From the NCBI GenBank assembly GCA_015056205.1, contig SVGS01000002.1, positions 1 through 64,000 of the forward strand: 64,000 nt of DNA, written 5' to 3'. Under the pieces are notes generated by a model, which was not told the DNA's origin, ran no database searches, and saw only the letters and a list, made by a program, of their open reading frames with translations. Each line of letters opens with the position of its first letter. Position 1 is the stretch's first letter. Shown piece after piece: positions 1 through 64,000 of this stretch. The position numbers and the translations under genes were made by a program. Origin of the DNA: Clostridiales bacterium (GTDB lineage Bacteria > Bacillota > Clostridia > Christensenellales > Aristaeellaceae).

Positions 1-163
1 GCATTGTCAGGGATCCAAATTATACTGATGTGAAAGACTAATTTCCATGTCCACAGAACTGGATTCTCGTGAAAGACTTACTTCCAGTCGCCGCCCCCGG
101 TACTGGAAGCAACCTTTTCACTTCAGCTTCCTGAATTTGTATGATCCGGTACGTATTTTTCCC

Positions 164-192
164 TTGACAACATCCGACCCCCTTTGTATAAT
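164..192 (+). promoter_or_regulatory. sigma-A type promoter, TTGACA-17 bp-TATAAT, upstream of the sugar-binding protein gene
   Basis: TTGACA at 164-169, TATAAT at 187-192, exact 17-nt spacer. Confidence 0.85.
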
Positions 193-303
193 ACAGTCAA
201 TCCCGGTTTTCCTATTTTATATATGGTAATAACAGACAAACCGCCTGTCTGTTTTATGTTCGTTTTCTGTGGCGGAAAAAAGAAAAGGGAGGGTATCTGT
301 TCC

Positions 304-1905
304 ATGAAGAAATTTGCCAGACTGCTCTGCCTGGTGCTTGCCCTTGTGATGGTCGCTCCTTTCGCCTTTGCGGAAGATCTGGGCACCATCTACCGTCAGC
401 ACTTTGGCAACGAGGAAGCCCAGGGTCCCGTCACCACGGAGCCCGTTACCGTTGACGTATGGCGCGGCTTCTCCTCTACCGTGATGGACACGCTGGCCGA
501 CTGCGAGACCTTCAAGAAGATGGAGGAAGTCACGGGCGTGAAGATCAACTGGGTGTATCCGCCGGTTGGATCCGAAACCGATAACTTCAACCTCCGCGTA
601 GCTTCCGATGACCTGCCCCACATGTTCTCCACCCCGCCCGCCTATGCCGGCGGCATCGAGACGGCTGTGGAAGACGGCGTCTATCTGGACTATGCTCCCT
701 ATTTCGAGAAGGGCTACACCCCCAACCTGCAGTATCTGTTCGAGCACTATCCTGAAATCGCCAAGGACGCGAAGCAGGATTCCGGCGCCATGATCTGCTG
801 GTACATGCTGGACTATGTACCCTCCAGCCCCTGGAGCGGCCTGTGGGTACGGCAGGATCTGCTTGAAAAAGCCGGTCTGGAGCCCCCGAAGACCATCGAA
901 GACTGGGACAACATGCTGCATGTGTTCAAAGAGAAGTTCGGAACCCTGCTGGGCTGCAACATCCCCCAGTGGTACGGTGTAGCGACCAACTATCAGTTCG
1001 CCGCTTCCTATGATTCCGCTTACGGCTGGATTGCCAAGGATGGCACCAAGGCTGCTTATGGCCCCATCGAACCCGGCTACAAGGATTTCCTGGCGCTGCT
1101 GCACAAGTGGTACGAGGAAGGCATCCTGGATCCCGACTTCGCGACCATTACGGATGCTGACTATCAGTCCAAGATGGCTGACGGCACCTACGGCGCCTTC
1201 GGTTCCGCCTACGGCGAAATCGGCCAGGCCAAGGTCACCGGCACCAACAACAATCCTGAGTACAAGCTGCTGGCGGTCGGTATGCCCACCTCCTATGAAG
1301 GACAGAAGACCCACCTGCGCCAGACCGACTTCATCGTCCGTACCGACTATGACGTGCTGACCACCCGTGCGGTGAAGGAAGGCATCGAAGAGACCGTGAT
1401 CCGCTGGAAGGACTTCTGGTACAGCCAGTTCGGCGGCGATCTGTGCTCCTACGGCCCCGAAAACGTCAGCTACAAGTGGGTAGACGCCGGTGACGGCCGC
1501 GAAAAGCTGGAATGGATCTATGAAGATACCGGCATTATCTCCAAGGGCAATGACAAGGACTTCTGGACCGTATATCCGCTCTTCAAGCTGCACAACTGGG
1601 GCTATCTGCGTGACTCCACCGCTTACGAGATGCAGCCCGAAGTCTGGCAGTGCATCGAAGAGTGGGGCAAGGACGGACATGACTGGTTCATGCCGCTGAT
1701 CACCCCCACCGCCGAAGAATCCGCGGAACTGGCCCGCATCATGACGGACATCGATACCTATCGCACGGAGATGACCTATAAGTTCATTACGGGTCAGGAA
1801 TCCCTGGATAACTTCGATGCTTTCGTGGAGCAGATCAAGAGCCAGGGCATCGAGGACGCGGTTGAACTGCAGCAGGCAGCCCTCGATCGCTACAACGCCC
1901 GTTAA
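304..1905 (+). CDS. extracellular solute-binding protein of a carbohydrate ABC importer
   Basis: ORF 184-1905 trimmed to MKKFARLLCLVLALVMVAPFAFAED signal peptide; followed by two permeases. Confidence 0.85.
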   Translation: MKKFARLLCLVLALVMVAPFAFAEDLGTIYRQHFGNEEAQGPVTTEPVTVDVWRGFSSTVMDTLADCETFKKMEEVTGVKINWVYPPVGSETDNFNLRVASDDLPHMFSTPPAYAGGIETAVEDGVYLDYAPYFEKGYTPNLQYLFEHYPEIAKDAKQDSGAMICWYMLDYVPSSPWSGLWVRQDLLEKAGLEPPKTIEDWDNMLHVFKEKFGTLLGCNIPQWYGVATNYQFAASYDSAYGWIAKDGTKAAYGPIEPGYKDFLALLHKWYEEGILDPDFATITDADYQSKMADGTYGAFGSAYGEIGQAKVTGTNNNPEYKLLAVGMPTSYEGQKTHLRQTDFIVRTDYDVLTTRAVKEGIEETVIRWKDFWYSQFGGDLCSYGPENVSYKWVDAGDGREKLEWIYEDTGIISKGNDKDFWTVYPLFKLHNWGYLRDSTAYEMQPEVWQCIEEWGKDGHDWFMPLITPTAEESAELARIMTDIDTYRTEMTYKFITGQESLDNFDAFVEQIKSQGIEDAVELQQAALDRYNAR

Positions 1906-2001
1906 TCATCCCGACTTCAGCCGGGCGGGGGGGACCTCGCCCGGCCTTTTCATCAGATAGACACAGGAAAAAGATTCAGACAACAGGGAGATGACACGGA
2001 G

Positions 2002-3459
2002 ATGACAACAGCTATCAAAGCCACGCCGGTCCCGGCCGGTGTGGACTGGAAACGGTTCGCGGTCATCGGACTGTGCGCGCTGACGCTGGTGGTTTTGCTG
2101 TTTACGACGCAGCTGAACGCGGTGGACAGAAAGACAGGCGAAGCGCTGAGCCTCACGGGGCTTGATTTTCTGCAGGGAAATACCGCCGGAAAATCCGCCG
2201 GGTCCTGCCATCCGATGATCATTGCCGCCATCCTTTTTACGGTGATGGGAATTGCCGCGGCCTGGTTTGCACCGGATAAATTTGTCTATTCGATCGTCGG
2301 CGCGATTTTTCTGGCTGTCTCCGTGTTCATGTTCCGTTTTGACGTTACCTATCAGGCAAAGGGCGAATTCGGACTGGACAAGGACAGCCTGTTCTTTACC
2401 GCGGGATGGATGGCCGCGATGGGGCTGTCGATCATCAATCTCGGTATGGTGATCTGGCGGAAAACCGGCCGCACGATGGATCTTCGCCGGGCGGAAATCG
2501 AAGCGACCCGGGTCAACGCGAACATCCGGTCCGGCTACCGGGTCCCGACGACCTGGCAGATCATCAAGCGGGATTTTTCCAAGCACTGGCCGATTTATCT
2601 GCTGATCCTGCCGACCATTATCTTCTATATCGTATGGTGCTACGGTCCCATGTACGGGATCATGATCGCCTTTAACAACTATAAGGCGAAGGGCGGCATC
2701 ACGGGAAGCGAATGGGTCGGACTGCAGTGGTTCCGGGATTTCTTCCGTTCCGCCTACGCCTACCGGACCATCCGCAATACGCTGCTGATCAGCTTCTATA
2801 ACCTGCTGGTGGGCTTCCCTGCTCCGATTATTCTGGCGCTGCTTCTCAACGAGATGCGGGCGCGGAGATACAAGCGCGTGGTGCAGACGGTAACCTACAT
2901 GCCATACTTCATCTCTCTGGTGGTTATGTGCGGTATTCTGACGGACTTCTGCTCCACCACGGGTCTCTTCGGAGAAATCCAGAAAATGCTGGGCGTCGAC
3001 AGCCCGGTAAACCTGCTGGGCGACGCGAAGTATTTCCGTACGGTGTACGTCGGGTCGGAAGTCTGGCAGCGTCTGGGCTGGGATTCCATCATCTTCCTGT
3101 CGGCGCTGGCCGGCATTGACCAGGAACAGTATGAGGCGGCCACGATTGACGGCGCCGGCAAGTTCAAGCAGGTGCTTCACGTGACCCTGCCCGGAATCCT
3201 GCCGACAATCTCGATTCTGCTGATCCTGCGTATCGGTTCCCTCATGGGCGTAGGATACGAGAAGATCATTCTGCTGTACAACGGCCTGACCTATGAGACG
3301 GCGGACGTGGTTTCCACCTACGTTTACCGCAAAGGTATCGTGGACGCGAATTTCTCCTTCTCCACCGCAGTCAACCTGTTCAACTCCGTAATCAACTTCC
3401 TGTTGGTGATCTTTGCCAATAAGATAAGCGCACTGCTCACCGAAAACAGTCTGTGGTAA
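2002..3459 (+). CDS. ABC transporter permease (LplB-like) with an about 180-aa N-terminal membrane extension
   Basis: C-terminal part has the permease signature (EQYEAATIDGAGKFKQVLHVTLPGI); N-terminal part carries about 4 extra hydrophobic segments. Confidence 0.85.
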   Translation: MTTAIKATPVPAGVDWKRFAVIGLCALTLVVLLFTTQLNAVDRKTGEALSLTGLDFLQGNTAGKSAGSCHPMIIAAILFTVMGIAAAWFAPDKFVYSIVGAIFLAVSVFMFRFDVTYQAKGEFGLDKDSLFFTAGWMAAMGLSIINLGMVIWRKTGRTMDLRRAEIEATRVNANIRSGYRVPTTWQIIKRDFSKHWPIYLLILPTIIFYIVWCYGPMYGIMIAFNNYKAKGGITGSEWVGLQWFRDFFRSAYAYRTIRNTLLISFYNLLVGFPAPIILALLLNEMRARRYKRVVQTVTYMPYFISLVVMCGILTDFCSTTGLFGEIQKMLGVDSPVNLLGDAKYFRTVYVGSEVWQRLGWDSIIFLSALAGIDQEQYEAATIDGAGKFKQVLHVTLPGILPTISILLILRIGSLMGVGYEKIILLYNGLTYETADVVSTYVYRKGIVDANFSFSTAVNLFNSVINFLLVIFANKISALLTENSLW

Positions 3460-3466
3460 GGGAGGG

Positions 3467-4372
3467 ATGAGCATGCAGAAAAGCAGAAAACTGATGACCA
3501 CGGGAGAGAAAACCTTCCAGGTGGTCAACAATCTGATCATGGCCATCCTGTGCGTGATCTGTATCTATCCGCTCTGGTATGTGCTGGTCTGTTCCCTCAG
3601 CGATCCGGTGCAGCTCTACGCGCAGCGGGGCATCATGCTCTGGCCGCTGGGCCAGTGGTCCACCCGGGGCTATACGCTGGTCATGGAGAACCCGAACATC
3701 CCCATCGGCTTCCGAAACACCCTGATCTACATGGGCGTCGGAACGCTGATCAACATGTTCCTGACCACCACCGCGGCGTACGGCCTGAGCCGGAAGCACT
3801 GCTACTGGAACGGCACCATCATGAAGTTCATTGCTTTCACGATGTACTTCCAGGGCGGCCTGATTCCTTTCTACCTGATGGTGAAGGGAATGGGACTGCT
3901 GGATACCTTCTCGGGCATCATCCTGCCGGTGGCGGTGAATACCTGGAACCTGGTCGTGATGCGGACCGCCTTCGCCGGAATCCCGGACAGCCTGGAGGAA
4001 TCCGCCCGGCTGGACGGCGCCAACGACTGGACCATCCTCTGGCGGATCTTCTTCCCGCTGGCCCAGGCGACCGTAGCGGTTATCGCGCTCTTCTACGCGG
4101 TGACCTGGTGGAACAACTGGTTCAATCCTTCCATCTTCCTGTCCAGCAAGGATAAGTATCCGCTGCAGCTGGTACTTCGCGAAATCCTGCTGAAGAACGA
4201 TACCTCCTCCATGACGCAGATCGGCTCGGTCGGACAGAGCCAGCAGGAGCAGTTCCGGATGCTGGTGAAATACTGCACGATCATCGTGGCGACGGTGCCG
4301 ATCCTGGTGGTGTATCCCTTCCTGCAGCGCTATTTCGTCAAGGGCGTGATGATCGGATCGATCAAAGGATAA
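3467..4372 (+). CDS. carbohydrate ABC transporter permease (YtcP/AraQ-like)
   Basis: EESARLDGANDWTILWRIFFPLAQATVAV motif, multiple TM segments, adjacent to first permease. Confidence 0.88.
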   Translation: MSMQKSRKLMTTGEKTFQVVNNLIMAILCVICIYPLWYVLVCSLSDPVQLYAQRGIMLWPLGQWSTRGYTLVMENPNIPIGFRNTLIYMGVGTLINMFLTTTAAYGLSRKHCYWNGTIMKFIAFTMYFQGGLIPFYLMVKGMGLLDTFSGIILPVAVNTWNLVVMRTAFAGIPDSLEESARLDGANDWTILWRIFFPLAQATVAVIALFYAVTWWNNWFNPSIFLSSKDKYPLQLVLREILLKNDTSSMTQIGSVGQSQQEQFRMLVKYCTIIVATVPILVVYPFLQRYFVKGVMIGSIKG

Positions 4373-4389
4373 TTGTGTTTTCCGAAATA

Positions 4390-4417
4390 AGGGCATGCCG
4401 CCGGGCATGCCCTTTTT
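4390..4417 (+). terminator. rho-independent terminator
   Basis: AGGGCATGCC-GCCG-GGCATGCCCT then T-run; an outer TTTTCCGAAA/TTTCGGAAAA stem encloses it. Confidence 0.75.
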
Positions 4418-4504
4418 CGGAAAAATACCTTCACGCCGATCCGAACCGGCCGGCGTTTTCCGAAGGCACAAAACGAAAAACGAACAAAAAAGGAGAGCCC
4501 GCAA

Positions 4505-6913
4505 ATGCGTAAGGAAAGTCTGAATCTGAACTGGTCTTTTCGGGAACACGACGCTTTTTTCCTGGAGCCGCCCAGAGAGGCGCTGACAGTCAATCTGCCC
4601 CATGATTATATCGTAAACCGGCCCCGGTCCGCCTCCGCCTATGGCGCCGCGCCCAACGGCTTCTTCGGGGACGGAGAAGGAGTTTATGAAAAGGTCCTGG
4701 AAATCCCGGAGGAATGGGCAGGCAAACGGACGGTGCTGGATATTGACGGCGCGTATATGAATACCGAAGTGGAGCTGGACAGGGAGCTGGTTTCCCAGCA
4801 TCCCTACGGGTATACGCCCTGGCTGGTGGATCTGACCGGGCGCCTGACCCCGGGCAGCCATACCCTGAAAATCAAAACCCAAAGTCGGCAGCCGTCTACC
4901 CGCTGGTACAGCGGAGGCGGGCTGTATCGGGGCGTCAGCCTGTGGGTGGGAGAAGAGACCGGCATCCTGCCCTGGGATCTCTTTGTCACGACGCCGGAGG
5001 CAGATGCGGAGCGGGCGCTGGTGAAGGCGGAAATCCTGCTTTCCACCGCCGCGGCTCAGGCGAAAGACGCCGTGATCACCGCCCGGGTGGCGGACGCGGC
5101 CGGAAACACGGTGGCGGAAGGGAAACTCCATACCCGGGTGCGTCCGGGCGAAAAAGCCAAATCCGGCCTGTGGATGACGGTGGAAAACCCGGCGCTCTGG
5201 AGTCCGGACACGCCGAACCTGTATACGCTGCGGGTGAAGGTTTCCGTGACGGGACAGGCGGAGGAAGAAGCGGAAACCCTTTTCGGAATCCGACGCTACG
5301 AGGCGGACGCGGAGCGGGGCCTGCGGCTGAACGGAAAGCCTCTGAAGCTGAAGGGCGGCTGCATTCACCATGATCACGCCTTCCTCGGCAGCGCGGCCTA
5401 TCCCCGGGCGGAAGAACGGAAGATTCAGATTCTGAAGGCGGCCGGCTACAATGCCGTGCGCATCAGCCACTATCCGCCCAGCCTGGCGATGCTGGAGGTC
5501 TGTGACCGCGAAGGGATGATCCTGCTGGACGAGGCCTTTGACTGCTGGCGTACGGGCAAGGTCGCGATGGATTATCATCTGTATTTTGAGGACTGGTGGG
5601 AGCGGGACGTAACCTGTATGGTGTTGCGGGACCGGAACCATCCCTGCGTCTTCAGCTATTCCATCGGCAACGAGATCTGGGAGCGGGACGGATCCGGAGA
5701 CGGCTATGCCTGGGCGCACCGGATCGCGGATAAGATCCGTTCCCTGGACAGCACGCGCTTCGTCACCTCCGCCTTGAACGGGATCTTTGACGCCGATGCC
5801 TTCGTGAAAGCGCTGAAGGAAGCGGGCGGGGATCCCTCGAAGGTCAACTTCCAGAACCTGGAGCAGAAGCAAAACGAAGAAGACGCCTGGGGCAAAAAAA
5901 CCGCCGACTATGCTTCCGCCCTGGATATCGTGGGATACAACTATCTGTTCCGTCGCTACGCGGATGATCACAAAAAGTTCCCGGGTCGGGTAATCATGGG
6001 CACGGAAACCCATCCCTTCAACACCTATGATTACTGGAAGGCGACGATGGACAATCCGCACGTGATCGGTGATTTTATCTGGACGGCCTTTGACAATCTG
6101 GGCGAGGCCGGCGTCGGCCGGGTGGTATGGAACAGCAGCGGGGAGGCTCACGGCTTTATGGGCGGATATCCCTGGCGCTCCTGCTTCCAGGGAGACATGG
6201 ATCTGTGCGGCTACCGCACCGGCCAGAGCTATTACCGGGAAATCATGTGGGAAGCCTTCGAAGGCGGCAGCGATAAAATGGCGCTGTATACGACGCATCC
6301 CTGCCATTACGGAGACGGGTTCTGGGGAACCGGCTGGCACTGGCGGGACGTGGAGGACACCTGGAACTACGGTGAGGAATGGATCGGAAAGCCTGTTCCC
6401 GTCTTTGCCTATGCGGACGCGGAGGAAGTGGAATTCCTGCTGAACGGCCGTTCCGTGGGCCGGGCGAAGGTGGAGAAGCTGGAAGCGGCGATGGACATTC
6501 CCTATGAAAAGGGAAAACTGGAAGCTGTGGCGTACCGCGGCGGAAAGCAGACCGCCCGCACAGTCCTGGAGACCACCGGACCCGCCTGCCGGGTGGCTGC
6601 TGCGGCGGACCGCGCAGAAATCCGTGCCGATCAGCAGGATCTGGCCTATGTGGCGCTGACCCTGACCGACGGAAAAGGTGCAAGGGTTCCGGACGAAACC
6701 CGGAAGATTCACATCGAAGTGACCGGAGCGGGACATCTGGCCGGAATCGGAAACGGCAATCCTTGTACAGAGGAAAACTACGGAACGCCTTATTGCCTGG
6801 CCTATGAAGGGCGCGCCATGGCCGCGGTCGTCGCGGACACAGCGGGTGAAATCCGGATCCGGGCCTGGGCGGATGGGCTGGAGCCTGCGGAAATCACGGT
6901 TCAGGCCCGCTGA
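4505..6913 (+). CDS. glycoside hydrolase family 2 (beta-galactosidase-like)
   Basis: RISHYPPS, IGNEIWERD, MGTETHPF and C-terminal DUF4982/Big-like segments. Confidence 0.88.
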   Translation: MRKESLNLNWSFREHDAFFLEPPREALTVNLPHDYIVNRPRSASAYGAAPNGFFGDGEGVYEKVLEIPEEWAGKRTVLDIDGAYMNTEVELDRELVSQHPYGYTPWLVDLTGRLTPGSHTLKIKTQSRQPSTRWYSGGGLYRGVSLWVGEETGILPWDLFVTTPEADAERALVKAEILLSTAAAQAKDAVITARVADAAGNTVAEGKLHTRVRPGEKAKSGLWMTVENPALWSPDTPNLYTLRVKVSVTGQAEEEAETLFGIRRYEADAERGLRLNGKPLKLKGGCIHHDHAFLGSAAYPRAEERKIQILKAAGYNAVRISHYPPSLAMLEVCDREGMILLDEAFDCWRTGKVAMDYHLYFEDWWERDVTCMVLRDRNHPCVFSYSIGNEIWERDGSGDGYAWAHRIADKIRSLDSTRFVTSALNGIFDADAFVKALKEAGGDPSKVNFQNLEQKQNEEDAWGKKTADYASALDIVGYNYLFRRYADDHKKFPGRVIMGTETHPFNTYDYWKATMDNPHVIGDFIWTAFDNLGEAGVGRVVWNSSGEAHGFMGGYPWRSCFQGDMDLCGYRTGQSYYREIMWEAFEGGSDKMALYTTHPCHYGDGFWGTGWHWRDVEDTWNYGEEWIGKPVPVFAYADAEEVEFLLNGRSVGRAKVEKLEAAMDIPYEKGKLEAVAYRGGKQTARTVLETTGPACRVAAAADRAEIRADQQDLAYVALTLTDGKGARVPDETRKIHIEVTGAGHLAGIGNGNPCTEENYGTPYCLAYEGRAMAAVVADTAGEIRIRAWADGLEPAEITVQAR

Positions 6914-6990
6914 GGAGAATTTTCCTTTTCCCGCTTTTCCCCCGGATCGCGGCCTCCCCTGTTGTCACAGAAAACTGAAAGGAGTTTTTC

Positions 6991-8217
6991 ATGAAAGCAA
7001 TCGGCAGAATCTGGAACGGAACCTCTCTGATTGTCAAAATCCTGATCGGCCTTGCCCTCGGCATCCTGTTCGGGCTCCTGACGCCGCAGGCTGCCTTTCT
7101 CGGCATTCTGGGCAACCTGTTTGTCGGCGCGCTGAAGGGCATTGCGCCGCTGCTGGTCTTTGTGCTGGTCATCAGCTCCCTGGCCAACGCCACCGGCAGC
7201 ATCGGCAAGCGCTTTTCGACGGTCATTGTGCTGTATCTGGTCAGCACGCTGGTCGCGGCCGTCATAGCCGTAGTCTCCAGCTTCCTTTTCCCCATAACCA
7301 TCAAGCTGACCACCGGTGATGTCAATACCGTTCCTCCCGGAGAGCTGAAGGACATCTTCCTGTCCATCCTGGACAATCTCGTGCAGAATCCCATTTCAGC
7401 CATTGCCGAAGCCAACTATATCGGCGTGCTGGCGTGGGCCATCATGCTGGGGCTCGCGCTCAAGGCCTTCGCTTCCCCGGCCCTCAAGTCCTCCCTGCAG
7501 AACATCTCCGACGCTTTGTCGCGGGTTGTCCGCTGGATCATCGGCCTGGCGCCCTTCGGCATCCTCGGCCTGGTGTTTTCATCCGTTTCCACCAGCGGGC
7601 TGTCCATTTTCGCGGATTACGGCAGGCTGCTGCTCCTGCTCGTGGGAACGATGGCCTTCGTGGCGCTGGTCAGCAATCCTCTCATCGTGGGCCTGACCCT
7701 TCGCCGCAATCCCTATCCGCTGGTATTCAGGTGCCTGCGTGAAAGCGGCATCACCGCTTTCTTCACAAGAAGCTCCGCCGCCAATATCCCCGTGAATATG
7801 TCCCTGTGCGAGAAGCTCGGCCTGGACAAGGATTTTTATTCCGTGTCGATTCCTCTCGGAGCGACGATCAATATGGACGGCGCCGCCGTGGTCATCACCG
7901 TCATGACGCTGGCAGCGGCGCACACGCTGGGCATCGGCGTCTCCATTGTCAGCGCGATTCTCCTGAGCATCCTGGCCACCCTCTGCGCCGGCGGTACTTC
8001 GGGTGTGGCCGGCGGATCCCTGCTGCTGATCCCGATGGCCTGTTCCATGTTCGGAATCCACAATGATATCGCCATGCAGGTTGTCGCAGTGGGCTTCATC
8101 ATCAGCGTCATCCAGGATTCCTGCGAGACGGCCATCAATTCCTCCAGCGATGTCCTGTTTACCGCCACGGCGGAATTCCGGGAATGGATCAGGAAAGGCC
8201 GGAAACTCCCCCTGTGA
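6991..8217 (+). CDS. sstT: serine/threonine:sodium symporter, SstT-like
   Basis: DAACS-type protein: [60 protein letters not shown]. Confidence 0.88.
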
Positions 8218-8269
8218 GCGCTCCGGCCGGCAAAAAGAAAACCCGCCTGAATAACGGAGGAAAAGCGGT

Positions 8270-8377
8270 ATGAAATCCATCCGGGAACTTTTCAAGATCG
8301 GCAAGGGGCCGTCCAGTTCCCATACGATCGGACCGGAACGGGCGGCCAGGTTGTTTAAAAGCAAGCATATTCGTTGA
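8270..8377 (+). pseudogene. N-terminal fragment of L-serine ammonia-lyase (serine dehydratase)
   Basis: Manual translation [35 protein letters not shown] with an SD (ggagg) upstream; matches the conserved start of L-serine dehydratases, then stops. Confidence 0.8.
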
Positions 8378-8408
8378 AATTCAAGGTTTCGCAAGTCCCC
8401 AAACCACG

Positions 8409-9092
8409 TTATCCATTTCCCATCAGATCCGCCAGTGTATCTTCCGTAGCTACCGGTATCCAGTGGCCTTCCACGCAGATGTCCGGATTGATTTCCCGGA
8501 TCGTGCCGGCCAGCTTCCCGCACAGATCGGGCCTTTTGATCCCAGTAAAGAAATCGTGGCCGGCGGAATCGCCGAGGAACAGCGTTTTATCCTGATCCAC
8601 GCAGACCAGCGTGGAATCGTCCGTATGCGGCGCTTCAGCCTGAAGAATTCTGACCGTACAGCCGCCCGGATCCAGGGTCATCTCCCCGGAAAACACCAGG
8701 TCCGCCTGTTTGACGATCACTTCGGTCTCCGCGGCATATTCTCTTCGGATGCTTTCATGAAGGGCAAGGAATTCCCCCGGTCCGTTCTTTGCGATTTTAT
8801 TCTTCCATTCCGCAAGATACGCGTCCGTCTTTCTGTTTGAAAGGGTCAGCCCGTTCACGGCATGCATTCCGAAAGTATGATCCCAGTGCCAGTGCGTCAG
8901 AACCGTCAGGCTCGGGAGCGGTAGGTTTTCTTTTTCCAGGAGTTTGTAAAACGCCCTGACATGGGCCGCCGAATGACCGGCGTCGACCGCCAGGCTCCAA
9001 TGCTCCCCTTTCACATAGCCGAGATTCGGCCGGTCCCTTTCTTTTTCAAAAGGCATAACCCATATATGTTCAGTCAGCCGTTTCAGTTCCAT
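8409..9092 (-). CDS. MBL-fold metallo-hydrolase
   Basis: HWHWDHTFG metal-binding motif, LFLGDSAGHD. Confidence 0.85.
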   Translation of the reverse strand: MELKRLTEHIWVMPFEKERDRPNLGYVKGEHWSLAVDAGHSAAHVRAFYKLLEKENLPLPSLTVLTHWHWDHTFGMHAVNGLTLSNRKTDAYLAEWKNKIAKNGPGEFLALHESIRREYAAETEVIVKQADLVFSGEMTLDPGGCTVRILQAEAPHTDDSTLVCVDQDKTLFLGDSAGHDFFTGIKRPDLCGKLAGTIREINPDICVEGHWIPVATEDTLADLMGNG

Positions 9093-9111
9093 TTCACCGA
9101 TCCCCTTCCGT

Positions 9112-10794
9112 TCACGAAAAATCCTTCCGGACGGACATGCGGACCTCGCTGCCGTGTATGGTAATCCGAAGGCCGTCCGCAAGCTTTACAAGGACGGAGC
9201 GTTCATATCCGTCCCACTCTCCCGACGCCAGCCGGATCCGGCTTTCAGGAAGGTCAAAACATACGTCATCGCCGGAATCGGACGCCATCGCGCGCTCAAA
9301 GACGGACCGGAGTTTATCAAGGAAGCTCCCTTTCTGTTTCCCGGATGCGGCCGAAGCTTTCAGCAGCTTTTTCTTCTTTTTGTCCATCTCCGTCCGGACC
9401 GTCAGCAGCAGTTCAAACTGCAGGCCGATCCGTTCGATCCGGAAGGAAGCCGTCAGTTCACCGGTCACAATATGGATCATGCTCAGCATTTCTTCCGTAA
9501 ACAGTACGAGGCGCAGGGTGTCCCGATGGTTCAGCCCGCTGCTGAGCGCCATTTTCTCCGCCTCGTCGGCCGCGTCTTTGAACCCGTTTCCGCGGTTGTC
9601 AATCCGGATGGTTTCCGAACAGATGATATCACCCTGCAGCGCTTTCAGTTTCAGACGGAGAGCCTCTGAAGCCTGGATCAGCGGCCTGCGGATATTCACA
9701 TACCAGGTTTCACCGGCGTAGATGGAAATCAGCCGGTTCACCATGGACAGCATCATCTTCCTGCCGCCGTCGTCCGTTTTGTCCGCCGGGTCGGCATCCT
9801 CTTCCTTCTCGCCTGCTTTTTTGTCCAGCCGGGAGAACAGCGTGGTAACAAAAACCTCACGCTGTTCAGGCGTACATTTCCTGAACCATTCGTGAGTGGT
9901 ACGGTCCACGATCCGGGAGACGTCCGTTACGCTTTCCTCTTCGAGGAAATGCCTTCCCATAACCAGCCAGTTGAACGGGTCATGCTGGAGGAAGAAGGAA
10001 ACTTTTTTGGTCCGGACAACACGGTAAACGGGATTGTAATTCAGCAGCATGCCAACCATGGAGCCGGCCGGAACAAAAGAGCGGATCAGCGGCTCAATGC
10101 TCCGGTAGCCTTCGGAAGCGACGGTATCATCATCCAGGCCCGGCCCGTCGAAAGAGTAGATTTCCCGGATCCTTTCCCGGATTTCGGGGCTGGTATGCGC
10201 GGCGGAATACAGGGCAAGATTGCCGCCTTTGCTGTGCCCGACAAGAATGATCGGCCCCGTTGTTCTGCCAGCCGCCTGTTCCAGGTAAGCAAGGGCGGCC
10301 GACTGGGCGGGAACGGGCGTCATGTAGCACAACATAAAATCTTCCTTCCAGCCCACCAGCGAAGTGTCCGTACCCCTGAAGGCAACCACGGTGCCGGTAT
10401 CGGGAACCGCCATGGTGATCGCGGAGAACTGGATATTGCGCGCAGGATCCACATCGTTCACCTGATCCGGAATCACGATATCCTGAAAGCGCCTGCTTTC
10501 CGCCATTTCTCTGAGAAAGCAGTTGCGAATCTCCGCGGTGTCAGCGATCCCGTCCTGCGGGCAGCGGTCCAGCAGTTCCGAGGTGGCCAGGCTGCCCAGC
10601 CGAAGCTCCTGTCCGTTCCCGAAGGACAGCTCGTTTTCCCCGAAATTGGCATAGGAGATCAGGGCTGCAATGACGCTGTCGATCTCATTCCAGCCGGATT
10701 CCGCGAACGAAAGGTCGCCGCGCCACCGTACATAGTCGAACACTGTGCCGTCCGGGATCTTTTTCCGGCTGTTCTGTTTTTTCTGTTCTTCCAT
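9112..10794 (-). CDS. DUF2974 (Mbeg1-like) alpha/beta hydrolase family protein
   Basis: VAFRGTDTSLVGWKEDF and VGHSKGGNLALYSA nucleophile elbow. Confidence 0.8.
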   Translation of the reverse strand: MEEQKKQNSRKKIPDGTVFDYVRWRGDLSFAESGWNEIDSVIAALISYANFGENELSFGNGQELRLGSLATSELLDRCPQDGIADTAEIRNCFLREMAESRRFQDIVIPDQVNDVDPARNIQFSAITMAVPDTGTVVAFRGTDTSLVGWKEDFMLCYMTPVPAQSAALAYLEQAAGRTTGPIILVGHSKGGNLALYSAAHTSPEIRERIREIYSFDGPGLDDDTVASEGYRSIEPLIRSFVPAGSMVGMLLNYNPVYRVVRTKKVSFFLQHDPFNWLVMGRHFLEEESVTDVSRIVDRTTHEWFRKCTPEQREVFVTTLFSRLDKKAGEKEEDADPADKTDDGGRKMMLSMVNRLISIYAGETWYVNIRRPLIQASEALRLKLKALQGDIICSETIRIDNRGNGFKDAADEAEKMALSSGLNHRDTLRLVLFTEEMLSMIHIVTGELTASFRIERIGLQFELLLTVRTEMDKKKKKLLKASAASGKQKGSFLDKLRSVFERAMASDSGDDVCFDLPESRIRLASGEWDGYERSVLVKLADGLRITIHGSEVRMSVRKDFS

Positions 10795-10841
10795 GGCCGC
10801 ATGTTCCTTTCCGGGGTGTATATAAAGCTTGTCAGCCGCCT

Positions 10842-11867
10842 TCAGTTTCCCTCTTTTCTCGGGTCACGGCGGAAGCACGGAATCTCCTTGCACGGCGTCC
10901 TGTAGGCATATCTTTCGCCGCGGCCGCCGATGGCATGATACCAGTTTCCCGTCACCTCGTTTACGATCCGGAGGGCGTCGGCGGTTTCCTCCATCTCAAA
11001 CAGCAGAATGCGCTTGCGGATATGATCGTTCGGGCAATGGCAGGCCATCATCAGCTGCCGTGAAAAAGTATAAAAGAGCATCCCGTGTCCCCCGTCCAGG
11101 GAATAAAGCGGCTCTTTCCTTTGCTGCCAGGGGCCCGTGATTTCTCCGCTTTCGCTGACCGCATAGGATATGGCGTAACTGCCGCCGGAGGTAAACCCGG
11201 ACCAGAGCATCAGCAATTTCCCGTCCGGAAGCCTGTGCAGGAACGGGCCGTCCGTCACGCCGCTTGCTCCCGTCCACGGGCCGTCGGAAGCACGGAAAAG
11301 GATGACCGGCTCCCCTGCCGCTTCCCCCAGATCTTCGGACAGCGGTATGGCGCAGATCTGTCCGTCATCCACCTGCAGCCATTCATGGCAGAATACCAGC
11401 CAGGGTTCGCCTTTCCGGTCAATATACAGCGTTCCGTCCAGGCAGTGCCAGCCCTCCGGCGTCAGCGGTTCTTCCCGAACCGGGCGGAACGGCCCCTTCG
11501 GGCTGTCCGACACCAGGCACTGGCAGCGGCGGTAAGTTCCTTCCGCCCGGAACGAGCTGATCAGATAGTACTTTCCCCGCCACAGATGGCATTCCGGAGC
11601 CCAGTAATCCCGGTCCGCCCAGAAACTGCCTTTTTCAAAGCACACCCGCGGTGCGGACCAATGGATCAGGTCCGGGCTTTCCAGCACATAGAAGTGGCCG
11701 GGACCGGCAGGCACATCCGGAAAACGTTCCGAATCCACGAACTGGACATAGGTATAATACCGGCCGCTTGCCTCGTCCGGGAGAATAAACGGGTCGCTGA
11801 TATGGACGTCCCGGATATGGTACGGATAAGCTTTCAGGTCCGCCAGGTGATCAGCACACTGAAACAT
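10842..11867 (-). CDS. glycoside hydrolase family 43-like protein
   Basis: VHISDPFILPDEASGRYYTY, YWAPECHLWRGKYYL, GMLFYTF five-bladed beta-propeller features. Confidence 0.82.
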   Translation of the reverse strand: MFQCADHLADLKAYPYHIRDVHISDPFILPDEASGRYYTYVQFVDSERFPDVPAGPGHFYVLESPDLIHWSAPRVCFEKGSFWADRDYWAPECHLWRGKYYLISSFRAEGTYRRCQCLVSDSPKGPFRPVREEPLTPEGWHCLDGTLYIDRKGEPWLVFCHEWLQVDDGQICAIPLSEDLGEAAGEPVILFRASDGPWTGASGVTDGPFLHRLPDGKLLMLWSGFTSGGSYAISYAVSESGEITGPWQQRKEPLYSLDGGHGMLFYTFSRQLMMACHCPNDHIRKRILLFEMEETADALRIVNEVTGNWYHAIGGRGERYAYRTPCKEIPCFRRDPRKEGN

Positions 11868-11950
11868 CGTATGTTCCTCCTCTTCGGTTCAGAAAGGTCT
11901 GCTTCTTATTCTACCTGTATTCCGGACGTTTGACAATGGAAAGAACCGGT

Positions 11951-13045
11951 TCAGGCAGGCGCTTTCAGTTCACTGATCATTGTCAGCAGGTCCAGATAAA
12001 ACGAACGGATATCGTGCCTGTGCATCAGTCCGCCCTGCAGCCACATATGGTCCCCCCGGACAACCGGAAAAACGTTCCACATTCCGCATTCCGCGTTTTC
12101 CCTGTTCAGGGGCTTTGACGGGGCGCCTGTGGGAACCATCGCGGATACGGTGTTGACCAGTCCGTCGTTCTCTCGCCAGCTTTCATCGACGGCCATCCCG
12201 CCGGCCGTCCTGCCGGAATAGGCTCCGATCTGCCTGCTCCGCGCGACGAACAGCGGCTCCATCCCGCGCGCGGGAAGAAAGGTTCCGTCCGGCTGTTTTT
12301 TCGCGGCGCTGCAGGGTACGGAGAAATAAAATACATCCGGCAGGGTGGTGATCCGCAGGTTCAGTTCCCGCGCGCGGTCCAGATACATATCGTAGTTAGC
12401 ATTGTCCCGCTCATCCCGCCCGTCGGGTTTGCCCTTTGTGCTCATCGACAGGATCCGGGCCAGAATCTTACTCCACCAGGGAACCTTCACACCGGCGGGA
12501 TCAAAATCCGGATCCCGGAACAGGTCCAATGCCGTCGAGCCGTTCATGGGAGAAGCCAGGGTCACGATGCTGTGAATGGGGTTGTTCCCGAGGCCGGTAA
12601 ACAGGGGCGATATTTCATCCGGCGGAGTATCCGCCCGTTCTTCCGCGTCCCCATGCGCCAGCAGTTCGGAAAACATGCGCACCGTCGCGCCTCCGAAGGA
12701 GTGGCCCAGCAGCACCAGGCGTTTCTTCCCGTTCCATTCCGGGATCAGCGGACTGCCCGAAAAGTCCCGGCCGTACCGGTCATGCCGGTATGCCGCGCTG
12801 TGAGCTTTTCCATAATCTGTCCGTGTCCCGGCAAGCTGCGCGTAGAGCTCGCAGGCCCTGTCCCAGGCGCTGCCGGCCGGCGAAACAGACGCGGCATAGC
12901 AATCGAAGCCTTTCTCCCGAAGGAAGGCCATCAGGTCGCCGCCCCGCATGCCCCAGTAAGGCATCCGGCGATAGGTTTTGTCATAGCTTCCCCAGCCGGA
13001 AAGGCCGTGCACAAAGACAAACTGTAAACCGCTCATCCGTTTCAC
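11951..13045 (-). CDS. lipase/triacylglycerol lipase-like alpha/beta hydrolase
   Basis: FVHGLSGWG oxyanion region, LLGHSFGGATVRMF nucleophile elbow, TLASPMNGST. Confidence 0.75.
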   Translation of the reverse strand: MKRMSGLQFVFVHGLSGWGSYDKTYRRMPYWGMRGGDLMAFLREKGFDCYAASVSPAGSAWDRACELYAQLAGTRTDYGKAHSAAYRHDRYGRDFSGSPLIPEWNGKKRLVLLGHSFGGATVRMFSELLAHGDAEERADTPPDEISPLFTGLGNNPIHSIVTLASPMNGSTALDLFRDPDFDPAGVKVPWWSKILARILSMSTKGKPDGRDERDNANYDMYLDRARELNLRITTLPDVFYFSVPCSAAKKQPDGTFLPARGMEPLFVARSRQIGAYSGRTAGGMAVDESWRENDGLVNTVSAMVPTGAPSKPLNRENAECGMWNVFPVVRGDHMWLQGGLMHRHDIRSFYLDLLTMISELKAPA

Positions 13046-13060
13046 CCTCCTGTCTCACGA

Positions 13061-13492
13061 ATGATATCACTTCCGGTATTTCTTTGTCCATATTTGATAA
13101 AACCCATAATTTGGGTTATCGCCAAAAAGCTGGCGCTCCGGCACCCGGAGGAAAAAGCGGAGCCTGTTCCGGATCTGGCGGAAAGTGCCAGGCTCTATAT
13201 CGACGCTCACTACATGGAACCGGTGACCGTCGCCGGGATTGCGGCTGCCCTGTTCGTCACCCCCGTCTATCTCGGCCAGGTTTTCCGGAAAGCCATGAAC
13301 ATGACAATCCGGCAGTATCTGATGACCGTACGGATCGAGCGGACCAAGGAACTGCTTGAGCGGACCTCCCTTCATGTCTATGAGATTGCCGACCGGGTAG
13401 GATTCGCCGAAAGCAAATACCTGGTTGCCTGCTTTCAGAAAGAAACCGGCCTTTCCCCCGCCGCCTGGCGAAGGGAAAAGGCCGGAAAATGA
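13061..13492 (+). pseudogene. AraC/YesN-type regulator, C-terminal HTH remnant
   Basis: HTH_18 sequence VAGIAAALFVTPVYLGQVFRKAMNMTIRQYLMTVRIERTKELL...IADRVGFAESKYLVACFQKETGLSPAAWR; no receiver/N-terminal domain in frame. Confidence 0.65.
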
Positions 13493-13515
13493 CGCGCTGC
13501 CCGTCGGTCATTCCT

Positions 13516-13926
13516 TTATTTGATGATTGCCGCGGCAAATTCCGCGGCCGCTTTCAGATCTTCAGCATTGGGCCTGCCTTTGTGCATGCCCTTAAACTCA
13601 CCCTTGCAGTGAAATTCCCGCTCATCCATCGGAATGCCGATCTTGTCCGCTTCCGCCTTCACCTTCTTAAAGGTGGAATTGAGCATAGCCGCTGAGCCGA
13701 AATTGACAATCTTTCCGACCTTCGCTTTATCCAGCCCCTGAATGAACTTTCTGACTTCCGGATCAATACTGAAAGCGTAATAGGAGTTTCCGAGAAAAAG
13801 AACATCCACCGGCTCGGTGATCGGACTGCTGATCGGAAGCGCTTCCGTACCGGCCGCTTTGGCCACCGCTTCCGCGAGTTTTTTTGTGTTCCCTGTCTTT
13901 GTGTAATATCTTACCGCGATTTTCAT
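13516..13926 (-). CDS. flavodoxin family protein
   Basis: MKIAVRYYTKTGNTKKLAEAVAKAAG FMN-binding start. Confidence 0.82.
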   Translation of the reverse strand: MKIAVRYYTKTGNTKKLAEAVAKAAGTEALPISSPITEPVDVLFLGNSYYAFSIDPEVRKFIQGLDKAKVGKIVNFGSAAMLNSTFKKVKAEADKIGIPMDEREFHCKGEFKGMHKGRPNAEDLKAAAEFAAAIIK

Positions 13927-14139
13927 GACAAGTCTCCTTCCATCCTCTTTTTCAGCAGCATTCTATCGGACAGAGAAACGTCTGTCAACCAATCCGCAGA
14001 GCCGCTTTTTTCGTTTTGGGAAGAATATGATACCGTAATTTTCTCTTCCGGCCCTGTTTTTCTCTCCCGCTTTGTCCTATGCTATACGCGTACCGAATGA
14101 GCGGTACATGCGAAACGGACGAAATGGAGGAACATCACA

Positions 14140-14445
14140 ATGCTGCGCCTGCTTGGTATTCTGGCTCTGGGAAACATGATCTTCGGCGACGATCGTCATC
14201 GCCGTAACGGCAGTTTCCCCGGCGGCCTTTTGATCCTGCCTGTGCTGATGTTTGGCGGCTGGTTTGCGATTGCTGTCATCGGCGGAGTATTGGGCCTTGC
14301 CGGTTCCATCATCGGCGGGATCTTCTCCGGACTGACTTCTCTTGCTTCCGGCGCTTTCTCCGGCACCGGTGTTGTTATCGGCATCGTGATCGGCCTCGCG
14401 CTGTACTTCCGGCTGAAGAAGAGAGACGAAACGACAGAGGAATGA
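14140..14445 (+). CDS. small glycine-rich membrane protein of unknown function
   Basis: 101-aa ORF, two hydrophobic Gly-rich segments, aatggagg SD region. Confidence 0.6.
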   Translation: MLRLLGILALGNMIFGDDRHRRNGSFPGGLLILPVLMFGGWFAIAVIGGVLGLAGSIIGGIFSGLTSLASGAFSGTGVVIGIVIGLALYFRLKKRDETTEE

Positions 14446-14448
14446 TCG

Positions 14449-15774
14449 TCATCCCGGTTCCGGCAGTTCTGCCGCGCCGGTGGCGGTTTTCGGATCGGGA
14501 ATCGTCACCGTAACCACCGTTCCGCCTCCTTCCCGGGATGTGATCTCCAGTTTTCCCTCGCACATCCATTCCAGCCGTTCCCGGATATTCTTCAGGGCGG
14601 GATACGATTCGGATTTTTCCGCCGCTTCAAATCCGGGACCGTTGTCTTCCACAACAATCACGCCGGCGGAATCCGTATGGCAGGTCCGGATCGTTATATG
14701 AAGCGGTCCTGCATACGGATTCATGCCGTGTTTGACGGCATTCTCCGCAATGGGCTGCAAGGTCAGCGGCGGCAGGCGGAAATTGGTAAACCGCGTATCA
14801 TACTCCACAAGCAGCATGTCCTCATGCTGCGCCTTTTCCACGGCAAGGTAGGACCGCGTATGATCCAGTTCCGCCGAAAAGGGAACGGGGGTCTCGCTGG
14901 CAACAGCGTTAAAGTTTTTGCGAAGATAGTCCGTGAAATCCATCGTAACCTGCCGGGCTTTCTGCGGGTTAAGATTACAAAGGCTGTAGATGCTCATCAG
15001 GGTATTGTAGATGAAGTGCGGCCGCATCTGCAGCACCATAATTCTTGCGCGCTGATTGGCGATTTCGCACTGCTGCTTCGCGATCTCCCGCTCCCGGTGC
15101 AGATCCTGATCGATCTGCTCAGACAGAATCCGGCTGTACATGGAAAGGCCGGTGAGAACTAAACTGACGTCGATGAGCGGGAAAATGTCAACGAACAGAT
15201 GAATGAACAGGGAGACCGTCATCGGCAGAACAGCAACGAGAAGACACATGAAGGTTTTACGGGAAAGCCTTTTTCTGCGCCGGATCGTGCCGGCGAGAGT
15301 AAGAAGCATGAGGACGGTTATCGGCAGCGGAATCAGCGGGTACAGCGGCCCCCGGACCAAAAGCTTTTCCGGTGATATCATGAAGAAGCTGTCTGAAAAC
15401 ACGGAGCTTAGGGTCACAGCCAGATAGGCAATCCCCAGGCCGGTTATGGTATGAAGGAACCTGCTCCCGCGGAGGCTTTCCCCGGCGGAGTGCAGCAGAA
15501 AAGCCGGCAGCATGAACATAGGCACCGCGAGGAACAGCGATTCCAGAAACAGGACGGTATAAATGAACGGAATCGAAGCGGAAAAAACCTGAAGAATCAG
15601 TTCGATAAAGCCAAAAAGGCTGTTCACGATCAGGATGAAAAAATACTGAAAGAAAAAATGCCTGTTCCATTCGTCGCCGCCATGCATAATCCTGGTAAAC
15701 CACAGTCCCGCCACACTCAGCGACAGCGCCGTGCCGATCATGAAGATATAGAAATAATCAAGCCAGTCGATCAC
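14449..15774 (-). CDS. sensor histidine kinase (LytS/YesM-like)
   Basis: MRPHFIYNTLMSIYSLC, ENAVKHGMNP, VVEDNGPGFE; probable GTG start overlapping upstream TGA (GTGA) rather than the ORF ATG at 15882. Confidence 0.82.
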   Translation of the reverse strand: MIDWLDYFYIFMIGTALSLSVAGLWFTRIMHGGDEWNRHFFFQYFFILIVNSLFGFIELILQVFSASIPFIYTVLFLESLFLAVPMFMLPAFLLHSAGESLRGSRFLHTITGLGIAYLAVTLSSVFSDSFFMISPEKLLVRGPLYPLIPLPITVLMLLTLAGTIRRRKRLSRKTFMCLLVAVLPMTVSLFIHLFVDIFPLIDVSLVLTGLSMYSRILSEQIDQDLHREREIAKQQCEIANQRARIMVLQMRPHFIYNTLMSIYSLCNLNPQKARQVTMDFTDYLRKNFNAVASETPVPFSAELDHTRSYLAVEKAQHEDMLLVEYDTRFTNFRLPPLTLQPIAENAVKHGMNPYAGPLHITIRTCHTDSAGVIVVEDNGPGFEAAEKSESYPALKNIRERLEWMCEGKLEITSREGGGTVVTVTIPDPKTATGAAELPEPG

Positions 15775-16373
15775 TTGTCTGTTCCTCCCGTTGAGAACGG
15801 ATAGCGCAGCTTTTTCAGCTGATCTCTCAGGCGCTCCGGGGTCAGCGGTTTCACCACAAATCCGCTGGCTTCGGTTGCCCATGCGTCAAGAGCATAGTCG
15901 GGATAGGCGGTCAGAAACACCACATTGGTGAGAGGGTTGATCTCCAGCAATCTGCGGCTCAGATCAAGGCCGCTGGCTGTTCCCAGCTCAATATCCAGAA
16001 TGGCCAGCGCAATCCGGTTCGTCTTCGCATAGTCAAGTGCCTCCTGCGGCCAGATAAAGCCCGTGATTACCGCAGAGGGCATAACCTCCTCCAGAACCGG
16101 CAGACTGTCGGAGAGAATGGCCTTGTTATCGTCCACCATGATCACAATGGGTGAATCATCGTTCTGGGCCGTAGCGGAAAACAGTGTGCCGATATCAGTC
16201 CCCAGAACTCTGGAGAGACGGGTAATCATCGCGGCATCCGGCATGCGGCTGCCGTTTTCCCACCGAACCACCGCGGAACGGGTCACGTACATCCGCTCCG
16301 CCAGTTCACGCTGAGACATTTCTTTTTCCGATCTCAGTTTCCTCAGCGTCTCCGCAAACAGCATATTCGTCAT
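15771..16373 (-). CDS. XRE-type HTH fused to a C-terminal response-regulator receiver domain
   Basis: MSQRELAERMYVTRSAVVRWENGSRMPD HTH, then IVIMVDDNKAI...LAILDIELG...VFLTAYPDYA...GFVVKPLTPE receiver. Confidence 0.85.
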   Translation of the reverse strand: MTNMLFAETLRKLRSEKEMSQRELAERMYVTRSAVVRWENGSRMPDAAMITRLSRVLGTDIGTLFSATAQNDDSPIVIMVDDNKAILSDSLPVLEEVMPSAVITGFIWPQEALDYAKTNRIALAILDIELGTASGLDLSRRLLEINPLTNVVFLTAYPDYALDAWATEASGFVVKPLTPERLRDQLKKLRYPFSTGGTDK

Positions 16374-16644
16374 CTCCGCAGTTACTCCTTTTTCCTTTTC
16401 CCCGTTATCTTACCCGTTATTTGCGGGAAAATCAAAGCGAAAATCACAGGAGAGTGTGACAATCCGGAACCCCCATTGAAAAACAGCTGAATAGATATTA
16501 GAATTACTCTGCATTTATATGCATTCCGGAAGCCCGGCTGCGCAGAGACGAATCCGCCCGGCGGTTGTCTTCGTTCCGGTTCCGCAGGGGATCAGATCCT
16601 CTGAATCAGTCAAAGAAGTATGCAGCAATGAATGAGAGGGAATC

Positions 16645-17742
16645 ATGGCGTTTTTACAAAGATTTGCAAGGTATATTGTCCCATCGGTTGATCCTGAAAT
16701 TTCCCGGGAAATTGACCGGAAAAGTATGCGGAATATTTATATCATTTCCGTACTTGTTCTGATTTTTGAAAGCCTGACCTTTATTGTGTTCCTTTCGGCA
16801 AAGGCACGATCCTTCGGTCATTATGAATGGGTCAGTACGCTCTACGTGATTTACTGTCTCCTGCTCTGCGGACTGGCTGTCTTTCTGTCAAAGAAAATGT
16901 TTCAGAACAGGAAGATTTCCCAAAAAAAGTGCGTTGCCGTCAAGGTTTTTTTCTTTGTCGCCTTTTCCCTTTGGGCTATTTTGACTGATTTCCGCCACTA
17001 CACCGTCCACGAACAGATGCTGACCTTCTATACGGTTAATCTGGTTATGGCATGCTTTATCATATTCAAACCGTGGACCGGCATGATCCTCTTCGGCTGT
17101 GCACATCTGGGAATGTACCTTTTGTGTTTTTCCTATGACCATGCTGCCGGAATTCAGCCGCTGAACATCCTGGTTCTTTGCCTGGCCTCGATTGCCTGCA
17201 ATGCGGTTCATTATCACAGTCATATTCATTCCAGTATGAAGGAACATCGTCTTAAAGAAAGCAATAAAGCGCTGGAAAATGCAAGCCACAGAGACGGCCT
17301 GACCGGTCTTAAAAACCGGCTGGCGCTTGAAGAGGACGCCGCGGCGGCAGACGGCAGGCATATAACCGCGTTCATGATTGACATTAATTATTTTAAGGAA
17401 ATCAATGACCGGTACGGGCATACCGTCGGTGATCAGATTTTGAGGGAAACAAGTTATATCCTGAAAAAACTGTTCCCCGGCGCCAGCTGCTATCGGTATG
17501 GCGGAGATGAATTCCTGGTTCTGACCCACAGGCCGGCCCAGGATAATTACGGCGCGCCGACATACGATTTTACCAATGAAGGTTCTGCCGTGAAGGTATC
17601 CCTTTCGATCGGCAGCGCCCAGGGAGATCCCACCGGCCATGAGGAGCTGTATGCATTGATTTCACTTGCGGACAAAGCGCTCTATGTCATTAAAAAGCGA
17701 ACTCATTCCATTGAAGGCGGCGGTCATGAAAGAAGAAACTGA
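16645..17742 (+). CDS. membrane-associated GGDEF diguanylate cyclase
   Basis: Several TM segments then FMIDINYFKEINDRYGHTVGDQIL...YRYGGDEFLVL. Confidence 0.9.
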   Translation: MAFLQRFARYIVPSVDPEISREIDRKSMRNIYIISVLVLIFESLTFIVFLSAKARSFGHYEWVSTLYVIYCLLLCGLAVFLSKKMFQNRKISQKKCVAVKVFFFVAFSLWAILTDFRHYTVHEQMLTFYTVNLVMACFIIFKPWTGMILFGCAHLGMYLLCFSYDHAAGIQPLNILVLCLASIACNAVHYHSHIHSSMKEHRLKESNKALENASHRDGLTGLKNRLALEEDAAAADGRHITAFMIDINYFKEINDRYGHTVGDQILRETSYILKKLFPGASCYRYGGDEFLVLTHRPAQDNYGAPTYDFTNEGSAVKVSLSIGSAQGDPTGHEELYALISLADKALYVIKKRTHSIEGGGHERRN

Positions 17743-17751
17743 GCCCTTCAA

Positions 17752-17787
17752 AAAAAGCGTCTCGCTCTGCGGAGTGAGGCGCTTTTT
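17752..17787 (+). terminator. rho-independent terminator
   Basis: AAAAAGCGTCTCGCTC-TGCG-GAGTGAGGCGCTTTTT, two positions G-U compatible. Confidence 0.75.
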
Positions 17788-17935
17788 GCGGAATTCATCC
17801 GGTGGACAAGGGACGCCCGGCATGGTATGATTCCGGTAACCCTTTACGCCGTGTGGCCCGGAAAAACAAATGAGCAGAGCAGCGGGGAACTGTTTCCGTA
17901 CGGATACGTCTTTCATTGCAGAGGAGGGATTCACG

Positions 17936-19858
17936 ATGAAAAAACAGCCGGCGGTGCTGACGGCCATCCTGTTTGTCCTTCTGCTTCTGGCAGGTTGTGC
18001 CTGCGCGGGCAGCAGCCAGACTCAGGAGCTGAAGATCCAGGTATCCTTTTCCACGCTGGAAGTCAAAGCCCTTGATACCGTCAAGGTGAAGATCTCGCTC
18101 ACGAACATATCGGGAAAGGATTTCGCGGGACCCATGACGCTGTATGATCCCTTCGGACTGCAGGTCAGGGAATTCGGCCATCCGGTCCTGAAAAACGGGG
18201 AAACGGCTTCCTGGTCCGGAAGATGCCTGATCTCGGAAAAAAGCATAGAAGCGGCGGCGGTCACCTACAAGGTGGAGTTCGCCATAGAAACGGAGAACGG
18301 AAAAATCCTGAAAAAGCGGGTCAACCTCAGGCAGGCCATCACCCCGCTGCAGCCCGATCCGACGCCGGTGCCCACGCCGGAACCGAAGCCGGAAGACTTT
18401 GACGACGTGCTGCTCTACGGTGTCTACCGGCCCAATCCGAGTACGGGCTGGGTATCTGTCGGCTGCGTGGACAGCGGCGGAAACATCTGGCTGGCGGAAA
18501 AAGCGGACGTGCGCTGGCCTGCCCGGGATCAGGATGTTCGGGAGATGCTGCGGACCCGCCGGGGAATGACAAAGTATCAGAATCTGATCGGCAGCCATTC
18601 CGACGGGATCGTACTGACGGACACCTGGTTTACCCGGGATGTGCCGGACATGGTGGCCGCTGTGCCGCAGCCGGCGGAGAGACCCCGGAAAACGGGGATC
18701 AACGTAGGCCAGGAAGCGGTCTGGGGACTGCGGAAGAATAAAGACGGCGGAGAGGAATCCGTCCTGCTGGGTATGGCGGGCAGCTATATGTACGAAAACC
18801 CGAGCCCGGACGCCCAGCGCCTGTATCTGTTCATGTGGCGGCTGCTGGCAAACAACGAGATCTTCAATGCCCGCGGCATCAGCTACGCGACGGAAGGCGT
18901 TTCTCCCGAAGGCTTCCGCGGAATCCCGGTGCGGGAATTCTTCGGCCTTGCGGAAGGCGACCTGAGCAAAGCGTCCGTCACGGCCTCCCGGCCGGACGCC
19001 GGGGGCCGCCCGGCGGAAGAGGAACTGTCGCCCGAGGAGATCGAGAAGATCCTGGAGCTCGCGGAGCGCGGCATGGTCATCCTGAAAGAGAACGCCCGGC
19101 AGATGCCGCGGGACGTCCTCACCTGTACCTTCACGGATGAACAGGGAAAGGAACTGGGACAGATCAGGCTCTTTACCCAGACCGTTGAATCGGAAGAGGG
19201 CGGAGAACCCATCCTCCGGACACTGGCCGTGGCGGAAGACGGAATGTACCGGACCGTCCTCGCTCCCCGCCCTGTGGATACGCTTACGAAAAAAGAGCTG
19301 CGCATGATGACTGTCCGGATCGAGGGGGTGGACTATATTGTCGGAAAGAGTACCCCGCGGGATCTGATCCGCCACGGATGGACCTGCTTCCCGGAATGGA
19401 CCGGCGCTTTCACCTTCGAGGATCCGGAAATGAACAACACGATCGAGGTGGAAACCATCGGCCATTCGCTGGACGAGCCGATCGTCCACATCTCCTGCCA
19501 GTTTGCCGGTGAACTCGACATTGAATACTGCGGATTTGACGGGATTCCGGATCCAAAAAACCCGGATGACCCGGACTGGGGTTATTACACGGATGAGCCG
19601 TATGAGGGGACACAGGGCGGACAGGTTCATGATACGGAAGAAGCGCCGGATCAGGCTGCGGAATACGATCCGGATGACGACTACGCCTGGGAGAAGCAGT
19701 GGATCGCGCTGACCGAATGGATCCATGATGTGCTCGGTGCCGGCCAGGATACCTCATCGCCCGGAACTTCCGTATGCATTCCCCTCAGCGATGGAAGATA
19801 TCTTTATCTCTACAGCAACAGCTCCCCCGTTTCGATCACCCTGAGCGAAATTGCATGA
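17936..19858 (+). CDS. lipoprotein of unknown function with Pro-rich linker
   Basis: MKKQPAVLTAILFVLLLLAGCACAG lipobox; PTPVPTPEPKPE linker. Confidence 0.75.
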   Translation: MKKQPAVLTAILFVLLLLAGCACAGSSQTQELKIQVSFSTLEVKALDTVKVKISLTNISGKDFAGPMTLYDPFGLQVREFGHPVLKNGETASWSGRCLISEKSIEAAAVTYKVEFAIETENGKILKKRVNLRQAITPLQPDPTPVPTPEPKPEDFDDVLLYGVYRPNPSTGWVSVGCVDSGGNIWLAEKADVRWPARDQDVREMLRTRRGMTKYQNLIGSHSDGIVLTDTWFTRDVPDMVAAVPQPAERPRKTGINVGQEAVWGLRKNKDGGEESVLLGMAGSYMYENPSPDAQRLYLFMWRLLANNEIFNARGISYATEGVSPEGFRGIPVREFFGLAEGDLSKASVTASRPDAGGRPAEEELSPEEIEKILELAERGMVILKENARQMPRDVLTCTFTDEQGKELGQIRLFTQTVESEEGGEPILRTLAVAEDGMYRTVLAPRPVDTLTKKELRMMTVRIEGVDYIVGKSTPRDLIRHGWTCFPEWTGAFTFEDPEMNNTIEVETIGHSLDEPIVHISCQFAGELDIEYCGFDGIPDPKNPDDPDWGYYTDEPYEGTQGGQVHDTEEAPDQAAEYDPDDDYAWEKQWIALTEWIHDVLGAGQDTSSPGTSVCIPLSDGRYLYLYSNSSPVSITLSEIA

Positions 19859-19945
19859 TGCACACGGCGCATCCTGCAATTTCGCCGGATTCCACTGTGC
19901 CATATATCAAGAGTCTCGAAATACGCTCTTGACGGCAACGGCTTT

Positions 19946-20467
19946 TCAGCCAGGGATGCTGAAATGAGCAGCATAGCGGCTGTCAGCAGGGAGAAGACGG
20001 TTCTTTTCCATTCGGATCAGATGCTCTTCATCCGGCTCACTGATCCCGTTCTTGAAATGATATCCCATTCTGAGATAGAAGGGCACGCCGGTGATGGAAG
20101 CCGGGATCTCGATCCGCTTCGCGCGCAGGAAGTACTCATCCCCTTCCAGGGTTTCCACGATCTTTCGGCCGATTCCCCTGCCCTGGTATTCCGGCAGTAC
20201 AAAGATCGTGAAAAGGCTGCTTTCGTCTTCCCTGTCCCAGTAAGGCCCGATTGCGCCACAGGCAATGATCTTCGCTTGATCCAGCGCCACATACATATGG
20301 GTCCATCCGGAAAGTTCGAGCACATGCTCAGGTGTTTCGGTCCTGATCAGTTCATCCATCAGTTCTGCAGGATAATCCTTCTTGCTTGAAATCTCAACAG
20401 TTGTGCGGATCAGCCGGGACACTTCTTCGGCATCCCTGTTTTCAAAACGTCTGACAGTCACGTTCAT
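19946..20467 (-). CDS. GNAT family N-acetyltransferase
   Basis: IFVLPEYQGRGIGRKIVETLE, VPFYLRMGYHF. Confidence 0.85.
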   Translation of the reverse strand: MNVTVRRFENRDAEEVSRLIRTTVEISSKKDYPAELMDELIRTETPEHVLELSGWTHMYVALDQAKIIACGAIGPYWDREDESSLFTIFVLPEYQGRGIGRKIVETLEGDEYFLRAKRIEIPASITGVPFYLRMGYHFKNGISEPDEEHLIRMEKNRLLPADSRYAAHFSIPG

Positions 20468-20553
20468 TTTTTTCTCCTCCAATGGCCGCTTATCTCAAAA
20501 CGCCCTGCCGGGCAGCCCGGTATAATAAATGCATGTTTATGATCCTTTTTATT

Positions 20554-21240
20554 TCATTCCAGTGTTATTTCTTCCCCAGCCGGGATAATCAGCCGGTTCG
20601 GAGCGTCAAACATCTCCGCCTTCTTTTGATCAAACGGCTTCCCGGGCGCCATATGATAGGGAATGTTGTGGCGCGCGTTTACCATTCCGGCACAGGAGGC
20701 TGCCTCCTCCGGATCCATATTGTATATCCCGTCGCAGACAAAGAAGGCGTAATCGATTCCCCTTTCGCCCAGTTCCTTCATCTGATCGGTAGTGGATGTG
20801 TCGCCGGTCGCGTATACGGTGATGCCGTCGGAAAGAGTGATCAGCCAGCCGACGCACTCCCTGATGTCATGATTTCTGTTGTTTCCGGCCTGAACCGCTT
20901 CCACCCGGGCATATTCCAGATCGTAGGTTTTATATTCTCCGTTTATCAGCGCTTCTTTATAGGTAATGATCCGGCAGTCGTCGTTTCGGTTCCCGATCAG
21001 GTTTACGGCGGTATGATCCTGATGGCCGTGGGTAATCAGAATCAGATCCGCCGGAAGGTCGTAGCCTTCTCCGGCATACGGATCGATGTAAATGACCTTT
21101 CCCTCTTTTGTGACGATCCGAAGGCTTCCGTGGCCCTGATAAAGCAGCCTGTGGCCGGAGGCTGTTCCTTCAGCCATAGTGGAACCGCAGCCCAGCAAAA
21201 GCGTTGTGAGTGTAAGCATACCGCACAGAATTCTTTTCAT
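20554..21240 (-). CDS. MBL-fold metallo-hydrolase with signal sequence (UPF0173-like)
   Basis: ITHGHQDHTA, YATGDTSTT, N-terminal MKRILCGMLTLTTLLLGCGS. Confidence 0.8.
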   Translation of the reverse strand: MKRILCGMLTLTTLLLGCGSTMAEGTASGHRLLYQGHGSLRIVTKEGKVIYIDPYAGEGYDLPADLILITHGHQDHTAVNLIGNRNDDCRIITYKEALINGEYKTYDLEYARVEAVQAGNNRNHDIRECVGWLITLSDGITVYATGDTSTTDQMKELGERGIDYAFFVCDGIYNMDPEEAASCAGMVNARHNIPYHMAPGKPFDQKKAEMFDAPNRLIIPAGEEITLE

Positions 21241-21267
21241 GATGTGTGTCCCCCTTCTTTCAACCGT

Positions 21268-21822
21268 TTATTTTCCGCCGTCAAAAGCGGTAAATGACCC
21301 GTCCGGAACAGTGTCAGGCGGTCTCCTGATGAATAATTCCATCTCTGTACAATACCAGATACCTGCCGGCATCTCGTATTCTGTTCTGGCATACTCCGTG
21401 AATCCTGCCGCTTCATAGCAGCGTCTCGCGCTCTCATTATTCTCAAATACGCCCAGATCAATCCTTGTGGCTCGGAGATGTTCCTTTACATACGCTGCTC
21501 CAAGCCGAAGCAGTTCCTTTCCGTACCCTTTTCCCCTGATCGCAGGATCGACGATTACAAAGCCGAACCGAACTGAAGTATCATCGTCATCCCGCGGATA
21601 CCGGATAATGAAATGCCCGAGAACCGTCCCGTTTTCATCCGTGGCCGTAAGCGGATAGAAACGCCCGGTTCCAAGGTAAGGCGCATAGTTTTCAATGATG
21701 TCTTCTCCTGAAATCGGATATTTGTTAATCCGGTCCGCAGACCACTTGTATAATTCTTCCTCTGACCGCAGCCACCCGGCGATCGTCTGCGCATCTTCTT
21801 CTTTGAACTCTCTCAGGATCAT
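21268..21822 (-). CDS. GNAT family N-acetyltransferase
   Basis: VIVDPAIRGKGYGKELLRLGAAYVKE, ARRCYEAAGFTEY. Confidence 0.85.
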   Translation of the reverse strand: MILREFKEEDAQTIAGWLRSEEELYKWSADRINKYPISGEDIIENYAPYLGTGRFYPLTATDENGTVLGHFIIRYPRDDDDTSVRFGFVIVDPAIRGKGYGKELLRLGAAYVKEHLRATRIDLGVFENNESARRCYEAAGFTEYARTEYEMPAGIWYCTEMELFIRRPPDTVPDGSFTAFDGGK

Positions 21823-21864
21823 CCAGCCTCTTCCTCTCCCTGTCTCCCGCACCATCTCTTTGGG

Positions 21865-23169
21865 TTACCTTTGTTCCGGCGGCAGTTCCACTTCGGGGTT
21901 CAGGAAAGATGCAAAGGGCAGCTTTTCGCAGGGGATGCCAAGCTCATCCAGGATGGCCGCAAAGCCCCGATAATACCGGTCATTGGTAAAATTCTGGGTA
22001 AAGTTGATATAGAAGTATCCGGCTGTCTCATTCATAATCACGAACAGGCTTCCGAAAGCGGGATCCGCGTTCAGATAACGCACCTCCGCGATCTGATCGG
22101 TATAATCGTTGGTTTTCAGGCCTCCGACATAGTCAATAAAGAAAGTGTTCTGCGGACGGTTTTCTCCCATCGCCATGAGCTTGTTTTTCAGGAAAAAGAA
22201 GGGCAGTTTTTTTCCGAGGTGAGTAATCATGTTGATGGAGGAGGAAAGCAGCCTCGCCATCTCCTCGCTCATCTGGGCTTTCATGGCAGTCCTCTGCCGG
22301 GCCGCAAGTTCGCCCGTGCTCATGCTGAGCGCGTCCGCCGGCTTCACAGGCAGAAAGATCGCGGAATCACAGTTTTTGAAGGTCTTTTCCGCATGCAGGA
22401 ACTTCCGCAGGGAGAAGGGCAGCACGCTCATGATCACACCTTCCTGCACGTCGCATTCCCGGGCCACAGCCTGGGTCATAATGGCGGATACGCCTGCGGC
22501 CGGAGAAGCTGAAACGGATTTGCACCATCCGAGAAAATCCTCCGTTCTGATGCGCAGCGGCATGCTTTGCATGGTGGGGCCCGCATAATTGGCGAATTCG
22601 GGCAGGCGGAAGCGTTTCTCTCCATTGGCCAGCTTTTTCAGCTCTTTGGGATCCACTTTGGTTTTCTCCTCAAAGGGATCGGAACGTTCGGCCGGATCAT
22701 AAGGGATCTTCCCGGTCCAGATGCCTTCGTCGCTGTAAGTTTTCCCGTCTTTGAGGCAGAAATAATGGTAAAGCACCGCCTCAATAAAACGGTTGAAGCC
22801 CAGTCCGTCGCACAGGCCGTGGAACATGGCAAAGGAGATCTTTTTCTTCCAGAACGTCACGTCCAGCATATGGTAATTGGTGGTTTCGCCGCCGACGACA
22901 CGCGGCTTTTCCGATTCCGCCACAACGAAGGGCAGATCATTATCGGCGTAGTAATACACTCCCTTTTTGCGCACAAAAGTGGAAGCGTAATACGGCATGC
23001 GCTGAAGGGTTTTCTCAACAGCCTGCTGCAGAAGCTCGCCGCGAACCTCTGTGGTTATCGTCACTTCGATGATAAAAGTCCTCGGCTTGCGGGATCCGTA
23101 AAAATGGATTGCGCCGCCCGCATTCCATTCTTTCGCTTCAAATCTTACCGATCCTTTTCCCTGTCCCAT
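21865..23169 (-). CDS. condensation/WS-DGAT/alcohol acetyltransferase-like acyltransferase
   Basis: FHGLCDGLGFN (HxxxDG-type motif) and overall CoA-dependent acyltransferase-like layout. Confidence 0.65.
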   Translation of the reverse strand: MGQGKGSVRFEAKEWNAGGAIHFYGSRKPRTFIIEVTITTEVRGELLQQAVEKTLQRMPYYASTFVRKKGVYYYADNDLPFVVAESEKPRVVGGETTNYHMLDVTFWKKKISFAMFHGLCDGLGFNRFIEAVLYHYFCLKDGKTYSDEGIWTGKIPYDPAERSDPFEEKTKVDPKELKKLANGEKRFRLPEFANYAGPTMQSMPLRIRTEDFLGWCKSVSASPAAGVSAIMTQAVARECDVQEGVIMSVLPFSLRKFLHAEKTFKNCDSAIFLPVKPADALSMSTGELAARQRTAMKAQMSEEMARLLSSSINMITHLGKKLPFFFLKNKLMAMGENRPQNTFFIDYVGGLKTNDYTDQIAEVRYLNADPAFGSLFVIMNETAGYFYINFTQNFTNDRYYRGFAAILDELGIPCEKLPFASFLNPEVELPPEQR

Positions 23170-23204
23170 GGTTCATTCTCCTTATGACTTCAATGTTTTA
23201 TGTC

Positions 23205-23759
23205 TCAAAGTTCCTTGTACATCAGGATCTCGTCATGCAGGGAGCCGTCGTCGAACCGAAGGGCATGATGTCTTCGTCCGCTTTCGGCAAACCCGCATTT
23301 CGCGTAGAGCGCCTGCGCCTGAGTGTTCTCCGCCACCACTTCAAGATCCATCTGCTGATAGCCGATTTCCCGGGCAAGCTCCGTAAGATATTCAATCATG
23401 GCGGTGCCGATCCCAAGATGCCAGAATTCCCTGTACAGCGCAATCGCCATGGAACAGCGGTGCCGGATCTTTCTCTTGGGTCCGAGCCCGTTGATGGAAC
23501 AGTTTCCCGCCACCCTGCCGTCCACAATCGCAGCCATCATGGCAGAGGAGGAATCTTCAAGCAGCCGGCCGAGGATTTCACGTTCTCCTTCCAGCGTAAA
23601 GGTGACTTCATCCGGATACCGAAGCAGATACTCCGTCTCTCCTGACGTTTCCTTCAGATACTGAATCATCGCCTCCGCGTCTTCCGGTGCCGTTGGGCGC
23701 AGCGTGCAGGTCCTTCCGTCCTTCAGGATGATGCTTCTCGGTGCAAATCTCACCGGCAT
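23205..23759 (-). CDS. GNAT family N-acetyltransferase
   Basis: IALYREFWHLGIGTAMIEYLTELAREIGY, AQALYAKCGFAESG. Confidence 0.85.
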   Translation of the reverse strand: MPVRFAPRSIILKDGRTCTLRPTAPEDAEAMIQYLKETSGETEYLLRYPDEVTFTLEGEREILGRLLEDSSSAMMAAIVDGRVAGNCSINGLGPKRKIRHRCSMAIALYREFWHLGIGTAMIEYLTELAREIGYQQMDLEVVAENTQAQALYAKCGFAESGRRHHALRFDDGSLHDEILMYKEL

Positions 23760-23990
23760 TGCCTCCTTTCCTTCGCCGTACAATGATATCCCCATCTCAA
23801 AAAAGCGCGGCATGCTATCAATGCATGCTTCGTCAGTATACCATTGCTTTTATCTATAATCCAGTACAATGTATGGAAAACAGCCCGCAATTGTGATAAA
23901 CTTTTCGCAGTCCGCCGGCTGCGGCAGCCGGTACATGAGATGGATACAGCACCCCGGCTGATCCGGGAACGTTGAAGGAGGACACTGGCA

Positions 23991-24494
23991 ATGAAAATGA
24001 CATCCGCCGCCGCGGCGAAGGAACTGAAGAAACTGAATGAACAGCACGAAGCGCTGACCGCAATGGAGAATAAATCCTCTGAGTTTATCGCGGCCATTCA
24101 GGAGGACATCGAGACCGTGCGTCCCGCGTATGACTATGTCGCCGTGCAAAAAGAACTGGCGGAAGTGGAGCAGAAAATCCGTGCCCTGAAGCACGCGATC
24201 AACACATTCAACCTGGGCCAGACCGTTCCCGGGTTTGATATGACCATCGATCAGATGCTGGTTTACATTCCCCAGCTTTCCGCGCGGAAACGCAAGCTGG
24301 AGCAAATGAAAGACAAGCTTCCCCGGGAAAGAGTCAGAGGCGGCTCTTTCAGTAATTCCGGCATCATTGAATACACCTATGTAAACTACGATTTGAAAGC
24401 GGTTTCCCGGGATTATGACAAGGTAACGGACGAACTGTCCAGGGCTCAGAATGCGCTGGATCTTGTAAACAGCACAGTCGAATTCGAAGTATAA
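23991..24494 (+). CDS. coiled-coil hypothetical protein
   Basis: Long charged heptad-like sequence; ggagg SD upstream. Confidence 0.6.
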   Translation: MKMTSAAAAKELKKLNEQHEALTAMENKSSEFIAAIQEDIETVRPAYDYVAVQKELAEVEQKIRALKHAINTFNLGQTVPGFDMTIDQMLVYIPQLSARKRKLEQMKDKLPRERVRGGSFSNSGIIEYTYVNYDLKAVSRDYDKVTDELSRAQNALDLVNSTVEFEV

Positions 24495-24504
24495 TCGTTT
24501 TCCG

Positions 24505-24532
24505 AAACCGGGTGGGTTTCCCTGCCCGGTTT
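24505..24532 (+). terminator. possible rho-independent terminator
   Basis: AAACCGGG...CCCGGTTT hairpin after stop; weak T-run. Confidence 0.45.
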
Positions 24533-24801
24533 AAAAACCTGGTGCCTGCCGATCGGAGATTTTACCGGTTTGCGGCTCATCCTTAAAGCCGCACATGCGT
24601 TCAACGGCCATGTTATCGTTATGGGTTATTGTCTGTCGCGGTAGAGAGTTCAGCGTAATGCGGGATCATGCGATCCATCTTGCTTTTCTCTGACGGAAGG
24701 GACCCGGAGCAGCGGAGGTTCGGTTCCATGCTGCTCCTTTTCCGCGCCCCGGGAGAAAACGCCATGGAGACCCAATGAGGCGGATTACTCCCCGGAGGAC
24801 G

Positions 24802-25254
24802 TTATTCACCGGAAAGCTGCATAATAAACTGGAAGGAAGATGACTTCAGCGCATACATCATGCCGGGAGCGTCTTCCTGTTTTTTAAACTCTGAGACAAC
24901 CTGTTCCTGATACTGCCGGAACTGATGGTACAGTTCCCCGGTTGTCGTTCCGTCGTCAGGATGCAGAAGACTTTTCACATATTCCATCGGTGTCGTCTTT
25001 TTGAGCTGAACAATCATGAGCAGCTGGGCCAGCGCTTCCCGGCTGTATTTTTTTCCGGAAGGTTTTTCGATCAGGCCGGCCTTGACATAGTTGTTGATCA
25101 TGCTTGAAGTCAGATCCAGCCGCCCGGAAATTCCCGGGAGCGACCTGCCGATATAAGAAATGATCTGGTCCTTATACAGGCCGAAATCCGGCAGCGTCTC
25201 CCAATCCGGCAAAAGGCATCCCTGCAGATGCCCGAGGATTTCGTCGTGTGTCAT
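24802..25254 (-). CDS. DUF1836 domain-containing protein (MerR-like HTH)
   Basis: DLTSSMINNYVKAGLIEKPSGKKYSREALAQLLMIVQLKKTTPMEYVKSLL. Confidence 0.75.
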   Translation of the reverse strand: MTHDEILGHLQGCLLPDWETLPDFGLYKDQIISYIGRSLPGISGRLDLTSSMINNYVKAGLIEKPSGKKYSREALAQLLMIVQLKKTTPMEYVKSLLHPDDGTTTGELYHQFRQYQEQVVSEFKKQEDAPGMMYALKSSSFQFIMQLSGE

Positions 25255-25381
25255 TCTTATCCCCTCCGTGAACAGGATATCACAGACAAGAGAAATATTC
25301 AACAAAGGGCTTGACGGAATACGGAATATAATATAAACTGGTTTTGAAAACCAGATTAAGACATAATGGAGTCGATATCCA

Positions 25382-26074
25382 ATGAACGAGATCTATCTTT
25401 TCGGTGATTCCGCTTCCCAGGGGCTTGTGCTGGATGATAACGGGCAATACCATGTGTCACGCAAGGGTTGTATTCGTCTGCTGAAACGGAAGGGGTTTCC
25501 GATCCGGAATTACGCGGTTCACGGGTATACCGTTCTCCAGGGGCTCGAATCATTTGAGCGGATGCAGATCGAACCCGGGTCGCGCTGCGTGATTCAGTTC
25601 GGCGGCAATGACTGCGATCTGGACTGGGATGCGGTTTCGCAGGAACCCGGGGTATTTCATGACGGCCGTGTGCCGCTGCGGGACTTCAGAAACGATCTGG
25701 TCCGTTTTATCCGGGAAGCACGGGAAAGGTTCCTGGAGCCGATCCTGGTCACGCCGCCCGCGCTGATTTCCACCCGCTTCTACCGCTGGGTCAGCCGGGA
25801 ACGGAATTCCGATCATATTCTGCGTTATCTCCATGAGGATACGGAAAGCATGTACCGCTGGCAGGAGCGGTATGCCACCGCTGTACGTGAAGTCGCGGCA
25901 GGCGAAAGCTGCCGCCTGCTCGATATCCGGAACTGGCTGCTTGACCGGATGGACTACCCGTCTCTTTTCTGTGCCGACGGTATCCATCCGAATGAAGCCG
26001 GTCATGAGGTCATTGCGGAAATCGTCCTCAGCCGCTGCGGATTCCCCGAATCCGGCATTCCCACAAACGGATAA
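25382..26074 (+). CDS. SGNH/GDSL hydrolase
   Basis: IYLFGDSASQG, IQFGGNDCDLDW, CADGIHPNEAGHEVIA. Confidence 0.88.
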   Translation: MNEIYLFGDSASQGLVLDDNGQYHVSRKGCIRLLKRKGFPIRNYAVHGYTVLQGLESFERMQIEPGSRCVIQFGGNDCDLDWDAVSQEPGVFHDGRVPLRDFRNDLVRFIREARERFLEPILVTPPALISTRFYRWVSRERNSDHILRYLHEDTESMYRWQERYATAVREVAAGESCRLLDIRNWLLDRMDYPSLFCADGIHPNEAGHEVIAEIVLSRCGFPESGIPTNG

Positions 26075-26287
26075 GGGAGCTCTTCCCCCGGGTTCGGAGA
26101 GTCCTCAGTTTCAGAAGCGGGCTCCCCCGGTCCGGTCGGCATCCGGACAGCGTTTCAGAAAAGCCAGGCAGGAAATATTCTGTTCTGTATAGAAAAAAAC
26201 AATATGCATCATCATAGTAAAGCATGATGTCCCATTAAACATCCGGAGTACCGTCCCGGAGCGGGATTTGGACTGGAGGTTTGTTCC

Positions 26288-26623
26288 ATGCTTTCAGCGC
26301 AGCAGATCATTCTCATGGCCGCCCAGCTGGTCGGCGGTCTTGCCTTGTTTCTTTACGGGATGAACGTCCTGAGCTCCTACCTGACGCAGTTCTCCGTTAC
26401 CATGATCATCCAGAGTTCGGACGCCACCATCGGCATCCTCCAGGCCCTGGCGATCAGCGTCAGTGTGAATTTCCGGATGGCCGTCGTCATTGTCTGCGGC
26501 GCCCAGATCGGCACCTGTATCACGGCGATTCTTTCCTCCGTCGGAAGCGGGAAGAGCGCAAAACGCGCCGCACTGATCCATGCTCCACCTGTTGTATTTC
26601 ATTTGCCATTCTATATACTGTGA
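26288..26623 (+). pseudogene. Na/Pi cotransporter family remnant with internal deletion and 3' truncation
   Basis: GLALFLYGMNVLSS, MIIQSSDATIGIL, GAQIGTCITAILSS are compressed versions of conserved Na/Pi symporter motifs; C-terminal tail unrelated. Confidence 0.6.
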
Positions 26624-26671
26624 ATTGTAACCAGATTTGAGTTGGCGGCGGAAAAGGCAACGGGGAGTTGC

Positions 26672-26700
26672 TTGACAGGAAAGCGCTTGCCTGTTATAGT
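26672..26700 (+). promoter_or_regulatory. promoter TTGACA-17 bp-TATAGT driving MFS leader
   Basis: TTGACA 26672-26677, TATAGT 26695-26700. Confidence 0.85.
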
Positions 26701-26724
26701 TACCCCGCAAGGAGGTTCGGTGTG

Positions 26725-26781
26725 ATGTTGTGGAAAATGTGCAACGTACTGCTCTTTAAAGGCGTAATTGCTGCCCCGTAA
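26725..26781 (+). CDS. putative regulatory leader peptide MLWKMCNVLLFKGVIAAP
   Basis: AAGGAGG SD at 26709-26715, 9-nt spacing to ATG; stop lies inside the first downstream hairpin. Confidence 0.6.
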   Translation: MLWKMCNVLLFKGVIAAP

Positions 26782-26801
26782 GGGGGAAGTATGCCTTTTT
26801 T
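26758..26801 (+). promoter_or_regulatory. leader hairpin A with T6 tract (attenuator-like)
   Basis: AAAGGCGTA / TATGCCTTT stem, inner CCCC-GTAA-GGGG, TTTTTT. Confidence 0.65.
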
Positions 26802-26830
26802 GAGCCCGAACCGGGTCACGGGTATATATT

Positions 26831-26867
26831 CTCCTTAACAGAAAACATGATTGTTAAGGAGTTTTTT
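26831..26867 (+). promoter_or_regulatory. leader hairpin B: terminator-like, sequesters the MFS SD
   Basis: CTCCTTAAC (26831-26839) pairs perfectly with GTTAAGGAG (26853-26861), then TTTTTT; ATG at 26870. Confidence 0.8.
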
Positions 26868-26869
26868 AT

Positions 26870-27967
26870 ATGTTCAAAATCAAAAACCAAATCAGAAAAC
26901 TTTATGCCTCTTCTGTTTTGACCAACCTTTCTCTGACCGGCGCCTGGGTTACGATTCTGGCCGCCCGGGGGTTCAGCCTGCCGGAGATCGGCCTGGCAGA
27001 AACGGCTTACCATGCTGCAAGCCTGCTGACCGAAATCCCGTCCGGTACACTGGCGGATATATACGGAAGAAAAAGAATGCTGCTTATCAGTGCTTTGATT
27101 CATATTCTGGCCAGCGTTACGATGATCGTATCCAATGATCTTTTCATGGTTTGCCTGTCTATCGCACTGTACGCAGTTTGTGACAGCTTTGCCTCAGGAT
27201 CCGGCGATGCGCTTGCTTATGATTCGCTGAAAAGCGCCGGGAAAGAATCGGAATATGACAGGTATGAATCCAATCAGCTGATCATTTATCGCCTGTTCGG
27301 CGGGATTTCCACGCTGTGCGCGGGTTTTGCCCTGATTATCGGATATCGTATAGCCTATGCAGCGGGGATTGTGACCTGCCTGATCAGGATAGGGATACTG
27401 CTTTCTCTGAGGGAGATCCATGTGGAAAAGACCGGACCAGAGCCTGCAGTGATCTCTCCCCTGAAAGCTTTGTTCGGGTGCTTTCGGGACAGTTTGCGAT
27501 TTCTGAAAAAGGAGACGAAGGCCTTTTTACTGATGATGTCCAATTCTCTGGTTGGCGCGATGGATATTCTGTTACTTTTTTTCCTGCAGGCAAAGCTTCC
27601 CGCTGCCGGAGTTTCGGGGGAATGGCTTGGACCTGCGCTGCTTCTGATGCAGCTGGGGGGAATCATCGGGGCTAAAATGGTCCTGAGGTTCAGGAACTGC
27701 AGTTACAGAGGAATCTTCCTGGCTGCTGCAGGGCTGGTGGTTACGGGCATTGCAATGGAACATACGGGCATTCCTCTTCTTATGACTGCCGGCGGATTCA
27801 TTGCGGCGTTGGCCGACGATGCACTTCAGGTACGAACCAACACACGTCTGCAGAATATGTTTCTCTCCGGGTATCGGGCGACATTGATTTCCATAGAGTG
27901 CTTTACATTCTCGATCATCATGATCGTTCTTTCGCCTTTGGCGGGATTCTTTTTCTCGATCTGGTAA
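26870..27967 (+). CDS. MFS transporter, possibly shortened at the C-terminus
   Basis: About 10-11 TM segments, EIPSGTLADIYGRKRMLLISA loop 2-3 motif; ends abruptly at GFFFSIW. Confidence 0.82.
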   Translation: MFKIKNQIRKLYASSVLTNLSLTGAWVTILAARGFSLPEIGLAETAYHAASLLTEIPSGTLADIYGRKRMLLISALIHILASVTMIVSNDLFMVCLSIALYAVCDSFASGSGDALAYDSLKSAGKESEYDRYESNQLIIYRLFGGISTLCAGFALIIGYRIAYAAGIVTCLIRIGILLSLREIHVEKTGPEPAVISPLKALFGCFRDSLRFLKKETKAFLLMMSNSLVGAMDILLLFFLQAKLPAAGVSGEWLGPALLLMQLGGIIGAKMVLRFRNCSYRGIFLAAAGLVVTGIAMEHTGIPLLMTAGGFIAALADDALQVRTNTRLQNMFLSGYRATLISIECFTFSIIMIVLSPLAGFFFSIW

Positions 27968-28119
27968 GGTATGCAATATGCTGAGAGGGCAACGGGGTGC
28001 GTTACAACGCTGACATGTAAGACTGTCAGCAGAAGGAGTTATGCGGCAATATGCGGCAGTAAACGGCATTTTATGCATCACGAGTGCCCGGATGGTGACG
28101 AAATTCGCCTGACAAGCGC

Positions 28120-28148
28120 TTGATGGCATAGACTTTCTATGATAAAAT
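28120..28148 (+). promoter_or_regulatory. promoter TTGATG-17 bp-TAAAAT upstream of toxin-antitoxin pair
   Basis: TTGATG 28120-28125, TAAAAT 28143-28148. Confidence 0.55.
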
Positions 28149-28179
28149 TTGTCTACAGAAAAACAAGGAGGCTTTTATC

Positions 28180-28461
28180 ATGCTTACTTTCAGAGAGGCC
28201 ATCAGACCGTCCGCCGACCTGAGGAACCACTATAATGAAGTATCCAGGCAATGCAGGGAGAACAAGGAAGCAGTGATCATTACAGTTAACGGACGGGGTG
28301 ATACCGTTTCGCTTGCCTACGAAGAATATAACCGTCTGAAAGCAAGAATAGAGCTTCTGGAGATTCTTGCAGAAGCGGAAGAGGACGTGAAAAACGGCAG
28401 AACTGCGCCTGCCCGGGAAACATTCAATGACCTGAGGGATCTTCTGTCGGGGGGATTATGA
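28180..28461 (+). CDS. Phd/YefM-type antitoxin
   Basis: 93 aa, AVIITVNGRGDTVSLAYEEYNRLKARIELLEIL; overlaps the next gene by 4 nt. Confidence 0.8.
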   Translation: MLTFREAIRPSADLRNHYNEVSRQCRENKEAVIITVNGRGDTVSLAYEEYNRLKARIELLEILAEAEEDVKNGRTAPARETFNDLRDLLSGGL

Positions 28462-28778
28462 TGGAGTATAAGGTACTGAGAACAGATACAGCAGATTCCC
28501 TCTTCAGAAATATCATACTCTATGTTGCCGAAAGATTCGGGAATGATGTTGCTCTGGAAAAACTGAATGCGCCGGAAACTTCTGTTCTCGCTCTTGCAGA
28601 TAACCCGTATATCGGGACAGATCCGAGATATACTGTGCTGAAACGTCAGGGGTACAAGGTCCTGATTACTGAAAAAGATCTGGTGTTCTACAAGATCAAT
28701 GAGGAGCAAAAGGAAGTTACGATTTATGCAGTATTCGACCAGCGGCAGGACTATCTGAGTATTATCAGGGGCTTATGA
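28458..28778 (+). CDS. ParE/RelE-family toxin
   Basis: 106 aa, VLRTDTADSLFRNIILYVAERFG...LVFYKINEEQKEVTIYAVFDQRQDYLSII; paired with antitoxin. Confidence 0.8.
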   Translation: MMEYKVLRTDTADSLFRNIILYVAERFGNDVALEKLNAPETSVLALADNPYIGTDPRYTVLKRQGYKVLITEKDLVFYKINEEQKEVTIYAVFDQRQDYLSIIRGL

Positions 28779-28897
28779 AATCCGTTCTGCAGCTCAGAGA
28801 TTTAACTCATAATACAAAAAGCGCAGTCTGGACAGGGACAGCTGCTCTGTTCAGTACAAACGGATCTGACAGACCGGGAGAAGAAAGGAGCAGACGG

Positions 28898-29557
28898 ATG
28901 AAACACATCTATTCTGAAATGCCGGAAAGTCTGAAGGGAACCTATGCGGATTATTCCAGGAACTTTGGCTTCTCATGGAAGGAGTTCGTGGCGACGGTGC
29001 CGTCACCGCTGTTTTTGGTAACCACTTATAAATCAAACGGCCTGCCCAACGCCTGTATGCAGTCCTGGGCTGCTTTCACCAGCGCTGACCACGGAAAGGG
29101 TTTCTATGCAATCCTGACCAGCGTGAATAAAAACGGACATCTCTATAAGACCTTAAATGAACAGCAGGAAGCTGTAATCAATTTCATGTCGGCAGATTAC
29201 CATGCCGCCTGCATGGCAACCATCCGGAACAACGCATTTGAGGCAGACGAGATTACAGCTTCCGGGCTGACAGTGGAAAAAGCGAGCCGGGTAAACGCCC
29301 CGATGGTCAAAGAATGCTTTATGAACCTGGAATGCCGGTATGTATGGGAAAAAGAGATCGTACCGGGAGACGATCATGTGATGATCTGCCTGGAAGTGCT
29401 GGGTGTGCATATCGATGAGGATCATCTGGAAGACAGGACTGGCGAAGAGGGTCTTCTTTATAACATTCATTACCAGATGAATCCGGAGCATGTGATGAAA
29501 ACCGGACATGATTATGCGGCTGTGCTGCAGAAAAAGATTGAAATGATGGAATACTGA
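28898..29557 (+). CDS. flavin reductase family protein
   Basis: FVATVPSPLFLVTTYKSNGLPNACMQSW; start chosen at MKHIYSEM after an SD. Confidence 0.8.
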   Translation: MKHIYSEMPESLKGTYADYSRNFGFSWKEFVATVPSPLFLVTTYKSNGLPNACMQSWAAFTSADHGKGFYAILTSVNKNGHLYKTLNEQQEAVINFMSADYHAACMATIRNNAFEADEITASGLTVEKASRVNAPMVKECFMNLECRYVWEKEIVPGDDHVMICLEVLGVHIDEDHLEDRTGEEGLLYNIHYQMNPEHVMKTGHDYAAVLQKKIEMMEY

Positions 29558-29618
29558 TCCTGCTATGATTTAGACTGGCCGTCATGCATACACTGAGTTC
29601 GGAGGAAAACATCAAGAA

Positions 29619-29768
29619 ATGCAAGGTATGGCCATGGGATGCTGCAACCAGCCAGGTTGCAGCGCGAATTGCTTCTTTAGAATTAACCGGAAAGGCAGAA
29701 TTACACCTTTAAAAATGACTGGACAGAACCGGCCAAATGCGGAAAAGCAGAGCCTTTTGATGGATTAA
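29619..29768 (+). other. candidate small Cys-containing ORF (49 aa), unproven
   Basis: Manual translation MQGMAMGCCNQPGCSANCFFRINRKGRITPLKMTGQNRPNAEKQSLLMD*; ggagg upstream but poorly spaced. Confidence 0.25.
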
Positions 29769-29945
29769 CCGGGAAAAGCCGGCCAGTGGAGGCGGAGCGA
29801 AGCTGGAATTCAAAAATCTCGATTTCGGAACCAAAGGGCCGTGGGGAAAGCCGCTGACGACCTCCTGTGGAGGAAATCACGTCGGTGGCTTTCTCAAACT
29901 CAAAGGCCTGAGCTCCCAGATGGGGAGTCAGGCCTATTGAGTTTG
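29641..29945 (+). ncRNA. candidate structured RNA region
   Basis: Three strong hairpins: 29641-29663 (9-bp perfect), 29846-29893 (14-bp with two G-U plus inner CCTCC/GGAGG), 29895-29945 (about 22-bp with bulges). Confidence 0.35.
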
Positions 29946-30105
29946 CGGATGAATCCCGTCCCGGCGGATATGTCCTATTTAAAAATACTACTGTCTGGGA
30001 TATGATATAAAAGAAATATCAGATACCTGTGAAATCTGCATCAGCATTTTGCGCTTGACCTTGCACCTGACTGCAATGATAACGTACCTGCGAGGAGGTT
30101 GAGAT

Positions 30106-30996
30106 ATGATTACGATCCAGGGTTTCGCCAGATTGTGCGGATGCAATACCCAGACGCTGCGCTACTATGACCGGATCGGCCTGCTTGCCCCGGCCAGGGT
30201 GGATGAATGGACCGGCTACCGGTACTATGAAGAAGAGCAGGCTATGCTGTTTGTGAGGATCAGGAACCTGCAGCAGGCGGATTTCTCCATTGAGGAGATC
30301 AAATCATTGCTCGGCCGGAATGATGATTATGTTCTCGCGGCGTTTGACCGGAAAGTGGAGGAGCAGAAGCAGAAGCTGGCGAAAATCCGGGAAATACAAA
30401 GAGCGTATCTCGAAGAAATAATGGAAATGCGCAATGCGGTCAACACAATCATGGATTACGTGGAAAGGAAACTGGACAACCCGGCGCTCTGGCAGGAGTT
30501 CGGGCTGGATTCACAGGGAGACACGCAGATTATCGCCAAAGTACATGAGGTCCTGACAGACTGGCTGGCCCAGTGCCGCGCGGAGGGCGCCAATGTTTCC
30601 CTTTTCACAGACAACCGGGAGTTCAGCGGCCTGAAGAATGTGGCAGAACAGATTGAGAGCGGTGCGCTGGATCATGCCGAACGGCTGGTGTTGAGCCGGG
30701 AAAACAGGGAATATGAGGATACGATCCTGGAAGGCGCGCACAGGATCTTTGCACGGGACGGATGGGAACATGTATCGGACTGGCTGAAAAATGTTCCGGA
30801 TCTTGGCGGCGGCAAGGAACATTATTTCCATTTCCGGGTTCGGGAGGGCAGTCCTGTGACTGACGGGGGCTTTCCGACAATGCTGCTGGCTGTCATGGCC
30901 GCCCGGAATCATGCAATGAGCGAGGGCGGCGGTATTACCTGCCGGGTCGATCTGAGCAACGATGGGATCAACCATGTCAGCCTGATGGAAAAGTAA
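30106..30996 (+). CDS. MerR family transcriptional regulator with large C-terminal sensor region
   Basis: ITIQGFARLCGCNTQTLRYYDRIGLLAPARVDEWTGYRYY. Confidence 0.88.
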   Translation: MITIQGFARLCGCNTQTLRYYDRIGLLAPARVDEWTGYRYYEEEQAMLFVRIRNLQQADFSIEEIKSLLGRNDDYVLAAFDRKVEEQKQKLAKIREIQRAYLEEIMEMRNAVNTIMDYVERKLDNPALWQEFGLDSQGDTQIIAKVHEVLTDWLAQCRAEGANVSLFTDNREFSGLKNVAEQIESGALDHAERLVLSRENREYEDTILEGAHRIFARDGWEHVSDWLKNVPDLGGGKEHYFHFRVREGSPVTDGGFPTMLLAVMAARNHAMSEGGGITCRVDLSNDGINHVSLMEK

Positions 30997-31053
30997 AGGA
31001 CCATCGGGATGACTTTGACAGGCGGATTGATTTTTTTCCGAGGAGCTGCAGGA

Positions 31054-32073
31054 ATGAAACAGCAGATTATGGACCGATTTCCGGGAATAGGCTGCGCATG
31101 GGCGAATGGCGCAGGAAAAGAAACAACAGAATACTATGGGTTCGCTGATACAGAAAGCCGGGTTTTCGTGGATGAAAGAACTATATTTCCGGCATGTTCT
31201 GTCTCCAAATTCATCACTGCCATATGCGTAATGAAGCTGCATGAGCAGAAACTGATCAATATTGATATGCCGGTCAACCGGTACCTGCGGCAGTGGAAAC
31301 TGCTTTCCGCGGACGGACAGGAGAGCAATGCGGACATCCGATCGATCCTGCGCCATACCGCCGGAATCCTGGATGGTGAAGATGGATTCTACGGACTCCG
31401 CCGCGGCGATCCGGAGATCAGCCTGACGGATGTTCTGGAAGGAAGGACATCCTACAACAACAAGCCGGTACGGGCGGGGAAACAACAGGGACTGGCTTTT
31501 AAGTATTCGGACGCAGGATACTGCGTTTTGCAGCAGCTGGTGCAGGAGGTTATGCATACGGCCTTTAGCGACGTTTCCCGGGATATCCTGTTTGATCCGC
31601 TGGGATTAAGCAGTACATTTTTCGCAACACCCGGCAATATGGCCTGTTTTGAAGACAGGATGGCGACAGGATACGGCGACAATGGCATGCCCATACCGGG
31701 AAGGTTTCCGCAGGTCCCCGATCTGGCGGCATCCGGGCTGTGGAGCACGCCCAAAGAGCTGCTGCTGACAGCGAAGGAGTTTGTAAAAGCGCTGCATGGT
31801 GAAAGTCCGATACTGCAGACAGAATCAGCGCGGGAGATGGCAAAGCCGGTAAAGGGTTTTCCCTGGACAGGCCTTGGGATATTCACCGGCGGAGAGGACA
31901 TACTGGTCTCACAGGGATGGGGCGAAAACGGGCAGTGTATGATGAAGATGAACTGCCGTACAAGGGAGATATCGGTTGTTATGACCAACCGGAACCCGGG
32001 CGTCGATCAGGCGGAGTCAGGGATCGAATGGCTTGTGAACCGGGTGTTTACAGGTCAGTCATCCGGGGTATAA
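31054..32073 (+). CDS. serine hydrolase, beta-lactamase/class C PBP-like
   Basis: SVSKF (SxxK), YSDAGY, ILRHTAGILDG. Confidence 0.85.
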   Translation: MKQQIMDRFPGIGCAWANGAGKETTEYYGFADTESRVFVDERTIFPACSVSKFITAICVMKLHEQKLINIDMPVNRYLRQWKLLSADGQESNADIRSILRHTAGILDGEDGFYGLRRGDPEISLTDVLEGRTSYNNKPVRAGKQQGLAFKYSDAGYCVLQQLVQEVMHTAFSDVSRDILFDPLGLSSTFFATPGNMACFEDRMATGYGDNGMPIPGRFPQVPDLAASGLWSTPKELLLTAKEFVKALHGESPILQTESAREMAKPVKGFPWTGLGIFTGGEDILVSQGWGENGQCMMKMNCRTREISVVMTNRNPGVDQAESGIEWLVNRVFTGQSSGV

Positions 32074-32234
32074 ACGATCCCGGAAGGAACAGCCCTGACC
32101 GTCTGTAACGACGGGACCGTAAAGAATAACCGGAGTATCTGCCCGGCATGTACGGCAGATGATACTGACCGGGAATATAATTGGTCGTCTTTTGATGCTC
32201 TTGCCTGACATAGCTCTATGATGGATTATCAAAT

Positions 32235-32465
32235 GGAAAACCTGAAATTTTTATCCTGCTGGATGAAACATACCGAGGCAAGGGATACGGAACCCAATGC
32301 GTAAAAGAACTGCTGCGGATCGCCGCGGAGGATTACGCGCTTTCCGGCGTGCACGGCGGCTGCGCCAAAGAGAATATCGTCTCTGCCCGGGCCATGGAAA
32401 AAGGCGGTATGGTGCAGTACGGCACGGAGGAAAACGGCGATCCGCTGTTCCGTTTTCCGGAATGA
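32235..32465 (+). pseudogene. GNAT acetyltransferase C-terminal remnant
   Basis: Manual translation GKPEIFILLDETYRGKGYGTQCVKELLRIAAEDYALSGVHGGCAKENIVSARAMEKGGMVQYGTEENGDPLFRFPE*, no N-terminal half. Confidence 0.65.
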
Positions 32466-32481
32466 TCGGAGGAAAGAAAAC

Positions 32482-33147
32482 ATGAACAGGCCTCTTTTAT
32501 ACCGGGCTGCCGTACAGGGTGTTTTCGGCAAACGTGAAGAGTATACCCGTAGCAGTATCACAGACGCGCTGTTTGTTTATCTGGACGGGAAACCGGAACC
32601 GGAATCCGCTGCCCGGGTGGATACACATTTCAGGGTCAGGCCATTGGTATGCCTGACCGAGGAATGGGAAGAGCAGATCAGGGCACGGTATCCCGAAACG
32701 GCAATATACCGCCGAACGATGATGAGACCGGCATGCCGCTTCATCATCCCGGAAAAGACGAAACTCCCGGAAGGTTGCCGGCTGTCCGATATGGATGAGG
32801 CTGCGTTTGACCAGCATCCGTTTTCCCATGGGATGAATTATTCCTGTTATGCCGCTTTTCAGGCGGAAGGATCCGGAGCCGTCATATATCACGGCGGAGA
32901 GATTGTGGCGGCGGCGTCTTCTTTCCTGAGCCTGAACGGTGAAGTTGAAATGGATATCTTTACAAAAGAAACATATCGGGGAAAAAACCTGGCTACGGCC
33001 TGCGCCGCCCGGATGCTACGGAACTGCATGAAGCGCGGCATCACGGTCCATTGGGATGCGCAAAACGATGTTTCCCGGCACCTGGCTGAGAAATTCGGCT
33101 TTGTAGCTGAACAGGAGTATTCGGTTTGCTGGCTGCCTCAGTCATGA
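32482..33147 (+). CDS. GNAT family N-acetyltransferase (two-domain)
   Basis: IFTKETYRGKNLATACAARMLRNCMKRGITVHWDAQNDVSRHLAEKFGF. Confidence 0.8.
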   Translation: MNRPLLYRAAVQGVFGKREEYTRSSITDALFVYLDGKPEPESAARVDTHFRVRPLVCLTEEWEEQIRARYPETAIYRRTMMRPACRFIIPEKTKLPEGCRLSDMDEAAFDQHPFSHGMNYSCYAAFQAEGSGAVIYHGGEIVAAASSFLSLNGEVEMDIFTKETYRGKNLATACAARMLRNCMKRGITVHWDAQNDVSRHLAEKFGFVAEQEYSVCWLPQS

Positions 33148-33226
33148 CCGGACAAAACAAAGCAATCCGGGACAGGTTTTTTCTTATGAACAGCCTTATG
33201 ATCAATGATGAAAGGAGGGAGACCGG

Positions 33227-34063
33227 ATGGACTGGATCAGGACAATCAACAATTCCATTGAGTATATGGAGGATCATCTGACGGATGAGATCACGCTGGC
33301 GGATATCGCAAGGCATATAAACCTTTCCGCCTTTCATTTCCAGAGGGCGTTTTCCCTGTTGACGGAGATGTCCCCTGCTGAATACCTGCGGAAAAGGCGC
33401 CTTTCACAGGCCGGGGCAGATTTGCTCAGCGGAGATGTAAAAGTCATCGATGCTGCACTGAAGTACTGCTACGAATCTCCGGAAAGCTTTACCAAAGCAT
33501 TTACACGATTTCACGGCGTTTCACCGATGCAGGTGAAAAAGGGCAGTTCCATTCAGTTCATGAACCGGTTCACCGTCCGGATCACAATTGAAGGAGGCTG
33601 TATCATGGAGTACAATATTGAAAAATGGGAAGCGATGGATCTTCTCATGCATGCAAAAGAGTTTCATGCCGAAACCAGCGAAGCGGAGATTCCGAAGTTC
33701 TGGGATGCGTATTACGCCAACGCGGAATACCGGAAGATTCCGGGGTATCTCGGCTTGTGCGCCCAGCAGAAAACCGACGGCGACGAATTCCGGTACGGCA
33801 TCGGCTGCAAAGCATCTGACGTGGAAGGTGTCCCGGAGGGATTCGAGGTCATCCATATCCCGGAGTATACCTGGGTGGTTTTCAAGTGCGTCGGGCCGGT
33901 TCCCGGAGCGATCCAAGCCATGTGGGAACGGATTTACAAGGAATGGCTTCCTGTTTCAGAATATGAGCTGATTCCGGATTATGATATTGAAAACTACCTG
34001 CCCGGTGATCCGTCTTCCCGGGATTATGTCAGTGAAATCTGCATTCCTGTCAGGAAAAAGTGA
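33227..34063 (+). CDS. AraC family regulator with C-terminal GyrI-like effector domain
   Basis: HTH_18 at N-terminus (ADIARHINLSAFHFQRAFSLLTEMSPAEYLRKRRLSQAG), GyrI-like C-terminal half. Confidence 0.85.
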   Translation: MDWIRTINNSIEYMEDHLTDEITLADIARHINLSAFHFQRAFSLLTEMSPAEYLRKRRLSQAGADLLSGDVKVIDAALKYCYESPESFTKAFTRFHGVSPMQVKKGSSIQFMNRFTVRITIEGGCIMEYNIEKWEAMDLLMHAKEFHAETSEAEIPKFWDAYYANAEYRKIPGYLGLCAQQKTDGDEFRYGIGCKASDVEGVPEGFEVIHIPEYTWVVFKCVGPVPGAIQAMWERIYKEWLPVSEYELIPDYDIENYLPGDPSSRDYVSEICIPVRKK

Positions 34064-34079
34064 CGCGGAGGGAAAAAAG

Positions 34080-34214
34080 ATGGATCAACCGACTTTGGAC
34101 CGGTTGCCGGAGGAAGAAACGCCGGAGGTGCGACTTAGAACGGAAATCAAATCATTGCTCAGTCAGGATGATGATTATGTCCTCGCGGCGTTTGACCGGA
34201 AAGTGCAGGAGTGA
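34080..34214 (+). pseudogene. MerR-paralogue remnant
   Basis: EIKSLLSQDDDYVLAAFDRKVQE matches EIKSLLGRNDDYVLAAFDRKVEE of the 30106 MerR gene; 62/69 nt identical by eye. Confidence 0.7.
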
Positions 34215-34378
34215 AACAGAAGATCACCATTGCCGGCGCAACCACAGGTTGCGCCATTTCGTAAAAGCGCAAATAAGGGTTGGTGGAGACTGAAGAGTCC
34301 TTCTGTTAACCTGTTTCTGCACCGCGGAGCAAAAGATCTTTCCAGAAACAGCAAAGAGCGATTCGGAGGAGGATGACC

Positions 34379-35047
34379 ATGAGCTTTGGCAAAAATCTTC
34401 AGTACCTGCGCCAGCTGAGTGCAGGCATGACCCAGGAAATCCTGGCGGAAAAGCTGAATGTAAGCCGCCAGACGATCTCAAAATGGGAAATGGACGCGGC
34501 AAATCCTGAGATGGATAAGGCGCTTGAACTCTGCAAAATATTCAACTGCTCCCTGGATAATCTTTTCAGGGACGAGATGGATCAGCGCAGCAGCGCTTAC
34601 ACGAATCTCCGGGTCGAAGAGGTTCCGGGATTCCGGTATGTGGAGCATACCGTGATCAGCACGGAGCCGGAGCACGACGCACTGGACAGGATATACAAAT
34701 ATGCGAAAGAGAATGGAATTGATAATCCGAAAGTGATCGGATGGGATTTCCCCAGGCTGTCGGCCGAGCAGATCAACGTGTTCAAAATGCACGGATATAC
34801 GGCCGCGTGGATTCTGCCGGACGGGATAACCCCGGAGGGGCTTGAGATCAAGGAACAGGCTGGGCACAGATATGCGGCAATACACATTGAACGGCCTTTT
34901 GACAATCCGTTTTCCACCATACCGAGAGCCTATCATACGCTGGGGGATTATATGAGAACGAACGGGCTGGTATATGTGGAGAATGAAGTCATTCCATGCT
35001 TTGAAACAGACGGCGAGAGCATGGATGTCTATATGGCCTGCAAGTGA
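34379..35047 (+). CDS. XRE-family HTH fused to GyrI-like effector-binding domain
   Basis: MTQEILAEKLNVSRQTISKWEMDAANPEMDKALELCKIFNCSLDNLF, then GyrI-like sequence. Confidence 0.82.
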   Translation: MSFGKNLQYLRQLSAGMTQEILAEKLNVSRQTISKWEMDAANPEMDKALELCKIFNCSLDNLFRDEMDQRSSAYTNLRVEEVPGFRYVEHTVISTEPEHDALDRIYKYAKENGIDNPKVIGWDFPRLSAEQINVFKMHGYTAAWILPDGITPEGLEIKEQAGHRYAAIHIERPFDNPFSTIPRAYHTLGDYMRTNGLVYVENEVIPCFETDGESMDVYMACK

Positions 35048-35064
35048 ATAGACGGAGGCTGCAA

Positions 35065-35511
35065 ATGAACTTACAGTTTATGAAAGCCGGTAGTTCAGAT
35101 GCCCTGGTTTTGAATGCCATATCAAAGCTTGCTTTTGGCAGCGATGTGAAAGTCGGGGCACCTTCAGCAGGAGGACCTCCCGGGTATATGTCGCTGAAAT
35201 ACCATATGAAAATGGCAAAATCAGGTCATTTGTTCAAACTGACGGAAAACGGCCTGATTATCGGCGGGGCAGTTCTTTTCCGGAACGGGGATACGCTGAA
35301 TATCGGAAGGATATTCATTGATCCGAAGAACTTCCGGAAAGGTTACGGCACCTTGATGATGCGGGAAATCGAAGCACAGTTTCCGGATGCAAAGCTTTTT
35401 ACGCTGGACACTCCCGCCTGGAATACCCGGACGAACGCATTTTACACCGGGCTGGGCTATTCGGAAGTGAAACGGGATGCTGATTTTGTTTACTATTCCA
35501 AAACAAGATAA
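35065..35511 (+). CDS. GNAT family N-acetyltransferase
   Basis: IFIDPKNFRKGYGTLMMREIEAQF, NAFYTGLGYSEV. Confidence 0.82.
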   Translation: MNLQFMKAGSSDALVLNAISKLAFGSDVKVGAPSAGGPPGYMSLKYHMKMAKSGHLFKLTENGLIIGGAVLFRNGDTLNIGRIFIDPKNFRKGYGTLMMREIEAQFPDAKLFTLDTPAWNTRTNAFYTGLGYSEVKRDADFVYYSKTR

Positions 35512-35545
35512 AGGCGGTTCAGAAAGTGTGAACCGCCATGACTTT

Positions 35546-35581
35546 CCCCGGGACATGGTTAAACCATGTTCCCGGGGTTTT
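35546..35581 (+). terminator. rho-independent terminator
   Basis: CCCCGGGACATGG-TTAAA-CCATGTTCCCGGGG-TTTT, preceded by another hairpin GGCGGTTC/GAACCGCC. Confidence 0.7.
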
Positions 35582-35625
35582 GCTTTTGTTCAAATACCGC
35601 AATGGGATTTTGACAGAATGATCTG

Positions 35626-35913
35626 TCAATTTCCCGCGAGGATGCTGTTCAGGAGTTCGACATACTGCCGGAAACTGTCCCGGCCAAGCGGTGTCAGTTC
35701 ACAGGTGGTCAGCGGCTTTTTGCCGGAAAACTCCTTGCGGACAATAACATAGCCCGCATCTGTAAGCTTGCTGATCTGGACACTGAGATTGCCGTCGGTT
35801 GCTCCGGTCAGCTGTTTCAACGCAGTGAATGAAAGGGGCTGTTTGATCAGCCCGCTGACGATCATCAGCCGAAGTTTCGACTGGAACATCTCCGGGATAT
35901 TATTCATCTCCAT
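35626..35913 (-). CDS. winged-helix transcriptional regulator (MarR/HTH_34-like)
   Basis: KLRLMIVSGLIKQPLSFTALKQLTGATDGNLSVQISKLTDAGYVIVRKEFSGKKPLTTCELTPLGRDSF. Confidence 0.85.
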   Translation of the reverse strand: MEMNNIPEMFQSKLRLMIVSGLIKQPLSFTALKQLTGATDGNLSVQISKLTDAGYVIVRKEFSGKKPLTTCELTPLGRDSFRQYVELLNSILAGN

Positions 35914-36658
35914 AGACAGACCCTTTCTGCTTTTTCATGGAAAAGATACCCATGCCGATATACACGAATGTGAGCAAAAGGGAGATTAGATTCGCTTTCG
36001 CAGTCAGATATGCAAATAGCTGAATCGCAGTTGTGGTTCCATTGAGGTCCACAGCGGTGACATAAGGCAGCGGGATGATAAACAGAACGGGAAACAGAAC
36101 AGAGAGTACAGCAGCGATAATCTTCATGATCCGGCTGCTGATATAGTGGCTGGTAAAGAAAATGCAGATACATACGGCACCGTATTTCATGCAGTTGAGG
36201 ACTGTGTTCCCGATTGCTGGATTCGAGGATGGGACAGCCACCCCGATGAACTGCGTGATGAGCTTCAGGACAACCGGAGCGAAAAGCATTACACCCCACA
36301 TATCAAACAGACGCATGGTATATACATTCTCGCTCTTTCCGATTTCCCTGCGTTTGCGTATAAACAGGACGAAGAGCACAATACTGACAACATACGACAG
36401 GCCTGTCAGGATAAGGGACAGGGTGGCAACGTTCTCCAGGCGGGATGTACGGGCGGTATAAAAGGTGAGAACGATCTGGAATACCAGGAAGGCGAGCGTG
36501 GCTGAACCATATACCAGGAAGAGCCAGCCGAGGCGGCGCAGATTGATTTCCGCATGGTTGATAATGCGCTTGATGAGCGCAATATCTTCCATGGCGGTTT
36601 TGATATTTTCCTCGCTGTGCCGGTTTTCTGAAGCAGATATCTGTTGGGTCATACTCAT
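35900..36658 (-). CDS. membrane protein of unknown function, overlapping the regulator gene
   Basis: Multiple TM segments; 14-nt overlap with the regulator ORF. Confidence 0.75.
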   Translation of the reverse strand: MSMTQQISASENRHSEENIKTAMEDIALIKRIINHAEINLRRLGWLFLVYGSATLAFLVFQIVLTFYTARTSRLENVATLSLILTGLSYVVSIVLFVLFIRKRREIGKSENVYTMRLFDMWGVMLFAPVVLKLITQFIGVAVPSSNPAIGNTVLNCMKYGAVCICIFFTSHYISSRIMKIIAAVLSVLFPVLFIIPLPYVTAVDLNGTTTAIQLFAYLTAKANLISLLLTFVYIGMGIFSMKKQKGSVYGDE

Positions 36659-36702
36659 TTCTCCTTTGGAATGAATTCGGGAATCCGGTGGTGTTTTCCG
36701 GA

Positions 36703-36739
36703 TACTTTATAATATAAAGTACTTTATAACAGATGTCAA
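36703..36739 (-). promoter_or_regulatory. promoter TTGACA-17-TATATT with overlapping palindromic operator
   Basis: Palindrome TACTTTATA-A-TATAAAGTA (36703-36721) plus a further half-site ACTTTATAA; minus-strand TTGACA at 36739-36734 and TATATT at 36716-36711. Confidence 0.7.
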
Positions 36740-36792
36740 CCCGTCAATCCGTTTTTTTCAAAACAGATTTCAAATTCCGGCAGTTCGACAGT

Positions 36793-36822
36793 AAAAAACC
36801 TCCTGAATACCAGGAGGAAAAA
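36793..36822. terminator. bidirectional-type terminator hairpin
   Basis: AAAAAA-CCTCCTG-AATAC-CAGGAGG-AAAAA. Confidence 0.55.
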
Positions 36823-37044
36823 CCTGAAGGAATCTGCAGCGGGAATCATTTTTGTTTTTGATCAGGATGATATGCTCCATCAACTGCCTGTCCATAGCCT
36901 GGGCGTCAGCAATGCTTTTGAACGAGGTCAAGCCCCAAGATAGAATCCGCGCTGACATCTGACCCATCTGCTGGAATTCCCATTGCCTCTGCACAGCACC
37001 CCTGCTTTTGATTTTGTCGGCTATTTACTTCTTTTTATTTACTT

Positions 37045-37094
37045 CGAATTGCAATACAAATTGTATTGCAATTCGCGTCACATCTGTGTATTAT
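37045..37094 (+). promoter_or_regulatory. 31-bp perfect palindrome overlapping the brnTA promoter -35
   Basis: CGAATTGCAATACAA-A-TTGTATTGCAATTCG (37045-37075); TTGCAA 37066-37071, 17 bp, TATTAT 37089-37094. Confidence 0.75.
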
Positions 37095-37114
37095 GGAACC
37101 GAAAGGAGGCACTT

Positions 37115-37429
37115 ATGTTTGAGTATTTTGATATAGATCTGACGAAAGCTTCCTTTGAATGGGATGAGGAAAAGGACCGGATCAACTTCATGAAGCATGG
37201 CATCCATTTCAGGACTGCCGTTAAAGTCTTTCTGGATCCGAAAAAGATGATCCGGGAAGACGAAGAGCATCCTGAAGAACTCCGGTATGATATTCTGGGA
37301 CGGGTCGGGAAAATCCTTTTTGTTGTTTGTGCATTTCGGGACCGGAATGTAATCAGGATGATTTCCGCACGGCTGGCAACAACGTCGGAGAAAGAGAGGT
37401 ATGAACATGGTGAAGATGACTATGAATGA
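37115..37429 (+). CDS. brnT: BrnT-family toxin
   Basis: FEWDEEKDRINFMKHGIHFRTAVKVFLDP...VVCAFRDRNVIRMISARLAT. Confidence 0.88.
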   Translation: MFEYFDIDLTKASFEWDEEKDRINFMKHGIHFRTAVKVFLDPKKMIREDEEHPEELRYDILGRVGKILFVVCAFRDRNVIRMISARLATTSEKERYEHGEDDYE

Positions 37430-37709
37430 ACTCAGTCAGGAACTGACTGCTGAAGAGCTCCGGGAACTGGAAACAGCAGAGAAAAAGGAGCCTGTATTTG
37501 ACGATGACAGTCCCATGATGATGCGGGAACAACTGATGCAGTTCAAACGTATCAACCATGAGAACAGGACCAAACCGACAATCTCCCTGCGCATTTCGCC
37601 TGCCACACTGAAAAAAGCCAAGCAATACGGAAAAGGATATACAGGCCTTCTGAGCCGGTTGCTGGATGCCGCGATCGATGATGAAGATTTGGTCCGGAAA
37701 TGCATATGA
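37401..37709 (+). CDS. brnA: BrnA-family antitoxin
   Basis: KPTISLRISPATLKKAKQYGKGYTGLLSRLLDAAI; overlaps brnT. Confidence 0.82.
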   Translation: MNMVKMTMNELSQELTAEELRELETAEKKEPVFDDDSPMMMREQLMQFKRINHENRTKPTISLRISPATLKKAKQYGKGYTGLLSRLLDAAIDDEDLVRKCI

Positions 37710-38152
37710 AGCTGATGATTCGCAAAATGACGGATCAGGATCTGGAACCGTTATGCGTTTTGCTTTCAGATCCGGATGTAATGCGGTATCTTGAACCTCC
37801 GTATTCAAATGAACAGACGCGAAAACTTCTGTCGATAGCCATGTCCGATCATCCGCCTGTTTATGCCATTGATCTGAATGGCTGTTTTATTGGATATGTG
37901 ATTTATCACTTATATGAAAAAAACAGTATGGAAATAGGCTGGGTGCTGCTCCGTGAACATTGGGGAAAAGGATATGCTTCCATACTGACAAAACAAATGA
38001 TTACTGAAGCCGGAAATCAGGGGAAATCACTTGTCATTGAATGTGATCCCGCACAGAAATTTGCAAGCAGCTGTTGGGCGTGGAAAACGGAAGCAATTGC
38101 CTATATGTGCGGAAATTACGGGAGAAATATGATGAAAAATCGGAGAAGATAA
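37700..38152 (+). pseudogene. GNAT acetyltransferase with probable C-terminal frameshift
   Basis: Intact GNAT core (EIGWVLLREHWGKGYASILTKQMITEAG); after about 38058 the +1 frame (ICKQLLGVENGSNCLYVRKL) looks more GNAT-like. Confidence 0.5.
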
Positions 38153-38155
38153 GAT

Positions 38156-39025
38156 ATGGACGGGCTGTTTCTGAGTGCGTTTTATTTTCCGGGGGCAGAA
38201 GCGGAATCTGACTTCATGTTCGGGCTGAAGACCACCTATGACCAGACCGTGTATCCGTATGGTGTTCTACCAAAGGCCGGGCTGAATGAGATCATTTTCC
38301 GCCCGGTGACAATCCTTTACGGCGGGAACGGCAGCGGAAAAAGTACGGCGCTGAACGTAATCGCTGAAAAACTTCGGTTGACCCGGAACAGTGTATATAA
38401 CCGGTCACGGTTTTATGAGGATTATGTAGACCGGTGCCATGCGACGGTGGAGGAAACAATCCCCCAGAACAGCCGGATCATAACCAGTGACGATGTATTT
38501 GACATGATGCTGGATATCCGTTCCATCAATGAGGGTATCGACCGCAGGCGGGAAAAGCTCGCGGAGGATTATTATGATTTGAAACAGGAGAAGTTTCAGA
38601 TCCGATCCCTGGAAGACCTGGATCATCTGCACCGGATCAATCAGGCGAGGAGCAAAACAAAGAGCCGGTTTATTGAGAACGAATCCGGGAAAAGCCTGCG
38701 GGAGCGGTCGAACGGGGAAAGCGCGCTGATGTATTTCAAGAGCAAGATCGAAATGGACACGCTTTGCCTGCTGGATGAGCCGGAGAACAGCCTGAGTCCT
38801 GAAAACCAGGTGATTCTTGCGGATTTCCTGGCTGAATCCGTCAGGTACTGCGGAAACCAGTTGGTGATCAGCACCCATTCGCCATTCCTGCTGGCCCTGC
38901 CGGGAGCGAAGATCATCAACCTGGATGAACAGTCCCGGGTGGTGAACAGCTGGACAGAACTGAAAAACCCCAGGGTATATTATGACTTCTTCAAAAAGCA
39001 TGCTGATGAATTTGAGAGAAACTGA
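38156..39025 (+). CDS. AAA/ABC-type ATPase (solo, SMC/OLD-like core)
   Basis: Walker A GGNGSGKST, signature-like ERSNGESALMYF, Walker B LCLLDEPEN, H-loop STHSPF. Confidence 0.82.
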   Translation: MDGLFLSAFYFPGAEAESDFMFGLKTTYDQTVYPYGVLPKAGLNEIIFRPVTILYGGNGSGKSTALNVIAEKLRLTRNSVYNRSRFYEDYVDRCHATVEETIPQNSRIITSDDVFDMMLDIRSINEGIDRRREKLAEDYYDLKQEKFQIRSLEDLDHLHRINQARSKTKSRFIENESGKSLRERSNGESALMYFKSKIEMDTLCLLDEPENSLSPENQVILADFLAESVRYCGNQLVISTHSPFLLALPGAKIINLDEQSRVVNSWTELKNPRVYYDFFKKHADEFERN

Positions 39026-39163
39026 CAAGAACCGACGGTTGCGGAGAAAATCATGATTGAGCTGATCAAACGATGTACATAGCAGTTGAGTATTGCATCA
39101 GAAGCAAGGAATCCATAGGGCGTGATCCACCTCCTCAGGTCCGGCCTCCGCGGTTCCGGCCGG

Positions 39164-40681
39164 TCAGCGTTTTGTGATCCGGACGGCCATATAAGGCCGG
39201 GCGGGAAGCTCCACCCGGAAGCGTCCCCGGCAGTCGCCGGCATCCGTGACGGTCATATTCCAGGTATCGATGACCTCCGCATGGTACAGGGTGCTGTCAT
39301 CAAAGCGGAAATCCCGGAAGGAAGGCCGCATGAAGCTGTAATAATACAGCCGGTAACCGGTCCGCTCCGCCAGTTCCGGATCTTCCGGAACGCCGCAGAC
39401 AGAATCCCATTCCGCCGGCAGGCAGCGGAGCCCGCGGCCGGGAACACCCGCGAGAACATCCAGCAGGAAACCGATCCGTTTCCAGCTTTCCCCGTGCAGT
39501 TTGCCGCCGTGGCTCCACCAGAGGATGTCTTCCGGATTCAGGAAGGTTTCCCCGTGGCCGGGATAACCGCCCCGGACCGCGCCTTCCCAGAAACGGCGGA
39601 CCATCTCTTCGCCGGTAAGGTTGCCCCAGCCGTGCTGGATGTTCCCCTCATAGGCGATCTCGTCCAGCACAACCGGCTTGCCGTACCGCTCCCGCCACTC
39701 GTCGGTGTATTCCGCTCCGCGGTAAAGATCCTGCCGCTGAATGCTGCAGTGGGTGATCCAGGGGCGGGTGTGGTCGTAAAAGGGAATGCAGTTATGGATG
39801 GACCGGAGATGACCGTAAGGATCGTTCCGTACCAGCAGATCCGCGTAGTGTTCCCAGTCCTCCTCCGTTTTGGCTTTCAGCAGGTCATATTCGTTCGCGA
39901 GGCTCCACCAGACGTTGCGGAAGGCCGCAAAGCGGGCAATGACATAGCGCCAGTAGAGGTCGTCCGCTTCCCGGGGCATGCAGGAAAAGCCCCAGCGGTC
40001 ATAGGGATGCATAACGATCAGGTCCGCCTCAACTCCAATATTCTGAAGCGCCAGAATGCATTTTTCCAGATGCTGAAAATGAGCCGGGTTCGGACGGGTG
40101 AGGTCGAAATGGTTGCCCTCCGCTTTTCCGGTAAACTCCCAGAAGTTTTCCTTTGTCAGTACGGAGGAATCCATCGGCGTCCCCTCAAAGGGATAGGTGC
40201 GCGGCTCCCCCAGGTTGTAATCGTAATGCTTGGGCAGGATGCAGAACCGGATTTTGTTGAAGCGTGCCTCCTTCAGGGAACGGAGCGTCTCCTCAATGCG
40301 GCTGTCCGGCTGCTGGGTCCAGACGTAACAGGTGGTTCCGAGGGGATAAAACGGGGTGCCGTCCGCGTAAGCAAAGTGATGCTCCCCGGCAATACGGACA
40401 GGACCGTGATTGCGCGCCGAAGGTTCCATGACCGTGAAGAAGCCGGAGGATTCCGCTTCCGCGAAGGTACCGGACACGGTATAGCGGTAAGCCCCGGAGA
40501 AGGACGGCATGAAGCGGATCTTCCAGATCCCGTTTCCGTCATAAAAGCCGGAAACGGTAACATCTTCCTTTTCCCCGGTGAACCGGCCCCGGATTTCATA
40601 ATCCGTGAAAGGATTGCCCCCGGTCCTGCCCGGAAGGGAAAGCTCCAGCAGGCCCCATCTTTCAACTGTCAGCTGTTTCAT
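39164..40681 (-). CDS. DUF5060/DUF5605-type glycoside hydrolase
   Basis: N-terminal Ig-like GNPFTDYEIRGRFTG...GIWKIRFMPSFSGAYRYTVSG, TIM-barrel ANEYDLL, VVLDEIAYEG. Confidence 0.75.
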   Translation of the reverse strand: MKQLTVERWGLLELSLPGRTGGNPFTDYEIRGRFTGEKEDVTVSGFYDGNGIWKIRFMPSFSGAYRYTVSGTFAEAESSGFFTVMEPSARNHGPVRIAGEHHFAYADGTPFYPLGTTCYVWTQQPDSRIEETLRSLKEARFNKIRFCILPKHYDYNLGEPRTYPFEGTPMDSSVLTKENFWEFTGKAEGNHFDLTRPNPAHFQHLEKCILALQNIGVEADLIVMHPYDRWGFSCMPREADDLYWRYVIARFAAFRNVWWSLANEYDLLKAKTEEDWEHYADLLVRNDPYGHLRSIHNCIPFYDHTRPWITHCSIQRQDLYRGAEYTDEWRERYGKPVVLDEIAYEGNIQHGWGNLTGEEMVRRFWEGAVRGGYPGHGETFLNPEDILWWSHGGKLHGESWKRIGFLLDVLAGVPGRGLRCLPAEWDSVCGVPEDPELAERTGYRLYYYSFMRPSFRDFRFDDSTLYHAEVIDTWNMTVTDAGDCRGRFRVELPARPYMAVRITKR

Positions 40682-40971
40682 GGTTTTTCCTCTCCCGGAA
40701 AATCGGCGGCAGTGTTGTTTCCACAGGTTCATTTTCCGGCGTACAGATTGTTTTTCGTCAGCCCCCATTATAGCATGAAGCCGAAGATTTATACCGGCTT
40801 TCCCCTTGTTTTTTTCATGCTTTCAGCCGGTCGGAAAAGAATTTAAAAAAATTTTATAAAAATATGCCGTTTCACTGCCATCCTTTCCGTTCGCTGCGTA
40901 TCCATTAGTGCAAGCAGCAAAACAAACGCTTGTAAAACCAGATTATCCCCACAATAAAGGAGGAAATAAAA

Positions 40972-41511
40972 ATGAAGAAGACTCTCGCGATCCTGGCAGT
41001 TCTCGTAATGGTGTTCACCGTATCGGCAGCCGCCCTGGCGGAAGAAACCACCGGTCCCGTTTTCAGCATGGGCGTTCAGTTCAATATGGATATGGACCAG
41101 GTCATGCAGCTTGTAAACCTGCCGAATCCTGAAATTGACAGGGAAGAGACCCGCGGCCCCGTTGAGTTTTACGAGCTTGAGTATGAAAATGTCAAAACGG
41201 ATGAAGGCTTTACCTGCGATGTGAAGTATCTGTTTGTAGGAAACAGCCTTGTGGCCATGCACTACGATATGGCGGACGGCACCTCCTATGATGCCATCAA
41301 AGCGCAGTACGAGGAACTTTACGGCAAAGCGATCCCCTTCGACGCCGCGAAGATCGGCAACGCGAGATACGTGATCGACGATGACGGCGACCTGAAGGAC
41401 TGCAAGGAAATGATCGAAGCCAATGGCTTCACCATCGTCCTGGAGAAGGATCATGACGGCGACGTGGACGTCACCATTCTGGATCCGACTGCCGCCTACA
41501 TCAACAACTGA
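40972..41511 (+). CDS. secreted protein of unknown function
   Basis: Signal peptide MKKTLAILAVLVMVFTVSAAALAEE; aaggagg SD. Confidence 0.75.
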   Translation: MKKTLAILAVLVMVFTVSAAALAEETTGPVFSMGVQFNMDMDQVMQLVNLPNPEIDREETRGPVEFYELEYENVKTDEGFTCDVKYLFVGNSLVAMHYDMADGTSYDAIKAQYEELYGKAIPFDAAKIGNARYVIDDDGDLKDCKEMIEANGFTIVLEKDHDGDVDVTILDPTAAYINN

Positions 41512-41561
41512 TTTCCGATCATCCGCACCGCAGGGCTGTGAAACAGCCCCGGAAAAAAGGG

Positions 41562-41599
41562 AACGCTTCCGGACCGAATGTCCGGAAGCGTTCTTTTTT
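41562..41599 (+). terminator. strong rho-independent terminator
   Basis: AACGCTTCCGGAC-CGAAT-GTCCGGAAGCGTT then CTTTTTT. Confidence 0.9.
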
Positions 41600-41618
41600 C
41601 CTGTTCCCCTGCCCGCTC

Positions 41619-42242
41619 TCAGCCGCGGACCGGAAAGGTAAAGCAGGTATCCGGCCAGGGCTCATCGGCCAGCGTAAAATGCCACCACTCCTCTTCCAGG
41701 GGCAGGAACCGGCAGGAAACCATGATATCCCGGAGAAGGATACGGTTCCTGTACTGTTCCTCCGTAATCCCCCGATAATCCGGATGGCTCACTTCTCCGA
41801 AAAAGTCAAAAGGGCTGCCCATATCGAGGTCTCTCTGCGTCCGCATATCGAACAGCGTCAGATCCACGGTGCTACCCCGGCTGTGGCCGGAACGCGCCGC
41901 GATATAGCCGCCGGGAATCAGGGCGCTCTTGTCAATTCCGGGATAGAAATAGGGCTTCATGCGGATGTCGGAGAGATCCTCCGCCCAGCGCATAAAATGG
42001 TCCACTGCCTGCTGCGGCCGGTACGCGTCATAGATTTTCAGACGATACCCCCGGGAAACCGCCTCATCGCTCGCTTTCTTCAGGGCGGAAGCCGCTTCCG
42101 CGGTCAGCAGCGCGACCGGCTGTTCATAGCCGTCAACGCGTCTGCCGACGAAGTTGAACGTGGAATAATAACGGATTTCAAGAATCACGTCCGGTATTGC
42201 TTCCCCGACAGAAACAAAGTTCCAGGCATTTTTTGAACTCAT
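41619..42242 (-). CDS. D-alanyl-D-alanine dipeptidase, VanX-like (M15)
   Basis: SGHSRGSTVDLTL, EEEWWHFTL metal-binding/catalytic motifs. Confidence 0.85.
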   Translation of the reverse strand: MSSKNAWNFVSVGEAIPDVILEIRYYSTFNFVGRRVDGYEQPVALLTAEAASALKKASDEAVSRGYRLKIYDAYRPQQAVDHFMRWAEDLSDIRMKPYFYPGIDKSALIPGGYIAARSGHSRGSTVDLTLFDMRTQRDLDMGSPFDFFGEVSHPDYRGITEEQYRNRILLRDIMVSCRFLPLEEEWWHFTLADEPWPDTCFTFPVRG

Positions 42243-42378
42243 TTCCAGTTTCCTTTCCGCCGCGATGATCATGCAGTACATCGGCAGGATCGGCGCGCTC
42301 CAGGCGCTTCAGACGATCACGATCCCCTGCCCCATTGACAGTTGTTTCCGGGTTCAGTTTTCCATCCTGATAAATCTG

Positions 42379-42945
42379 TTAATGTGCCGCGGCTTCCGCT
42401 TTCTGCTGCCTGTCCCGCTGCCATTGTTCCTTCGTGATGCTGCTCACATACCCTGTCCGCTTCTCATGCATCAGCGGGACATCAACATTTTCCGATTTCC
42501 ACTGATAGCGGAAACCCACCTTTTCCTGAACGCGCTTCGATTTCGCGTTGCCCTCATAGTATCCGCACCAGACCCTCGTCATACCGAGCTCCTCAAAGGC
42601 ACGGCGGAGCATCTCCCGGGCAGCCTCCGGCATGATCCCTTGGCCCCAGAACGGCTTTCCGAGCCAGTAGCCCATCTCGCACTCGTCATCGCGCTCCGTC
42701 AGATCGGTATGCCCGTTCAGTTTCAGCTCGATGGCGCCGATGGCCTTGTGATCCGTTTTCAGGCAGATGGCGTATGCCTCTTTGCCGCTTAGAACATTCG
42801 CTATGATGTCGCGGCTTTCCTCTATACTCCGGTGCGGCAGCCAGCCGGCAATGGGGCCCACATCCGGGTCTTTTGCGTATTCATATAAACTCTCCGCATC
42901 GCTGTCCTGCCAGCGGCGAAGAACCAGTCTTTCGGTCTCAGGCAT
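42379..42945 (-). CDS. GNAT family N-acetyltransferase (RimJ/RimL type)
   Basis: ETERLVLRRWQDSDAESLYEYAKDPDVG, GYWLGKPFWGQGIMPEA. Confidence 0.88.
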   Translation of the reverse strand: MPETERLVLRRWQDSDAESLYEYAKDPDVGPIAGWLPHRSIEESRDIIANVLSGKEAYAICLKTDHKAIGAIELKLNGHTDLTERDDECEMGYWLGKPFWGQGIMPEAAREMLRRAFEELGMTRVWCGYYEGNAKSKRVQEKVGFRYQWKSENVDVPLMHEKRTGYVSSITKEQWQRDRQQKAEAAAH

Positions 42946-43226
42946 TTTCTTTTTCCCTCCATCCGTCCTTCATCAGCGCCGGAATATCGCTGCTTCATTT
43001 CCTTCTCTTTTCACCTATTCACCGCACGCTTCATTGTATCAGACAACGATCTATTTTTCTACTCTCCGGCAAAGGCGAAACTGCCGGGCGGTTCCGGCCG
43101 GTTCTTCCGGGCTATTGCAAATCAGATACAAAAAAGATAGAATGAAAATATCAGGCAGCGAACCCGGCGTGTATGAAACCGGGAGCCGGGAGAATCGGAT
43201 AAAATTACAGAATGGATGGCGATGAT

Positions 43227-45920
43227 ATGGCTTTTACGGCAATTCAGGATCTGAGCGGTATCTGGCAATGCAGCATTCCGGGAATTTCCGCGCCGGTGAC
43301 ACTTCCCGGGACGCTGGATGAAAGCGGGATCGGATTCCCGGACGAAAACAGGAACCAGTGGCATCCGGACGCGGAGATGAACGACGCGCTGAAGCATGGC
43401 GGGCGGATTGCCACCCGGCTGACCCGGCGCTTTACCTGGGAAGGGCCCGCCCGGATCACCCGCACTGTTTCGACGGCTTTCCCGCCGGAAAAGCGGGTAT
43501 TTCTGGAATGTGAGCGTTCCCGCTGTCTCCGCCTGGAAGTCAACGGTACCCCCGTACCGGATTTTATCCCGCCGACCATCAGCACGCCCCACGTCTTTGA
43601 AGTGACTTCCCTGCTGACGGGAGAGGACACACTCACGCTGATCCCGGATAACAGCTATCCGGGGCTTCCCCATGACGATATTCTTTACTCCTCCGCCGCA
43701 ACGGATGAAACCCAGACCAACTGGAACGGTATTCTGGGGACCCTCCGCCTGCGCGCCGAGAACGCCTGTTTCATCTCCGGAATCAGAGTGCTTCCCCGGA
43801 GCCGCACCGTGGACGTACACCTGACGCTTTCTTCCTCCGTCCCCTGGAAGGGTACGGTCCGGCTTGCCAGCAGCGCGCTGCAGGAAAGCACGGAGTGGAA
43901 GGACTGTCAGGCCGGTCCCGGGATCACGCAGATCGTTTTCCGGGATCTTCCGCTGCGGGACGACGCGCCGCGCTGGGATGAAGGCGAGGGCAACCTGCAC
44001 CGGATGACAGCCGGTGGGGACGGTCTGGAAGAAAAGAGCGTTCTCTTCGGGATCCGTACCTTCGGAGATGACGGGCAGGGGCACCTGGCTCTGAACGGCC
44101 GGCGGTTTTTCCTGCGCAGCGAAGCGAACTGCTGCGTCTTTCCCGAAACCGGTCACCCGCCGATGACTGTGGAGGAGTGGGAAAGCATCCTCTCGGTTTA
44201 TCGGAGCTACGGCGTCAACTGCATGCGTTTTCATTCCCATATTCCCCCGGAAGCCGCCTTTACCGCGGCGGACAGGCTGGGCATGCTGATGCAGCCGGAG
44301 CTTTCCCACTGGAACCCGCGGAACGCGCTGGAAACGGACGAAAGCTTCCGCTATTACCGGACGGAACTGGCGGAAACCCTCCTGTGGCTGGCCAACCATC
44401 CCTCCTTTGTGATGCTGACTTTCGGCAACGAGCTGTGCACCGGCGCGGAAGGCCGCCGGCGGATGAACGAAATGCTGCGCCTGGCAAAGAGCCTGGACGG
44501 AACACGGCTGTACGCAAACGCCTCCAACGGGCAGTACGGTTTCGACGGCTGCGATGCCGAAAGTGATTTCTATGCTTCGCAGTCCTATTACAGCCATATG
44601 ATCCGCGCTACCTCCGCGGAGATGAAGGGATACCTGAACGAAGGGGAGCCGACTGCGGACCACTGCTATGACGCCTCCCTGGCGGAAATCCGGAAAACCT
44701 TCCGGAAGCCGGTATTCTCCTTCGAGGTCGGGCAGTATGAGGTATTGCCGGATTTCCGGGAAATCAGCGATTTCCGCGGTGTTACCCGGCCGGACAACCT
44801 GGAAATCATCCGGGAGCGCGTGGCCGAGCGGGGGCTCGCAGACCGCTGGGAACAGTATTGCGAAGCCACCGGCGAGCTTTCTCTCCTGTGCTACCGGGAG
44901 GAGATCGAAGCGGCGCTGCGAACGGAAGACCTCTCCGGCATTTCCCTTCTGGGGCTGCAGGATTTTCCGGGGCAGGGCACAGCGCTGGTGGGCATGCTGA
45001 ACAGCCACCTGAAACCCAAGCCTTATGATTTCGCGCGGCCGGAACGCTTCCGTGCCTTTTTCGCTTCCGTGCTGCCCCTCGCGCTCCTGCCGGCCCGAAC
45101 CTGGACCTGCGGGGAAGAAATCCGGGTGCCTCTCCGCCTGGCAAACTACGGAAAGACCGTCCTGCACGGCCGCCTTCGCTGGACCCTGTCCGGCGGAAAC
45201 GGAATCCTGGAATCCGGCGAAACAGAATCCGCGGACTGGCCCGTCGGACTTTTCCCCCGGAAGCCGGTCCTGTTCCGCGCTCCCCTCCTGGAGCGTCCGG
45301 AAAAGCTGGAGCTCACGCTTTCCCTCGGGGAATACCGGAACCGCTATGATCTCTGGGTCTATCCGGAGGTTCAGCCGGTCTGCCCTCCGGAGATTCTGGA
45401 AGCCCGCGGAGTAAGCCAAAAGGTGCTGGAGACGCTCCGGAGCGGCGGAACAGTCTATCTGTCTCCGGACGCGACGACCGAGGCGCTGCCGCGTTCGATC
45501 CGTACCCAGTTTTCCACCGATTTCTGGTCCGTGGGCACCTTCCCGAAGCAGGAAGGCGGCATGGGCCAGCTGATTGACGCGAATCATCCACTGTTCCGGA
45601 ACTTCCCGACAGAAAAGCATACTGACTGGCAGTGGCATCGCATGGCGTCCCGGCGGGCCTTCATCCTGCCGGAAGCCGTTCCCGCAATTGTTACGGAAAT
45701 GGACAGCTACGCTTATCTCCGGCCCATGGCGCAGCTGGCGGAGTTCCGCTGCGGGGGCGGCCGGCTGCTGCTTTCCTCCATGAACCTGCACCGCCTTCAG
45801 GCCTGGCCGGAATGCCGGACGCTGCAAAACGCCATCTACCGCTATATGGCATCGGAGGACTTCCATCCGGAAGCGGAGCTGTCCGTATCCGCCCTGAAAG
45901 AAATTGTGAGCGAAGCTTAG
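43227..45920 (+). CDS. glycoside hydrolase family 2 protein
   Basis: Sugar-binding N-terminal domain, FHSHIPPEAAFTAADRLGMLMQPEL, LTFGNELC, FSFEVGQYE. Confidence 0.85.
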   Translation: MAFTAIQDLSGIWQCSIPGISAPVTLPGTLDESGIGFPDENRNQWHPDAEMNDALKHGGRIATRLTRRFTWEGPARITRTVSTAFPPEKRVFLECERSRCLRLEVNGTPVPDFIPPTISTPHVFEVTSLLTGEDTLTLIPDNSYPGLPHDDILYSSAATDETQTNWNGILGTLRLRAENACFISGIRVLPRSRTVDVHLTLSSSVPWKGTVRLASSALQESTEWKDCQAGPGITQIVFRDLPLRDDAPRWDEGEGNLHRMTAGGDGLEEKSVLFGIRTFGDDGQGHLALNGRRFFLRSEANCCVFPETGHPPMTVEEWESILSVYRSYGVNCMRFHSHIPPEAAFTAADRLGMLMQPELSHWNPRNALETDESFRYYRTELAETLLWLANHPSFVMLTFGNELCTGAEGRRRMNEMLRLAKSLDGTRLYANASNGQYGFDGCDAESDFYASQSYYSHMIRATSAEMKGYLNEGEPTADHCYDASLAEIRKTFRKPVFSFEVGQYEVLPDFREISDFRGVTRPDNLEIIRERVAERGLADRWEQYCEATGELSLLCYREEIEAALRTEDLSGISLLGLQDFPGQGTALVGMLNSHLKPKPYDFARPERFRAFFASVLPLALLPARTWTCGEEIRVPLRLANYGKTVLHGRLRWTLSGGNGILESGETESADWPVGLFPRKPVLFRAPLLERPEKLELTLSLGEYRNRYDLWVYPEVQPVCPPEILEARGVSQKVLETLRSGGTVYLSPDATTEALPRSIRTQFSTDFWSVGTFPKQEGGMGQLIDANHPLFRNFPTEKHTDWQWHRMASRRAFILPEAVPAIVTEMDSYAYLRPMAQLAEFRCGGGRLLLSSMNLHRLQAWPECRTLQNAIYRYMASEDFHPEAELSVSALKEIVSEA

Positions 45921-45925
45921 CCTTT

Positions 45926-46780
45926 TCAGAGTTCCGGCGTACCGTGCAGCCGGTACTGCTGAGGCGTCATATGATGATGTTTCTTAAACGCGTTGCAGAA
46001 GACGCTTTCACAGGAAAACCCGGTGCTGAAGCAGATCTCCTTTACGGTCAGCTGCGTGTATTTCAGCAGATAGCGGGCGGACGCCATGCGGCGGTTGATA
46101 ATATATTCATGAGGGGTATATCCCGTATTCTGGCGAAAAATCCGGATAAAATAATACTCGCTGAGCCCGGAAATCCCCGCCAGGAGGCTGACCGGAATAT
46201 CCTCGGTGAAGTGTTCGGAAATATAAACCAGCGCCTTTTCCACATTCCCGGTACACGTTCCGCCCATACCGCTTCCGGGACTGTAAATCATAAATTCCGT
46301 CAGAATATCCGTGATATATTTGGACAGAAGCGGTTCCTGAAACTGATGGTTTTCCGCAAAAGCCCGCAGAATGCTGTTCATCTTCCGGAGCGCGGGAAAG
46401 GCGTTTTCCAGAAATAATATGTTTCCCTGGCGGGAAACAATGAATTCATAATACTTCCGCGCCAGCACCCCGTCGAAATGAAGCCATATGACTTCCGCGC
46501 CTTCCCGGGTGGAATAGCCATGCGGCTGATAGCAGTCAATCAGCACAAAATGCTTTGCCGGAACAGGCTGCTGCTTTCCCCTGAAATCCAGCAGGATATT
46601 TCCTTCCTGAATATAGGCCAGCAGAAAACTGTCAAAGGAACTTCTTTTCAGGATATACCCCGGCTCATAAGTAAACAGCCCGCACTGCAGCGGGTAAAGG
46701 AACATTTCCTGCGCGGTTTTGCCGGGTGAATGGATATAATAATCAGAAACAGGAGATACTTTCTGTTCCACGGATTTCAT
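45926..46780 (-). CDS. AraC family transcriptional regulator
   Basis: Cupin-like N-terminus, LAGISGLSEYYFIRIFRQNTGYTPHEYIINRRMASARYLLKYTQLTVKEICFSTGFSCESVFCNAFKKHHHMTPQQYR. Confidence 0.88.
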   Translation of the reverse strand: MKSVEQKVSPVSDYYIHSPGKTAQEMFLYPLQCGLFTYEPGYILKRSSFDSFLLAYIQEGNILLDFRGKQQPVPAKHFVLIDCYQPHGYSTREGAEVIWLHFDGVLARKYYEFIVSRQGNILFLENAFPALRKMNSILRAFAENHQFQEPLLSKYITDILTEFMIYSPGSGMGGTCTGNVEKALVYISEHFTEDIPVSLLAGISGLSEYYFIRIFRQNTGYTPHEYIINRRMASARYLLKYTQLTVKEICFSTGFSCESVFCNAFKKHHHMTPQQYRLHGTPEL

Positions 46781-47057
46781 GTTCATCCCTCCGGAAATGC
46801 AAGGATCATCCTGCCGCATCCGGCAGGGCCGGTTTTTCTGTATAAGAGCCGTCAGGCTGCCAAGAGTATAGCAATTATCCTTATCCTTTTCAACATCGGG
46901 ACCGCTGTCCGGCATCCCTTGCCGGACTGATTTCGCGCTGTTCTCCGGAACCGCCGGCGGAAAGCAATAAATCTCAATCATGCCGCAGTAAATATGAGTG
47001 ATTATCCGGAGAAAATACGATACAATACAGAATAGAAAAAGCAAAGAGGTGCAGCGT

Positions 47058-49313
47058 ATGAAATATGAGATTGACCTCAGCCATTTTCAGGAGGGAATCC
47101 GTTTTGATCTGGGGGAGGATTTCTGCGGCAGCTCCCCTTCGGGAGAGCGGATCAGCTTCAGCAATTTCTATATGGAGCGGGACGGAAAGCCCTTCTATCC
47201 CGTTTCCGGTGAACTCCACTACAGCCGGATGGATGCCGGGCGCTGGGAGGACGAGCTGATCAAGATGCGCATGGGCGGCATCAACATCGTTTCCACCTAT
47301 CTTTTCTGGAACCATATTGAGGAGGAGGAAGGCATTTTCGATTTCACCGGCCGGCGGGATCTGCGGCGCTTCGTTTCCCTTTGCGGAAAGCACGGGCTGT
47401 ATGTCATTCTGCGGGTCGGGCCTTTCGACCACGGGGAGGTCCGGAACGGCGGCCTGCCGGACTGGCTGTACGGAAAGCCCTTTGAAGTCCGCGAAGCCAA
47501 TGAAGGCTTCCTGGGATATGTCCGCCGCCTGTACGGAAAGATCGGGGATCAGGTGAGGGGTCTTTTCTACCGGGACGGCGGGCCCATCATTGCCGTACAG
47601 CTGGATAACGAATATATGCATTCCTCCGCAATGTGGGAAATGACCACCGGCATTTCGAACGAATGGATCAACAAGGGAACGGGAGGAGAGGCCTATATCC
47701 TGGCGCTGCGGGAAATCGCCCTGGAATGCGGCCTGACGCCGGCGTTCTTCACCGGAACCGCCTGGGGCGGAGCCGCGTATTCTCCCCGCGTCCTGCCTCT
47801 GTGGGGAGGATACGCCTACCGGCCCTGGATCTTCTACTCTCACCGGGGAGAACATCCGGCCACGGAGGAATATATTTACGAGGATTATCATCGCAGCGGC
47901 GCGGTCTGCGCGGATGACTTTACCCCGGCCTATCTGCCGGAGGAACGGCCCTACGCCTGCTGTGAAATGGGCGCGGGGATGATGTGCTGTTATTACTACC
48001 GGTTTATTTATCCCTACAGGAGCGTGGACGCCCTGGCAAACATCAAGATGGCCTCCGGCTGCAATTTTCTGGGATACTACATGTTCCACGGCGGAACCAA
48101 TCCCATCGGGAAAAACGGAACCTATCTCAACGAGGCTCAGGTTCCCAAAATCTCCTATGACTACCAGGCTGCCCTGGGCGAGTTTGGCCAGATCCGGGAA
48201 TCCTACAGCCGGCTGAAGAGCATCCACTTTTTTACCCGCTTTTTCGGGAGCCGGCTGGCGCCGATGGAAACCGTGCTGCCGGAAGGCGCTTCCGCCATCG
48301 ATCCGCGGGATACCGAAACGCTGCGCTTTGCCGTGCGGACGGACGGAAAAAGCGGCTTCCTTTTTGTCAACAATTTTCAGGATCATCTGGTTCTGCCTCC
48401 CCGGAAGCATGACCGGGTGCGGCTTGTCACCGGAAACGGCGCCTTCGACTTTGACATCAGCCTTGCGCCGGAGGAAAACGCGATTCTGCCCTTCGGAATG
48501 GATCTGGACGGAATCCCGCTGCTGCAGGCCACGGCCCAGCCCGTACTGCGGACAGAGTCGGCCGGACGGATTCTCTACGTATTCCTGGAGCCGGAAGGAA
48601 TGGCCGCGGACTTCCGGTTCGGAAACGGAACGGCCGTTTCCGGAAACGCGGGTCCGCTGGAAGGAGAGGAAGCCCGTCTCTTCTCTGTCCGTCGGGAAAA
48701 CCGGGAAGCGGAGGTGCTGCTGATCAGCCGGGAAGCGGCCGGCCGCCTGTTCCTGCTGCGGGACGGAAGCCTGGTTTTCACGGACGGCGCGCTGCTGGAG
48801 GATGAGCAGGGCGGACTCCGGCTGGAAACCCTCCGCCCGGAAAACACGCTGCTGTGCTGGCCGCCCGAAAGCCTCGGAGCTTCCGGCAGGCTGAAGAGGC
48901 TTCCGGACCGCGGCCCTCTGGGCGCCTGGCGGGCGGATACCCGGGAAGTGATCCTCCCCGTTGCCGTTCAGCAGACAGACCGGCATAAATATCTTCTCCG
49001 CCTGCCGGAGCTTCCGGAGGACCTGAAGGATATCCGCCTGCGGATTGACTATGAGGGGGATATCGGCATGCTGTTCCTGGGCAATACCCTGATCAGCGAC
49101 AACTTCTGCAACGGGGATACCTGGGAGATCGGGCTGCGGGAGCAGATCAAGGCGTTGAAAACGGAGCAGCCTGTACTGACGGTTGCGCCGCTCCGGGAAG
49201 GCGCCGTGGTCAGCGCGGAATCCGCCATGGCCGCCCGGAGCGAGAATAGCAGCCAGGAAACCGGAGAACTGAAAAAGGCGGAGCTGCAGCCGGTATATGA
49301 AATCGCACTGTAA
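47058..49313 (+). CDS. glycoside hydrolase family 35 beta-galactosidase
   Basis: SGELHYSRMDAGRWEDELIKMRMGGINIVSTYLFWNHIEEEEGIFDFTG, VQLDNEY. Confidence 0.9.
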   Translation: MKYEIDLSHFQEGIRFDLGEDFCGSSPSGERISFSNFYMERDGKPFYPVSGELHYSRMDAGRWEDELIKMRMGGINIVSTYLFWNHIEEEEGIFDFTGRRDLRRFVSLCGKHGLYVILRVGPFDHGEVRNGGLPDWLYGKPFEVREANEGFLGYVRRLYGKIGDQVRGLFYRDGGPIIAVQLDNEYMHSSAMWEMTTGISNEWINKGTGGEAYILALREIALECGLTPAFFTGTAWGGAAYSPRVLPLWGGYAYRPWIFYSHRGEHPATEEYIYEDYHRSGAVCADDFTPAYLPEERPYACCEMGAGMMCCYYYRFIYPYRSVDALANIKMASGCNFLGYYMFHGGTNPIGKNGTYLNEAQVPKISYDYQAALGEFGQIRESYSRLKSIHFFTRFFGSRLAPMETVLPEGASAIDPRDTETLRFAVRTDGKSGFLFVNNFQDHLVLPPRKHDRVRLVTGNGAFDFDISLAPEENAILPFGMDLDGIPLLQATAQPVLRTESAGRILYVFLEPEGMAADFRFGNGTAVSGNAGPLEGEEARLFSVRRENREAEVLLISREAAGRLFLLRDGSLVFTDGALLEDEQGGLRLETLRPENTLLCWPPESLGASGRLKRLPDRGPLGAWRADTREVILPVAVQQTDRHKYLLRLPELPEDLKDIRLRIDYEGDIGMLFLGNTLISDNFCNGDTWEIGLREQIKALKTEQPVLTVAPLREGAVVSAESAMAARSENSSQETGELKKAELQPVYEIAL

Positions 49314-49349
49314 ACAGAAGATCAAAAAGAAAACCCGGAGGGCAAGAGC

Positions 49350-52300
49350 ATGAAAAAAGTACAGGTCTATGAGCAGATTGTAACCATTCCGACCTACCAG
49401 ACCGGACCGCTGGAGAAAAACCCGCTGTTCATTGAAAAGAGGGCGTACCAGGGATCCACCGGAAAGGTTTATCCCGTCCCGATCTGCGAAAGCATCAGCG
49501 AGGAAAAGGAAAACGTGGATTACAAAGCCGTGATCCTCGAAAATGACTATCTCTATGTGATGATCCTGCCGGAGCTGGGCGGACGGATCCAGCGGGCGCT
49601 GGACAAGACCAACCATTATGACTTCGTATATTACAACCGGGTGATCAAGCCCGCGCTGGTAGGCCTGGCGGGGCCCTGGATTTCCGGGGGCATTGAGTTC
49701 AACTGGCCTCAGCACCACCGCCCTTCCACCTTCATGCCGGTGGATTATCTCTGCGCCGAAAACGCCGACGGATCCGCCACCGTAACCCTCGGGGAAACCG
49801 ACCGGATCAACGGCACCAAGGGGAACGCCGCCATCACCCTCTATCCGGACAAAGCCTATATTGAAATCAGGGGCCGGCTGTTCAACCCCACCGATTACCC
49901 GCAGACCTTCCTGTGGTGGGCCAATCCGGCAGTTTCCGTCAATGACAGCACCTTCTCGGTATTCCCGCCGGATGTCAACGCGGTCATGGATCATGGAAAG
50001 CGCGCGGTCTCCACTTTCCCCATTGCCACGGGGGAATACTACAAGGCGGACTACTCCGCCGGCGTGGACATCTCCCGCTACCGGAACATCCGGGTGCCCA
50101 CCTCCTATATGGCGGCACATTCCGACTTTGATTTCGTCGGGAATTTTGACGAAGGCAGGGACGCCGGACTGCTGCATGTGGCGGATCATCATGTGAGCCC
50201 CGGAAAGAAGCAGTGGACCTGGGGCTGCGGCAATTTCGGAAAGATCTGGGATCAAAACCTGACCGACGAAGACGGCCCCTACATTGAACTGATGACCGGC
50301 GTATACTGCGACAACCAGCCGGACTTCGCCTGGCTCAAGCCGCAGGAGGAGAAGTCCTTTGTCCAGTACTTCATGCCCTATAAGACCGTAGGCCGGGTAA
50401 GCAACGCCACCCGGGATATCATTCTGGGAGTGGATTTTCTGGACGCGGAAGGCAGGGTCATCCGGCCCGATCCTTTTGAAACCGGCCGGGCCGCGAACGA
50501 AAGGATCGCAAAGCAGGCCGCCCGGGCACGCATCAAGGTCTATGCCAGCGGTGAATTCAAAAACGCGGAAATCATCCTGTGGGCAGCGGGACAGGAAATA
50601 TACCGCAGGACGACGGATCTGAATCCCCGGGCCGCCTTCACCGACACCGTGGAAGGGCTGCACGACTTCCGGATCGCCGTCACGGATGAAAAGGGCGTAA
50701 CGCTGTGCGAATATCAGGAATATGTGAAAGAAAACCAGCCCATTCCCGAACCGGCGGAAGCGCTGCGCAAGCCGGAGGAAATCCAGTCGCTGGAGGAGCT
50801 GTATCTGGCGGGTCTGCATCTGGAGCAGTACCGGCACGCGACCTTCCTGCCCGCCGACTACTATCGCGAAGGCCTGCGCCGGGATCCCACCGATATCCGG
50901 CTGAACAACGCCCTCGGCCTGTACCTTCTGCGCAGCGGGCAGGCCGAAGAAAGCGTGGAATACTTCAGAGCCGCCATCCGGAAGCAGACCTGGCGGAATC
51001 CGAACCCCTATGCCGGTGAAGCGTATTTCAACCTCGGACTGGCACTGGAGACTCTGGAAAAGCTGAATGAAGCCTATGACGCCTTCTTCAAGGCAACCTG
51101 GAGCGCCGAAACCGCCGGCGCGGCCTGGTATCATCTCGCGTGCATCCGCGTCCGGCAGGGGGATCTTCCGCAGGCGCTGCGTTTCGCGGAGGAAAGCCTG
51201 CTGCGGGGATGGCACAACATGAAGACGCGCAGCCTGAAAGCTTCCATTCTGGCCCATCTCTGTCCGGAGAGCCCGGAATACCGGCGTTTCCTGGACGAAA
51301 GCTTCGGAATCGACCCGCTGTATCTGTCCCTGCTTTACCGGAAAGCGGATCAGGCGGCCTTTGACCGGGCCACCGGCGGACGAATTGAGGAATACCTGAA
51401 TACGGCCTATGAATATATCGGCTTTGGCTTCTGGCAGGACGCGGCGGCCGTGCTGGATAGATGTCCGGCGGAAAGCCCGATGAAATACTACGCCAAAGCC
51501 TTCGCCGAAGGCCGCATGGGACAGGCGGAGGCCGCGAAAGCCGACGTGGAAAAGGCGGAGAGCCTGAGCACGGATCTGTGCTTCCCGAACCGGCCGGAAG
51601 AAAAACAGATTCTGGAATACGCGGTTTCCCTGCCGGGGAAGGTGCCGAAGGCTCACTATTATCTGGGCGAACTGCTGTACGACAAAAAGCAGTACGAGGC
51701 AGCCATCCGGCACTGGCAGGAGGCCGTTTCCCGGATGCCGGAGCTGGCGCCGGCGCACAGGAACCTTTCCATTGCCTATTATAACCACGGGAATCCGGAG
51801 CTGGCGGCCGGAGAAATCGCGGAAGCGGTCCGGCTGGAGCCGGATAACAGCCGCTTCCTGCTGGAACAGGAGCAGCTGATGAAGCGCCTGGAGCGGCCGG
51901 TGAAGGAAAGGCTGGCGATGCTGGAGGCAAAGAGGGCCATTATTCCAGAGCGCTATGCCCTGATGCTGGCCTATGTGTCCCTCCTGAACGCGGACGGGCA
52001 GCATGAAAAGGCGCTGGAGCTGCTGACCTCCTATACCTTCCATGTCTGGGAAGGCGGAGAGGGCAAGGTTGCGGACGAATACAAAACCGCCCTGTTCGCC
52101 CTGGCGGAAAAGGCGCTGGCGGAAGGCCGGGCGGAAGACGCCCTGATCCTGGCGGAACGTACGCTGACCTACCCCGCTAACCTGGGCGAGGGCAAGCTGG
52201 ACAAGGTGCCGGACAACCGGGCGTATTACATCATGGGCCTGGCCTCCGCCGAAATGCACCGGGAAGACCAGGCCGTGGAATACTTCCGGAAAGCGGCGGA

Positions 52301-52586
52301 AGGTTCTTCCCTTCCGGAACCGGTCCGGTATTACAACGATCAGCCGTCCGACTATATTTACTGGCAGGGACTGGCCTTCCGCGCCCTGGGCGAAGAGGAA
52401 AAAGCGCTGAAGTGTTTCCACCAGCTGGTGATCTTCGGCGAACGCCATCTTTTTGACAAGGTGGGATATGATTTCTTCGCGGTTTCCATGCCTGAACTGG
52501 AGGTTTACCAGGACGATATTCAGAAACGGAGCGACGATTACTGCCGCCGCCTGGCGGAACTCGGCCGCAAAGGCCTCGGATGCTGA
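49350..52586 (+). CDS. DUF5107 domain plus TPR repeats protein
   Basis: N-terminal VMILPELGGRIQRALDKTNHYDFVYYNRVIKPALVGLAGPWISGGIEFNWPQHHRPST; C-terminal TPR-like repeats. Confidence 0.8.
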   Translation: MKKVQVYEQIVTIPTYQTGPLEKNPLFIEKRAYQGSTGKVYPVPICESISEEKENVDYKAVILENDYLYVMILPELGGRIQRALDKTNHYDFVYYNRVIKPALVGLAGPWISGGIEFNWPQHHRPSTFMPVDYLCAENADGSATVTLGETDRINGTKGNAAITLYPDKAYIEIRGRLFNPTDYPQTFLWWANPAVSVNDSTFSVFPPDVNAVMDHGKRAVSTFPIATGEYYKADYSAGVDISRYRNIRVPTSYMAAHSDFDFVGNFDEGRDAGLLHVADHHVSPGKKQWTWGCGNFGKIWDQNLTDEDGPYIELMTGVYCDNQPDFAWLKPQEEKSFVQYFMPYKTVGRVSNATRDIILGVDFLDAEGRVIRPDPFETGRAANERIAKQAARARIKVYASGEFKNAEIILWAAGQEIYRRTTDLNPRAAFTDTVEGLHDFRIAVTDEKGVTLCEYQEYVKENQPIPEPAEALRKPEEIQSLEELYLAGLHLEQYRHATFLPADYYREGLRRDPTDIRLNNALGLYLLRSGQAEESVEYFRAAIRKQTWRNPNPYAGEAYFNLGLALETLEKLNEAYDAFFKATWSAETAGAAWYHLACIRVRQGDLPQALRFAEESLLRGWHNMKTRSLKASILAHLCPESPEYRRFLDESFGIDPLYLSLLYRKADQAAFDRATGGRIEEYLNTAYEYIGFGFWQDAAAVLDRCPAESPMKYYAKAFAEGRMGQAEAAKADVEKAESLSTDLCFPNRPEEKQILEYAVSLPGKVPKAHYYLGELLYDKKQYEAAIRHWQEAVSRMPELAPAHRNLSIAYYNHGNPELAAGEIAEAVRLEPDNSRFLLEQEQLMKRLERPVKERLAMLEAKRAIIPERYALMLAYVSLLNADGQHEKALELLTSYTFHVWEGGEGKVADEYKTALFALAEKALAEGRAEDALILAERTLTYPANLGEGKLDKVPDNRAYYIMGLASAEMHREDQAVEYFRKAAEGSSLPEPVRYYNDQPSDYIYWQGLAFRALGEEEKALKCFHQLVIFGERHLFDKVGYDFFAVSMPELEVYQDDIQKRSDDYCRRLAELGRKGLGC

Positions 52587-52632
52587 AAAGGCAGTCCGGG
52601 CTTCCCTGCTGCCCGCTTCCGGATCCGCTTCA

Positions 52633-53256
52633 TCAGTCCGCTGTCACGATGTGGTTTCTTCCGGCTTCCTTAGCCCGGTAAAGGGCTTTGTCCACCCGTT
52701 CAAACGCAGATCCGGGCGTATCTCCCGGCCGAAGCTCCGCCAGACCGATACTGCAGGTAAAATGTCCCACGTCCGGGAATTCTGCTTTTTCCGTCTGCCT
52801 GCAGATACGATCCGCCAGATCATATTCACAATCATGTTCCGCCAGCCGCTGTAGGGGATTTCCGCGTGAACGGTTTCATCCGAGATCTCGGTAACGCTCA
52901 GGCTGCTTGTCGTATCGCGAACGCTGATATTCGCTGTCATCCAGTTCGTCAAGCAGAATCATATACTGATTTTCCGCAATCGGGTAAACGGTCATCTGGA
53001 CAATGGCGGGACCGGAGGTTTCGGGATTCAGCAGCCGGATCCGTTTGCTGATTTTTCCTGAAAACTTCCCGTAAGACGGCAGGAATACATGATAGTTCTC
53101 CGTAATCTTTTCTGACGATTCGCCGAGATGGAACCACAGGGTTTCAATCAGATCCGTATATTTTCCCTTTTCCCCGAGCAGGGAACCAAACATTCCTTTC
53201 CGGATAAAGGTCCGGTATTCATTCACTTCAGCATCGGCAACCAGCACGGCATCCAA
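52633..53256 (-). pseudogene. degraded diguanylate cyclase (GGDEF core lost)
   Basis: Frame-shifted C-terminus GHFTCSIGLAELRPGDTPGSAFERVDKALYRAKEAGRNHIVTAD*; GGDEF motif itself absent. Confidence 0.6.
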
Positions 53257-53445
53257 TTCTGTTTTTCCTCCTTCGCTGTAAACCGAAAGCGGCGGACCGG
53301 CAGGATTCTTTTTCAGAAGTCAGCACAAAGAATACCATACGTCCCCCTTTCAGGCAATAAAAAAGCGGCCGAAAAACCGAAATATGAGCATTATAAAAAT
53401 GCAGTGTACAAAGTCGTACACTGCACGGGGGATTGATTCAGATAC

Positions 53446-53865
53446 TTACTGCGGGAGAGGCAGCCCCGCTTTCTCGCAGAAAGCCGCTTCGCTCATTTCG
53501 GCCTGCTCCGCCGCCTCCTTCAGGGTAATCAAATTCTTTCGAACCAGGGCAGCCAGGGTTTTTACAGAGCCCGCCATCTCGCCCTCAGCCCGGCCCTCTG
53601 CCCGGCCCTCTGCCCGGCCTTTTGCCTGATTTTCATTAATCACTCTTGTCAGCCACTCAGACATTGTCCTGACCTCCTTTCCCCTTTCGTTTCTCTCATT
53701 GATCACCTGTTCAAACCGGTGATCCTGATCCATCACGTTCAAAAGCTGTAAAACGGATTCGATGTGGGCCAGTTCATCATCGCTGGGACAATATTCCCCG
53801 TTTTCCCGCATCTGGACAAAATAGCGGGCGACCTCCCGGAAGTCGCTCCGGAACAGGTTGACCAT
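53446..53865 (-). pseudogene. C-terminal fragment of Rpn/PD-(D/E)XK family nuclease-transposase
   Basis: FRSDFREVARYFVQMRENGEYCPSDDELAHIESVLQLLNVM plus GRAEGRAEGRAEGEMAG tail; nuclease domain missing. Confidence 0.55.
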
Positions 53866-53873
53866 TTTCAGGT

Positions 53874-55565
53874 TCAGTTCTGTTCAAAGCAGAACACGCC
53901 GCTTTCCAGATCCGCCCGGATCCGGAAAGCGCAGGTGCTCAGATCCGCCGTCAGCGAGGCTTCCCGGCCGCCGTTTCTCCAGGTGATCTCCAGCCGGTCC
54001 GGAGCCGGCTGTTCCGCGGTCATTTCCGCGTCAAAGCCGAAGGCGCCGCAGGCGCTGCGCATCTTCAGCAGCTTCAGCTGATCCTTCACGACCTGCTTCC
54101 GCAGGCCCTCTTCCAGCGCGGCCGCCGTCAGGTTGGTGCGGTTAATCTCCTTGTGGCCCGCGTCTCCTCCCGCCGCGACGGCTTCCCGGTTGTTTTCCCC
54201 GGCAAACAGATCCAGATACCAGACCTGCGGTTTCCCGGGCATGAACAGCTGCAGCGCCCGGGCCAGCAGGAGCTTTCTTTCGTCCGCTCCCAGCGCGCTG
54301 AAATAGGTGGCGTTGACCTGGTAGTACATATTCTTTTTGCCGTGCAGGTTTTTGATCAGTCCGCCCCGGCTGACGATCAGGTCGATCAGCCCCTGAATCC
54401 GGTCATCGGGAACCAGGCCCTTCAGATCCAGCATCGGAATGCCGTCATGGCATCCCAGCATATTGACGCAGCGGATGTGATCCCGCTGCTGCTCCCGCGC
54501 CCAGCGGATCAGGTATCCGGCGTCATGGTTCTCGATGGCGTCGATCAGCAGCCCGGGCAGGAAAAAGTCATAGGTCATATATCCCCGGTTTGCCAGCTCC
54601 CTGTAGCTTTTCTCGCTGTAGGCGGCATGGATTTCCGGCAGCAGGGTCAGGTTCCGCTCCTCCGCCATCCGGTGGACCCGCTCCAGCACCTCCCAGGTTT
54701 CCGGATCGTTCATGAAATTCCGCCGTCCGGGAATCTTGGAGGCATACCCGAAAGCATCCAGCCGGACGATGGAAGCGCCGTATCCCGCCAGCTTGTCCAG
54801 CACCTCCTCATAGTATTGCCAGACCAGCGGAGAACGGATGTTGACGTCCATCTGGCCGAGGTATTTCCGCCGGCTCTCCAGGGTTTCGGTCAGTTTTTCC
54901 CGCTTTTCCGCGGAGAGAAGATCCTCTGTTTCCAGTTCAGCCGGTTTCTTCCCCTCGGTGAGCCCAGAAGCGACCCTTTTCGCCAGGACCTCCGCCGTTC
55001 CGTACTGGATTCCCAGCGCGCGCATCAGGTCCTGCGTGTCCGGGAGGTCATAATGCACTTCCTGGTAGAAGGTGTTCCAGTAAGGCACTTCCTTTCCGTC
55101 CGGAAAACGAACCATGAGGATCGGCAGGCCGGGCTTACGGAAGAACATATCCCGCAGGCAGGCTTCATCCGGCTGAATCCAGCCGGCCTCCGTCATCTCC
55201 CCCCGGCCTTCCCAGAAGCGGTTCCAGTCGATAAAGAAATCCCGGTAGGCGGAATCCTCCCCTTTTTCAAGGATGTCCTGAAACTGGGGCGAGAGGACGG
55301 AAAGATGATTCAGGATAAAGTCCAGTTTCAGATCCGTTTTCAGCGCGCGGAGCCTGTCCAGGTCGGCGGACTTCGCCAGCCGCTCGTTCAGATCATAGCT
55401 GATCACCGAAAAACCCCTGTCCAGATCCGTGTGAAACACGCTGGGCAGGATATAGAAGGAGCTGAACGCTCCCCGCATTTCCGGCCTTTCCAGCAAATCG
55501 GCGATGTCTCCCAGTTTTCCTCCAAGGCTGTCCGGATAGGCGTTCAGCATGGGTCCGCTGTTCAT
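53874..55565 (-). CDS. GH13_18 sucrose/glucosylglycerate phosphorylase-like enzyme
   Basis: LDFILNHLSVLSPQFQDIL, MFFRKPGLPILMVRFPDG, VRLDAFGYASKIPG, LLPEIHAAYSE, NMLGCHDGIPMLD. Confidence 0.82.
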   Translation of the reverse strand: MNSGPMLNAYPDSLGGKLGDIADLLERPEMRGAFSSFYILPSVFHTDLDRGFSVISYDLNERLAKSADLDRLRALKTDLKLDFILNHLSVLSPQFQDILEKGEDSAYRDFFIDWNRFWEGRGEMTEAGWIQPDEACLRDMFFRKPGLPILMVRFPDGKEVPYWNTFYQEVHYDLPDTQDLMRALGIQYGTAEVLAKRVASGLTEGKKPAELETEDLLSAEKREKLTETLESRRKYLGQMDVNIRSPLVWQYYEEVLDKLAGYGASIVRLDAFGYASKIPGRRNFMNDPETWEVLERVHRMAEERNLTLLPEIHAAYSEKSYRELANRGYMTYDFFLPGLLIDAIENHDAGYLIRWAREQQRDHIRCVNMLGCHDGIPMLDLKGLVPDDRIQGLIDLIVSRGGLIKNLHGKKNMYYQVNATYFSALGADERKLLLARALQLFMPGKPQVWYLDLFAGENNREAVAAGGDAGHKEINRTNLTAAALEEGLRKQVVKDQLKLLKMRSACGAFGFDAEMTAEQPAPDRLEITWRNGGREASLTADLSTCAFRIRADLESGVFCFEQN

Positions 55566-55589
55566 ATTTGTGTTCCTCCCCGGTTTTAT

Positions 55590-56492
55590 TCAGGTTTCCG
55601 CCATGATTCGGCGATACTCCGCATAGGACAGGAGTTCGCCCTGTTTGCTCAGGATCAGCCGCGCCTTCCGGGCCTGGTCTTCCAGCTTCTGCTGTTCGAT
55701 CTCCAGAACCAGGGTCGTGAATGCGCTGTCCGTTTTTCCGTCCCGGTTCCGGGCCCGGCGGTGGGCGAGGGTTTCCGCCGGCGTGGAATTCAGCAGAACG
55801 GGGATATCCACCCCCTCCAGATAATCGCTGTTTCCGTGCGTCCATTCAACGATCAGCACGCGAATCTCCGAAAAGTCCACCCGGTCATACCAGAGTTCTC
55901 CCGGTTCCCGGCCCATCCGCTTAAGGCAGATCTCCCGGGCGCCCCGGTGAAAGTCCGCCAAGATGCCGGAGACTTCATCGAAATCCGTTTCCGCGGGAGT
56001 TCCCAAATAACCGCTCAGCGCCCGGCGGCCTGCCCGCCGGTAGACCCTGAGCCACTCCTGATCCGGGTTCGGCTCCGCGTCCCGGTCCTCCTCCCAGAGC
56101 TTTCTCAGCTCCGCCGTAACCGTTTCACTGATCAGCCCGGCCGACACCAGGCCCCGGAGGCCGCCGACGCGGAAAACGCGCTGCCGTTCCCGGTCATTCT
56201 CCCGCGGAATCCGGCGGGGATAATTGTCTCCGCTGAGCACATACGCGCCAATTCCCTGATCCCCCAGGTAATAAGCCAGCACGGAAGCAATCTCGCTTTT
56301 CCCGACGCCGCTCCCTCCGCAGACCGCGACGACGGTACGGGCCTCCCCGCGTTCCTCAATCATCCGCATCAGTTCAGGGAAAAGAGCTTTCGCCTTCCGG
56401 ATATGCTCCTCCCCGATACAGATTTTGTCTCCGGGCATATCCCCGTGCGGAATATCGCCTGGCAGCTCCGGTGCTTTCCATTTGTTGTCCAT
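55590..56492 (-). CDS. P-loop kinase (uridine kinase/adenylylsulfate kinase-like)
   Basis: VCGGSGVGKSEIASVLAYYL Walker A, YVLSGDNYPRRIP, VLIVEWTHGN. Confidence 0.72.
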   Translation of the reverse strand: MDNKWKAPELPGDIPHGDMPGDKICIGEEHIRKAKALFPELMRMIEERGEARTVVAVCGGSGVGKSEIASVLAYYLGDQGIGAYVLSGDNYPRRIPRENDRERQRVFRVGGLRGLVSAGLISETVTAELRKLWEEDRDAEPNPDQEWLRVYRRAGRRALSGYLGTPAETDFDEVSGILADFHRGAREICLKRMGREPGELWYDRVDFSEIRVLIVEWTHGNSDYLEGVDIPVLLNSTPAETLAHRRARNRDGKTDSAFTTLVLEIEQQKLEDQARKARLILSKQGELLSYAEYRRIMAET

Positions 56493-56530
56493 CGCCTGTT
56501 TCCTCCCTTTCCGGTTCGTTTGTACGTTTC

Positions 56531-57511
56531 TTATGTCGTCTCCCGCGCCACCAGCCTCACCGGGAAAACGGTGTTGACGGGAACCGTTTCCCCCGAAGCC
56601 CTCCGGATCACGCAGTCCACCGCATAACGGGCGATTTCGGCAATCGGCTGGTGGATGCTCGTCAGCCGGATCGGGCAGAGGGTTGTGAATGCCGTATCAT
56701 CATATCCCACAATCTTCAACTGCTCCGGAATCCGGATTCCGTGGCGCAGGCACCAGCGCACGACGGTCGCCGCCATCAGATCATTGGAGGTCAGGATTCC
56801 GTCCAGATCCGGAAAATCAGTGAAAATCCGTTCGATGGTCTCCGTATAATCCAGGGAGATAAATTCCTGCCACTGGGCCTCCACAAGCACCGGTACGGGC
56901 AGGCCTCCCGCGGCGGCAGCGGCACAGAACCCCTCATAGCGCTGGTTGGAAACGCTGTTCTTCGCCGCGTTCCCGCTGAGGTACAGCAGCTTTCTGCAGC
57001 CCCGGGAAATCAGATGTTCCCCCGCCAGCCTTCCGCCCTGAACGCTGTCCATCAGCGCGCTGGGGGTTCCGTCCTTCGACTGTCTTTCGATATAAACCAC
57101 CGGCGTCCCGCTGTGCGCGATGCGGTCGAAGCCCTGGCTGTAGCTGGCCACGATCATTCCCCGGACCCGGTCTCCCAGCAGCATCTGGTAATAAGAACTC
57201 TCCTTGCCGAAGTCCTGATCCGAGATGCACAGGAGCAGCTGGCATCCCTGCACCGCCACCGCGCTTTCCACCTCCTGGATCAGCTCCGCGAAGAAATACT
57301 GCCGGGCGGAAGGAACAATCAGGCCGATCAGGTTGGTGCTTTTCTTGGCCAGGGAACGGGCCATCTCGTTCGGACGATAGCCCAGCTCCCGCATGGCTTC
57401 CTCGATCCTTCCGCGGGTTTTCTCACTGACCCGGACCCGTCCGTTCAGCATTCTGGAAACTGTGGTGACGGTCACGCCGGCCCGGTCCGCCACATCCTGA
57501 ATCGTAGGCAT
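56531..57511 (-). CDS. LacI family transcriptional regulator
   Basis: MPTIQDVADRAGVTVTTVSRMLNGRVRVSEKTRGRIEEAMRELGYRPNEMARSL. Confidence 0.93.
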   Translation of the reverse strand: MPTIQDVADRAGVTVTTVSRMLNGRVRVSEKTRGRIEEAMRELGYRPNEMARSLAKKSTNLIGLIVPSARQYFFAELIQEVESAVAVQGCQLLLCISDQDFGKESSYYQMLLGDRVRGMIVASYSQGFDRIAHSGTPVVYIERQSKDGTPSALMDSVQGGRLAGEHLISRGCRKLLYLSGNAAKNSVSNQRYEGFCAAAAAGGLPVPVLVEAQWQEFISLDYTETIERIFTDFPDLDGILTSNDLMAATVVRWCLRHGIRIPEQLKIVGYDDTAFTTLCPIRLTSIHQPIAEIARYAVDCVIRRASGETVPVNTVFPVRLVARETT

Positions 57512-57547
57512 TCGTTCTGTCTCCTTTTCGGGTGTTGCAGCATGGTC

Positions 57548-58339
57548 TTATTTTTCCGGGGAGGAAAGAAAGCGGAAAGCGCTTTCCAGGTGTTCATCCC
57601 AGTAGGTGAGTTCGTGCCCGCCCGGGCCCTCCTCCCACCGGAGTCCGGCGCCGGCCCCGGCCAGCGCTTCCTTCAGATGCAGGCAGGAATCCCTCACCAG
57701 CAGGTCGTCCTCCCCGCAGCACATCCAGACCGGGGGAACCTGCCTTCCTTCCCGGAGGCAGTTTTCCAGCGCCCGCGCGGGATTCAGCCTGGCGCTGCTT
57801 CCGTAAACAGCGTTTCCTCCGAGCAGCGACTCAAACAGGGACGGCGGCACCGCTCCGGGCACCTCCTCCATGGACGGGGAAAGCAGCCGATCCGGCTCGG
57901 CGGAGGGAGAGAAGAGCGCCATCCGGGAAAAGGTTTCATGATAATGCATTCCCAGGACGAAGGCGCCGTAGCCGCCCATGGATATCCCGCCGATAAAGGT
58001 ATCCTTCCGTTCCCCGGACAGGGCCGGGAAAAGCCGCCGGGTGATTCGGACCAGCTCGTCTCCTGCGTAGGCGCCCATACTGGAGGCCCGCTCCGGATGA
58101 TCTGTATAGAACGCGTTTTCTCCGTCCGGGATCACCACCGCGATGCCGTAAAGCGTTGCCATCTGCCGCAGCGGAAGCCCGAACACGATTTCCTCCGCAT
58201 TGCCGGAGTATCCCGGAAGCAGATAAAGCGTGGGATAGGGCCTGCCAGGATCCGGATATCCATCATGATACGGCAGAATGACATGAAAATCAACCGCGCG
58301 CTGAAGGGAAAGTGCTTTTGCCGTTACTTTCAGGTACAT
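57548..58339 (-). CDS. esterase family protein (tributyrin/feruloyl esterase-like)
   Basis: TLYLLPGYSGNAEE, FIGGISMGGYGAFVLG nucleophile elbow. Confidence 0.85.
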   Translation of the reverse strand: MYLKVTAKALSLQRAVDFHVILPYHDGYPDPGRPYPTLYLLPGYSGNAEEIVFGLPLRQMATLYGIAVVIPDGENAFYTDHPERASSMGAYAGDELVRITRRLFPALSGERKDTFIGGISMGGYGAFVLGMHYHETFSRMALFSPSAEPDRLLSPSMEEVPGAVPPSLFESLLGGNAVYGSSARLNPARALENCLREGRQVPPVWMCCGEDDLLVRDSCLHLKEALAGAGAGLRWEEGPGGHELTYWDEHLESAFRFLSSPEK

Positions 58340-58342
58340 GTT

Positions 58343-59125
58343 TTACACACCCTCCTTCCCTGTCAGGAAATGAAACAGGGGATCCATCGCCTGCTTCCAG
58401 AAGGTATGGTCATGGCCGCCTTCCGCTTCATACCAGGACAGTTCCTGTCCCAGCTCACGGCATTCCTCCCGGAGGCGGCAGGATTCCGGATAGAGTTCGT
58501 CTCCCCGGCCGATGGCCAGGAAAAGCCGGGGCACCGGCCTCCCCTCCTCCCGGGTCCGCCGGAGCGCGTTCCTGTCGTCCCTGTAGCTGCCCCGGAAGGT
58601 CTCCCAGGGGCCGAGGGTTTCCACCAGTTCCCCGCCGGGCACAGGGCAGTGCTCCGGGGCAAGATCATTCGGGAGTTTGTATCCCAGGGCCGGGGAAAGC
58701 ATTCCAACGGCGGAAAACCGCTCACTGAAGCGGAGTCCGTTGATCAGGGCACCGTATCCGCCCATGGAGATGCCGGCAATCCAGGTGTCCTCCCGCCTGC
58801 GGGAAAGCGGGAGCGCCGCCCGCGTCACCTCCACCAGTTCCTCTCCGAAGAAGCGGCTGTACATCGCGCCGCGCTTTTCGTCGTCGACATAAAAGGAATT
58901 TTCCCCGTCCGCCAGCACGACGGCAACGCCGTAACGCATGGCATACAGGGCGATATTGGTAAACATGGCCGTTTCAACCGCCCCGCCTGAATAGCCGTGC
59001 AGGAAGTACAGAGTCGGATAAGGCGGTTCAATATCCCGCCACTGATTCAGATCCGGCAGAAACACCAGGGGATAAACGCTTCGGGAAATGCAGTCCGAGC
59101 GAAAGTTCATATGCAGAGTGGCCAC
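58343..59125 (-). CDS. esterase family protein (paralogue of adjacent gene)
   Basis: TLYFLHGYSGGAVET, WIAGISMGGYGALING. Confidence 0.85.
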   Translation of the reverse strand: MATLHMNFRSDCISRSVYPLVFLPDLNQWRDIEPPYPTLYFLHGYSGGAVETAMFTNIALYAMRYGVAVVLADGENSFYVDDEKRGAMYSRFFGEELVEVTRAALPLSRRREDTWIAGISMGGYGALINGLRFSERFSAVGMLSPALGYKLPNDLAPEHCPVPGGELVETLGPWETFRGSYRDDRNALRRTREEGRPVPRLFLAIGRGDELYPESCRLREECRELGQELSWYEAEGGHDHTFWKQAMDPLFHFLTGKEGV

Positions 59126-59141
59126 TTCATTCTTTCCTTTC

Positions 59142-59972
59142 TTATCCCTTCACGCTGCCCTGAACGACACCGGAGAGAATCTGTTTCTGGCAGAGCAGAT
59201 AGAAGATCAGCATCGGCAGGATGGACATCACCAGGCCCGCCATCATCGGGGAATAGTCCGTGGAATACTGCGCGCAGAATACGCGGATCATCATCGGCAG
59301 CGTCCGCATGTCCTGCGTCTGAAGGAACAGGCTGGAAAGCAGATAATCGTTCCAGATTCCCATGGCGACAAACACCAGCAGCGTGACCTCAATGGGCGTG
59401 AGCATCGGCAGGATGATTTTGAAGAACAGCCGGACGCTGCCGCAGCCGTCGATCATGGCCGCCTGGTCGATCTCCATCGGCACGCTGTTCAGGAAACCGC
59501 GCACGAGGAAAACGGAAAAGGCCATATTCAGTCCCGTCGCAATATAGATGACCGGGATCAGGCTGTTTGTTAATCCCAGCTGCGCCGCGTAAAGCTTGAC
59601 CAGCGGGATCATGAACGCCTGGAAGGGAGCGCACATGGAGGCGATCATCAAATAATAGAAGAAGGAGACAAAGCGGGACTTCACCCGGCTGACCACATAG
59701 GCCGCCATGGACCCCAGAACCGCCACCAGCGCGCAGATGCTCACCGTCAGGATCAGCGTATTGCAAAGGGATCCGAGAAAATGCATCTGTCTGTAGGCCT
59801 GCGGATAATTCTCTGTAACCAGGCGCGTCGGCAGGGAAAAGGGATTCATCGTGAATTCCCCGGTGGTTTTCAGGGAGTTCATGCCCACCAGAACCAGAGG
59901 AAACAGATAGAACAGCGTCAGGAAGAGGGCCAGCACAAACAGCCAGATCCTGACCGAACGCCTTTCAACCAT
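59142..59972 (-). CDS. carbohydrate ABC transporter permease (MalG type)
   Basis: VPMEIDQAAMIDGCGSVRLFFKIILPMLTP EAA loop. Confidence 0.92.
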   Translation of the reverse strand: MVERRSVRIWLFVLALFLTLFYLFPLVLVGMNSLKTTGEFTMNPFSLPTRLVTENYPQAYRQMHFLGSLCNTLILTVSICALVAVLGSMAAYVVSRVKSRFVSFFYYLMIASMCAPFQAFMIPLVKLYAAQLGLTNSLIPVIYIATGLNMAFSVFLVRGFLNSVPMEIDQAAMIDGCGSVRLFFKIILPMLTPIEVTLLVFVAMGIWNDYLLSSLFLQTQDMRTLPMMIRVFCAQYSTDYSPMMAGLVMSILPMLIFYLLCQKQILSGVVQGSVKG

Positions 59973-60853
59973 TACATCTGCACCTCCCGTCTCTGGGTGA
60001 AATAGGCCTGCAGCACGGAGATCACCGCAACGATCAGGAACAGAATCACCGCCTGTGCCTGCGCGTTTCCGAATTTCAGGCTGACAAAGGCTGTATTGTA
60101 AATCCGCAGCGCGATCAGCTCCGTACTGTTGAAGGGGCCGCCGTCCGTCAGGGACAGGTTCACGTCAAACACCATGAACGAGCGGACAATCGCCAGGAAC
60201 AGGCAGATCGTGATGGAGGGGCGGATCATCGGCAGCCGGACGTTCCGGAACACGCCCCAGCTGCTGGCGCCGTCCACCCGGGCGGCTTCCACCAGTTCAC
60301 CGGGCACGTTGGTAAAACCGGCCACGTAGATGATCATCAGATAGGCGGAAAGCTGCCAGGAGGAAACCAGGATCAGGGCGACCATGGCCCCCGTCGGATC
60401 CGAAAGCATGGATTTGGTCAGCCAGGGAATTCCGAGGGAAGCGCCGATGCGGGTAAAGCCGTAGCTGAAGATATACTGCCAGATATAGCCCATCGCCACG
60501 CCTCCCACCACGTTGGGAACATAGATCGCGGTCCGGAAGGCGTTTCTTCCCTTCAGCGAGCTGGTCAGCAGCAGCCCGAGGATCAGGCCCATGAGGTTGC
60601 TCAGCACCACCGTGCCGACGGTATAGATCCCTGTCCGCTGAAGGGAGAGCCAGAATTTGCTTGTATTAAAGACTTTGGTATAGTTTCCGAGCCCGATCAG
60701 GGTGTATTCCGTCGCAATCCCGTCCCACTTCGTGAAGGAGATGAAGATGCCGTACAGAAACGGAATCACCATAGCCGTCAGCCATACGAACAGGGCAGGA
60801 CAGAAGAAAAGCAGAATCAGTCTCCACGTATCCCAGCCGCGTCTGGTCAGCAT
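59972..60853 (-). CDS. carbohydrate ABC transporter permease (MalF type)
   Basis: VPGELVEAARVDGASSWGVFRNVRLPMIRP EAA loop; TAATG overlap with next gene. Confidence 0.92.
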   Translation of the reverse strand: MLTRRGWDTWRLILLFFCPALFVWLTAMVIPFLYGIFISFTKWDGIATEYTLIGLGNYTKVFNTSKFWLSLQRTGIYTVGTVVLSNLMGLILGLLLTSSLKGRNAFRTAIYVPNVVGGVAMGYIWQYIFSYGFTRIGASLGIPWLTKSMLSDPTGAMVALILVSSWQLSAYLMIIYVAGFTNVPGELVEAARVDGASSWGVFRNVRLPMIRPSITICLFLAIVRSFMVFDVNLSLTDGGPFNSTELIALRIYNTAFVSLKFGNAQAQAVILFLIVAVISVLQAYFTQRREVQM

Positions 60854-60951
60854 GATTAAACCTCCCGAATGGATGAAACGGCAGGGCAGAGCATAAGCCC
60901 CCGCCCCGCCGTTTCAAACGATTGATTCCTGAATTTCAGACCGATGTTCCG

Positions 60952-62253
60952 TCAGTCCAGGTTGGCGAAGTAGTCCTGAATCTCTTGCGCCAGGTTCGCG
61001 CGGTCGCTCTGGCCGGCCAGATACGCCTGCATGAAGGGGCCGACAACCAGCCAGAAGTCGGTAGGCGCTTCGCACAGGTAGGTGCTGCAGTCCAGAATCC
61101 GTCCGGCATTCAGGTATTCCTGGGTGGAAACCGCCAGCGGGTTCTCGTTGACCGCAGTCACGTTATCAAAGGGCAACGTGGAGCCGATCAGCCGCACCAT
61201 GAAGTCCTCGCCTTCCGGAGACAGCGCCAGCCACTGCGCCAGCAGCACGCCGGCCGCCTGCTGTTCGGGCGTGTTCTGGTAAATATCCACGGCGTAGCCC
61301 TTCGGGCAGGAGCCCAGGATCTTGAGGTTGCGGGCGTCTTCCGCGTCGTTGGTCAGCGGCAGGTGCATGATACCCAGCTCGTCAATGTTTTCGAAGTTCC
61401 GGATCGCCAGCCAGTTCCAGTCGCCCTGGAACATGGTCGCCACCTTGCCGTGCGCCAGCAGCTCCAGATCGCCTTCCTGCGTGTCGGCCAGCGGGTCCGC
61501 CTTGTTGATATTCCGCTCCTTCAGGATATCGAACACATTCATCAGGTTGTTGAAATGCTCGTTTTCAATCAGATTGTAATTGCCCGCCTTCAGGTCGGCC
61601 ATCACTTTGCGCTGGGCTTCCTTGTCGCCCAGCCACTCGGAAAACAGCTGCGCTCCGAGGTAGTGCGCGCCCAAAGCCCAGTCCGCGCTGAAGACAACGG
61701 TGGAGGGATAGCCCGCCGCTTCGATCTTGTCGAAGAACTCGACCAGCTTGTCCACCGTATTGACGGTATCGACGTTGAAATCATCCCCGAAGACTTTCTT
61801 CACGATGGTCTTGTTGTACAGCAGGCTGAAGCCCTGATAGCTTCCGGGAATGCCGTAGATCGCCGGATCTCCTTCCTTCTGGAAAAACTCCGTACCGGAA
61901 AGCACATGATTAAAGAAGGAGGGATCCTCCGCCTTGGTCAGATCCATCATATAATCGGAATAATTCAGAATCTGGCCGCAGTCCAGCAGGGAGACGGTCG
62001 GCGCGGTCTTCGCGGAATACAGCGCCAGCCAGGCAGCCAGCTGGTCATCGCCGCAGGGATAGTAGTTCACCGTAATCCAGGGATACTGTTCCATGAACTT
62101 GGCCAGGGTTGCCACCGTTTCATCATCCACGCCGGCCTGGGTGGAATAATAGGAAATGGTGACGGGTTCGTGCTCCGCCGTCTCGGCGAAAACAGTTGTG
62201 ACCGACAGCAACAGGGCCAGTGCGGTCAGAATGGACAAGACCTTTCTGAACAT
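60952..62253 (-). CDS. extracellular sugar-binding protein
   Basis: Signal peptide MFRKVLSILTALALLLSVTTVFAE; solute-binding-protein layout. Confidence 0.9.
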   Translation of the reverse strand: MFRKVLSILTALALLLSVTTVFAETAEHEPVTISYYSTQAGVDDETVATLAKFMEQYPWITVNYYPCGDDQLAAWLALYSAKTAPTVSLLDCGQILNYSDYMMDLTKAEDPSFFNHVLSGTEFFQKEGDPAIYGIPGSYQGFSLLYNKTIVKKVFGDDFNVDTVNTVDKLVEFFDKIEAAGYPSTVVFSADWALGAHYLGAQLFSEWLGDKEAQRKVMADLKAGNYNLIENEHFNNLMNVFDILKERNINKADPLADTQEGDLELLAHGKVATMFQGDWNWLAIRNFENIDELGIMHLPLTNDAEDARNLKILGSCPKGYAVDIYQNTPEQQAAGVLLAQWLALSPEGEDFMVRLIGSTLPFDNVTAVNENPLAVSTQEYLNAGRILDCSTYLCEAPTDFWLVVGPFMQAYLAGQSDRANLAQEIQDYFANLD

Positions 62254-62300
62254 ATTCTTTTCTCCTTTCGCGGATGCTGTCCGCATCCCTTGTTAAGCGC

Positions 62301-62340
62301 AGAATAGCACAGGCGTTTCCAAATGTCAAGCGTTTGACAT
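62301..62340 (-). promoter_or_regulatory. promoter TTGACA-17-TATTCT with overlapping LacI-like operator
   Basis: ATGTCAAGCGTTTGACAT (62323-62340), near-perfect dyad with central CG; minus-strand TTGACA at 62329-62324, TATTCT at 62306-62301. Confidence 0.75.
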
Positions 62341-62517
62341 GCAAAAATTTTAAAATACAGAATATTTCCCTGTTCTTCCCGGATATTTGTTCAATCTGGT
62401 GTCAATTTGGACAAATTCACTTTTAATTTGATGTCAATCGGTTGTCATTCGGAAGGTCCATTCGGGGTTCACCGCGCCGGATTTCATCCGCCGGTTCCGC
62501 GGTTTGATTCGGCGCGT

Positions 62518-63486
62518 TCATTTTTCAAACGGATAAACCAGACCGATCTGCCTTCTGCATTCATCCAGGATTTCCATAACGTCCAGGGTGGCCCGGGGAG
62601 GAATATATTCGCTTTCCTTTTTTCCCGCCCTGATTTCCCGTGCCGCCAGATCGAACTCGTTCAGCAGGGTGGTCCGCCCTTCAAACCGCTCAATCAGGCT
62701 TCCGTCCTTTGCGGTCAGTTCCGCGCTGTCCGCGTAATGAAAATGATCCACAAAAATGTCCGCCTTCGTTCCCCTGATCCGTAACCATTCCCTGCCGGCG
62801 TCATCGCAGATCGACAGCGCGATGCGGCATTTCAGTCCGTTCTGAAACACCAGCTCAATCTCATCGGAAAGGTCCACCCCGTTCACTGTTTTTCCGGAGC
62901 ATTTTACACTGACGGGTTTTCCGAAAAGCCGGTACAGGTACGTCACAGGATATACGCCGGAATCGAGGATGGCTCCCCCGGCCAGGTTCGGATCCGTCAG
63001 CCTCGGAGCATAATTCAGCACATTCACCAGATAGTCCGTATCCACCTGCCGGATTTCTCCCGTCACGCCGCTTTCCACCCATTCCAGGACCTTCAGCGCG
63101 GCCGGCGCAAACCAGGTCCACATTCCCTCCACGATATATACTCCCTTTTTCCTTGCCAGCTCAAACAGTTCCCGGGTCTCGGAAGCCCTGACCGTAAACG
63201 GTTTCTCACACAGAACCGGTTTTCCCTGTTCAATCGCCTGCCGGACATAGGGATAGTGCTGCGGATGAGGCGTTACCACGTACACCGCGTCCGCATGATC
63301 CATGGCGGTTTTCGGGTCAGCATACGCTGTTCCGCCGTACGCCTCCGCAAACCGGACCGCGTTTTCAAACTTTCGGGAACAAACCGAAGAAACAGCATGC
63401 CGTCCTGAAGCGGTAATTTCTTCCGCCACCTGCTTTGCCAGCGTTCCCGTGCCGATAAAACACCATCTGAAAGGCCGGATCTCCAT
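62518..63486 (-). CDS. Gfo/Idh/MocA family oxidoreductase
   Basis: CFIGTGTLAKQVAEEITASG Rossmann motif, ALYVVTPHPQHYPY-like, GKPVLCEKPFTV. Confidence 0.92.
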   Translation of the reverse strand: MEIRPFRWCFIGTGTLAKQVAEEITASGRHAVSSVCSRKFENAVRFAEAYGGTAYADPKTAMDHADAVYVVTPHPQHYPYVRQAIEQGKPVLCEKPFTVRASETRELFELARKKGVYIVEGMWTWFAPAALKVLEWVESGVTGEIRQVDTDYLVNVLNYAPRLTDPNLAGGAILDSGVYPVTYLYRLFGKPVSVKCSGKTVNGVDLSDEIELVFQNGLKCRIALSICDDAGREWLRIRGTKADIFVDHFHYADSAELTAKDGSLIERFEGRTTLLNEFDLAAREIRAGKKESEYIPPRATLDVMEILDECRRQIGLVYPFEK

Positions 63487-63710
63487 ATTTTGCCCCATCC
63501 TCCTTCTCATGTTTTTTTCCTTCGTTGTTGTATACCTGTTTCAACAGCCGGAGAATAAAACCCTTTTTCCGGGAAGTTTTCCCCCGCGGAAAACGTTCTA
63601 TACATGAGATGGCGAATCGGCCGGAAAGGATCATGCCAGCCTTCGGCTGCGCTGCGTATCAACAGGCGCGGGCGGATCCCGCGGAAAAAACGAACGGAGG
63701 AAAAGAAACG

Positions 63711-64000
63711 ATGAAAAGAACAATATCCCTGCTCCTGGCCATAACGATGGTGCTGACCCTGAGCTTTGCGGCGGTGTCCCTGGCGGAAGCGTCTGTCCTG
63801 GACAGGCTGGGCGGAATGGAATGGTGCTTCTCCAGCGGAGCGGGCGGATGGTCCACGGATCTGTGGACCCAGGCTGACGGATCCTTCACGGGCGAGTACC
63901 ATGACAGCGAAATGGGGGAAACCGGGGAAGGATATCCGGATGGAACCATCTATGTCTGCCGTTTTTCCGGACAGATGAGCGTTGCCGCGCAGGTGGATGA
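63711..64000 (+). CDS. secreted protein, truncated by window end
   Basis: Signal peptide MKRTISLLLAITMVLTLSFAAVSLAEA; open to end of window. Confidence 0.7.
   Translation, partial: MKRTISLLLAITMVLTLSFAAVSLAEASVLDRLGGMEWCFSSGAGGWSTDLWTQADGSFTGEYHDSEMGETGEGYPDGTIYVCRFSGQMSVAAQVD

Follow-up and report, generated by a model that had tools for sequence, protein, structure and literature searches.

A putative ribosome-controlled attenuator with a conserved leader peptide upstream of an MFS exporter gene in Clostridia

Described leader systems and layout of the locus

The leader of Bacillus subtilis vmlR contains an upstream ORF (uORF), an intrinsic terminator, and an SD-sequestering hairpin, and in the induced conformation a pairing within the read-through RNA disrupts this SD-sequestering hairpin (PMC9226507). 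The same source also describes induction of vmlR by ribosome assembly defects. For the tylosin-induced yxjB leader of B. subtilis, PMC6851288 describes stalling on the leader peptide as raising resistance gene expression via attenuation. The element that we analyzed lies in a 64,000-nucleotide stretch of a Clostridiales bacterium (contig SVGS01000002.1, hereafter the window) and, by analogy, appears to work like the vmlR kind. As in vmlR, an intrinsic terminator (here hairpin A and U6, with a covarying helix T) stands between the uORF and the structural gene, and an SD-sequestering hairpin faces an exclusive alternative pairing that would open it (here helices B and L). In contrast to vmlR, whose leader controls an ABC-F protein, the present leader precedes an MFS pump. 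Furthermore, a separate anti-antiterminator hairpin holds the vmlR uORF, whereas helix T in the present family uses leader codons or the SD of the leader. The likeness to yxjB is one of described mechanism, and the yxjB target, according to PMC6851288, is a 23S rRNA methylase. Finally, the tet(L) leader resembles the present one in having about 20 codons before an MFS exporter and in the spacing of N, L, and G, although the annotated tet(L) transporter has about 460 codons compared to 365 here.

The features of the locus in the window are as follows.

26672-26677, + strand: promoter-like -35 box TTGACA, read from the sequence
26695-26700, + strand: promoter-like -10 box TATAGT, 17-nt spacer to the -35 box, read from the sequence
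26709-26715, + strand: leader SD AAGGAGG, followed by 9 nt to the leader ATG
26725-26781, + strand: leader ORF of 18 codons encoding MLWKMCNVLLFKGVIAAP, with the stop codon TAA at 26779-26781
26758-26801, + strand: hairpin A (helix T), the terminator including its U-run; the 5' arm is leader codons 12-14
26780-26795, + strand: core element AAGGGGGAAGUAUGCC, 3' half of T and 5' strand of helix L; an SD mimic
26820-26836, + strand: GGGUAUAUAUUCUCCUU, 3' strand of helix L, whose CUCCUU doubles as the 5' arm of hairpin B
26831-26861, + strand: hairpin B, mask of the transporter SD, based on sequence, folding, and covariation
26856-26861, + strand: transporter SD AAGGAG, inside hairpin B
26870-27967, + strand: MFS transporter of 365 aa, ATG at 26870, Pfam MFS_1

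Our reading of the sequence confirmed the positions and motifs of the promoter, the 18-codon leader, and hairpins A and B that a sequence-only reading of this DNA had reported. That reading had hairpin B ending 3 nt before the transporter ATG, but the actual gap is 8 nt and it is the T-run that ends 2 nt before the ATG. We predict a leader transcription start at about 26706, a few nucleotides ahead of the leader SD, and observed TTGAC..TAT-like boxes at the equivalent position in five related loci (L002, L004, L005, L007, and L009).

The MFS product matched Pfam MFS_1 at 1.3e-14. The best named NCBIfam families included HP1165 (3.9e-11), Bcr/CflA, and TetA(P) (2e-4), and the NCBIfam search of this protein reached no equivalog and gave no match to tet(L). 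Because all of these scores were far under the cut-offs, we regard the product as an exporter-like MFS protein with a substrate that cannot be read from families. Among named MFS families, the Tet(40)/TetA(P)/HP1165-type exporters came closest in profile searches, yet every score was far under its curated cut-off; more distant relatives such as L046 resembled Tet(40) at 1.3e-10. A search of solved structures gave no sequence match to the MFS product. Directly upstream of the promoter lies a 111-aa remnant of an Na/Pi cotransporter (26288-26623), which covers profile positions of about 163-235 of 294. Downstream of the MFS gene, we observed a gene pair for a Phd-type antitoxin and a ParE-type toxin (28180-28778).

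Conservation of the leader peptide

By reading the sequence ahead of each gene, we collected 92 distinct leader regions that precede orthologous MFS genes from several Clostridia families, including leaders ahead of orthologues that are only 40-45% identical. At further loci from two families, the leader ORF passed the filter in 76 of 78. The consensus of 53 unique leaders is M-x-W-x-x-x-N-x-x-L-x-x-G, with W3 and G13 present in all 53, L10 in 49, and N7 in 47. Across leader codons 2-13, pN/pS was 0.41 in frame versus 1.51 and 0.94 in the shifted frames, which argues that the peptide, besides the RNA, is under purifying selection. The distance from the leader ATG to the terminator core was almost fixed, and an alignment of 36 sequences was nearly gap-free. 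When we searched 388 Clostridia genomes with a sequence-only model of the leader, all 13 strong matches were at this MFS gene and none of them preceded another kind of gene; matches of up to about 22 bits appear to be chance fragments.

The earlier reading had tied its proposal to conservation of the leader and hairpins upstream of MFS homologues, and both proved to be conserved. It had also given a special role to the Pro-stop end of the leader, for which the relatives offered no support: the leaders of close relatives finish with Leu-stop, and those of most relatives are 27-28 aa long and extend past the U-run before stopping.

We found no published description of this leader in the literature searched, which for Term-seq comprised papers outside subscription journals, and the family apparently has been undescribed until now. 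No Rfam 15 family reached its gathering cut-off in the window or in 15 related loci, nor was there a credible weak match. A distant clade-2 leader matched RAxF_45 (NF041642) at 19.8 bits (E 4.7e-4), below the curated cut-off of 27 bits, while the other leaders tested had no match and the window genome had nothing at this locus. RAxF_45 may itself perhaps be a leader family.

Three mutually exclusive helices and two terminator designs

In hairpin A, AAAGGCGTA (26758-26766) pairs with TATGCCTTT (26790-26798) around an inner CCCC/GGGG, the leader stop codon lies in the apical loop, and T6 occupies 26796-26801. In hairpin B, CTCCTTAAC (26831-26839) pairs with GTTAAGGAG (26853-26861), followed by T6 at 26862-26867. 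Folded alone, hairpins A and B reached -18.8 and -12.0 kcal/mol, respectively, and the 186-nt region folded at -63.2 kcal/mol versus -45.3 +/- 4.1 for dinucleotide shuffles (z -4.4; 1/200). A third helix, L, pairs the core AAGGGGGAAGUAUGCC with GGGUAUAUAUUCUCCUU through 15 of 16 core positions (-16.8 kcal/mol). Since the core is common to T and L and CUCCUU is common to L and B, T and B together would form the off state and L the on state. The sequence-only reading overlooked the covarying helix L, which would couple the two controls.

We compared the energies of strands with their own partners to those from 10,000 partner permutations in 88 distinct sequences, from which kinship was not fully removed, and obtained z values of -7.5 for T, -15.0 for L, and -13.1 for B (0/10,000 for each). 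L and B thus covary strongly and T less so, and an earlier permutation run with 92 sequences on L alone agrees. Within L, in the best of a few registers, columns 4, 5, and 6 showed changes on both sides in 35, 27, and 38 of 86 sequences, respectively, with only 3, 0, and 2 sequences unpaired there. The pair types found in these columns (GC, AT, TA, and CG) would be too varied for one ancestral change. Sequence comparison therefore shows both the conservation of the leader and the covariation of the three helices. In the full set of sequences, leader codons 11-18 and the core did not covary significantly (z -1.1), which would fit a pairing confined to the short-leader group.

The terminator itself occurs in two designs. 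We defined long leaders as those of more than 21 aa, which mostly stop after the U-run, and short leaders as those of 21 aa or less, which have their stop codon within or close to the apex of the hairpin. In 65 of 70 long leaders, the SD region of the leader itself supplied the stronger 5' arm of T, with arm pairs such as GGGCGC/GCGCCC, GGGUGC/GCACCC, GGGCACAG/CUGUGCCC, and GUAUACG/CGUAUAC, so that T itself spans the uORF in these leaders. Late leader codons provided the stronger arm in 16 of 18 short leaders, a type that includes the window. L and B are common to both designs. As judged by this comparison, leader length and terminator design are linked.

The window fold contained two further pairings. 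A local hairpin appears over leader codons 1-8, and a long-range helix, GGUUCGG/CCGAACC (26714-26720 with 26806-26812), closes around the leader and hairpin A. Similar long-range pairings seem possible in close relatives of the window.

Modelled stalling, rival explanations, and distribution

To represent a stalled ribosome, we blocked the RNA from 15 nt before to 15 nt after the P site and folded the remainder, with RNA polymerase pausing ignored, so that the resulting values are equilibrium calculations on partial transcripts. In the folding model of the window without a ribosome, T formed at 0.90 and B at 1.00, and the SD was free at 0.00. With a ribosome at codon 13, T fell to 0.00, L reached 0.93 prior to transcription of the SD, and the SD was free at 0.82 on emergence. 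In longer or full-length RNA with the ribosome in place, hairpin B re-formed at equilibrium and the SD was free at only 0.10-0.21. Since the SD is masked again at equilibrium, release in the window copy would have to be kinetic. In the family average of the folding model, both designs released the SD best when the P site was at codons 13-15, adjoining the invariant Gly13, rather than at the Pro-stop end that had been proposed as the stall point. In the model, the long design can accommodate a stall at codons 13-15 only if another ribosome is queued behind it at the start codon.

These analyses suggest the following sequence of events. Without a stalled ribosome, the nascent RNA would fold into T and most transcripts would end at 26796-26801, and any RNA reading through would fold into B, with the transporter SD hidden. 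A ribosome stalled around codons 13-15 would cover the 5' arm of T, causing termination to fail. The freed core AAGGGGGAAGUAUGCC could then pair with GGGUAUAUAUUCUCCUU to form L while the transporter SD is still to be transcribed, and L would consume the CUCCUU needed for B, leaving the SD free on emergence. Considering the comparative support for the leader and helices, we regard this element as a probable ribosome-controlled attenuator of the MFS exporter at the levels of both transcription and translation. The core idea of the sequence-only reading, in which a translated leader governs a terminator as well as a hairpin that masks the SD, would thus hold by conservation and covariation. The stalling, the stall site, the inducer, and the pump substrate are parts of this account that we infer. 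The stalling signal would most likely be a ribosome-targeting antibiotic that the pump exports, an inducer that we offer as a guess because no known resistance gene carries this leader. With somewhat less than even confidence, we further propose that the leaders constitute a new arrest-peptide family (M-x-W-x-x-x-N-x-x-L-x-x-G, with a stall near Gly13) that drives a three-helix switch across several Clostridia families. In such a switch, one segment would serve in turn as terminator arm and SD liberator, and the other terminator arm would have shifted in evolution between the leader SD and leader codons in step with leader length.

The same three helices could also operate without a drug-specific arrest. 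If slowed leader ribosomes or clogged initiation sufficed, the element would be a general sensor of translation stress, triggered by cold, starvation, assembly defects, or any inhibitor. The leader SD forms a terminator arm in the long design, so a ribosome held at the start (codons 1-3) would be enough to block T, and vmlR too responds to ribosome assembly defects, as described in PMC9226507. However, W3, N7, L10, and G13 are conserved beyond what a generic codon stretch needs, and modelled SD release peaks near codons 13-15 in both designs; we consider such a sensor possible but not likely. We view as unlikely a tet(L)-like leader, on which tetracycline-type compounds would slow the ribosome and control would be mainly translational, through coupling or reinitiation, with hairpin A playing a minor part. 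The tet(L) leader scored 4.6 bits against the family profile, in a comparison picked after the resemblance had been noticed and with one gap allowed, versus -18.7 +/- 7.3 for shuffles (176/100,000) and -10 to -30 for the ErmC, ErmA, Cat86, and ErmD leaders. In the tet(L) mRNA, too, part of the leader is complementary to the anti-SD arm (-17.3 kcal/mol). Nevertheless, the Tet_res_leader models PF08050 and NF033685 did not match any of seven related leaders, all longer (21-37 aa) than the 18-aa leader of the window, up to E = 10, whereas a tet(L) control matched at 1.2e-15. In addition, the tet(L) leader lacks W3, and the U-run and T helix kept through the present family contrast with tet(L), which shows no U-run terminator there. 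Because the family models fail and the comparison was chosen after the fact, we did not file the leader under tet(L), and we treat tetracycline-like induction as a lead only.

Two other explanations were rejected. The presence of Trp3 in all 53 unique leaders might point to amino-acid attenuation of a metabolite transporter, such as tryptophan sensing via the conserved Trp codon. We judge this very improbable, as the leader has one Trp codon only and no runs of a single codon, and this lone codon is too far upstream of the codon arm of T: a ribosome at codon 3 left T at 0.93 in the window model. Alternatively, hairpin A could be the ordinary terminator of an upstream gene and the leader ORF a random frame, a view to which the truncated cotransporter fragment immediately upstream lends itself. 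A promoter stands between that fragment and hairpin A, however, and the leader, its spacing, and the helices are conserved and covary beside quite different upstream genes, which contradicts chance hairpins and makes this explanation hardly credible.

In the genus of the window, 7 of 45 genomes had DNA matches to the region and 10 of 45 had MFS protein matches, one of which was a distant homologue only (3.5e-5) and one fragments only. A phylum-wide search at 1e-50 recovered 2 of 398 genomes, one being that of the window. The named relatives are metagenome bins of Clostridiales or Clostridia (one from goat omasum), a Lachnospiraceae bin, and Candidatus Choladousia. A plasmid search gave no match to the leader region and only distant matches, of less than 60% identity, to the MFS protein; a 22-bp plasmid match to a clade-2 core was dismissed as chance, as it sits in IS-rich or unrelated sequence. 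The neighbors of the MFS gene vary from one relative to another, and the gene occurs in few genomes of the genus, which suggests that the locus is a mobile or often-lost cassette.

These results point to a system of inducible export that is spread among Clostridia of the rumen and gut, in which, to our knowledge, few such switches have been characterized. The leader consensus provides a sequence signature for finding further switches, and two interchangeable terminator designs with one liberator helix offer a direct way to study attenuator evolution and the position at which the ribosome has to stall. If the inducer were found, the leader would be a ready reporter for ribosome-stalling compounds.

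Several loci carry altered versions of the arrangement. Two of them, L149 (G412 C2, about 116940-117036) and L042, have an insertion containing a transposase-like ORF of 408 aa that splits the masked SD from the MFS start codon, so that the leader and hairpin B are intact but severed from the MFS gene. A decayed copy (L003 / L031, G019 C28) has lost the leader and the 5' part of the terminator and has an internally deleted MFS gene (126 aa), with the terminator 3' arm and hairpin B still present. Another locus (L033 / L090, G430 C20) has an MFS orthologue (606 bits with the A2 profile) without a leader but with hairpin B retained. Finally, more distant Tet(40)-like MFS genes of about 400 aa (L046-L048, L052-L056, and L058) have a different conserved leader, for example MSNFSFSIIEYLAYAHAITGDFGAQGRSMPKIEYYVNQ followed by a stop codon, with a weak match to RAxF_45 below its cut-off, and a similar core, ACAAGGGAGAAGTG, which is often followed by a separate terminator-like hairpin.
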